From: an uncultured Deferribacteres bacterium
GTDB taxonomy: Bacteria > Zhuqueibacterota > JdFR-76 > DREG01
Length of the DNA stretch: 38,774 nucleotides
NCBI GenBank assembly: GCA_913009825.1
Contig: CAJVYQ010000052.1
Coordinates: 1 to 38,774, forward strand
Reading direction: 5' to 3'
The notes below the pieces were generated by a model. It was not told where the DNA came from. It saw only the letters and a list, made by a program, of their open reading frames with translations, and searched no databases. Position numbers and translations under genes: made by a program. Numbering within the stretch: the stretch's first letter is position 1; every line of letters starts with the position of its first letter. Below, piece after piece: positions 1 through 38,774 of this stretch.

Positions 1-9
1 AGACATGAA

Positions 10-92
10 AGCATCCTGAAGGATGCTATCGTAAATAGGACGCTTTAGCGCCCTTTCATTTCTTAGCCTTGTCGTTCACGGCAAGGCGAAAA
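10..92. repeat. Short palindromic intergenic repeat fragment
   Basis: A perfect 8-bp stem (AGCATCCT/AGGATGCT, 2-nt loop, 10-27) is followed by text resembling the 8222 repeat family: an acgctttagcgccct block near 40-54, then a hairpin with GCCTTG/CAAGGC arms near 66-90. It appears to be a diverged or partial copy of that family, in the 5' region of the secreted protein gene. It could also act as a terminator for a gene left of the window. Confidence 0.45.
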
Positions 93-151
93 AGATTGAA
101 AGAAAACACCTGAATAGTTACAAATAATGAAAATATTTGCAGAGGTGGAAG

Positions 152-2455
152 ATGAAAAAATTAGTATTGTTTCTGTTCCTGCTTGTGTGGGTTGTCTCAG
201 GGGTGGCTCAGGTCGTAAAAAAAGATTTAGCAAACCGGAAATACGAACCGGTTGTTATTTCCATGAAAGATTTTACCGGTTTTTATGATAAACTGGTAAA
301 GAATCTGTTCCTCTACGCTTACGATGATACAACTCAAAACTGGCGTCCGGTTCCGTTTCAAATTGATGACCGGGATTCCAGGGGAAATTACAATTTTGGC
401 GTCCCTGCCGACACTCCGGATGAGTATGATGAACTGGTGTTCATGCTGAAAGATATGGGCGACCGGGTGCCGGACGGCTACTGGCTGACGGACAGCGTGT
501 CCCGCAATCTATCCCGGTACGAGATCGAAATTGAAGACACTTTGTGGCATCACCAGAAAGCGTGGGTGTATCTGTTCTACTCCAATACCATTTCTAATTT
601 TACGGCGGAGGATTATATTAATTATGATGTTACAAATGATAGTCTTTATTCTAAGTATTATGAAGTTGAATTTAGCCCTCAATTTGGTTTGCCCTGGCAT
701 TACCGCATTACACATGCAGGAGGAGGCTCCGGAATTGATATTTTGGATCGACTAAAACTTAGAGTAAAAATACATATTGATATTTATGGTGATATTGTAA
801 TTAATGAAGATAATATTCATAAACAGGAGATATTATCCATTGATTCTCATGTACGTGTAATTCGCAATATGATGAGTAAAATCAGTGTTGCAACCGGAAT
901 TCCCGGTTATGATCCTGTAGAGGAAGATTCGATTTTTATGCCTATTGCTTTCTATCCTTACAATTTGAATCTGCATTCTGATAATATTGATTTAGCTCTC
1001 GGTGAAATTATTCCTGGAATTGAAGCGAGGATTACATTAATCCGAACTTCAATGGATTTAAATGCTAATGCAAATGGTATGAAATTCTATAATAAGTATA
1101 ATAAATATGAACCGGAAGATGTGCAAAATATGAATCTAATTAATGGCATGGGGCACTCGAATATTCAGTACCACACTCTGGATGTTCCCGGATTAAATTG
1201 GTTTCTCATTACGGGAACTCCGGTTTCTGGCGAATCTGTTGGTTCAATATTTTCCACAACATTTGTCCCGGATCTAGGGAATGCTCGGAATGTTTATTTT
1301 TACGATTATAATTACTCAAAAGGACAAACTTGGGATGGTACAAGTGATACTGGGGATCGGGTTTCCTGGGGAGATAGTGGAATTCGTATTGATGGAAATG
1401 ATATCACAGGCAAGTTTAAAATGCTAAGTAACACATTCTTTCTGCCCGCAAACCAAGTAGCTGATTTTGGCGACACGCTGAATGCCAACCTAGAACAACC
1501 GGTCTTGGTCAAAATTGCGCCGCAAAATTTTGACCTGATTGCGCCGGCAAAAATTGACGATTTGGCTGCTATCTCCGCTTATGATACTACCGTTACCTTA
1601 ACCTGGACAGCGCCCGGCGACGACAGCACAGCGGGGACAGCCAGCTATTATGAAGTCCGTTACAGTATGCAGGCGCCCACTGAAGGTGCTGAAAATGACT
1701 GGTTCGAAAATTTGGCGGATACTTTGGCCGGTGAGCCTGATTCATCACTTGCGGGCACAAAGGAGACCATGATAGTCTCCGGTCTGCAGCCAGGGCAGAC
1801 TTACTATTTTGCCGTTCGTACTTTCGATGAAGCGGATGTAAACGACGGCGCCGGAAACGGTTCGCCTGTGTCAAACATTGTTAGCACGGTTACGCTGGAC
1901 GTGGAGTTGGCGGCATTTTCCGCCGTTGCCACCGGGAATTCTGTTTTGTTAAGCTGGCGGACTGTCGGTGAGGACAATAATCTTGGTTTTGAATTGCAGC
2001 GAAAAAATGCAGGTGAAAATTATGAAATTATCGCTTTTATTTCCGGCAACGGCACTACTTCCGCGCCGCAGGATTATTCATATCAGGACAATAACCTGAT
2101 TAGCGGCATTTATTATTACCGCATCAAACAGATCGATACGGACGGTTCTTTTCGCTTTTTTAGCGAAAAAATGGTGGACGTAGCCGTTCCTGCTAAATTT
2201 GCCCTGTATCAAAATTACCCCAACCCATTTAACCCAACCACAACTATCAGCTACGACCTGGCCAAAGACAGCCGGGTGAGATTGGGGGTCTTCAATGTCA
2301 AAGGACAAATTATGCAGGTGCTGGTCAACGGATCTCAACCCGCCGGGCGTTACAAAGAAACAATCAGCGCTTCACAATGGCCGTCGGGAATCTATTTTGT
2401 CCGTTTGGTAGCCGGAAACCGAATCTTTGTTAAAAAGATAATCCTGTTGGAATAA
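152..2455 (+). CDS. Secreted protein with FN3-like domains and T9SS type A sorting domain
   Basis: The start at 152 is preferred over an upstream TTG (137) because an AGAGGTGG ribosome site lies just before it and the product then begins with a clean signal peptide (MKKLVLFLFLLVWVV, ending near VAQ). The 767-residue product has a long N-terminal part of unknown fold (about residues 20-460). Next comes a fibronectin III-like domain (about 470-585, DLAAISAYDTTVTLTW onward), then a second beta-sandwich (about 590-685). The C-terminal sorting domain (about 690-767) starts with FALYQNYPNPFNP and ends in the usual GxYxxxL and VxKIILLE strands. In the family this last domain directs export by type IX secretion and surface attachment or release. 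The central part of the gene (about 580-1400) is clearly more AT-rich than its ends, suggesting mosaic origin. Enzymatic function is not recognised; it may be a binding protein. Confidence 0.85.
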   Translation: MKKLVLFLFLLVWVVSGVAQVVKKDLANRKYEPVVISMKDFTGFYDKLVKNLFLYAYDDTTQNWRPVPFQIDDRDSRGNYNFGVPADTPDEYDELVFMLKDMGDRVPDGYWLTDSVSRNLSRYEIEIEDTLWHHQKAWVYLFYSNTISNFTAEDYINYDVTNDSLYSKYYEVEFSPQFGLPWHYRITHAGGGSGIDILDRLKLRVKIHIDIYGDIVINEDNIHKQEILSIDSHVRVIRNMMSKISVATGIPGYDPVEEDSIFMPIAFYPYNLNLHSDNIDLALGEIIPGIEARITLIRTSMDLNANANGMKFYNKYNKYEPEDVQNMNLINGMGHSNIQYHTLDVPGLNWFLITGTPVSGESVGSIFSTTFVPDLGNARNVYFYDYNYSKGQTWDGTSDTGDRVSWGDSGIRIDGNDITGKFKMLSNTFFLPANQVADFGDTLNANLEQPVLVKIAPQNFDLIAPAKIDDLAAISAYDTTVTLTWTAPGDDSTAGTASYYEVRYSMQAPTEGAENDWFENLADTLAGEPDSSLAGTKETMIVSGLQPGQTYYFAVRTFDEADVNDGAGNGSPVSNIVSTVTLDVELAAFSAVATGNSVLLSWRTVGEDNNLGFELQRKNAGENYEIIAFISGNGTTSAPQDYSYQDNNLISGIYYYRIKQIDTDGSFRFFSEKMVDVAVPAKFALYQNYPNPFNPTTTISYDLAKDSRVRLGVFNVKGQIMQVLVNGSQPAGRYKETISASQWPSGIYFVRLVAGNRIFVKKIILLE

Positions 2456-2491
2456 ATCCGGCTATTCCAACTTTAAAATTTTCTGCCTCTG

Positions 2492-2546
2492 CTGCGCCCC
2501 CGCGTTCAGAAAACCACTGTCCGAACGCGGAGACGCAGTGCTTTTT
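2492..2546 (+). terminator. Intrinsic terminator after the T9SS cargo gene
   Basis: Arms CTGCGCCCCCGCGTTC and GAACGCGGAGACGCAG pair at 14 of 16 positions and are followed by TGCTTTTTCT. It lies 36 nt after the stop codon at 2455. Confidence 0.75.
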
Positions 2547-2916
2547 CTCTAACTTTTTCTTCCTCTTTTTGTAACTATTCAGATAAGATATGGTTATTTG
2601 AAATCTGTTTTCCTTTTTTCTGTGAAACAATATCAATTTATCTGCGTAATAATCATTCAAAGTCAACAAACTTTTTAGATTTTAGCCCTTTACTTTCTCC
2701 TCCAGTTAGTTAGGGTTGGGGTCGGACGAATCTCCGGCCCCATTTTTTTCCTATTTAAATATTGCGGATTACCATATTTTTTTTATTTTAGATTGTAATT
2801 TAATGGTTTGAATGTAATTATTCAGATTATCTGGTAAATACACATAAAGACACGAAATTTTAATATCAAAAATCTATTTTCGAATGTTTCGTGTGTCTAT
2901 TGGCTGAATAATTACG
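2547..2916. other. AT-rich non-coding gap with a second terminator-like hairpin
   Basis: No supported gene. A GGGGTCGG/CCGGCCCC stem (8 bp with one G-T pair) followed by ATTTTTTT lies at 2718-2749 on the plus strand and looks like a strong intrinsic terminator. It is too far from the T9SS gene to be its primary terminator, so it might end a small RNA or be a backup. The remainder is AT-rich and featureless. Confidence 0.5.
2718..2749 (+). terminator. Orphan intrinsic terminator-like hairpin
   Basis: GGGGTCGG, an 8-nt loop and CCGGCCCC are followed by seven T residues after one A. There is no open reading frame directly upstream apart from the T9SS gene 260 bp away. Confidence 0.55.
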
Positions 2917-3092
2917 GCCTAAATTGAGCGATTCTCAGCTTAAAATAACCACACAAAGAGTTTTGTTATTCTGCCTGCCCGTCCACAGGCGGGAAAGAAT
3001 CTTGTTAGTTCTGTGCACTAAACCAACAAGATTCCTACCTGCCTGCGGTTCCTCGGGCAGGCGGAATGAGCGTAGAATCGCTCAATTTAAGC
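2917..3092. repeat. MITE-like element, family 1, copy a (176 bp)
   Basis: The left end reads GCCTAAATTGAGCGATTCT; the right end is its inverse (reverse complement GCTTAAATTGAGCGATTCT). The element is flanked by ACG on both sides (2914-2916 and 3093-3095). The interior contains opposed AGAATCTTGTT and AACAAGATTCCT blocks, so transcribed RNA would fold into a long hairpin. It sits just upstream of the MFS gene and supplies the spurious upstream in-frame extension of that gene. Confidence 0.85.
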
Positions 3093-3122
3093 ACGGGTAA
3101 AATTATATTCTGGGAGCAGCAA

Positions 3123-4421
3123 ATGTCCACCACAAATGAGAAGCCACAACACAGCAGAGAATTTCGATTCCGGCGCTTACTAAATTGGCTGCCACTTGGG
3201 CTGACTTATTCCCTGTTCTACATGGGACGTTACAATATTTCCGTAGCCAGTCCTAAAATTATGGGACTTTACGGTCTAACCAACACCGAATGGGGTATCA
3301 TCATCACCGCCGGTTTTTGGACTTATGCATTCAGTTTTATCATAAACGGTCCTTTAACCGATCGATACGGAGGGAAAAAAGCAATTTTGATTGGCGGAAC
3401 CGGAGCAGCCATTATGAATTTGGCGATGGCCTTTTTAGTTGGCTCCGGATTTTTTGCGACAAAAATTGTTCTGGCGTTCTCTTTACTATATGCTTTGAAT
3501 ATGTACTTCCAGAGTTTTGGCGCAGTTTCCATCGTAAAAGTAAACTCATCATGGTTTCATGTACGGGAAAGGGGGATTTTTGGCGGAATATTCGGCATTC
3601 TTATATCTTTGGGTTACCAGTTGGCGTACGGAGTAGGGGCTTTTATTTTAGCTCACTTCCCTCTTATTTATGTTTTTATCATCCCTTCCATTCTTTTGAT
3701 TCTGTTTGTTATATTAGACTTGTTCATCATCAAAGATAAACCTTCTGAAGCGGGCTTTGAAGACTTTGATACCGCAGATGCCAGTTCCGGCGTTGAAGAG
3801 GAAGTGAATTTTTCTTACATTTTGAAAAGAATATTCACCAATCGCGTGGTTTTTACTATTGCCGTCATAGAATTTTGCACCGGCGTTATCCGGAACGGCA
3901 CCATGCAATGGTTACCCAAATATCTAAATGATGTTTTCCCTGAAGCCGGCACCGCCGCTTTGGGTTGGTACGGTACCGGTTTGTTTTTAGTCGGAATTGT
4001 TGGCGGACTTACTGCCGGATTTGTTTCCGATAAAGTTTTTGGTTCCCGCCGTCCGCCGGTGGCAGGTATTTTTTACGGCTTTTTAATCCTTTCCCTGGTA
4101 TTGCTGGGATACGCCCGTTCCGCCGATGTAGCCGTGACTGCCGCTGTGGTCGCCGCATTCTTTTTCATCGGGATTCATGGCATGCTCTCCGGCACGGCAT
4201 CGATGGATTTTGGCGGCACCAAAGGAGCTGCAAGCGCCGCCGGTATCATCGATGGATTTGTTTATCTGGGCAGCGGCGTCTCCGGTTTTCTGGGATTTCT
4301 AATTGATAAATTCGGCTGGAATGCCTGGGCATTTTTTTTAATCCCTTTCGGCATTGTGGGATTAATTTTAAATATTACCCTGTGGAATGTGATGCCCAAG
4401 GGGCGTCATTCCGGTCATTGA
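3123..4421 (+). CDS. MFS transporter, organophosphate:phosphate antiporter (OPA)-like
   Basis: The start at 3123 is chosen over 3066 because a GGGAG ribosome site lies at 3112-3116 and the extra 19 codons upstream lie mostly in a repeat element. The 432-residue product has about 12 hydrophobic segments. It has the early motif FYMGRYNISVASP, then a TxxEWGxIxxAGFxxYAxSF stretch and the MFS loop motif DRYGGKKAI, arranged as in OPA antiporters (GlpT/UhpT relatives). Known members exchange phosphorylated sugars or glycerol-3-phosphate for phosphate across the inner membrane. The substrate cannot be read from sequence. It is followed after 27 nt by a P-loop protein gene, probably in one operon. It ends in TGA. 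Confidence 0.8.
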   Translation: MSTTNEKPQHSREFRFRRLLNWLPLGLTYSLFYMGRYNISVASPKIMGLYGLTNTEWGIIITAGFWTYAFSFIINGPLTDRYGGKKAILIGGTGAAIMNLAMAFLVGSGFFATKIVLAFSLLYALNMYFQSFGAVSIVKVNSSWFHVRERGIFGGIFGILISLGYQLAYGVGAFILAHFPLIYVFIIPSILLILFVILDLFIIKDKPSEAGFEDFDTADASSGVEEEVNFSYILKRIFTNRVVFTIAVIEFCTGVIRNGTMQWLPKYLNDVFPEAGTAALGWYGTGLFLVGIVGGLTAGFVSDKVFGSRRPPVAGIFYGFLILSLVLLGYARSADVAVTAAVVAAFFFIGIHGMLSGTASMDFGGTKGAASAAGIIDGFVYLGSGVSGFLGFLIDKFGWNAWAFFLIPFGIVGLILNITLWNVMPKGRHSGH

Positions 4422-4448
4422 AAGTACAGAAAAACAAGGAATTTGGTT

Positions 4449-5180
4449 ATGAAAGAAGATCGATTGAAAGTTATTATCCTGCTGGGTCGTCCTGCTGCGG
4501 GAAAATCGGAAGTCATCGACTATTTAAAAAAGGTTCCGGAAACTGAACGGTTCAAACGTTTTCATATCGGCAAATTCGAAGAGATCGATGATTTCCCCAT
4601 GTTGTGGGCCTGGTTCGAAGAAGACGAAATTTTGGCAAAGGTTCTGGAGAAACCGCGTATGCACACCGATAAAGACGGCTATTTTCTTTCCGGGTACCAG
4701 TGGCACCTGCTGATTGAACGGATTGGTCTGGACTATGCAAAAAAATTGCGCGATAACCCGGATTACCACCGGGATGTAACCTGTCTGGTGGAATTTTCGC
4801 GTGGTTCCGAACATGGCGGCTACCGTGAAGCATTTCAGCATCTTTCCGGGGAAATTTTAAAAAACGCCGGTATTGTTTATATCAACGTGTCTTATGAAGA
4901 ATCCAAACGTAAAAACCGCCGTCGTTTCAACCCGGAAAAACCGGACAGTATTTTGGAGCATGGTCTGCCGGATGAGAAACTGGACCGGCTTTACAAGGAG
5001 ATCGATTGGGAAGAAGTAAGTTCCGTTCATCCGGGATATATTGAAATCAAAGGGTATCGGGTTCCTTATGTGATTTTTCAGAATGAACCGGAAATCACCG
5101 ATAAACCGGCAAAGTTAGGCAGGCATTTGGAGGAGGTGTTGCAAAAGCTGAAGAAGCTACGAGATAAATATAGTGAATAA
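4449..5180 (+). CDS. P-loop NTPase/kinase-like protein of unknown role
   Basis: ATG at 4449 follows AAGGA at 4436-4440 and is preferred to a TTG two codons upstream. The 243-residue product opens with a hydrophobic strand and the Walker A motif GRPAAGKS (about residues 12-19), the topology of adenylate-kinase-like and AAA NTPases. A conserved-looking VEFSRGSEHGG segment near the middle may be the Walker B/substrate strand. An Arg/Lys-rich KRKNRRRFNPEKP stretch could be a lid. No family name is recognised. The gene is tightly spaced behind the transporter, so a shared phosphorylated substrate is possible, but this is inference only. Confidence 0.7.
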   Translation: MKEDRLKVIILLGRPAAGKSEVIDYLKKVPETERFKRFHIGKFEEIDDFPMLWAWFEEDEILAKVLEKPRMHTDKDGYFLSGYQWHLLIERIGLDYAKKLRDNPDYHRDVTCLVEFSRGSEHGGYREAFQHLSGEILKNAGIVYINVSYEESKRKNRRRFNPEKPDSILEHGLPDEKLDRLYKEIDWEEVSSVHPGYIEIKGYRVPYVIFQNEPEITDKPAKLGRHLEEVLQKLKKLRDKYSE

Positions 5181-5313
5181 GAGAACAGGAGTTACAAAGT
5201 AACGCCGGTTTTTTACAATTTACAATAAAAAAATGCCCGAGGGTGAATTTTCAGGCTCAGAATTGAAAGACGCCACAAACCGACGCACCCGATTCAGTGA
5301 CCCCTGTGGTTGA

Positions 5314-6087
5314 TTACCACTCTTTGGGTTTAAATCCTCTGCTATTTTTACTCTCCATGATTTTGTCCCCTACTCCCAAAACTACAAATCCCTTTCTTTC
5401 TGCATATTTCAATGCATTTAGCGGGATGTTCAACGCAGCTAAAATCCCAATAATTTTCCTTGATTGATATTCAGGGAAAAAATCTCTGAATGTGGCGATA
5501 TCGTAAATAAATTCTTTTACATATTCATTTTTCAATGTGGTTTTAGTGCTGTTAAAAAACAGTTTATCACCTGCCAGAGCGATAGCGTCAAATTCTTTAT
5601 TACGTCCATCAGGAAGGATGCGGGTAATGCGAATCATGATGCTTTCCGGTTTCAGATCAAATTCTTCCTGTATGATTCTGCCTATACTGGGATAAATAAG
5701 GTCTTCCACCAATGTCCCCATTTTATTCGCTAGATTCCCCCATTGTTTGTTCATTTCTCTTCTTTCCGCTTTTGTCTCATCTTTGAAGACTTTCATCTCA
5801 TCTTTGAAGACTTTCATCTCATCTTTAAAGTCAGTCATCTCATTTTTAAAGTCAATCATCTCATTTTTAAAGTCGGTCATCTCGTCTTTAAAGTCGGTCA
5901 TCTCGTCTTTAAAGACTTTCATTTCGTCTTTAAAATCTTTCATTTCTTTTTGGAAAATGCGCGTTTCATTTTTTAGTTCTAAAATTCCTCTTTCCATGCG
6001 CAATAAAGCGGAACCTGTTTGAGCTACAAACTGGCCAAACAGTGTCTCTAAGCCATCTACACGCTCTTCTAATCTAACAGCCATCAT
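5314..6087 (-). CDS. DUF3782-like coiled-coil protein with PD-(D/E)XK-like C-terminal domain
   Basis: The 257-residue product starts with ATG ATG (6087 or 6084; AAAGGGATT upstream fits the second ATG slightly better). Residues about 40-115 are near-perfect heptads of the type xFKDEMx, predicting a long parallel coiled coil. The C-terminal half has RITRILPDGRNKEFDAIALAGDKLFF, resembling the core of the PD-(D/E)XK-like domain in DUF3782 proteins. The expected catalytic E-x-K is not obvious (FFNSTKTT instead), so nuclease activity is doubtful. Members of this family are common, of unknown role and often multicopy. It is flanked by non-coding DNA and is probably monocistronic. Confidence 0.7.
   Translation of the reverse strand: MMAVRLEERVDGLETLFGQFVAQTGSALLRMERGILELKNETRIFQKEMKDFKDEMKVFKDEMTDFKDEMTDFKNEMIDFKNEMTDFKDEMKVFKDEMKVFKDETKAERREMNKQWGNLANKMGTLVEDLIYPSIGRIIQEEFDLKPESIMIRITRILPDGRNKEFDAIALAGDKLFFNSTKTTLKNEYVKEFIYDIATFRDFFPEYQSRKIIGILAALNIPLNALKYAERKGFVVLGVGDKIMESKNSRGFKPKEW
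5776..5946 (-). repeat. In-frame 21-bp tandem repeats encoding heptads
   Basis: About eight 21-bp units, each encoding E-M-[KTI]-[DV]-F-K-[DN], lie inside the DUF3782-like gene. Neighbouring units differ by a few bases only; the two pairs encoding KVFKDEM are almost identical. Gain or loss of a unit would keep the frame and change coiled-coil length by one heptad, so copy number may vary between strains. Confidence 0.85.
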
Positions 6088-6199
6088 TAATCCCTTTTAT
6101 ATTTATTTTTTTCGATATCATTAATATACGAACAAGTTGCTTACTCAAGCAAATAAATTTCCCCGTGCAGGTAACCAAATTTGCCTGGATTCCCTAATA

Positions 6200-7297
6200 T
6201 CAATTTCCGGATTGTGCTTCTGCAATAATCTCTTTCAGTTGCTCAAATCTTTCCAGAATCGGGATATGCTGGGTGCAGGCGTCTTCACATGCCCGGCATT
6301 GGCTGCATTTTTCCAGGATGGAAATGTCCAGTGCCCAGTGATATTTCATCCTTATTGCCACGGTTTTTGGGTTTTTTTCAAAAATGTAGTTGTTGTACAA
6401 ATCCATGAATTTGGGAATGGGAATGTCATCGACACAGGGCAGACAATAGCTGCAGCCGGTGCAGATTTGATCCAAAGATTGTTCTATTCCTTTCTCCAGA
6501 TTCCGGATTCGCTCCCGGGTTAACACAGGCAGATTCTCCACTGCGGCCACATTTTGTTCCACCTCCGCAATGCTGGCCATGCCTGCCAGCGTGACGGTGA
6601 TTTCCGGATGCGCCATATTGAACCGCAATGCGGCAGAGACAACCGATTGAAAATCATTTTCTTTGATGAAAGCAAATCTCTTTTCGTTTTGCGGAATCAC
6701 CCCGCCGGACAGCGGATTCATGGTAACCACTCCCATTCCGGCTTTATAGGCAGCCAGCACGCCTTCTCTGCGAAAAGGGAAATTAATGATATTGTATCCC
6801 AATGTGATGCCTTCAAACAGCCCCATTTTTACGACTTCTTTGATCTCTTCGCCGGGTTGGTGGCTGGAAATAACCAGATGATCGATTAAGCCCTCTTCCT
6901 TTGCCCGTAAAAATGTCTCAATGGCGCCGCCTTTTTTTGCTTTTTCGAACCGTTCCATGTTCAATACCCACCAGAAATGGTAGAAATCGATTTTATCCAC
7001 TTTCAACCGGGTGAGTGATTGTTCCAGGTCTCTCCTCACTTTTTCACTCTCATTTTCGGCACTTTTGGTGGAGATAAAAACCGGCGATTCGATCTGCTGC
7101 ATAGCCAGGCCCATGATAGATTCGCTTTTATCCCGGCAGTAAGCCGGCGCCGTATCCAGATAGTTAACGCCCAGCTCAACGGCACGGATGATAATTTCGG
7201 CAGATTTTTCCACAGGTTCACCTTCTTTGAAACGCATGCCGCCAAAACCTAAAATAGATACTTTTTTGCCGGTTTTTCCATATTCGCGGTAAATCAT
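6200..7297 (-). CDS. Aldo/keto reductase with C-terminal Fe-S motifs
   Basis: ATG at 7297 has AGGAG five bases upstream (7303-7307) and is preferred to a start six codons earlier. The 365-residue protein begins YREYGKTGKKVSILGFGGMRF, the usual AKR opening. It carries the catalytic set: Asp and Tyr in YLDTAPAY, Lys in ISTKS, His in DFYHFWW. The C-terminal third has CTGCSYCLPC followed by a second cluster CSQCRACEDAC, marking the subgroup of AKRs with [4Fe-4S] ferredoxin-like tails found in anaerobes. Predicted cytoplasmic, NAD(P)H-linked; the substrate is unknown. No obvious operon partner. Confidence 0.88.
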   Translation of the reverse strand: MIYREYGKTGKKVSILGFGGMRFKEGEPVEKSAEIIIRAVELGVNYLDTAPAYCRDKSESIMGLAMQQIESPVFISTKSAENESEKVRRDLEQSLTRLKVDKIDFYHFWWVLNMERFEKAKKGGAIETFLRAKEEGLIDHLVISSHQPGEEIKEVVKMGLFEGITLGYNIINFPFRREGVLAAYKAGMGVVTMNPLSGGVIPQNEKRFAFIKENDFQSVVSAALRFNMAHPEITVTLAGMASIAEVEQNVAAVENLPVLTRERIRNLEKGIEQSLDQICTGCSYCLPCVDDIPIPKFMDLYNNYIFEKNPKTVAIRMKYHWALDISILEKCSQCRACEDACTQHIPILERFEQLKEIIAEAQSGN

Positions 7298-7477
7298 AAC
7301 TACTCCTGTTATCAATAAATTTCCTGTACTAACCTTTGACCGGGCAATTTGGATGAGAATATTTTAGCTAGTTCATCAGGATAAATAATACTTGCATTTA
7401 AAATCTGTTATTTGTAAAATCATCACTAAAGATTGCAAAATTTCAGTTATTTTTCAACCCTATTTTTGAGGTTCATA

Positions 7478-8101
7478 ATGATTGTAAATCCCCCTATCGA
7501 AGAATATCTCAAACAGTTACTCCCCGGGCGAGATCCCATCCTGGCGGAAATGGAATCTTTCGGATACAACATCAATTTCCCCATTTTAGGACCGCTTGTA
7601 GGAACAGTCCTGTTACAATTAACCACGGCGATCCGGGCGAAAAGAATTTTGGAATTGGGTTCCGGATTTGGATATTCCGCTTATTGGTTCTCATTAGGAA
7701 TCCCTGAGGATGGCAAAATATTTTGTACCGATCTCTCCATAAAAAATAAAGAAAAAGCGGAAAATTATTTCCGGCGTGCAGGATGCGAAAATAAATTACA
7801 ATTTATGGTGGGTAACGCGCTGGAAATTTTGCATGATTTGGATGGTGAATTTGATATCATTTTGAACGATGTTCAGAAAACAAAATATCCCGACGTTCTT
7901 GAACCGGCGATTGCAAAATTGCGCCGGGGCGGTATTTTGGTTACTGATAATGTGTTGAGAAAAGGAAATGTGGTTGCAGAAAGCGATGATGAGAGTGTTG
8001 CCGCCATTCAGCGCTTCAACAAAATGATGTTTGAGTCGCAGGCGGTTATCTCATCCATTTTACCTATTAGAGACGGACTGGGTATCTGTGTGAAAAAATA
8101 G
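7478..8101 (+). CDS. SAM-dependent O-methyltransferase (COMT-like class I)
   Basis: ATG at 7478 follows TTGAGGT (GAGGT at 7468-7472); an upstream start would add 15 unlikely residues. The 207-residue protein has the SAM-binding motif ILELGSGFGYSAYWFS, the acidic strand end FCTDLS, and FDIILNDVQKTKYPD near the metal/substrate site, as in the cation-dependent catechol O-methyltransferase-like family (PF01596). The metal-binding DN appears in LVTDNVLRKG. The substrate is not predictable. It ends in TAG and is followed by dense repeats. Confidence 0.88.
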   Translation: MIVNPPIEEYLKQLLPGRDPILAEMESFGYNINFPILGPLVGTVLLQLTTAIRAKRILELGSGFGYSAYWFSLGIPEDGKIFCTDLSIKNKEKAENYFRRAGCENKLQFMVGNALEILHDLDGEFDIILNDVQKTKYPDVLEPAIAKLRRGGILVTDNVLRKGNVVAESDDESVAAIQRFNKMMFESQAVISSILPIRDGLGICVKK

Positions 8102-8221
8102 AAGGTTTTGTTGTAACTATTCAGGTATGCTTTTCGTTTATTGCGCAAGAAGCCTTCGACTCCCTGCCTGCGGCAGGCAGGCGTTCAGGCTGGCTTAAAT
8201 AGCCATGCCGAGCGGAGAAAT

Positions 8222-8340
8222 ATCGCCCCATGGTGAGCAACGAGGCTAAAAGTACGAAGGACGCTAAAGCGCCCTGTCTTTTGAGCGTCATTTATGGCGC
8301 TTGCTAACCTTAGTCCCGTGATTCATCACGGGGCGGGCGT
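8222..8340. repeat. Palindromic repeat family 2, copy A
   Basis: The left end CGCCCCATGGTGAGCAACG is an imperfect inverse of the right end (reverse complement CGCCCCGTGATGAATCACG). The interior has a GGACGCTAAAGCGCCCTGTC block and a second hairpin from AGCGTCATTTATGGCGCT. The same text recurs at 8409-8528 and partially at 26841 and 35230, so it is dispersed. No open reading frame is needed to explain it. Confidence 0.8.
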
Positions 8341-8408
8341 TGCAAATAATTAAACACAAAAGGACATTACTTATTTCAGAAACAGCAGAGAAAATGAGTA
8401 TTCGGAAA

Positions 8409-8528
8409 TATCGCCCCATGGTGAACAACGAGGCTAAAAGTGCGAAGGACGCTAAGGCGCCCTGTCTTTTGAGCGTCATTTATGGCGCTTGCTAACCTTA
8501 GCCCTGTGGTTCACCACGGGGCGGACGT
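8409..8528. repeat. Palindromic repeat family 2, copy B
   Basis: Almost identical to the copy at 8222-8340, in the same orientation, 68 bp away. The differences are mainly compensating or single-base changes in the terminal hairpin (GTGGTTCACCAC instead of GTGATTCATCAC), so the stem is preserved. Confidence 0.8.
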
Positions 8529-8605
8529 TTTTCCCGGCATAAATAAACCAACCTGTCAGAATTCAACGCTTTTGACCCGAATGCTCTGCGAAAGTATGAT
8601 TCAGT

Positions 8606-8727
8606 AATTAGTGCCTTTCCGAAAATTTCTTTAATATTGTCATTCCGGTAATTTTTTAGCGCCCTGCCTGTTGCAGGCAGGCCGCTAAAAGCATGCGGGA
8701 ATGACAAAATTCGGACAGACACTAATT
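8606..8727. repeat. MITE-like palindromic element
   Basis: The left end AATTAGTGCCTTTCCGAA mirrors the right end (reverse complement AATTAGTGTCTGTCCGAA). Inner arms GTCATTCCGG and GCGGGAATGAC also pair, around a core of GCCTGCCTGTTGCAGGCAGGC. It ends just 8 bp from the stop codon of the tricorn gene. Confidence 0.7.
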
Positions 8728-8735
8728 AACAGTCT

Positions 8736-11700
8736 TTACTTCCGAATCGCACCTTTCGGTTTTTTCACTTTCCGGGGCGGATGTTTTTTCAACTCGCCCA
8801 AAATGTATTTCACCGCTTCCTCCAGCATCGGTTCGTAACCGGCCTGGATGAGTGTGGGATCGTCGAACACTTCGATGTCCGGTTTGACGCCGTAATATTC
8901 CACATCCCACCGGCCTTCGCGGTTCACATAAGCGAATGCAGGCACGGCAAAACCGCCACCGTCCGCCAGACGCGGACTGCCGCTGTAACCGATCAGGCCT
9001 CCCCAGGTGGTCTGCCCCATCAGCGGACCTAATTTTAACGTGCGGAAATAGGCCGGAAACGCATCGCCGCCAGACGAAGAACGACCGTTGATCAGCATCA
9101 CTTTGGGACCTTCGTGCGTCTGCATGGGCGTGGAATAGAGCGCCAGATTGCGCCGCGCCCAGTACTGCAGCGCCGGATAAGCCATGTCCAGTGCCATGGG
9201 ATGGGGCAGGGAACCGCCACCGTTGTAACGTTCATCGATGATAAGTCCGTCTTTGGTGAATTGATCGAACCAGCCGCGGTAAAACTCTTTGAACCCTTCG
9301 AAAGACGTGTTGGGTACATAAATGTAGCCGATTCTGCCGCCGGAAAGTTTGTCGACAATTTCTTTGTTCCGTTGCACCCAAGCCAGATGGCGCAGCGCCT
9401 GTTCCGAGGCAACCGGCTGTACAACAATTTTCCGCGCGCCTTTTTCCGAGGCCGTTCCGTTGATCAAAAGCGTAACCTGGCGTTTCACCTTATTTTCCAG
9501 AAAACGGTAGGGGTTTTCATCGGTATGAACGATGCGGCCGTCGATACCGATCAGATATTCCCCTTCCTTCACTTTGATACCCGGCTCGGTGAGCGGCGAC
9601 TGTTTACCGCCCCAGTTCTCGCCGGGATAAATTTTGGCAATCCTGTAAAATTTTCCATCCGGCTGCAATTCACAGCCAAGCACACCGACAGGCACACGCT
9701 GTACCCGCTGCATATCGCCCGGATTCACATAACAGTGACCGGAATTCAATTCACCGATCAATTCGCCGAAAATATAATCGAGATCGGCGCGATGAGCCAC
9801 GTACGGTACCAGCACGGCGTATTTATCGTGCATCTTCTGCCAGTCGACGCCGTTCATGTTGGGATCATAAAACCAATCCCGCATGATGCGCCAGCCGTCC
9901 GTGTAAAGCTGTTTCCATTCGATAGCCGGGGATATTTTCATCTCCATTTTGGTTAGGTTCAGTTTCCCGGCGCCGGATTTTTGATTCGGTTTCAAAGCGG
10001 CGATGCCGTAATTCCTACCGCTGCGGTAGATAAATTTTTCCCCTTTCGCCGCAACCATGTACGAGACAACCTTTTCCATAATTTTGCTTTCTTTGCGCTT
10101 TCCCATGTCATATTTATAAAGCGTGCCGCCTTTTAAATAAAGCAGGCCGCCTTTCACAGCCGTCAAACCGCGGTAGCTGCCCGTGCCGCCGGGAAGCGCC
10201 AGAACTCTCTGATCGAATCCGTCAACATCGATTTTTAATTTTTTAGGTTCAACTTTTTTAGCGGATTTTTTCGTCGTCGTTTTTTTCTTTGCACCGTTCT
10301 TTTTTTCTCCGACAACTTCATCGTCGTTGCGGGGTTTGAACGGTGATTCCAGATCGGTTCGCAGAGTCCCCACATACAATTTGGCATCAAAATTCCGGTT
10401 GCGGAAATTAAAATTCCGGCGCGAAATGAAATAGAGATATTTCCCTTCGCGGCCAAACACCGGACTGTAATTATCCTCACCGTCGGCGGTCAATTGAAAA
10501 GTTTGATCCCGGTCAAGAGAGTAGAGCCGGATGGCGGTGAGATGATTTTCCGCATCTTTCGTATAAGCCACCCAATCGCTGTTGGGCGACCAATTGTAAC
10601 CCGTGATCGCAGAGTAAATTCCCCGGTCAATCAATTTAATTCCCCCGGTCGCCACATTCAACAGACAGAGGCGGTTTTTCTTATCGCCGAGAATGATTTT
10701 TTTACTGTCCGGCGACCAGATATATCCGGTAATCCAGGAACCGGAATTTTTTGTTATCTGAACCGCGGGCTCCTGTGCATGATATTTTTGCAGATAGAGT
10801 TCGTAATCGCCCGATTTTTCCGATAGATAGGAAATATATTTTCCGTCCGGAGACCAGTCGATATTCATTTCCCGGATAGACGGCGTTTGCGAAAAATTTT
10901 TAATATCACCATATTTTTCCGGCACGGTAAAAATTTCGCCGCGTGCGGTAAAGACGGCGCGTTTACCGGAAGGGGAAACGGCAAAACTTTCGATGTATTT
11001 ACTCACATTTTTATAGACCGGTCGCATGTACGGTTTGTCGCTGTGGATGATAACCGAAATTTTATGAAACCGATCCGTGGCGGGGTTCAGCAGATAGATG
11101 AAACCGCCGTTTTCAAAAACGATACCGCCTTTGCCGCGGGAGGGCCACAGGCAGTCAAATTCGGTGAACCTGGTCACTTTGCGCATCTTTTTACTGTCGA
11201 TGTCGTAGGCAAAAATATTCAGGGTGCGCGGTTCAATAGAATCCACCGTTTTCCGGTCGGAAGTGAAATAGATGGTGCTGCCCACCCACAACGGGAAATT
11301 GTCGGTGCCGGCAAATTTGGTGATGCGCCGGATTTTATTGGCCTGCAGATCATAAATCCAGATATCCTGCGCCCGCCCGGCTTTGTAGCGTTTCCAGGTG
11401 CGGAATTCCCGTGATTTGATGGAATAGGCCAGTTTGCTGCCATCGGGCGATAATGTGGCCGGTCCGCCTTCGGGAATCTGCAGCGGCTGCTCCAGACTTT
11501 CGTGGAACGGATCGACCCAGAAATAGCGGCTGACCCGCCGCCCGTACGGGGTACGGTTGGAACGGATCAATATTTTTTTACCGTCCGGAGACCAGTCGAT
11601 GGGGATATTGTCCCAGCCGCCGCGGGGAGGCATCCGTCCCACATCCGGGTAAAAAGTTAACTGTTTGGGCACGCCGCCTTCCGCCGGGATGATATAAATT

Positions 11701-11969
11701 TCCCGTGTGCCGGAATATTCGCCGGAAAAGGCAATCCATTTTCCGTCCGGTGAGAACTGCGGGAAAAGTTCCATCCCGTCAAAAGAAGTGATCTGTTTCG
11801 CTTCTCCGCCCTTGATGGAAACTGTGTAAATATCGCCGGCGTAAACAAAAGCAATTTTATCGCCGTTAATGTGCGGTTGGCGCAGCAGCCTTGCTTCTTT
11901 TGCCTGCAACAGGGGCGACAGAAAAAAGACTACTATCAACGCAAGATAAAAACGCTTCAAAACTTGCAT
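8736..11969 (-). CDS. tri: Tricorn-type protease (S41 family), exported
   Basis: ATG at 11969 has AGGAG seven bases upstream and gives a signal peptide (MQVLKRFYLALIVVFFLSPLLQA). An earlier in-frame start would put 58 unlikely residues in front. The 1077-residue protein has a beta-propeller half with many SPDGK-type strands (SPDGKWIAFSG, SPDGKKILIRS, SPSGKRAVFTA, SPDGKYISYL, SPDSKKIILGD). It continues with a Lys-rich linker (about residues 560-590), a tricorn core domain (IEWKQLYTDGWRIMRDWFYDPNMNGVDW), the SGH pair in ELNSGHCYVNPGD, a PDZ domain, and the catalytic serine in NGRSSSGGDAF (about residue 966). Family members trim peptides. The signal peptide places this one in the periplasm or outside, unlike archaeal tricorn. 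Length is as expected and no damage is seen. Confidence 0.93.
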   Translation of the reverse strand: MQVLKRFYLALIVVFFLSPLLQAKEARLLRQPHINGDKIAFVYAGDIYTVSIKGGEAKQITSFDGMELFPQFSPDGKWIAFSGEYSGTREIYIIPAEGGVPKQLTFYPDVGRMPPRGGWDNIPIDWSPDGKKILIRSNRTPYGRRVSRYFWVDPFHESLEQPLQIPEGGPATLSPDGSKLAYSIKSREFRTWKRYKAGRAQDIWIYDLQANKIRRITKFAGTDNFPLWVGSTIYFTSDRKTVDSIEPRTLNIFAYDIDSKKMRKVTRFTEFDCLWPSRGKGGIVFENGGFIYLLNPATDRFHKISVIIHSDKPYMRPVYKNVSKYIESFAVSPSGKRAVFTARGEIFTVPEKYGDIKNFSQTPSIREMNIDWSPDGKYISYLSEKSGDYELYLQKYHAQEPAVQITKNSGSWITGYIWSPDSKKIILGDKKNRLCLLNVATGGIKLIDRGIYSAITGYNWSPNSDWVAYTKDAENHLTAIRLYSLDRDQTFQLTADGEDNYSPVFGREGKYLYFISRRNFNFRNRNFDAKLYVGTLRTDLESPFKPRNDDEVVGEKKNGAKKKTTTKKSAKKVEPKKLKIDVDGFDQRVLALPGGTGSYRGLTAVKGGLLYLKGGTLYKYDMGKRKESKIMEKVVSYMVAAKGEKFIYRSGRNYGIAALKPNQKSGAGKLNLTKMEMKISPAIEWKQLYTDGWRIMRDWFYDPNMNGVDWQKMHDKYAVLVPYVAHRADLDYIFGELIGELNSGHCYVNPGDMQRVQRVPVGVLGCELQPDGKFYRIAKIYPGENWGGKQSPLTEPGIKVKEGEYLIGIDGRIVHTDENPYRFLENKVKRQVTLLINGTASEKGARKIVVQPVASEQALRHLAWVQRNKEIVDKLSGGRIGYIYVPNTSFEGFKEFYRGWFDQFTKDGLIIDERYNGGGSLPHPMALDMAYPALQYWARRNLALYSTPMQTHEGPKVMLINGRSSSGGDAFPAYFRTLKLGPLMGQTTWGGLIGYSGSPRLADGGGFAVPAFAYVNREGRWDVEYYGVKPDIEVFDDPTLIQAGYEPMLEEAVKYILGELKKHPPRKVKKPKGAIRK

Positions 11970-12713
11970 AAAAAGACTCCTTGTTTTAATGATGCGAGAT
12001 GAAATTTGTAAAAAAACAATCTGAAAATGTAAAAAATAAAGATGAAAAGCAAGCTGAAATCCGGAGTTTAGGGAATCGACCCAAAAAAATGACCGGAGGC
12101 CCACACTAATAACAGAAATGTCATTTCCTGCTTGAGCGGGCAAACTTGTCTGCGACAGGCAGAAAATAACGAGAAAAAAGCAATGTTTTCATCATATTGT
12201 AAAAAGAAAAACAGACATCAACAGCCAGGCATTTTATCGCTGGTAGTTTCTATTGTTGAATTTTTTGCTTGCTTTAAACCCTGTTTTGTAGCCATATTAT
12301 TAACATCTTCTGGGTTGTTATTTGTTATAATATTTGTTTTAACATAATTAATATAATAACAATGTCTTACAAACCAGATAGATTTTTTTTGTTACCTGAA
12401 TTGAGCGATTCTCATGTCATTCCGTAGGAATTTTGTTGGTTTAGTGCACAGAACTAACAAGATTCTTTCAGAATGACAAAACTTTTTGGGTGGTTGTTTC
12501 AAACTAAGAATCGCTCAATTTAGGTGTTACTAACAATCGCTCAATTTAGGTGCGAAAAACTGTGTTTTTTCCCCTAACTTCAAAATCAATCAATAGATGT
12601 ATTCAATACTTTGCGATCTTTGCCTGTCTGACGCAGGCGGGCGCCTTTGTGTGATAAATTATTCAGATTAAAACCCCGGCAGTTTATTATTCAATTAATG
12701 GAGGGAAAAAAGC
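11970..12713. other. Non-coding gap with repeats between tricorn gene and glycosidase remnant
   Basis: It holds one full family-1 element (12394-12525), a solo family-1 end (12534-12550) and GCCTG/CAGGC palindromes near 12145 and 12625. A small open frame at 12132-12347 has no ribosome site and unlikely composition. The last 40 bases carry the GGAGGG ribosome site of the following broken gene. Confidence 0.6.
12394..12525. repeat. MITE-like element, family 1, copy b (132 bp)
   Basis: Ends ACCTGAATTGAGCGATTCT and AGAATCGCTCAATTTAGGT are near-perfect inverses, flanked by GTT on both sides (12391-12393 and 12526-12528). The interior is GTCATTCCGTAGGAATTTTG opposite GATTCTTTCAGAATGAC. A further right-end copy (ATCGCTCAATTTAGGT) lies at 12535-12550 without a partner. 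Confidence 0.85.
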
Positions 12714-13830
12714 ATGCAATTTAAATTTTTTGCTCTTACCACTTTTTTACTCATTTGTCAATCTTTATCAGGACAAGATTATAAAGTAGATTTTCGCTAC
12801 TCACCATACAATTATTACACAACCATTTGTTTTCCGGACGATTGGCAAAAAACAATCGACTTGGCAGAATCCGGCAAAAATAACATGCCTCAAGTTCATC
12901 TGTTTGATGCACAAGATTCAAACAAAAACGGTCAGATTGAGATTGAGATAGCAGTTCATCCAAAACAAAAGATCCAAACACTTATGTAAATGCTTTCTGG
13001 ATTTTTTCATCCCGGACTCCGGTGTTGAAACATGAGATTATTTCCGGAAAGGCCAATTCAAAAGCTGAACTGTTTATTGATTGCGGGCAGGAACCGGAAG
13101 TGCAAATCAGAGGCCCGCGGGTCGATGCCATGATTGCCGAAATTGAAGGAAATAATTTTACTCCAACCATTGAAATTATGTCAAAAAGAGATCTAAAGTT
13201 TGAAAAGAAATCAGGAGTTTTATTTTCTTTGGGGCGTCCTTTTTTAACATCGAACCCAAAACCGGTTTCAGTCCAAAGTACAGAAAACGGTTTACTTTTA
13301 GAATTACCTCAAAACAAAAAAAAATAGAAATGCTTGTCATAAACGGTTATCAACTTCCAAACGACATCACCCGAATTCCGAATTTATCGAATGCTAAAAA
13401 GCGAGCGGTTCAATATTGGCAAAATGAAACCGGATTACCTTATGATCGCATTCAAGTACCGGATAAAAAAATCCAGAAACTATTCGATGCAAGTATTCGA
13501 ACTTTGTACCAAATCAGAGATGTGTTCGACGGTATTCCACAATTTCAACCCGGGCCGACAGTTTACCGGGGATTGTGACTTGGGGACGGATTAAAACAGA
13601 TGGAAGCAGCTTTACTCATCGGTGATATTAACTCTGCTGGATTAATGATTGAAGCGGAAGCCCGTTACCGGCAAAAAAACGGTAAAATTAAAGTAATGTC
13701 ACCTTCGCTATTGCACCGGGCAACCTCCCATTTTATCGTCACGGTTCATCGTTTTGCCCGCCTTACCAACGACAAGGAATGGCTGGGAGAAAATTGGGGG
13801 AATGAAATCAAATTAGAACTCGTAAAATAA
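12714..13830 (+). pseudogene. Decayed secreted glycosidase-like gene (alpha/alpha-toroid type)
   Basis: One ancestral gene is split over three frames. Part 1 (12714, after GGAGGG) has a signal peptide and a beta-sandwich-like stretch and loses frame near 12965-12971 in AAAACAAAAG; the next frame continues smoothly as DPNTYVNAFWIFSSRTP. Part 2 ends at TAG 13325 after a run of nine A; the next frame continues as INGYQLPNDI. Part 3 has an in-frame TGA at 13576-13578 (VYRGL-stop-LGDGLKQMEAALLIGD) where a Trp is expected. It then continues to 13830, where it stops soon after FARLTNDKEWLGENW. The last part resembles six-hairpin glycosidases, which should extend a few hundred residues further, so the 3' end is also missing. 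The exact GH family is uncertain. Confidence 0.75.
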
Positions 13831-14027
13831 AAGTGACTATTCCGCTTGGTTCCTTTTGCCACAAAGACACACCGCCTGCATCGGGCAGGAAAGCCACGAA
13901 GTTTTATAAAATAACTATTATTATTTTTATGGTATCCAATGCAGGATTTATGAAAACATCCTGTGATTAATTACCTTTCGTGCGCTTTGTGAGCTGAACA
14001 GATACTTTAGATTCAAAAGAGGCGACT

Positions 14028-14771
14028 ATGATTAAAGCGGTCCTGTTCGATTTAGACAACACACTCATTCTGTTTGATGAGACGGCATTTTACCAACAGT
14101 ACCTGGCAAATATCACCCGGGCATTTCAGGGACTAATGCCAATGCACATTTTTCAAAAAAGGCTGATGAGTGCATCGCAGGCGTTGCTGCAAAATAGCGG
14201 AAAAATGTTAAACAGCGAATTTTACATGTCTGTTTTTGCGGAAGGCTTCGCCCAAAAAAGCGAGGCGATGTGGCAAAAATTCATAGATTTTTATCAGCAG
14301 GATTTTAACCGGCTGCAATCGTTGATGATACCCGTTCCCGGAGTGCACGAGTTGTTCAACTATTTGCGGCAGACGGAGTTAAAAATTGTTGTCGCTTCCA
14401 ATCCACTTTTCCCGTTGACAGCGCAACTGAAAAGGTTATCGTGGGCCGGTTTGGCAGATTATCCGTTTGACCTGATTACCCACCTTGAAAACACAACCTT
14501 CTGTAAACCACAGACCGGCTATTACCGGGAAATTTGCCGGCAGATCCGGGTTGATCCCCATGATTGCCTGATGGCCGGAAACGACGACGTGAACGATATG
14601 ATTGCCGGCAAAACCGGCATGAAAACCTACCTTACAACCGACAGCCGGCTGATCGGTGAGGCATCATTGGCGGTGAGCAAAAATTTGCGCGACAGTGAAG
14701 TGGAAGAAACGATAAAAATCGAGTACCGCGGTTCTCTCTCCGGCGTGAAAAAAGTTCTTGGAAATTTGTAA
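14028..14771 (+). CDS. HAD-superfamily hydrolase
   Basis: ATG at 14028 follows AAGAGGCGACT. The 247-residue protein has all HAD motifs: FDLDNT (nucleophile Asp and acid Asp), VVASNP (motif II Ser), the motif III Lys in FCKPQTGYY, and AGNDDVNDMIAGK (motif IV). An alpha-helical cap of about 90 residues lies between motifs I and II, as in phosphoglycolate phosphatase-like members. The substrate is unknown; cytoplasmic. The neighbouring genes are degenerate, so context does not help. Confidence 0.88.
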   Translation: MIKAVLFDLDNTLILFDETAFYQQYLANITRAFQGLMPMHIFQKRLMSASQALLQNSGKMLNSEFYMSVFAEGFAQKSEAMWQKFIDFYQQDFNRLQSLMIPVPGVHELFNYLRQTELKIVVASNPLFPLTAQLKRLSWAGLADYPFDLITHLENTTFCKPQTGYYREICRQIRVDPHDCLMAGNDDVNDMIAGKTGMKTYLTTDSRLIGEASLAVSKNLRDSEVEETIKIEYRGSLSGVKKVLGNL

Positions 14772-14905
14772 CCTTTTATTCGGTTTGCCAATAAACGGAT
14801 TGGTTTTCTGTTGGAACTGATTCCCGCACCCGAAAAGGTTGAACAGGGGTTGGTTTTTTGTATGAATTCATGGTTAAAAAATCTGAAACTACCGGTGAGA
14901 TAACA

Positions 14906-15118
14906 ATGCAGATGAATATAGAATCTTTGGCACATTTGCAATCTGTCGTGCAGCAGGATGGGGCGTTGGTGTATTTCAGTCATTTGGATTGCAATGTGTG
15001 TACCGTTTTAAAACCGAAAGTGACCGGAGCATTCAATCTTACCATCCCCATATTTCCCATTTTAGCCGGAATCACCATCACCGCTTTTGGCTACACCGGC
15101 GTTAATCCTGGGGTTTAA
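14906..15118 (+). pseudogene. Truncated thioredoxin-fold protein
   Basis: The first 35 residues (MNIESLAHLQSVVQQDG, LVYFSHLDCNVCTVLKPKV) match the start of a thioredoxin-like fold with a CNVC redox motif. Directly afterwards the sequence turns into an unrelated hydrophobic stretch (NLTIPIFPILAGITITAFGYTG) and stops. The remaining strands and the cis-Pro loop are missing. This looks like a gene cut at about 15025 and joined to foreign sequence. The start could be 14906 or 14912; the ribosome site is weak. Confidence 0.6.
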
Positions 15119-15170
15119 CAGTTTCTGATTGTTGAGCATTCCGGCATAAAAGTTCCCGGTCATGCTCTGC

Positions 15171-16094
15171 TCATTTGACAAAATTACCCAGTTTTGTTCG
15201 ACGCAGATTTTCGGCAAATGGGATTAGTTGGGATAACCCTTCCGGTTCATCGCGCCACCAGGGGATTTCGCCCAGAATCAAATTTTGCCATTTTTGGCGG
15301 ATTGCCTGCAAATACTTCTTCTGATGTTTTAAAAACGGGGTCGCCGCACTCACATCTTCCGGCAGGATCCGGTTCACAATCAATCCCCGCACAGGGAATC
15401 GACTTTTCTGCAGGGTCTCGAGACTGCGCCGGGTTTCTTCCACCGCTAATTTTTCCGGTGTCAGGACAAAAATCAGATGGGTTTGCGGCTGGCGCAGCAT
15501 TTTCGCCACGCCCTGAAATTTACTTTTCATCTCCCGCAATTCATCGATGATGGCGTCGTCAGCGGAACCGTTGTACAATTTTTTCAGCTTCAAAACCCCT
15601 TCTCTGGCAGAAATGATAATTTCGATCCACTGGTCAATTAAATCCGCCGATTGAATTAAATGCAGCGTTTCTCCGGTTGGTGCCGTATCAAACACCAACC
15701 GGTCGTCCCGGTCGGAGAGGAGCAGATCGGCAAATTGGTCGAACAGGGCATTTTCATAAGCGCCGGGCGTGGCGGATAATTTGTCGATATATTTGTCAAA
15801 ATCAAAGTCGAAATTAATATTCAGATTGGCCAGTTTCTGCCGGGTGGTCTCCTTGTAACGTTCCAGCGATTTTTGCACGTCCAATTCCAGTACGCGCAGC
15901 TCTCCTTTAAACTGAGCGGGCAGAGTAATCTTTTTTTCGCTTGAACCGATGGGTTGGCCGAAGATATCCGCGAGGGAGTGAGCCGGGTCGGAAGAGACCA
16001 GCAGGGTTGGCCTGGTTTTCGCCAGCATGAGAGCAAACGTGGCGGAGATAGTAGTTTTGCCCACACCGCCTTTACCGCCAAACAGGAACTTCAC
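15171..16094 (-). CDS. ArsA/GET3-family ATPase
   Basis: The 307-residue protein starts with the deviant Walker A FGGKGGVGKTT, continues with the switch-like SSDPAHSLADIFG and has FDTAPTGETLHL, the signature of anion-transporting ATPases of the ArsA/Get3 class. It has a single ATPase domain, as in Get3 and many bacterial forms, rather than the doubled ArsA. The known family uses ATP to drive ArsB arsenite efflux or to chaperone membrane proteins. No arsB or arsR is nearby, so an arsenical role is not supported. It follows the small gene at 16097 with a 2-nt gap, so they are co-transcribed. Confidence 0.88.
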   Translation of the reverse strand: MKFLFGGKGGVGKTTISATFALMLAKTRPTLLVSSDPAHSLADIFGQPIGSSEKKITLPAQFKGELRVLELDVQKSLERYKETTRQKLANLNINFDFDFDKYIDKLSATPGAYENALFDQFADLLLSDRDDRLVFDTAPTGETLHLIQSADLIDQWIEIIISAREGVLKLKKLYNGSADDAIIDELREMKSKFQGVAKMLRQPQTHLIFVLTPEKLAVEETRRSLETLQKSRFPVRGLIVNRILPEDVSAATPFLKHQKKYLQAIRQKWQNLILGEIPWWRDEPEGLSQLIPFAENLRRTKLGNFVK

Positions 16095-16096
16095 AA

Positions 16097-16396
16097 TTAA
16101 AACTCCTTGTTGAATTCTTCAAAAGCTTCCCACAGCTTGCTTCTCTTGCGGCTGAAACGTCGGCGCCAGTCAGGCAATTCGGAGATCAGATGGGGCAGAA
16201 GTTTCAGCGTGATGTAGGTTGGGATGGGCAAGCCGAGCAGATCACCGAAACAGAGCGCCAAAAAAAGGTCTTCCTTTTTCCGGATATCTTTTTTCAGATG
16301 GCGATAAAGGGTTTCCGAAGCGGAAGCGCGCCAAAAACCGGAAACGTTGTTCATGGCCCGCCGAAGGACAGAATCTGTTTTTTTAATATGCTTCAT
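16097..16396 (-). CDS. Small hypothetical protein coupled to the ArsA-type ATPase
   Basis: A 99-residue basic, partly amphipathic protein (RRAMNNVSGFWRASASETLYRHL at the N-terminus, KRSKLWEAFEEF at the C-terminus). A central hydrophobic stretch (LFLALCFGDLLGLPIPTYITLKLLPHL) may be one membrane-associated helix pair. AGGATAACCAA precedes the ATG. It sits immediately upstream of the ATPase gene (stop and start two bases apart), so it is a candidate partner or client. No family recognised. Confidence 0.6.
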   Translation of the reverse strand: MKHIKKTDSVLRRAMNNVSGFWRASASETLYRHLKKDIRKKEDLFLALCFGDLLGLPIPTYITLKLLPHLISELPDWRRRFSRKRSKLWEAFEEFNKEF

Positions 16397-16558
16397 TTGG
16401 TTATCCTGGCTAAAAACTATATATTTTTAATAACAGAAATGCAATTCCCGTCATTAAAATCACTTTTTAAAAAGCCAAAACCCGGGGGGATTCGCCTGCC
16501 TGCGCAGGCAGGCTTGCCCGGGCAAGCGGGGTACGACATCTTTTAAACTCATATTACT

Positions 16559-16692
16559 ACCTAAACTGAGCGATTCTTCTGTCATTCAGGAGGAATCTTT
16601 TTGATTGTAAGCAATAAAATAACAAGATTCCTACTGAATGACATTTCACTCGATAGGTGATAGTCTGAAGTTCAGAATCGCTCAATTAAGGT
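16559..16692. repeat. MITE-like element, family 1, copy c (134 bp)
   Basis: Ends ACCTAAACTGAGCGATTCT and AGAATCGCTCAATTAAGGT mirror each other, flanked by ACT on both sides (16556-16558, 16693-16695). Inner arms are GTCATTCAGGAGGAATC and GATTCCTACTGAATGAC. The rest of the gap 16397-16790 holds only a GCCTGCGCAGGC palindrome near 16495-16515. Confidence 0.85.
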
Positions 16693-16790
16693 ACTATTAA
16701 AAAGGAACAATTTATAAAAGAACTAAAATGTTACTATTTGTCTGAATTGCAGGATAACCACTCCTCGATCCGGCGCCAACCCCCACCCGG

Positions 16791-17972
16791 TCAAATTTTA
16801 TTCAGCGCCTGAACCAGATCGTTGCGCAGGTCTTCGTATGCTTCACAGCCCACGGCAATGCGTACTAATTCATCCAAAACACCGGCGGCTTCCCGTTCCT
16901 CTTTCGGGACGGAGGCATGGGTCATGGATGCCGGATGCTCGATCAAAGATTCCACGCCGCCCAGTGAGACCGCCAGGGTAAACAGCTTCACATTGTCCAT
17001 CACCGTTTTCCCGCCGGTTAAACCGTTCTTCACGCCTATACAGATCATGGCGCCAAACCCGTCCATCTGTTTTTGGGCAATTTCGTGCTGCGGATGATCC
17101 GGCAGTCCCGGATAACGAACCCAGGTAACTTTCGGGTGATTCTGCAGAAATTTCGCTAATTTTCCGGCGTTCTCCTGCGCTTTTTCAACCCGGAGCGCCA
17201 GGGTGCGAATGCCCCGCAAAATTAGCCAGGCCTGGTGGGGATCCATGGTGCCGCCGAAAAGATTCAAAACCGGCCGGATTTTTTTATACAGCGCTTCTGT
17301 TTTGGTAATGATGGCGCCGCCAACCACATCACTGTGTCCGTTTAGAAATTTGGTTAAACTGTGCACAACCACATCCGCGCCATGTTCAAAAGGACGCTGC
17401 AAATATGGACTGGCAAAAGTGTTGTCCACAATCAACAGGGCGCCGTGAGCATGGGCAACTTGCGCCGCTTTTTGAATATCGGTGATGCCCATGGTCGGAT
17501 TCGCCGGGGTCTCGATGTAAACAACTTTAGTATTGGGCCGGATGGCATTTTCGATGTTTTCCGGATTGGTGCTGTCCACAAAATCAGCCTGAACGCCGAA
17601 TCTGCTGAACTCTTTTTCCAGAACCATTCGCGACGGGCCGTAAACGGAATCGGTGCCGGCGATGTGATCGCCCTGGTTCAAAAATGTGAGATAGACTGTT
17701 GTGATAGCCGCCATACCGGTAGCCGTTGCCATGGCGGCAAAGCCGTTTTCCAGCGCGGTTAATGCGTCTTCCAGCGCTTTGGTGGTGGGGTTACCCATGC
17801 GCGTATAAATAAAACCGGATTTCTTGCCGGAAAATCGGGCGGCGCCGTCATCGGCGCTGGGGAATGAAAATGTGGAACTCTGAAAAATCGGTACCGACAC
17901 TTCGCCGAATATGCTCTCTGCTAATTCTCCGGCGTGGATTGCTTTTGTCGCTTTGTCCAGTGAATTTTTCAC
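16791..17972 (-). CDS. Cys/Met metabolism PLP enzyme (cystathionine gamma-synthase / methionine gamma-lyase type)
   Basis: A 393-residue fold-type I PLP enzyme. Visible residues are YTRMGNPT (Tyr and Arg contacting phosphate of the neighbouring subunit), SVYGPSR (Tyr stacking on PLP), the Asp in IVDNTFASPY and the Schiff-base Lys208 in HSLTKFLNGHSD. The C-terminus has SLGGVESLIEHPASMTHA, typical of the gamma-family. The methionine gamma-lyase-specific Cys near the SVYG loop is absent (SVYGPSR), which leaves cystathionine gamma-synthase, gamma-lyase or homocysteine synthase possible. It is apparently monocistronic; a family-1 MITE lies only 18 bp upstream of its start, so the promoter is in or beyond that element. 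Confidence 0.88.
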   Translation of the reverse strand: MKNSLDKATKAIHAGELAESIFGEVSVPIFQSSTFSFPSADDGAARFSGKKSGFIYTRMGNPTTKALEDALTALENGFAAMATATGMAAITTVYLTFLNQGDHIAGTDSVYGPSRMVLEKEFSRFGVQADFVDSTNPENIENAIRPNTKVVYIETPANPTMGITDIQKAAQVAHAHGALLIVDNTFASPYLQRPFEHGADVVVHSLTKFLNGHSDVVGGAIITKTEALYKKIRPVLNLFGGTMDPHQAWLILRGIRTLALRVEKAQENAGKLAKFLQNHPKVTWVRYPGLPDHPQHEIAQKQMDGFGAMICIGVKNGLTGGKTVMDNVKLFTLAVSLGGVESLIEHPASMTHASVPKEEREAAGVLDELVRIAVGCEAYEDLRNDLVQALNKI

Positions 17973-17990
17973 GATAACTCCTTTAATTTG

Positions 17991-18110
17991 ACCTGAATTG
18001 AGCGGTTCCCTTGTTTTTTAGCATGTTGCTGTTACCAAATGGGTTTTCAATTTTTAGTGTAAATCCTGTTGGCGATTCAGCGAATCGCCCTGCAATCGCT
18101 CAATTCAGGT
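17991..18110. repeat. MITE-like element, family 1, copy d (120 bp)
   Basis: Ends ACCTGAATTGAGCGGTTCC and GCAATCGCTCAATTCAGGT, flanked by TTG on both sides (17988-17990, 18111-18113). It lies in the 5' region of the PLP enzyme gene and downstream of the radical SAM gene. Confidence 0.85.
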
Positions 18111-18144
18111 TTGAATTATTCGGGTCAAATTAAGGTGAGCGGCA

Positions 18145-19080
18145 TTATTTTGGGATCATATAAAAATTTCCTCTCTCCTGCCGTTTGGTGATAACGGCAT
18201 GATTTCCTTCAAGCACACTCAGATATTTATTCAATTCATTTTCATGCAATCCCAAAATCTGGCATAAATCGTTGACCGTGCAGGGCCGGCGGGCGATGGT
18301 TTCTAAAATAGCAGCCTCCGTATCCTGCCGGTAAGATTGAATTTCTTTGCGCCGGGAAGCGGAAGAGATAATCTCAACATTTTTAAATTGCAGGATATTC
18401 TTCACCCGTTCCAACTCTTCACACGTGGCTTTCCGGATATTGGCAACGGCCCCGGGACGATCCAGCGAATTCAATTGCACCCGGTCAGGCTGAATAGACA
18501 GAATCGCTCGTTTCAGCAGCGCCAAATCTTCTGCCGTATTGTTCAAGCCGGGAATGATGAAAACTTCCAACCAATATTTACCGCTATACTCCCGGCGAAA
18601 TTGGCACAGACCTTCAATATAACTTTCTATGGTCAGAGAGTGAAGGGGACGGTTGATACGGCGGAAGACCACGTCGGAGGCGGCATCCAGAGACGGAATA
18701 ACCAAATCTGCGGCGAGCATTTCCCGCCGGACTTGCGGGTCGGTAAAAAGCGTTCCGTTGGTCAAAAGGGCGACAGGAACACGGGGAATGTTTTCCTTGA
18801 TGAAAGCCAAAACATCCCCGATTCTTGAATTGAGCGTCGGTTCCCCGCTGCCGGAAAAAGTGATGTAATCGGGAACCGGGTTGTGCTGAAAATACTCCCC
18901 AATCTCCCGGATCACCTGATCGTACGGAATATATTCCTTGCGCTGCAACGTAAGATTGGTTGTTCTGCCGCACTCACAATAGACACAATTGAGGGTACAG
19001 ACTTTGTGCGGCACCAAATCGATGCCCAAAGAAATTCCCAAACGGCGGGAAGGTACCGGTCCGAACAGATATTTAAACAT
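18145..19080 (-). CDS. Radical SAM protein with C-terminal winged-helix
   Basis: A 311-residue protein. It opens FGPVPSRRLGISLGIDLVP and has the radical SAM cysteines C28, C32 and C35 (CTLNCVYC), then SGSGEPTLN for the SAM-binding glycine motif. This is the COG0731-type subgroup. The last 70 residues (AAILETIARRPCTVNDLCQ... ) look like a winged helix. Members of this subgroup have no settled function. It follows the octaheme cytochrome gene by about 50 bp on the same strand, so co-transcription is possible. The ribosome site is weak. Confidence 0.85.
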   Translation of the reverse strand: MFKYLFGPVPSRRLGISLGIDLVPHKVCTLNCVYCECGRTTNLTLQRKEYIPYDQVIREIGEYFQHNPVPDYITFSGSGEPTLNSRIGDVLAFIKENIPRVPVALLTNGTLFTDPQVRREMLAADLVIPSLDAASDVVFRRINRPLHSLTIESYIEGLCQFRREYSGKYWLEVFIIPGLNNTAEDLALLKRAILSIQPDRVQLNSLDRPGAVANIRKATCEELERVKNILQFKNVEIISSASRRKEIQSYRQDTEAAILETIARRPCTVNDLCQILGLHENELNKYLSVLEGNHAVITKRQERGNFYMIPK

Positions 19081-19129
19081 GCCGCTGTTCCCGTCCTTTT
19101 AGTCGATCCAACTGAGTGACCGCAGCTTT

Positions 19130-21703
19130 TTATTTACTTTCATCAGAATGATTCTGATTTTGGTGATCACTGGAACCACTTGCAGGCTTCCCTGTAATTT
19201 TTTCGTACCACAACGGATGATGACGCCGCGCCCACAGTTTAGTAACCTTACCAACAAAAATTGCCGGAAATGTTCCCGGGTTGGCGCCGGTACTCAAATA
19301 GACATGGGAAAGAACGCCGGACACGCCGAAAAGGGCGGCAATATAATGAATGAAAATGCAAGTAAATACCAAATTGAGCGGCAGATGTTCTCTGAAGAAT
19401 AAAACCGTGCCGGATAAAAGAAGAGCAATTCCGCCAATAATTACCGTCCAGAAATACACTTTCTGACCGGCATTAAACCGATCTGCCGGCACCGGGTCGT
19501 GACCGCCCAGATAACCGCCGAAATTCCGTACCCATTCTTTATCACTGGGGATAAGCATGGCATCTCGCCACCATTGCAACAGCATAAAAAGAACACCAAT
19601 ACCAAAGACAAAACCCAGCCAGCCGTGCCAGACACGCGGCGTTACTGTGTTGCCGAAGAACAATTCCAGAAACCTGCCGCCGCCTCTATAGGCAAAGGCA
19701 AGACCCGTCAAAGCAAGGAAAATAAACGTAAACAACACAAATAAATGAGTTAAACGTTCGAACAAGTTGAACCGATCGATCCTTTCATAATCATCGCTGC
19801 GGGGATGTAACGGCCGACCGCCAAAATCGTGAGGGCCGAAACTGGTGAAGTGAAGTGTAGTAACAAAAAAGATAATGATTAAAACAATCCCCATATAAGG
19901 CCGGATCAGCGGAAAATGGATAGCACAGAGATTGTATGAATAATCGCTTATTCCGATGGTCTTTCTCACCGGTGCAATAACCTGGTTGCCGTTTTCATCG
20001 TAAGGATCAACAATGTATGTTCGTTTAAAAAATTCACCATTGTAGCCGTGGCAGTCGGGACAACCGTTGGCGCCAAGAGCCATTTCCGCCGGCGCAACAT
20101 TGTGGCTGATGGAAAAGCCTCTCCCCTTACAGACTGGATCCCATTTACCAACCAGCAGACTGTCTTGGTTAAATTCCCACGCTTTATCGCCTTTAATGAA
20201 AACCGCATGAACTTGTTCAAACCGGCTGCTTTTATGCAAAACGGTTTCCACGGCTTTCAGTCCCAGCCGGATCTCTTCCCGCTTATTTACTTCGGCAAAG
20301 CCGTCGCCATTGTCGTCGGTAACCCGGCTCCCGTAAATTCCCCAGGCTGCGGCAAGCTCTCTGGCGAACAGCGGGTAAACGATCCCATTCTTCTCACGGT
20401 TTCCCCACCAGATGCCAAAGATGGGATTGATCGGTATAATCTTGCCGTCAAATTTCATATAAGCAGGGTACCAGTCTTCCGGTTTTCCCCATGCTTCTTT
20501 TTTACCGATAATATCCCAATGCAAATTACCGTGGGTCGTATCAAAAAATTGACCGGCGGCGCGATGTTTTTGCGGAATGTGACAGGTTTCACAGGCGATG
20601 TCTTTCAGGTGTGAAGGAGGAATATTCACATGTTTCGGAATGGTTGCACCACGATACCCTTCTGTATGGCAGTCTTTACAGGAACGCATGCTATTGTCCA
20701 GGTCGTCACGCAACGTTTCAATGGTGGTATGTCCTTTGGCAAAATTATGGTCCATACCGGCAGGATGACAATCAACGCAATGCATCCCCTGCTGACTGTG
20801 CACATCGGGGTTCACTTCGTCATGCCAGCTAAAAGCCCGTTTTTTCATATCGGCCGGGCCATGGCACTGCATGCAGTTGTTATCATCTACGGTAGGCTTG
20901 ATATCCAGAACAATTTTGCCGTCCTCATTGAACAGTCGTTTGTTGTACGTCACTTTGGGCTCTGCGGAAGGATCATTATTATCAACGACATCGTATATGC
21001 TTCCTTCAACCGTGCCGATGCCGGAAGCCGCTGTGGAGGCCCATTTGAGGTTCCAGTTTTTCAACTGTTCCGTTCTTGTTTCAAAACTGTAACTTGAGAG
21101 ATGACACATAAAACAATCAGCCTCTAATACGCCGCTTTTATCCCAATGGCTGCCGTAATAATCGCCGTACAGGGAATCGGAGAGAGACGGTTTTTCCGTC
21201 AATCGTTCATCGTACCGTTGGCCATCCCGGTCAAATTCCATGGGGCCGCCACCCGGATGACAACCTGCGCAGGTCGGTTTACCTTCGGGGCCGGTCGTGG
21301 CCCATTGCCATACGGTGATATCCATCTCATCGGGAGAGTGATTTTTTTTCTTCGCCAACTGGCGAAATGACGCCGGTCAGAACTTGCCAAACATGCCGTC
21401 CGACAATACCCAGGGCTGTTCTTTACTATAATGATCGCTCACACTTTTCGCACCCATTTGAAAATGATAACCCTGCACAATATCATCGTAGGAATGACAC
21501 ATATCGCATGTGTTGTAAGTACTGTACGGCTGATCTGCGTTTTCTCCGGTGAGCGGGTTGATAATATCCCCTTCGGAATTCAACAGGTAAAACGGCGGAT
21601 GTTTTCCTGCAAATGAGGCTGTCGGAGGAATGACCAGGATCTGAAATGTGAACAGGAGAAGAATTCCTGCAAGGGCAATGAACAACTTCTTCTTTGCTTT
21701 CAT
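19130..21703 (-). CDS. Octaheme cytochrome c-cytochrome b fusion interrupted by an in-frame TGA
   Basis: The start at 21703 follows GGAAGGAACC. Residues 1-32 are a signal peptide; heme motif 1 is CDMCH (66-70). At codon 109 (21379-21377) a TGA interrupts the frame (MFGKF-stop-PASFRQLAKKK). The same frame then runs on to 19130 with CAGCH, CFMCH, CMQCH, CVDCH, CKDCH, CETCH and CPDCH, making eight c-heme motifs. The last third has four to five membrane helices with cytochrome b561/FdnI-like features (RFNLFERLTHLFVLFTFI, WHGWLGFVFG). Periplasmic electron exchange with the quinone pool is likely. The downstream part lacks a signal peptide and a ribosome site, so it can work only if the TGA is read through. 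The TGA may be a mutation or selenocysteine (see hairpin). Confidence 0.8.
21351..21366 (-). promoter_or_regulatory. SECIS-like hairpin after the in-frame TGA
   Basis: On the coding strand a perfect 6-bp stem TTCGCC/GGCGAA closes the loop AGTT. The loop begins 16 nt after the TGA, and its second base is G. Bacterial SECIS elements are hairpins inside the reading frame with an apical loop roughly 16-37 nt after UGA and a G in the first two loop positions, so the geometry fits. The stem is short and could be chance. Confidence 0.35.
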
Positions 21704-21857
21704 TTTTACCGGTTCCTTCCTTGATTTTTAAAAGTGAACAATTTGGCGACATCACTTCTAAAATATAATTTAATGAATACTAACTTTTATAACAACAGCT
21801 ATTTATTTCATTTTGCCGTGATTGGCAATATTTTACATAGTCAATTTACAGGTAGAC

Positions 21858-22718
21858 TTATTCACTCATTCGAAACATAATCTCTTTCCATATTTTTTTA
21901 ATTTCACCTGCCACGCCATTATTTGAAAATTCCACCACAGGCAGTTCGTGAATTTGAGATTCCACTACTACCGGATCAAAAAGAATTTTGCCAATGACCG
22001 GAACACTATTTTCGGTACAAAAATCTACAATTTGTTGTGTCATCTCCTCATTGATGTCGTATTTGTTGATCACAACCATGGCCGGCAGCTTAAATTGATT
22101 GGCAATTGCCAGTACCCTTTCCAGATCATGAATGCCGGATACACTGGGTTCGGTGACGGCTACAACCAGATCAACCCCGCTGATGGACGAGATAACCGGA
22201 CAACCGATACCCGGAGGACCGTCGATTATTACAAAATCTCTGTTTTGTTCTTCGGCAATTTTTTGCGTTTCATTACGGACAATGGTGACCAGCTTGCCTG
22301 AATTTTCCTCGCCGGCTTTCAATTTTGCATGCACCATGGGACCATACTCTGTATCTGAGATGTACCATTCCCCGGATAGGTTGGTTTTCATTTCCACAGC
22401 GCGGGCAGGGCAGATCATTTCACACAAAGCGCATCCTTCGCAGGCTACCGGATTCACAACAAAATCGGTGATCGCTTTATAGTGACAATACTCCTCACAA
22501 AGTCCGCATTGTGTGCACAATTCCGGATGGATGTATGCAATTTTGCTGTCATAAAATTCGGTGCGTTTTTGAATTTTTGGTTTCAAAATCAGGTGCAGGT
22601 CCGTCGCATCCACATCACAATCTGCCATAACCTTGTTGTCTATCAGGGAAGCCAATGAGGCTGTCAGTGTGGTTTTCCCGGTTCCGCCTTTGCCGCTGAT
22701 AATTGTAATCTGTTTCAT
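21858..22718 (-). CDS. MinD-superfamily P-loop ATPase with inserted ferredoxin (second of pair)
   Basis: A 286-residue protein. The N-terminus IISGKGGTGKTTLTASLA is the deviant Walker A of the Mrp/MinD class. After about 60 residues a two-cluster ferredoxin is inserted (CTQCGLCEEYCHYKAI and CEGCALCEMICPARAV); then the ATPase core resumes with FVIIDGPPGIGCPVISSI and VVINKYDINEE. Proteins of this type occur in pairs next to NifX-like proteins, including the Desulfovibrio ORP operon, where they are thought to assemble or transfer Fe-S clusters. It shares architecture with the gene at 22883. Confidence 0.92.
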   Translation of the reverse strand: MKQITIISGKGGTGKTTLTASLASLIDNKVMADCDVDATDLHLILKPKIQKRTEFYDSKIAYIHPELCTQCGLCEEYCHYKAITDFVVNPVACEGCALCEMICPARAVEMKTNLSGEWYISDTEYGPMVHAKLKAGEENSGKLVTIVRNETQKIAEEQNRDFVIIDGPPGIGCPVISSISGVDLVVAVTEPSVSGIHDLERVLAIANQFKLPAMVVINKYDINEEMTQQIVDFCTENSVPVIGKILFDPVVVESQIHELPVVEFSNNGVAGEIKKIWKEIMFRMSE

Positions 22719-22770
22719 TTTTGTTTCGATCTCCGATTCATAAATTTTCTGATTTTATCAACAAAATTTT

Positions 22771-22797
22771 GTAGTGCGACGAGCCTCGTCGCGCTAC
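22771..22797. repeat. Perfectly placed palindrome between the two MinD-type genes
   Basis: GTAGTGCGACGAG and CTCGTCGCGCTAC pair at 12 of 13 positions around a single C. Next to it, 22816-22834, is a solo end of the family-1 element (ATTGAGCGATTC). The 164-bp gap between the paired genes is therefore made of repeat debris. Confidence 0.7.
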
Positions 22798-22882
22798 ACT
22801 ATTATTCTGTTTTTCCCTGTATTGAGCGATTCAACTGAGTTTCTGCGTTTGTTTGTAATATTGACAACCCCACCAAACAGAT

Positions 22883-23737
22883 TCAGAAAGCACGCACCGC
22901 TCCTGCATGCACTTCCTCTTTGATGCGCTCAAACACCCTTTGCAAAATTATTTTATATTCCGGCTTGGTTTCGATAAGCATTTCGCCCTTAGAGTAACCC
23001 ACGGCTACATCACGACTGAACGGAATTTGCAGAAGAACCGGAATGTTTTTCTCCTCACAATACCGTTCTACCAGATCTGTCCCCAAATCGGATTTATTGA
23101 TAATCACTCCGTGTTCAACATGCAGATCCTCCAGCATGTCCACAGCTAATTTCAGATCATTCAGCCCAAATGGTGTCGCTTCCGTAACCAGAATGCAGTA
23201 ATCACTGGATTGAACCGTTTCCACCACCGGACAATTGGTGCCGGGAGGTGCATCCAGAATAGCGGTTCGATCCGACTCAATTTGTTCGATCAATTCCCGG
23301 ATAACCGGCGTTACCATCGATTCCCCTATGTTAACAATACCGTGAGCAAATGGCATTTCAACAACATGGCCCATTTCCAGAATGCCAATTTCTTTATCCA
23401 CTTCCCGGATCGCCTGTTCCGGGCACAGGATGGAACAAGCGCCGCAACCATGGCAAAGCTGATCAAACAGCAACACTTTATTGGGTACAACAACAAGAGC
23501 ATTGAACTGGCAAATATCGACACAATTGCCGCAGTACGTGCATTTGTTCTCATCAATTTCAGGCAGCTTTATGAAAACCGATTGGCGCTGTTCAAGCCGC
23601 GGTTTTAAAAAAAGATGGCCGTTCGGCTCTTCCACATCGCAGTCCAGGTATTGTGAGTTTTCAAGAGAAAGGGCTAAACTTGTGGAGATGGTTGTTTTTC
23701 CTGTTCCGCCTTTTCCGCTGGCAACAGAGATAATCAT
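22883..23737 (-). CDS. MinD-superfamily P-loop ATPase with inserted ferredoxin (first of pair)
   Basis: A 284-residue protein. The Walker A is ASGKGGTGKTTISTSLA. The inserted ferredoxin has CTYCGNCVDICQFNAL and CHGCGACSILCPEQAI, binding two [4Fe-4S] clusters; the core then resumes with AILDAPPGTNCPVVETV and IINKSDLG. It starts 15 bp after the NifX-like gene 23753, so the pair is one operon. Inferred to work with the second MinD-type protein as a heteromeric cluster carrier, by analogy with the paired ORP ATPases. Confidence 0.92.
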   Translation of the reverse strand: MIISVASGKGGTGKTTISTSLALSLENSQYLDCDVEEPNGHLFLKPRLEQRQSVFIKLPEIDENKCTYCGNCVDICQFNALVVVPNKVLLFDQLCHGCGACSILCPEQAIREVDKEIGILEMGHVVEMPFAHGIVNIGESMVTPVIRELIEQIESDRTAILDAPPGTNCPVVETVQSSDYCILVTEATPFGLNDLKLAVDMLEDLHVEHGVIINKSDLGTDLVERYCEEKNIPVLLQIPFSRDVAVGYSKGEMLIETKPEYKIILQRVFERIKEEVHAGAVRAF

Positions 23738-23752
23738 TTTTTTAATTCCATT

Positions 23753-24127
23753 CTATTGAGCTAACGTAACAAATTTTTTGGCATCATCGTCCCAGGTTAA
23801 AAAACGCTCCAGCTCATTATTAAAATAAGCTGTGGCCGCTTCATGGGCGGAATCAATCTGAGTGAGCAATAATTTTTTGCCCAGGCTTTTCAGCTTTTTT
23901 GCTGATGCCCGTCCCATGCTTTTGCCGATCAGGACATCGCTGTCCCGGATAACTCCCAGCACTCTGTCTACCTGCTGGTGGTCATCCTGATCGAAGTAAG
24001 GATTTTCTTTCACTTCCCGGGTTAAAACCTGATTGCCATCCCGGACAAAAAACATAAAATAATGCCCCCGGCCGAAATGACCTTTGCGAATATTTGTTTT
24101 GTCGTCACTGCTAATTACAATTTTCAT
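23753..24127 (-). CDS. NifX/NifB-C-like (dinitrogenase Fe-Mo cofactor) family protein
   Basis: A 124-residue single-domain protein. It has GHFGRGHYFMFF near the N-terminus (the HFGR motif of the family), SDVLIGKSMGRASAKKL, and a hydrophobic core pattern as in NifX/NafY and the ORP protein. Family members bind metal-sulfur clusters (FeMo-co, or the Mo/Cu cluster of ORP). It is the first gene of the run NifX-MinD-MinD. No nif genes are visible, so nitrogen fixation is not implied. Confidence 0.85.
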   Translation of the reverse strand: MKIVISSDDKTNIRKGHFGRGHYFMFFVRDGNQVLTREVKENPYFDQDDHQQVDRVLGVIRDSDVLIGKSMGRASAKKLKSLGKKLLLTQIDSAHEAATAYFNNELERFLTWDDDAKKFVTLAQ

Positions 24128-24537
24128 CGTCTCAATCCGTTATTTTAGTTCATATCTGCTTTCCCGTTACTATGTATCGTATATCTATTCAGAAACGTTC
24201 AATATTAATTCTAATCACGCTTCGAGTAAATTTATCCCGAGCTTGTCGAAGGGCTCAGCATGGATTTTCTGACATCCTGATTGCCTGCCCGACTCAACAG
24301 GCTGTTGCAGAATAATGTAAATCTTCCAATATGTCATTCCGAACGAAAGCAGAGCGATTGAGGAATCTCATAATAATGTATTATAAAGCTGGCAAGAGAT
24401 TCCTCACCCAAAAAGCAGGATTCGGAATGACAATTTTAGACTTTTGTTTTCTATTCTGCAACACCCTGCTCAGGTGGGAAGACGAAGGCTTATTGTGCAA
24501 CAAAAATCGACATACCTGAATTGTTCCTCATTCGGTT
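24128..24537. other. Repeat-filled non-coding gap
   Basis: A MITE-like element (24298-24468) and a short dispersed motif (CCGAGCTTGTCGAAGGGC, 24237-24254). No gene is supported; a 62-residue open frame at 24331 lies within the MITE. Confidence 0.6.
24298..24468. repeat. MITE-like element (171 bp) with CAGGSTGTTGCAGAATA ends
   Basis: The left end CAGGCTGTTGCAGAATAA mirrors the right end (reverse complement CAGGGTGTTGCAGAATAG), and the homology continues inward to GTCATTCCG. CTCA flanks both sides within one base, a possible 4-bp target duplication. The interior has gaggaatctcat/gagattcctc arms. The end sequence resembles that of IS elements, but no transposase is present. Confidence 0.75.
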
Positions 24538-25185
24538 CTATTTCCCGGAATTGGCGCTAATCAACTGATTCGCAAATTCTTCACCGGTGAGTGCACCATA
24601 GAAAGAATTTTTCTCATTTATTACCGAATACGGAATACCGCGTACACCATATTTCTCTGCATCTTCCGGGAATTCCATGGCATCTAAAATGTCGATGCTG
24701 ATAAAATCATTTTCGATCGCCGCCTCAATCGCCAGCTTGACGGCCGGCCTGGAATAGGGACAACGATGTGAGATGAAAAGCTGCAGATGCACCGGCCAGT
24801 TAATTTGCATCAGTTTCTCTTTGACATTATCGGACAACCCCGCCTCTCCCCGTGAAACATCGACAACATCATCCAAGAAATGGAACAGCTCCATATCCGC
24901 CGGTGCACCATAGTAACGGATACCGTAATCTTTCTTTCCGGTCAGGGCAACAGCCGGTACATGCCGGATGTGGTATTTTTGAACCATTTTATCATTGATG
25001 GCATAGTTGTACGTAATCGCTTGAATCTTTTGCGTGATTGATGAAAGTTTTTCAATGAACTTGCGTACTTTAGTACAATGGGGACACTCACTCTCCTGAA
25101 GAAATAGTATCAATTTCACATCGTTTTCCAAGAAACGTAAATGCTTTTCGATGATACCCGGGTCTAACGAGTAAAGTGAAAACAT
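24538..25185 (-). CDS. Two-domain thioredoxin-fold disulfide oxidoreductase (PDO/glutaredoxin-like)
   Basis: A 215-residue protein of two thioredoxin folds. The first has ECPHCTKVRKF (CPHC) with the cis-Pro loop HVPAVAL. The second has HRCPYSRPAVKLA (CPYS, only one Cys) with cis-Pro GIPYSVI. This is the PDO-like arrangement of thermophiles and anaerobes; here the second site would be monothiol. GAAGGAGGGTACC is a strong ribosome site. It lies between the FeoB chimera and the NifX gene, suggesting thiol/redox handling of metal sites; this is inference. Confidence 0.85.
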   Translation of the reverse strand: MFSLYSLDPGIIEKHLRFLENDVKLILFLQESECPHCTKVRKFIEKLSSITQKIQAITYNYAINDKMVQKYHIRHVPAVALTGKKDYGIRYYGAPADMELFHFLDDVVDVSRGEAGLSDNVKEKLMQINWPVHLQLFISHRCPYSRPAVKLAIEAAIENDFISIDILDAMEFPEDAEKYGVRGIPYSVINEKNSFYGALTGEEFANQLISANSGK

Positions 25186-25257
25186 GGTACCCTCCTTCTT
25201 TTTTTGTCTGTCCTGCCGTCACTATGCCTGGGTCGCAACAGCGCAGGCATTACCAGT

Positions 25258-26595
25258 TTAAAATGGAATGACGCTGCCAACTTCAAAAAGGATTCTTACA
25301 ACAAGCGCCAGGACAATGGCGATGCTTGTGGTCATCAGCACTGTGTAGCCCGCCCAGCGCAAGCCAATTTCTTTGATCAGCACGCCCAAAGTAGCCAGGC
25401 ATGGAAAATAAAACACGACAAAAACGGTAAATACGATAATCTGCTGAGTAGAAAGAACATCCGTAACCTGAACCGTTCCCAGCGCCTGTAGCAGCATAAT
25501 CAGAGAAAGCTCTTTCCTGAGCAGGCCAAATATCAGGGTAGTGCCAACCACAGCCGGCAGTCCGAGTATAGCCGTCAATGGCGTAAACAGGCTGTTGATC
25601 ACATGATCCAGATGGTAATAGCTGATCAAACTTAAAATGACGCTGCCGGCAATTAAAATCGGCCAGGCAATGACGATAAATTCGCGCAGCCGCAGCCAGG
25701 TTTTCATCAACAGAGTCCGCAACGTGGGCAGGCGAAAAACCGGAATTTCCATAATCAGGCCCGGTGAAGATTCCGGCAGCCGGGAAGTTAGAAATTTACC
25801 GGTAGCCGCAATGACAAAAATGTTCAGCAAATAAATTCCGATCGCTGCAACAGGCCCGACAAAAAATGCCACCAGTCCCAAAATGATAGCGGTTCGGGCC
25901 GAGCAGGGAACCAACGTTGCCAACACGCTGCTGATAAGACGATCCCGGGGAGATTCCATGATCCGCGTCGCCATCACTGCCGGAACGTTGCAGCCGTACC
26001 CCAACACAAACGGGATAATTGCCTTGCCGTGCAGACCGATGCGGTGCATAAAGGTATCCATAAAAAACGCCACACGCGGCAGGTAGCCCACATCCTCCAG
26101 AAAAGAAATGCCCACAACTTCACAGTCCGGCAAAATGGATGCCATTTGGTCGTCTGACAAATCACCCGGCTGTGGATTCTTCTCAAATACCACAACATCC
26201 TGCAACTCCCGGCGCAGTCGGCTAACAAACGGAAAATGACCGATCACGCCAACTTTTTTCTTTTTTCCTTTCCGCAGTAACACTTCTAATGCGTTGATAT
26301 TTTCACAACGTTCCGGGTCGCTGTGCAGCATGGAATTGATCGCCGCTAAACCCAGGCTTGCCTCAAGCTGGTTGTCCGACAAAAGGTATTTAGCTACCTG
26401 CAACGCATCTTGTTCTTCGAAATCACCGGCGGCCGGCCTGGGCGTTTTGCTGTGCGGCCTTGGCGCCTGCAAGGTGGAAGCCATGCCGGTGTAACGGCTG
26501 ACGACCACGGTCCAGTGAATGCCGATTACGACCTGTTTTATTTTAAAACTTTCTTCCGGAATTCCGTTCAACAGTGCGCGATAAATATCATTCAA
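25258..26595 (-). CDS. DUF4213/DUF364-FeoB membrane-half chimera
   Basis: A 445-residue fusion. Residues 1-163 match DUF4213/DUF364, putative heavy-metal chelation proteins (VVIGIHWTVV, LGLAAINSML, VGVIGHFPFVSRL, MASILPDCEVVGIS). From residue 165 the sequence is the distal part of FeoB: FLEDVGYLPRVAFFMDTFMHR, the gate motif GYGCNVPAVMATR, VPCSARTAII, and several membrane helices to the C-terminus. FeoB's G-domain, spacer and first helices are absent, and DUF364 lacks its second half. The junction (about 26104-26112) is exactly in frame, with no linker. The start is TTG with AGGAAAG upstream. It is either a recent deletion fusion or a genuine new architecture. Iron transport without the G-domain is uncertain. 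Confidence 0.8.
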   Translation of the reverse strand: MNDIYRALLNGIPEESFKIKQVVIGIHWTVVVSRYTGMASTLQAPRPHSKTPRPAAGDFEEQDALQVAKYLLSDNQLEASLGLAAINSMLHSDPERCENINALEVLLRKGKKKKVGVIGHFPFVSRLRRELQDVVVFEKNPQPGDLSDDQMASILPDCEVVGISFLEDVGYLPRVAFFMDTFMHRIGLHGKAIIPFVLGYGCNVPAVMATRIMESPRDRLISSVLATLVPCSARTAIILGLVAFFVGPVAAIGIYLLNIFVIAATGKFLTSRLPESSPGLIMEIPVFRLPTLRTLLMKTWLRLREFIVIAWPILIAGSVILSLISYYHLDHVINSLFTPLTAILGLPAVVGTTLIFGLLRKELSLIMLLQALGTVQVTDVLSTQQIIVFTVFVVFYFPCLATLGVLIKEIGLRWAGYTVLMTTSIAIVLALVVRILFEVGSVIPF

Positions 26596-26840
26596 TTATT
26601 TATCTTTCCTTACTATCATTTGATCTTATTCCAACCTCGTAAAATCCCCAACCAAATACGAGGTAGTGTAACATTTTAATTCTTTGAAAAAACAGATAGT
26701 GCTTTTTCAATCTATAATTTGTCCCTTTACAATACCCGCCCATAATATGTCATTTCGTTTCGAACGCCTGCGCAGGCAGGGAATGACATCATCGTAACTT
26801 GAATAATCATTTTAAAGTTACGGTTTTTCATCGGAGAAGC

Positions 26841-26931
26841 GTCATAGCGTCATTTATGACGCTTGCTAATCTTAGCCTCGTGATTTATCGCGGGGGGCGG
26901 ACGTCGGAAATTCCTAAAGTCAACAACATTG
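26841..26931. repeat. Partial family-2 repeat ending in CAACAACATTG
   Basis: The GCGTCATTTATGACGCTTGC hairpin, then CTTAGCCTCGTGATTTATCGC and a terminal CCTAAAGTCAACAACATTG. The same right half occurs at 35230-35328, but the left terminal repeat is missing here. Confidence 0.7.
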
Positions 26932-27032
26932 CCCCGTACCTCCCTGAAGGGGGGACAGGGGTGTTAAAACGAGCAACTTAAACAAATTCGCCGAATCGGT
27001 AATCAACACCCTTTTTCTGTCTTTTCAAAATT

Positions 27033-27129
27033 AAATTGCCTCCCACAGTCCTTATCATTTTATTGGACATTATGCCAAGTTATAACCATCCAATTTTTGC
27101 TACGTACACGACTCTGTGGGAGGCAAATT
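27033..27129. repeat. Long inverted repeat after the zinc-ribbon gene
   Basis: AATTGCCTCCCACAG (27034-27048) and CTGTGGGAGGCAA (27114-27126) pair perfectly over 13 bp across about 65 bp. It lies directly past the 3' end of the gene ending at 27131, so it may be a terminator-like structure or a small mobile element. Confidence 0.6.
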
Positions 27130-27130
27130 T

Positions 27131-27358
27131 TCAACTATTCCGCCCCATTTTAGCGCCGCATTTCGGACAGATCATTGTATTGCAGGGAACGCCTGCCTGG
27201 TGAGGAACGGTAGCGCCACATGAGGAACAAACACAATTTCCCTGAGGTCCGTAACCGGTTCCGGTGCCGCTCATTCTGCCCATACCACCACCGGCTCCCC
27301 TGCCAAGACCCTGTCCCATGCCACGGCCCCCACTAAAATTTCCTCTTCCTGTTGCCAT
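27131..27358 (-). CDS. Gly/Arg-rich small zinc-ribbon protein
   Basis: A 75-residue protein. The N-terminal half is low-complexity Gly-Arg-Met (GRGNFSGGRGMGQGLGRGAGG). The C-terminal half is a rubredoxin-like zinc ribbon with CVCSSCGATVPHQAGVPC and MICPKCGAKM. Similar small proteins occur next to NifX-like genes in anaerobes; function unknown. The Gly-rich text resembles the linker of the NifX-like protein at 29949. GAAGGAGG provides a strong ribosome site. Confidence 0.75.
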   Translation of the reverse strand: MATGRGNFSGGRGMGQGLGRGAGGGMGRMSGTGTGYGPQGNCVCSSCGATVPHQAGVPCNTMICPKCGAKMGRNS

Positions 27359-27430
27359 AATCCATACCTCCTTCTATTAAAAATGATGTAATAACAATTT
27401 CCGTTTAATTTTTGCTATTTTCATCTATAC

Positions 27431-27679
27431 TCACATTATTTTTACGCCGCCGAGTTCCTCTCGAAGCTTTCGTTTCAAATGCTCCGGCGCTTTCATCTTT
27501 TGACCAAATTGTTGTACTGCTTGTTTTATCCGAACCTCTTCCAAAACCAAATTGTGACAAACCGGGCACTCTTTCAGATGCAATAAAACCGCCCGGTTCT
27601 TCTCCGGCGACAGTTCATGATCAACATAAGCGCTGATCAATTTCCGGATTTCATCACAATTTAATTTTGCCGATTCCAT
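27431..27679 (-). CDS. zf-HC2 domain protein (anti-sigma-factor-like)
   Basis: An 82-residue protein. LNCDEIRKLISAYVDHELS, then HLKECPVCHNLV, fits the Cys/His zinc-binding zf-HC2 fold (C8, H21 region, ECPVC). The C-terminus is a charged helix with no membrane segment. In the family this fold binds ECF sigma factors, but no sigma factor gene is adjacent. It begins 4 bp after the permease stop, so they are probably translationally linked. Confidence 0.75.
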   Translation of the reverse strand: MESAKLNCDEIRKLISAYVDHELSPEKNRAVLLHLKECPVCHNLVLEEVRIKQAVQQFGQKMKAPEHLKRKLREELGGVKIM

Positions 27680-27683
27680 TCTT

Positions 27684-28563
27684 TCACCACCCCATCGCCA
27701 ATAAAACAGATCCGATAACCAATCCGTAGGCCACGTTAAATATCTTAATGATCACGGAATCTTTCACCGAAAAGGAGAGCATCGGCAGCATACCATGGCC
27801 GTCCTGAACGATTGAACTGGCCGCCAGAATTGAAAACGGCACTGCACCCTTGGCGAACAACATGACAATGACCATGTGCGGCCCGGATTCCGGAATGATG
27901 CCAGATGTGTTCTTTTAGATAGTGCTCGGGTGTGCTGCCGATCACCACGGCAGCAATGGCAACCAATGAAACCATGGTAATTCTTTTCCAGTCCCAATTT
28001 GGCGGACCGATCACACCCTGGATGAACAGGAACAGAAAAACCAAACCGATAATCAACAGTACCGCACGGTAAAATGAAATATGGAGAAAGTAACCGGCCA
28101 ACTCATCCCGTTTGAAACAATCGCAATATTCTTCTGTGTGCACCACCTGCAGCTTACACTCCCGACATGTTTTTAGTTGCAGCCACGCCACAATTTTATC
28201 CGTTATCCAGGCGAGAAGAATGCCGAGAAAGAACAACAAAACAAAAAGCAGAAACGCTTTTTTCGGAAACAAAGTTAACATTACGAATGCTTCGTCGCCG
28301 CTGGTGGCAATCATGCCGCCAACGATGGCGCCGAAGGAAATTAATCCGTTAACGTAAAAAGAGACGTTCAGATAAGCGCCCAAACAACCGGGCGTACTGC
28401 CTAAAAACGAAGCGATGCTGTACTGTCGCCACCGATTCCCTTTGATAAGAAAAGAGAGTTTACCCTTGCTGACTATATTGCAATAATCCACCAACAGCAT
28501 CATCACAAACACAAAAAGCGTGATCATGAGTGCATGGGTTAAATTATCAAGCAAAATTTTCAA
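27684..28563 (-). pseudogene. Frameshifted 10TM putative heavy-metal exporter (ArsP_2-like)
   Basis: TTG at 28563 with AAGAGGTGAAG upstream is the likely start. The first frame has hydrophobic helices with SFLGSTPGCLGAYLNVSFYV and FGAIVGGMIATSGDEAFVML, as in the putative 10TM heavy-metal exporter family (PF11449), plus a cytoplasmic Cys-rich loop (CRECKLQVVHTEEYCDC). The frame fails near 27895-27900, after KEHIW. A one-base shift restores IPESGPHMVIVMLFAKGAVP and SSIVQDGHGMLPML and runs to 27684 with the expected second GxxP-type repeat. A one-base error in the read would make it whole. It would otherwise lose its last helices. Confidence 0.75.
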
Positions 28564-28647
28564 CTTCACCTCTTGATTTATACGACAACACAAGGTTTCA
28601 AAAATAGTATTCTGAGCGAATAAAAGCAGCGAAACATCTCATATCTT

Positions 28648-28956
28648 TCACGAAGAAAACCGCTCCGTTGGTATGAGATTCTTCTTCATTTCATTTCTTT
28701 GAATGACTGACTTGCGCTGCAGCAGATAGGGCAGCCCGCCAATATGATCCCAATATTCGTGTGAAATAACAATATGTTGAATTTTTCCCGGAGAAATTCC
28801 CAATTTTTTCATGTTTTCCAAAAGAAGAACGCCATCGCTGCCGGTGTCAAATAAGATAGTTTGTTTTTCCGTTTCTATCAGGCAACTGTATCCCCAACCG
28901 GTTTGCAACTCCGGATTGTGGGGCGTATTGTCAAATAGTACGGTTGACTTAATCAT
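28648..28956 (-). pseudogene. Truncated metallo-beta-lactamase-fold protein
   Basis: A 102-residue fragment. LQTGWGYSCLIETEKQTILFDTGSDG and IVISHEYWDHIGGL match the start of the MBL fold in the RFA-P-synthase-like group. The metal motif should be HxHxDH, but the second His is Tyr (HEYWDH). About 150 residues with the remaining ligands are missing. The last 18 codons come from a repeat (GAATCTCATACC...) that replaces the rest of the gene. A Fur box lies 42 bp upstream. Confidence 0.75.
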
Positions 28957-28997
28957 CTCTTATCTCACTTCATTTTGTCGTTCGATTAATGTAAAAA

Positions 28998-29012
28998 TGA
29001 GAATCATTCTCT
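28998..29012. promoter_or_regulatory. Fur box
   Basis: TGAGAATCATTCTCT is a 7-1-7 inverted repeat (TGAGAAT-C-ATTCTCT, 6 of 7 pairs) and matches the canonical Fur operator closely. It lies between the fur-family gene (ending 29033) and the metallo-beta-lactamase fragment and permease, so it probably controls the genes downstream at 28956 and beyond. Confidence 0.75.
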
Positions 29013-29032
29013 TTACCTGACAAAAAAAATAT

Positions 29033-29494
29033 TCAATTACCCCTGGCCGATTCTACCCGGCATTTTGCACACAATCCTCTTAAGCTTATTGCCTGCGGCT
29101 CAATGCTGAATTCATGATAAAGCTGAGCCTTCCCCACCAGATCATTAAACATGACCGATAAAGATGAAGAAATATCCTGCACCTGATTACATTTCCGGCA
29201 GATTAGATGGACTTTTACGGTTGGTCCCTTCCCGGGATCGGCCAGTTCATAAACAGAAGGTTGTTTGTGCCTGTCTATCCGGCGCACAAAATTTAATTCC
29301 ACCAACAGATCGAGAGTACGATAGATGGTTGCAATACTAACGCGGTGATTCATTTTTCGCAGCTCTTCATATATTTTATAGGCACTCTGATGATCAGTAG
29401 CCTTATCCAGTATCCGGATGATCTGCTGTCGCTGGCCTGTGATACGGTACCCTTTATTGTACAGAGCCGGCCGTATGTTTATTATGTATTCCAT
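29033..29494 (-). CDS. Fur-family transcriptional regulator
   Basis: ATG at 29494 has AGAGG 12 bases upstream and overlaps the ferredoxin gene's end by 13 bases. The 153-residue product has a winged helix (RITGQRQQIIRIL, RVSIATIYRTLDLLVELNFVRRI) and a metal/dimerisation domain with HLICRKCNQV and LRGLCAKCRVE, the two CxxC pairs of structural zinc. It could be Fur or PerR; the His/Asp set of the regulatory site was not resolved. A Fur box lies 21 bp past its stop. Confidence 0.88.
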   Translation of the reverse strand: MEYIINIRPALYNKGYRITGQRQQIIRILDKATDHQSAYKIYEELRKMNHRVSIATIYRTLDLLVELNFVRRIDRHKQPSVYELADPGKGPTVKVHLICRKCNQVQDISSSLSVMFNDLVGKAQLYHEFSIEPQAISLRGLCAKCRVESARGN

Positions 29495-29901
29495 CTTCTT
29501 CTTTTCCTCTGTTGTCGTCCACGGCTTTTCCACCGGTTTTGATTCACATTAAATGTTTCCCTATTTACTGATGGGGTAATCAGGGAAAATAGTTTATCCA
29601 AAAGAGACAATGTGCCGCTTTTTGGAACTTCCCTCTGCTCGGAAACCGGAATATATATGGAATTTACCTGCCCCTGATTAACAGAGACAGCTCCTTTTTC
29701 GGAAACAGCATAAACAGGAGTTTTAATTCGAACCGGTTTGATAGCCTGAACCGGGCAGGCGGTGTGACAAATGCCGCATCCGGTGCAAAGTTCAGGCAAT
29801 ATTTGTATTCGCGTATCTGTTCCCCGGATGGCATCAACCGGACAGATACTTTGGCAATTAAAACAAAGGATGCACTTTTCTTCGTCGATTCTAAACTTCA
29901 T
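29482..29901 (-). CDS. 2[4Fe-4S] ferredoxin with a basic C-terminal tail
   Basis: A 139-residue protein. Residues 1-60 hold two clusters: CILCFNCQSICPVDAI and CTGCGICHTACPVQAI. The remaining 80 residues are not part of a ferredoxin, and end in KSRGRQQRKRRRWNT, a nucleic-acid- or phosphate-binding-like tail. The tail's coding overlaps the Fur-family start, so the two are translationally coupled. Possibly the redox partner of the NifX-like protein 48 bp upstream. The start follows GGAATG, a weak ribosome site. Confidence 0.8.
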   Translation of the reverse strand: MKFRIDEEKCILCFNCQSICPVDAIRGTDTRIQILPELCTGCGICHTACPVQAIKPVRIKTPVYAVSEKGAVSVNQGQVNSIYIPVSEQREVPKSGTLSLLDKLFSLITPSVNRETFNVNQNRWKSRGRQQRKRRRWNT

Positions 29902-29948
29902 TCCACGCTCAATTCCGCTGTGTTATTTCTATTCTTCTTTACTATCGC

Positions 29949-30539
29949 TCAGGATTTTTCCTCGTCTTCTTTGGCTTTCTTCTCCAGTTTGGAGATACGT
30001 TCCATGATCGTATTAAACTGCTCGTTCAATTGACCCGCTTGTTTTTTCAGTTCTTCCAGGTCGTCCGCTTTAGCCGGAGTTGGCGGCGGTTGTGGCGGCA
30101 TCGGCGGCTGTGGCGGATAGTATGCCTGTCCGCGCCCCATGCCTCTGCCACGCCCCATACCCGACCCCGCCATACCACCTGCCATGCCAAAGTGAGAAGG
30201 ACCGGGTTGATTGACCTGAGTTAGTAATCCGGCTTTAAAAGCTTCGATTGTTTCCCGCACTGAACCGCCGGTAGCCTGATAACTGGGGATGCCGATGGCT
30301 TGCAGCGTTTGATAAGCGTTCGGCCCCAGCACACCGCTGATAACCGCCTGAACACCGTAATTGCTGATCATCTGCGCGGCCTGAATCCCCGCCCCACCGC
30401 TTGCACCCATGTGAGGATTGCTGATTGATTCGTAAGCCATTGTTTCCATATCAACGATAACATAGTACTGGGTTCTGCCAAAACGCAAATCAACCGGCGA
30501 ATCCAAATCCGTTCCCAATGCCGACACCGCTACTTTCAT
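29949..30539 (-). CDS. NifX-like protein with Gly/Pro linker and coiled coil
   Basis: A 196-residue protein. Residues 1-110 are a NifX/ORP-type domain (KVAVSALGTDLDSPVDLRFGRTQYYVIVD, with the FGR motif, and VQAVISGVLGPNAYQTL). Residues 115-150 are a Gly-Met-Arg-rich then Pro-rich linker (GMGRGRGMGRGQ, PPQPPMPPQPPPTP). Residues 155-196 are a charged coiled coil, LKKQAGQLNEQFNTIMERI, that is shared with the next two genes upstream. The family binds metal-sulfur cofactors. Order and spacing put it in one operon with the ferredoxin and the DUF5320 proteins. Confidence 0.85.
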   Translation of the reverse strand: MKVAVSALGTDLDSPVDLRFGRTQYYVIVDMETMAYESISNPHMGASGGAGIQAAQMISNYGVQAVISGVLGPNAYQTLQAIGIPSYQATGGSVRETIEAFKAGLLTQVNQPGPSHFGMAGGMAGSGMGRGRGMGRGQAYYPPQPPMPPQPPPTPAKADDLEELKKQAGQLNEQFNTIMERISKLEKKAKEDEEKS

Positions 30540-30571
30540 CTTTATCTCCTAAATTAGTTGTCCTTTTCATA

Positions 30572-30931
30572 CTATTTTTCAGCTTCGAATTCCAAATCCT
30601 TAATTCTGTTTTCAATATTTTGTAGTTCGGTTCGGATCGTTTCCGCTTGTTGTCGCAGATAGTCCATTTCCTGTCCCGGAGCTTGTGCGCTCCAATTCCA
30701 GGGAGAGGTAGCTGCATAAGGGTATCCACTCGCGTAAGGTGAGTAATTTCCATAGCCGGAAGCGTTTGGATACGAAGCCGCATAAGGCGAATAATTTCCG
30801 TAAGCCCACCAACCCCGCGGCAACCAGGGGAAGTTTCGGCAGTACGGATAAGGATTGCCTCTACCCCAACCGTAGCCACCATAATACCCGCTAAAGCCAA
30901 AGCCGGGGTAAAAATTTCTTCCGTACGGCAT
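30572..30931 (-). CDS. DUF5320-like Tyr/Gly-rich protein with C-terminal coiled coil
   Basis: A 119-residue protein. About 75 residues are rich in Gly, Tyr, Pro and Asn with internal repeats (GNYSPYA three times, YASGYPYA). The end is a coiled coil (MDYLRQQAETIRTELQNI, then IKDLE). The same end is in the neighbours at 31142 and 29949. No enzymatic motif. Possibly a scaffold; function unknown. The strong ribosome site TAAGGAGGTAATC precedes the start. Confidence 0.75.
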   Translation of the reverse strand: MPYGRNFYPGFGFSGYYGGYGWGRGNPYPYCRNFPWLPRGWWAYGNYSPYAASYPNASGYGNYSPYASGYPYAATSPWNWSAQAPGQEMDYLRQQAETIRTELQNIENRIKDLEFEAEK

Positions 30932-31141
30932 GATTACCTCCTTAATATTTTTGAGTATTTTGTCTATTATAACACTTTAGTCTTTTGAAAATATGGAATT
31001 AAATTCCATCTAATCCCCCCCTTCAGGCAGAAGTTCAGCTCCTGTCCGAGCGTACGGGGATGATGGAACCAAGCCAAGAACTAAAGGGTTACGATCTGTT
31101 CAATTCCACTTTTTGAAATAAATTGCAGAAAGTTCCCGTAA

Positions 31142-31435
31142 CTATTTATTCTCCAATTCTTCGATCCGTTTTTGAATGGAATCCAATTCTGCCTTTAACT
31201 GTCCTGCCTGCTGTTGCAGATATTGCAGCTCATTTGCAGGCTTAACGGCAGTGCCCTGATTTTGCGACCACCAGGCAGTCATTTGTGGCGTTGGCCATTG
31301 ACCGGTTGCCAGGTACCGGGCTGCCGGACCCAAACCGGTTGCACTGCGCCCCTGCCAGCCCGGACTGTACCCCAACCGCATCCACCCCGGCAGGCCGGTC
31401 ATGTAATACATATTGCGATGCCCATATTGTCCCAT
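31142..31435 (-). CDS. DUF5320-like short protein with C-terminal coiled coil
   Basis: A 97-residue protein. The N-terminal half is Gly/Tyr/Trp-rich with a short possible hairpin (MTGLPGWMRLGYSPGW) and no transmembrane helix. The C-terminal half is the coiled coil (YLQQQAGQLKAELDSIQKR, IEELENK). It is the first gene of the left-going cluster; the predicted sigma54 promoter and repeats lie upstream. GGAGACGTTAAA is a possible ribosome site. Confidence 0.75.
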   Translation of the reverse strand: MGQYGHRNMYYMTGLPGWMRLGYSPGWQGRSATGLGPAARYLATGQWPTPQMTAWWSQNQGTAVKPANELQYLQQQAGQLKAELDSIQKRIEELENK

Positions 31436-31487
31436 TTTAACGTCTCCAAATTGTATGATTTCACTTAAACCACTTCGGCATATTTAG

Positions 31488-31503
31488 TTCAATTATTATG
31501 CCA
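31488..31503 (-). promoter_or_regulatory. Putative sigma54 promoter of the left-going island
   Basis: On the coding strand the box reads TGGCATAATAATTGAA, against the consensus TGGCACN5TTGCA (GG at -24, GA in place of GC at -12, spacing exact). It ends about 52 bp before the ATG at 31435. A PAS-type sigma54 activator is encoded 1.7 kb away. Confidence 0.55.
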
Positions 31504-31566
31504 AAAATGAAAACAGGCCTATCTAATTGAAAATAATAGAGATAACAACAACCCACCCTGATGATG

Positions 31567-31582
31567 GTTTCATTATTGAAAC
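31567..31582. promoter_or_regulatory. Inverted repeat GTTTCA-TTAT-TGAAAC, candidate activator site
   Basis: A perfect 6-6 inverted repeat with a 4-bp spacer, 64 bp upstream of the putative sigma54 box. The same arms recur at 31649-31664 (second arm TGATAA), 31669-31684 and 34569-34584. Confidence 0.65.
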
Positions 31583-31648
31583 GATATTCTTCTAAAAAGA
31601 AAACATACGGATTGTAACCAATTGATAATATATGTGATACAGCAAGAT

Positions 31649-31684
31649 GTTTCATCTTTGATAAATAGATTTCACAGATGAAAC
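31649..31684. promoter_or_regulatory. Tandem candidate activator sites
   Basis: GTTTCA-TCTT-TGATAA (31649-31664) and ATTTCA-CAGA-TGAAAC (31669-31684). Their starts are 20 bp apart, about two helical turns, and they lie 82 and 102 bp beyond the site at 31567, so they lie on a similar helical face. This is the usual layout of enhancer sites of sigma54 activators. Confidence 0.55.
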
Positions 31685-32058
31685 CTTTTAAGAGATCGCA
31701 CCCTGGCGCATGCTTCCCTTTTTAGCTATTCGATTTCCGGACCATTCTCGTAAGCATTTTCCGACAATTATGGATCAGGCAAAAAAGAGGAAGCACCCGC
31801 CGGTGGACGGGTACTCCCCTCATAGAATCGGTCAGCATCCTTTCTGTTTTTAACCCCGTGATTCGCTACACAACGGCATAGTAAACATTACAATCTTTTC
31901 TCCTTTCTTACGATGTTACTTACCGTAAAACCACGCCGGATTTTTAAACCATATTCTATAAATGAAATAAATCCGGTACAAATATTGCGTTTAAAAAGGC
32001 AGCAGTTAAAAATACTTGTCAACAAATTGTAAATAATCACGAATAAGAGAGGTATAAA

Positions 32059-32862
32059 ATGGCAATTATCACAATTTCCGGTGGCGAATACAGCGGCATG
32101 AAAGAGCTGGCAGAATGTCTGGCAAAACGCTTGGACTACCAGATGATAGACCATAACGACGTTTTTGATCGTGCGGAAAAAAAATATGGCCTTGAAAGAA
32201 ACAGGATGGAAAAACTGTTAGAGACTCCTCTTTCATTTTGGGAAACTTTCAAAAAAGAACGCCGGCTCTGCATGTCTGTTTGTGAAGCCGCCCTTTTTGA
32301 TGCCGTGAAAGAAGGCAATGTTGTTTATCATGGTCGCGGCGGGCACTTGTTTTTAAAGAGTTCTAATCTTCACCGAGTCCTTCTCCTTGCCCCCATTGAT
32401 TATCGAGTACAACGGTTGATGGATCTGAAAAATGTTACAATGGAAAAAGCCGTCCGGACCATCAAAGATGGCGACAAGCTGCATTCACGCTGGACGAAAT
32501 CCCTATTTGGTGTTGACTGGAATGATGTTACCCGATACGATACTGTTTTTCATCTGGACAAAGATACTTTAGAACATGCGTGCGAGAAACTGGAGACTAT
32601 TGCCAAAAAGAAAGATGAAGCATGGGACCGCAACAATCAGATAGAGTTAGAGAATCTCCGCCTTGCCTCCCATGTGATCGCATCATTAGCTACAAATTCC
32701 AGTACTGCCGGCGTCAAAATTGGCGTAAAAGCGAATCAAGGCGTGATTCATCTGTTTGGCAGCGTCAAAAATATGAATAATTTGAATAACGTGGTTGCAA
32801 TCGTTTCCGCAATTAACGGCGTAAAAAAGATTGTCAGAGATAACTTAGATGCCCTTCTCTGA
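32059..32862 (+). CDS. Cytidylate-kinase-like protein fused to a BON domain
   Basis: A 267-residue protein. Residues 1-195 look like the cytidylate-kinase-like family (PF13189): ITISGGEYSGMKELAECLAKRL at the nucleotide site, MIDHNDVFDRA, VYHGRGGHLFL, and RTIKDGDKLHSRWTKSLFG near the lid. The P-loop is degenerate (GGEYSGMKE, no GK[ST]), so kinase activity is uncertain. Residues 200-267 are a BON-type domain (VKIGVKANQGVIHLFGSVKNM and VVAIVSAINGVKKIVRDNL), a lipid- or polymer-binding fold more usual in periplasmic proteins. There is no signal peptide. It lies upstream of the activator gene on the same strand. Confidence 0.7.
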   Translation: MAIITISGGEYSGMKELAECLAKRLDYQMIDHNDVFDRAEKKYGLERNRMEKLLETPLSFWETFKKERRLCMSVCEAALFDAVKEGNVVYHGRGGHLFLKSSNLHRVLLLAPIDYRVQRLMDLKNVTMEKAVRTIKDGDKLHSRWTKSLFGVDWNDVTRYDTVFHLDKDTLEHACEKLETIAKKKDEAWDRNNQIELENLRLASHVIASLATNSSTAGVKIGVKANQGVIHLFGSVKNMNNLNNVVAIVSAINGVKKIVRDNLDALL

Positions 32863-33157
32863 TAAGTCCTGCTTTGGGAAAAAAAGACAAATCATTTTTC
32901 ATCCGTGTTTTTTACCGGAGAAACCTCAATTATTGGTGAGCATTTTATTAATGTTCAAAGGGTTCAATTTCGCTCCGGCCGTCATTCTGAACACCCAATT
33001 GTGCGAACAGGCAACGAACAGAACTTAACTTTTTGTTACCAATACGTTTATTTCGCAAAGTCGAAGGATGATGGTCGAAGCGACACTCAGCTTGACAAGT
33101 ATAGTATGATGATATTCCTGCCAATAATTGAGGTTTTACTTTACTGTGCAATTTGTC
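32863..33157. other. Non-coding gap between kinase-like gene and activator
   Basis: Part of the gap, about 32970-33110, has dispersed-repeat text (CCGTCATTCTGAACACCC, TTTCGCAAAGTCGAAGGATG). No gene supported. The activator promoter follows at 33158. Confidence 0.5.
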
Positions 33158-33186
33158 TTGACACGTTGCCCGGGATTTAGTAATTT
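33158..33186 (+). promoter_or_regulatory. Sigma70-type promoter of the activator gene
   Basis: TTGACA (perfect -35) is followed after exactly 17 bp by TAATTT (-10, 4 of 6), 31 bp before the ATG at 33217. Confidence 0.65.
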
Positions 33187-33216
33187 TAAATAAAACAATA
33201 AATTAATTGGTGTGGT

Positions 33217-34560
33217 ATGAGCAAACCGGTTAGAAAAATTATTCCCCCGGACTTTTCCGCAATTATTTGTGACAGCATCGCCGACGGTATATTTACGGTA
33301 AATAAAGACATGATCATCACCTACTTTAACAAGGCCGCTGAGCACATCACCGGGGTTCCCCGGAGTGAAGCCATCGGCAAGTACTGTTTTGAAATCCTCC
33401 GCGCGAATATTTGTGAAACTGACTGCGCTTTACGCTATTCTTACAATTCGAAGAAAAAAGTGATCGACAAACATGTCAACATTCTTCGTGCCGACGGTAA
33501 ACAGCTTTCAATCAGCATCAGCACCAACGTTTTAAAGAATGAAAAAGGTGAAATTGTTGGCGGAGCCGAGACTTTCCGCGACCTTTCGGCCATCGAAGAA
33601 TTGAAGAAAGAACTCAACCGGCGTTACACTTACGAAGATATTGTTGCCAAAAACCACAAGATTTTGCGCATATTTGATATCCTGCCCAATATTGCGGAAA
33701 GTGAGAGCACCGTTTTGATCCAGGGACCAAGCGGTTCCGGCAAAGAGCTGTTCGCCCGGGCGATACACAATTTGAGTCACAGGGCCAAACATCCGTTTAT
33801 CGCTATCAACTGTGGCGCGCTGCCGGACACTCTGTTGGAGTCGGAACTGTTTGGCTACAAGAAAGGCGCTTTTACCGATGCGAAACAGGACAAACCGGGA
33901 AGATTTGCACTGGCAAAAGGCGGTTCCCTGTTTTTGGATGAGGTGGACAGCCTCTCGCCCTCCACCCAGGTGAAACTGCTGCGCGTGTTACAGGAAAAAG
34001 AATATGAACCGCTTGGCGCCACGGCTCCGGTAAAAACCGATGTGCGCATTATCGCTGCGACAAAAGATAATTTATCACAGCTTGTTGAAGATGGAAAATT
34101 CCGGGACGATCTCTATTTCCGCCTGAATATTGTCTTGTTAGAGCTGCCGCCGTTAAAAGAAAGGCGAGACGACATTCCCCTTCTGATCGATCATTTTCTG
34201 GACAAGTTCAACCATAAAACCGGAAAGAATATCCTTCACGTCTCGGATGAAGTAAAGAGCGTTCTGGTGAATTGTGATTTCCCCGGTAATGTCCGGCAGT
34301 TGGAGAACATCATCGAGCATGCATTTGTCATGTGCTGCAATAGCCGGATAGAATTAAAGCATCTCCCACATGAATTTGCAAATATTGAAGTGTCATGTGA
34401 CGAGTTGCCTAACAACCAATCCCCCATGGCAACTGCCGAACAGGAAATAATTCTATCAAAATTAAAAAAACATAACTGGAACAAAGTTGCAACAGCTAAA
34501 GAGTTGGGATTTAGCCGCACAACTTTATGGCGGAAGATGAAACAGCATGGATTGATTTAG
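33217..34560 (+). CDS. PAS-type sigma54-dependent transcriptional activator
   Basis: A 447-residue protein. Residues 14-125 form a PAS domain (DGIFTVNKDMIITYFNKAAE) with cysteines at 57, 66 and 70 (KYCFEI and NICETDC). Residues 145-365 form the AAA+ domain: Walker A GPSGSGKE (170-177), GAFTDA (217-222) in place of the usual GAFTGA sigma54-contacting loop, Walker B GSLFLDEVD. C-terminal residues about 405-445 are a Fis-type helix-turn-helix (WNKVATAKELGFSRTTLWRKM). Regulators of this type act on the ORP operons of Desulfovibrio. Here the target is inferred from the sigma54 box and GTTTCA repeats nearby. GAFTDA occurs in other members and need not be a defect. Confidence 0.9.
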   Translation: MSKPVRKIIPPDFSAIICDSIADGIFTVNKDMIITYFNKAAEHITGVPRSEAIGKYCFEILRANICETDCALRYSYNSKKKVIDKHVNILRADGKQLSISISTNVLKNEKGEIVGGAETFRDLSAIEELKKELNRRYTYEDIVAKNHKILRIFDILPNIAESESTVLIQGPSGSGKELFARAIHNLSHRAKHPFIAINCGALPDTLLESELFGYKKGAFTDAKQDKPGRFALAKGGSLFLDEVDSLSPSTQVKLLRVLQEKEYEPLGATAPVKTDVRIIAATKDNLSQLVEDGKFRDDLYFRLNIVLLELPPLKERRDDIPLLIDHFLDKFNHKTGKNILHVSDEVKSVLVNCDFPGNVRQLENIIEHAFVMCCNSRIELKHLPHEFANIEVSCDELPNNQSPMATAEQEIILSKLKKHNWNKVATAKELGFSRTTLWRKMKQHGLI

Positions 34561-34568
34561 CAACTCTT

Positions 34569-34601
34569 GTTTCAATTTTGAAACTGTTTCAATGTAACAG
34601 T
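34569..34601. promoter_or_regulatory. Candidate activator sites downstream of the activator gene
   Basis: GTTTCA-ATTT-TGAAAC (34569-34584) is a perfect inverted repeat with the arms found at 31567. It is followed directly by a related imperfect palindrome, CTGTTTCAATGTAACAG (34585-34601). Nine bp after the activator stop codon. Confidence 0.6.
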
Positions 34602-35144
34602 TTAATTACTGCAACAGATTTCTCATTTTTCTCCTCTTTTTTCTTGTTAAAATTTTAGTTGTTATTATTTTTTTCCCAAATGAAAATAATTAGCCACGGG
34701 GTTAAGTAATTCCAAAAACTGCAGCATGTAACAAGTTCCCATTTTATGCTTTTGATTTCTCTAAACCCCAAAAACTGCAACAAATAGCAAATTTATATGT
34801 TTTGTGCTTAATTTCACTACAGTCAGATGAAAGTACACTTGTCCCGAAAAATGCTGAGTTTAAGTTGTCAACTAATTTACTAATATAGGCATAAATAAAA
34901 TCAAAACGTTTGTTGCATTTTTCGAGTAAACTTAGAATTACAAACTTTTTCCCCGAAAAACGTCACGCCTAAATAGTAAGTAATTGTTACGATGTAACTA
35001 CTTACAGGTATCCACTTAAAGGTTGCAAAAGATCATCTGTCAATCGTAAACATTCTTTCACACACCCCTGCCTGCGCAGGCATGCCTAAATCCCCTCTCA
35101 AGAGGGGGACTAAAATCCTTCCGTCTCAGGCGGAGGGGCACAGG

Positions 35145-35328
35145 CAATGTTGTTGACTTAAGGGAAAAAATACCGTTCCGAAATAAGCTTCGGGACTAAC
35201 AATAGAAAGGATCCGCCTGTGGCGGACAACCTCCCTGTCCCTTGAGCGTCATTTATGGCGTTTGCTAATCTTAGCCTCGTGATTTATCGCGGGGCGAACG
35301 TCAGAAATTCCTAAAGTCAACAACATTG
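35145..35328. repeat. MITE-like element (184 bp) with CAATGTTGTTGACTT ends
   Basis: The left end CAATGTTGTTGACTTAAGG (35145-35163) mirrors the right end CCTAAAGTCAACAACATTG (35310-35328). The right half matches the family-2 repeat (AGCGTCATTTATGGCG, CTTAGCCTCGTGATTTATCGC). A truncated copy occurs at 26841-26931. Confidence 0.75.
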
Positions 35329-35401
35329 AGGGACACAGGGGGGGTGTAAAGAGTATATGTTATTTACCCCGGTGATCAGTTACAATTTAAGTTGGGTGTT
35401 A

Positions 35402-35641
35402 ATGACAAAAAATCTTCAGAAATAACCGTTACAACGAATTTTTAACACATTGTCAAGGCAAAGGGATAACTGTTGGATTGTCACTGTAAATGGATACCCC
35501 CATCCTGAAAATGAAAAACACTATTCATGTTTTTCCGATAATACGTTTGGTCTGTTTATTGCTTTAAGAGCGAATGATCGCAAAAAAACGCAGAGTTTCT
35601 TGAAAGAAATTCAGAAAAAAGAGGTTCAAATTTTTTCATGA
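35402..35641 (+). pseudogene. Small conserved-looking protein, possibly broken at the 5' end
   Basis: The open frame 35450-35641 encodes 63 residues (CWIVTVNGYPHPENEKHY, FGLFIALRAN, then FLKEIQKKEVQIF). The only start is TTG at 35450, with no ribosome site. An in-frame ATG at 35402 exists, but a TAA at 35423-35425 blocks it. The 3' end overlaps the next ATG by 4 bases (ATGA), the usual sign of translational coupling. No family recognised. It may be intact with a poor start, or a gene with an early nonsense mutation. Confidence 0.5.
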
Positions 35642-35970
35642 TTACGATTGCTGTTCCGGTATTTGGTTCCAGAATTTCGGGTCGCTTAGACGCCGCCGAA
35701 AGCGTTCTTCTGGTTTCCATCGAAAACAACAGAATCAAGCAAAAGGATAAAATACGTTTGGTACAAAAAACCGGTCTGGAAAAAGTAAATACGTTGATTC
35801 AAATTGGGCCGGATGTCATCATTTGTGGGGGACTAACGGAAATATGTTCGAGCAGGTTAAAAGACAGCAAAATTAAAACAATCCCCTGGATACAAGGAGA
35901 TGTGGATGAAATCCTGTCCAATTTTCTCCAGGGAAAACTAAATAAAAAAACGCTGGGAGAGCAATTATAA
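35638..35970 (+). CDS. NifX-like (dinitrogenase Fe-Mo cofactor) family protein
   Basis: A 110-residue single domain. IAVPVFGSRISGRLDAAESVLLVSI is the first strand and loop, and VDEILSNFLQGKL the last helix. GPDVIICGGLTE is the family core strand. It lacks the HFGR motif of the other two copies in this window. It overlaps the preceding small gene by 4 bp and precedes the multiheme cytochrome by 150 bp, so it is part of the same operon. Confidence 0.75.
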   Translation: MITIAVPVFGSRISGRLDAAESVLLVSIENNRIKQKDKIRLVQKTGLEKVNTLIQIGPDVIICGGLTEICSSRLKDSKIKTIPWIQGDVDEILSNFLQGKLNKKTLGEQL

Positions 35971-36120
35971 AAAAAAGCAAATTGACTCTTGTTTTTTAAG
36001 AGGGAAAATTATGGCACTATCAAGACAAAAACTAAATGGTTTTTAAGTAAAACATGCAGAAATCAAAGAACAGAATGGCTTTCTTTCAGACACCAAATAT
36101 ACGATCCGGGAGACAGTAAG

Positions 36121-37239
36121 ATGAGAAGTATGATGTTTTCTTTTTCAATTGCACTATTATCAATTGGTTTATCATTTGGACAATCTTTGCTGCTTCATCA
36201 TTCAAACGCAGATATTAACTGCAAAGAATGCCATTCCTGCGATAAACCCACCGCAAAAAATCCATGCCTGTTGATTTGTCCTGATTTTACCGGAAAAGGT
36301 ATAACATTAAAACATTCCGCAGATAAAACGCCGGAAACGATAAAAATTGATGTTCTTTCTGAAAAATATGAAGCTGCTGTATTTCCCCATAGATTACACG
36401 CGGAAATGGCAGATATGGCCGGCGGATGTGTTTTATGTCATCATAATAACAGTCCGGGACAGGTTTCTCCGTGTATTGAATGCCATAAACCTAGCAAACA
36501 AAGAACGAGTCTTAGTAAACCTGATTTAAAAGCGGCCTATCACCGGTTATGTTTGAGTTGTCACATAGAATGGAAACATGAAAATGATTGTACCAGTTGT
36601 CATGCCTTAAAAGGGAAAAAGGGAATGGTGACTGATAAAGCAAAATATATTGGTAAAAAGCATCCAACTATAAAAAAACCGACAAAAAAAGTTTACAACA
36701 CAGAATATGATGAAGGTAAATTCGTTACATTTTACCATGATGATCATGTTAAAAAATTCAATTTAAACTGTGTAGATTGTCATCAGGATGAAAAATGTGC
36801 CCGTTGTCATGATACGGCCGGAACGACTCTTGTACAGGAAAGAGAACCTCATGATAACTGCATAGCATACCATGAACAGGACATCAACAATAATTGCGGC
36901 AAATGTCATGCTGATAAGGAACGGCCACCTTTTAACCATGCAAAATCGACAGGCTGAGAGCTAAAACCCTATCATCAAGGTTTGCATTGTCAAGCTTGTC
37001 ATGGAAATAAGAAACAATTCACAAAAGTTAATCCCTCTTGCTCAACCTGTCATAAATCCTGGGATGCGGATAAATTTAACCATAAGGTTACCGGATTCAA
37101 ATTAGATGAAAATCACGTAAGCATTGAATGTGAAGCGTGTCATATTAATAACAACTTTCTGGAAAAACCGAATTGCAGCACATGTCATGATGATAAAAGC
37201 TATCCAAAAGACAAGCCGGGAAAACGAATAAAAGATTAA
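36121..37239 (+). pseudogene. Multiheme c3-type cytochrome with in-frame TGA and one lost heme Cys
   Basis: The ATG at 36121 gives a signal peptide (MRSMMFSFSIALLSIGLSFG) after GGGAG at 36106. The reading frame to 36957 has nine heme sites, eight intact (CKECH, CVLCH, CIECH, CLSCH, CTSCH, CVDCH, CARCH, CGKCH), and one damaged, CIAYH, where the second Cys is Tyr. A TGA at 36955-36957 follows FNHAKSTG, where Trp is usual (TGW). The same frame continues ELKPYHQGL with CQACH, CSTCH, CEACH and CSTCH to 37239. Thirteen sites in all, twelve intact. Periplasmic electron carrier family. If the TGA is not read through, the last four hemes are lost. Confidence 0.8.
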
Positions 37240-37267
37240 CCGGAAGTTAAACATTTGAGAAACAATT

Positions 37268-38665
37268 ATGCTAAAGAACATTGGCACAAAACTTATCTTA
37301 GCGGCAGGCATAGCAACTACTATTATCATTACGATATTTGCTTATTTTAGTATGCACTCACAAAGCACGCTTTTACTCGCGGAAATGGAACGACATGCTA
37401 ATCAGTGCAGCGAGACAATAAAAAGAAGCATAAAATATTCAATGCTTCTAAATAAAAGAGATCATATTCAAGAAACCATTAAGAGCGTAGGTGATCAGCC
37501 TTTTTTTCATGAAATCAGAATATTTGACAAGGAAGGTGTTGTTATATACTCTTCCGATTCAGCATCAACAGGCATAATGGTTGATAAAAAAGCCGAAGCC
37601 TGCTATGCCTGCCACGCCGAAAACAAACCCCTGGAAATTTTAAATATCTCAAAACGAACCAGAATATATCGTTTACATCCTGATTCCAGCAGGGTTTTAG
37701 GCATAATAAATGCGATTTATAATGAAAAATCATGTTATGAGGCAGATTGTCATGTACATGATGCCCAAAAAAAAGTCTTAGGTGTCTTGGATATAACGTT
37801 TTCGTTAAAGGCTATTGACAAACAGATTAGCCGGGCAAAAATATATGCTGTTGTGACCATCATCGCATTAGGTGGAATTTTATGGTTTTTAGTATGGTAT
37901 ATAATTGGAAAACCTGTCAGAGAATTGCTGTTAGCAACAGAACATCTATCCGAAGGAGACCTGAGTTATACTATCAAGGATCTTGGCAATAGTGAGTTGG
38001 GAATATTAGCCCGTTCTTTTAACACGATGCTAAATAAATTATATGAAACCAGAAAACAATTATTTCAATCAGATAAAATGGCATCTCTTGGTCAATTAGC
38101 TGCAGGTGTGGCTCACGAAATAAATAATCCCCTCACCGGCATTTTAACTTACAGCAGTTTTTTATTAAAAAGAGCAAAAAAGTACCCTGAGATTCAGGAA
38201 GACCTTGAAATAATTTATAATGAGACGATAAGAAGCAGAGAAATTGTCAAAGGTTTATTAAACTTTGCCCGTCAATCCAGCCCCAAAAAAAATAATGCAA
38301 ATATTAATGAGCTGATTCAAAAAGCACTAACGGTAGTAGAGAACCAATTATCAATTAATAAAATAAAAGTGACTGAAAATTTAGATAAAAAACTGCCAAA
38401 TGTAATCGTTGATGCGAATCAGATGGTTCAGGTTTTTGTTAATTTAGTCGTAAATGCAATAGATGCTATTGGAGCAAATGGCGGATCGATTGATATCAAG
38501 ACATCATTCATTACGTTGGAACCCTTTGGTGTCACACATATCAAAGAAGCGACCTGCCCCAAAAACCATAGTCTGATCGATAATTCATTCAAAATTGGCG
38601 GCTTACCATCAATAAGATTAAGAGCAAAATATAAAAAGAATGAAGGATCACTCGTGTCGCGTTAA
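37268..38665 (+). pseudogene. Heme-binding sensor histidine kinase, truncated in the ATPase domain
   Basis: A 465-residue open frame. TM1 about 7-29. The periplasmic domain has two c-heme sites, CYACH (112-116) and CYEADCH (156-162, CX4CH); TM2 about 193-214; HAMP to about 270. The HisKA domain has phospho-acceptor His283 in AAGVAHEINNPLTG. The ATPase N-box NLVVNAIDAI is present, then an inserted zinc-ribbon-like segment starts (CPKNHSLIDNSF) and the frame ends at 38665. The G1/G2 boxes (DxGxG) and the second half of the zinc ribbon are missing, and no continuation is visible in the AT-rich remainder. It should not be able to bind ATP. In this family heme senses a gas or redox state. It is 28 bp after the cytochrome gene. 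Confidence 0.8.
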
Positions 38666-38774
38666 AAAAATAATTATTAGTTATAAATGCATAAATAATA
38701 AGATATTAGATATGATGATATGATTTTTCGATTTGAAATTTAAAAAAATATTCATGTATTTCTCATAAAAACAA
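38666..38774. other. AT-rich end of the window
   Basis: A very AT-rich stretch, including TAATTATTAGTTAT. No coding or structural signal; the continuation of the kinase gene is not here. Confidence 0.6.

Follow-up and report, generated by a model that had tools for sequence, protein, structure and literature searches.

Evidence that an in-frame TGA in an octaheme cytochrome c gene is very probably read as selenocysteine

The window analysed here, a stretch of DNA of 38,774 nucleotides, carries a gene for an octaheme cytochrome c that is interrupted by an in-frame TGA codon (Table 1). Does this codon end translation, or is it read as selenocysteine (Sec)? An earlier reading made from the letters alone (the sequence-only reading) had offered selenocysteine as a possibility and judged a simple nonsense mutation equally possible. 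The layout that it described is borne out by sequence and translation: heme 1 and the signal peptide lie before the TGA, and the seven other hemes and the membrane part follow in one frame with no new ribosome site or signal peptide. The N-terminal part encoded 5' of the TGA contains a signal anchor, and 3' of the TGA the frame is intact and conserved across 748 residues. The sole start that opens a long frame past the TGA is a TTG within the RQLA codons (position 21358), and the lack of a signal peptide in this frame makes a second cistron improbable.

Table 1. Features of the octaheme cytochrome gene, and the second in-frame TGA of the window
Feature	Position	Strand	Remarks
Octaheme cytochrome c with C-terminal cytochrome b	19130..21703	-	857 aa with TGA as Sec (U109); PF14522/PF14537, PF01292; TIGR01583 above cut-off
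Start ATG, GGAAGGAACC immediately upstream	21703	-	Sequence and translation
Heme 1 motif CDMCH, before the TGA	21494..21508	-	
TGA codon, residue 109, predicted selenocysteine	21377..21379	-	Same column: TGA in 31 other homologues, Cys in 44
Bacterial SECIS-like hairpin TTTCGCC-AGTT-GGCGAAG	21350..21367	-	Loop 21360-21357, 16 nt past the TGA; inner TTCGCC-AGTT-GGCGAA at 21366-21351
Lys119 codon, 10 residues past Sec109; candidate heme ligand or active-site residue	21347..21349	-	Invariant in 44/44 aligned; role inferred
Heme 2 motif CAGCH, then invariant PGGG	21257..21271	-	First motif past the TGA
Heme 3 motif CFMCH	21101..21115	-	
Heme 4 motif CMQCH	20861..20875	-	
Heme 5 motif CVDCH	20765..20779	-	
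Heme 6 motif CKDCH	20666..20680	-	
Heme 7 motif CETCH	20579..20593	-	
Heme 8 motif CPDCH	20048..20062	-	
Membrane cytochrome b domain, formate dehydrogenase gamma type; predicted quinol-side module	19190..19783	-	TIGR01583, Foldseek 1kqf_C
Stop TAA	19130	-	Sequence and translation
Second in-frame TGA, in small multiheme cytochrome gene 35989-37239	36955-36957	+	Phe in next repeat of motif (HKVTG-F-KL)

Homologues were taken from genomes of the same phylum and from 84,980 GTDB species, which were scanned using an alignment as query; an earlier contig scan with a single protein as query had given no match. Of the 89 genes in which the column of residue 109 was readable, 32 carry TGA and 44 carry Cys; the remaining 13 have Tyr (8), Thr (2), Phe (2) or Ser (1). 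In five loci an alignment gap offsets the stop by one column, and the peptide GG-x-W-stop-SPAP assigns it to the same residue. The sequence-only reading had held that homologues without Cys or Sec at this place would speak against selenocysteine; Cys or TGA occupies the column in 76 of the 89. Trp is found in none of the homologues, and Cys dominates the non-TGA forms. The TGA carriers belong to at least seven phyla, including Chloroflexota, Desulfobacterota, Bacillota, Aquificota and Nitrospirota. The 13 homologues with Tyr, Thr, Phe or Ser count against the selenocysteine reading, since they show that Sec or Cys at residue 109 is dispensable for the fold. Tyr is a third state (loci L065, L070, L072, L073, L074, L081, L087 and L091), found in a subclade made up mostly of Acidobacteriota. 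In the two paralogue groups (L002 and L020 from the same genome as the window, and L038) the column lacks Cys, and neither group has an NCBIfam match at E <= 1e-10. Among the matches listed in a plasmid search there were cytochrome b domains only.

A tree made by a quick method, in which the deep joins are unsure, has at least five changes between Sec and non-Sec forms. Clade A, with the motif SDGMxGKx-U-PPxFRQLA, is mostly Sec and includes Tyr forms in Acidobacteriota. Clade B, with the motif SPGNYGGxW-C-SPAPLY, is mostly Cys, and its Sec forms come from Thermodesulfatator, Aquificota, Desulfohalobiaceae and Nitrospirota. The window gene groups with two Chloroflexota genes (L056 and L059, 67% identity), apart from the more distant copies of its own phylum, and this placement suggests that it was acquired by horizontal transfer.

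Downstream of the TGA, the hairpin described by the sequence-only reading is present, with its loop (AGUU) 16 nt past the TGA, G as the second loop base and a stem of six perfect base pairs plus a U-G pair. The published bSECIS model has a loop of 3-9 nt, a stem of 4-16 bp, G in the first two loop positions, a spacing of 16-37 nt and an MFE of -7.5 or lower (PMC13188914); the window hairpin lies within every one of these limits. For the 18-nt element alone, the folding energy is -8.8 kcal/mol (z = -4.6). A 66-nt region folded as a single sequence is not remarkable (z = -0.8), so the significance of the hairpin comes from the comparison across homologues and not from the local fold. An Rfam scan of the TGA and hairpin region gave chance matches only. 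When a hairpin is called present on a G among the first two loop positions and a score of at least 12, it occurs in 31 of the 32 TGA genes compared with 2 of the 57 non-TGA homologues (Fisher p = 2e-20). L117 is the single TGA homologue without a hairpin that fits the model, and it counts against the selenocysteine reading.

The codons beneath the hairpin point in the same direction. The RQLA peptide is encoded by CGCCAGTTGGCG in 25 of the 26 TGA genes that have it, with Leu as TTG in all, compared with 1 of the 17 non-TGA genes with RQLA, where the codons are otherwise variable. In a synonymous null, in which the downstream peptide was recoded randomly with the codon usage of each gene itself, p was below 0.05 for the hairpin in 29 of the 32 TGA genes (window gene, p = 0.006). 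In 25 sequences of equal length, 97.1% of the stem pair cells are standard pairs, compared with 41-71% (maximum 71.4%) when one strand is slid, and at two pairs both sides have changed, from UA to CG. In L019, which has two additional residues and a different peptide, the hairpin is retained and shifted to match. These sequence comparisons indicate that the hairpin is retained and that codon choice is under a constraint additional to that of the encoded peptide. L069, a Cys form, has the same RQLA codons as the TGA genes and keeps the SECIS hairpin sequence; it may therefore represent a recent change from Sec to Cys with a fossil SECIS. The contig of L069 carries two family members a short distance apart (415-2784 and 4836-7403), both with Cys, of which the second keeps the hairpin sequence.

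The sequence-only reading had proposed looking for selA, selB, selC and selD, and took a genome with no sel genes as evidence against selenocysteine. In the genome of the window (G000), selA and selB are adjacent on contig C86 (L155), both full length and over their cut-offs (selA, 558.6 bits against 267.9; selB, 347.4 bits against 242.25). The other half of the set, selC (tRNA-Sec) and selD, was not found in the draft, which is the weak point of the selenocysteine reading. The draft consists of 123 contigs and is 96% complete; because of this state of the draft, missing sequence is the simplest reading of their absence. Candidates for tRNA-Sec turned out to be Ser, Leu, Trp and other tRNAs, and the few matches to a tRNA-Sec pattern did not resemble it. 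A selD candidate, L050, is HypE/AIR-synthase-like and under the SelD cut-off. Both selC and selD are present in the three same-phylum carriers of the same TGA (G004, G005 and G056), and the named TGA-carrying genomes that were tested for the pair have both. In the comparison across genomes, 27 of the 32 TGA carriers have selA, as do 15 of the 27 others (p = 0.02). Tetranucleotide composition agrees with the genome for the window contig (r = 0.975) and for C86 (r = 0.965), and contamination as the source of the window contig was rejected on this basis.

The missing selC and selD bear on the best of the alternatives, in which the gene encoded a true selenoprotein when it was acquired, the lineage has since lost selC and selD, and the TGA now terminates translation. 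The kinship with the Chloroflexota genes is consistent with this, as is the persistence of selA and selB without their partners, and a Sec formate dehydrogenase was looked for and none was found. However, two small loci can be absent from such a draft, and after such a loss the cytochrome as well as selA and selB would be expected to decay, whereas the cytochrome shows none and both sel genes have kept their full length. We consider this course of events improbable.

Still less probable is a TGA that is simply a real stop, produced by a recent nonsense mutation or a sequencing error, which would make the cytochrome a pseudogene or a misread gene. The absent selC and selD could be cited here too, and the window does contain other damaged genes. 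The sequence-only reading had pointed to in-frame stops in other genes, and in another cytochrome of the window a TGA does fall on a Trp/Phe-like column, which shows that nonsense changes arise in this DNA. No SECIS-like hairpin fits at that TGA, which is likely to be a nonsense change or sequencing error rather than Sec. An exporter gene of the window seems to be frameshifted. Against a stop at codon 109, however, 31 homologues from many phyla have the identical codon in the identical column, the hairpin accompanies it in all but one of the TGA genes, and the downstream frame is intact over its whole conserved length. Nonsense mutation is thus not the equal of selenocysteine that it was earlier taken to be. 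Finally, reading of UGA as another residue (Trp suppression or other recoding), or two cistrons with an internal restart, is hardly credible: Tyr or Phe does stand at the column in some homologues, but Trp does not and Cys prevails in the non-TGA forms, the hairpin fits the SelB-dependent SECIS rules, and none of the starts past the TGA comes with a ribosome site or a signal peptide.

Taken together, the Cys/TGA column, the hairpin that tracks the TGA, the codon constraint and the presence of selA and selB strongly support selenocysteine. Since related genes in many unrelated bacteria have the same codon and RNA signal, or Cys, at this place, it is highly likely that the gene encodes a selenoprotein in which UGA at codon 109 is read as selenocysteine, and this selenoprotein is very probably functional. 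SelB and Sec-tRNA would decode the UGA at the ribosome, directed by the SECIS hairpin downstream, to give a periplasmic, membrane-anchored octaheme cytochrome c fused to cytochrome b.

In 44 full or near-full proteins, the 16 heme Cys and eight heme His are invariant, and six further His of the heme domain (80, 302, 319, 358, 365 and 534) are conserved in 43-44 of the 44. Lys119 and Lys288 are invariant in the 44 aligned proteins. There are thus six conserved distal-type His for eight hemes, which leaves two hemes without one. This suggests that Sec109, situated between hemes 1 and 2, and Lys119 may form a catalytic or substrate-binding site, and the Sec/Cys position is the likely reactive site of the family. 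An AlphaFold model, made without hemes, has a pLDDT of 86. Foldseek recognised the membrane part only (1kqf_C, FdnI; E = 2.8e-9), and sequence and fold searches of the PDB returned only FdnI and short heme stretches. The likeness of the C-terminal membrane part to FdnI suggests, by analogy, that quinol is the electron donor. Electrons from menaquinol would pass via cytochrome b and then the hemes to a site made up of Sec109, Lys119 and a heme without distal His, where Sec could act as heme ligand or nucleophile. In chemical terms, it would be unusual for a quinol-linked respiratory protein to have selenium beside its hemes.

The surroundings of the clade A loci give no function because the neighbours are not conserved. 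In clade B, core arsenic transport or ArsF/ArsG genes lie near 18 of 44 loci compared with 2 of 44 in clade A (p = 7e-5); the neighbours include the ACR3 arsenite exporter, ArsF and ArsG (organoarsenical resistance), a SaoE/SO_0444-like permease, ArsC and ArsR. L131, a Sec form from Nitrospirota, likewise lies inside an arsenic gene island. In the window, a fragment of an ArsP_2-type exporter lies within 10 kb of the octaheme cytochrome, as does an ATPase of the ArsA type. From these neighbourhoods we favour metalloid or sulfur chemistry, with low confidence; the islands near the Cys homologues provide a testable first guess at the substrate. We tentatively suggest that the enzyme acts on metalloid or sulfur species that react with thiols, such as oxyanions of arsenic, selenium or sulfur, or organometals. 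Slightly more doubtful is the full reading, according to which these respiratory octaheme cytochromes make up a selenoprotein family not described before, their Sec or Cys forms a catalytic site with Lys and the heme without distal His that reduces arsenic, selenium or sulfur compounds, and Sec and Cys have been exchanged repeatedly across many phyla.

Arsenic islands with ACR3, ArsF and ArsG repeatedly encode an octaheme cytochrome (L131, L133, L120, L115, L096, L099 and other clade B loci), and we found no paper that links such a cytochrome to arsenic islands. In the window, the ArsP_2 heavy-metal exporter (27405-28593, reverse strand) has its C-terminal part seemingly in another frame (27405-27875), i.e. 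a frameshift, and a truncated metallo-beta-lactamase of 102 aa (28648-28956, reverse strand) is a possible gene remnant. Directly upstream of the cytochrome (21858-24127, reverse strand) are two MinD/ParA ATPases with ferredoxin domains and a NifX-like protein; a second NifX-like protein lies at 29949-30539.

The family is present in the cultured Desulfoluna limicola, Desulfoprunum benzoelyticum, Fundidesulfovibrio agrisoli and Ammonifex thiophilus. Automatic annotation would split such genes in two, concealing a family of respiratory enzymes. Our literature search found no paper that describes it, and since the heme part of the window protein reaches no cut-off of the curated NCBIfam models, it appears to be an undescribed selenoprotein family within a known kind. 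A recent list of 119 prokaryotic selenoprotein families includes ExtKL and a GenBank-annotated 'tetrathionate reductase family octaheme c-type cytochrome' (PMC13188914, 2026); the latter, WP_331457571.1, is annotated as a selenoprotein member of TIGR04315, and the present family may overlap with it.

Family members match TIGR04315 and TIGR04314 only distantly. Proteins of TIGR04315 share the eight CxxCH hemes, a weak profile similarity over hemes 5-7 and the one GenBank record said to contain Sec. However, the window protein scores 35.2 bits against a cut-off of 375, all 44 members of the present family are far below that cut-off (best E 2e-15), and the present family is fused to a membrane cytochrome b. 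In octaheme tetrathionate reductase the catalytic heme 2 is Lys-ligated (PMC11024163); against its pattern of seven bis-His hemes and one Lys-ligated heme, the present family has, in sequence, the six conserved non-motif His and two invariant Lys described above. MmcA, the methanogen multiheme cytochrome (TIGR04314), is distantly similar over hemes 3-7 (40.7 bits), but it has seven hemes, its cut-off of 250 is missed by the window protein, and a Sec/Cys site is not reported for it (PMC11024163). FdnI (1kqf chain C) resembles residues 641-836 (TIGR01583, 138.9 bits against a cut-off of 115.85); here, in contrast, the membrane domain is fused to a multiheme cytochrome, and the annotated genes of the window include no catalytic subunit of a formate dehydrogenase. 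ExtKL (NF040886), which together with the TIGR04315 record is the nearest named selenoprotein, and the GSU2937-type cytochromes of Geobacter are likewise multiheme c-type proteins with predicted Sec; a Geobacter case was first flagged through an in-frame TGA (PMC1914089). NF040886, however, is not among the matches of the window protein at E <= 0.001. GSU2937 has five hemes, no SECIS was found for it and it has no non-Sec homologues (PMC1914089), whereas the present family combines eight hemes with a clear SECIS and includes 44 Cys homologues.
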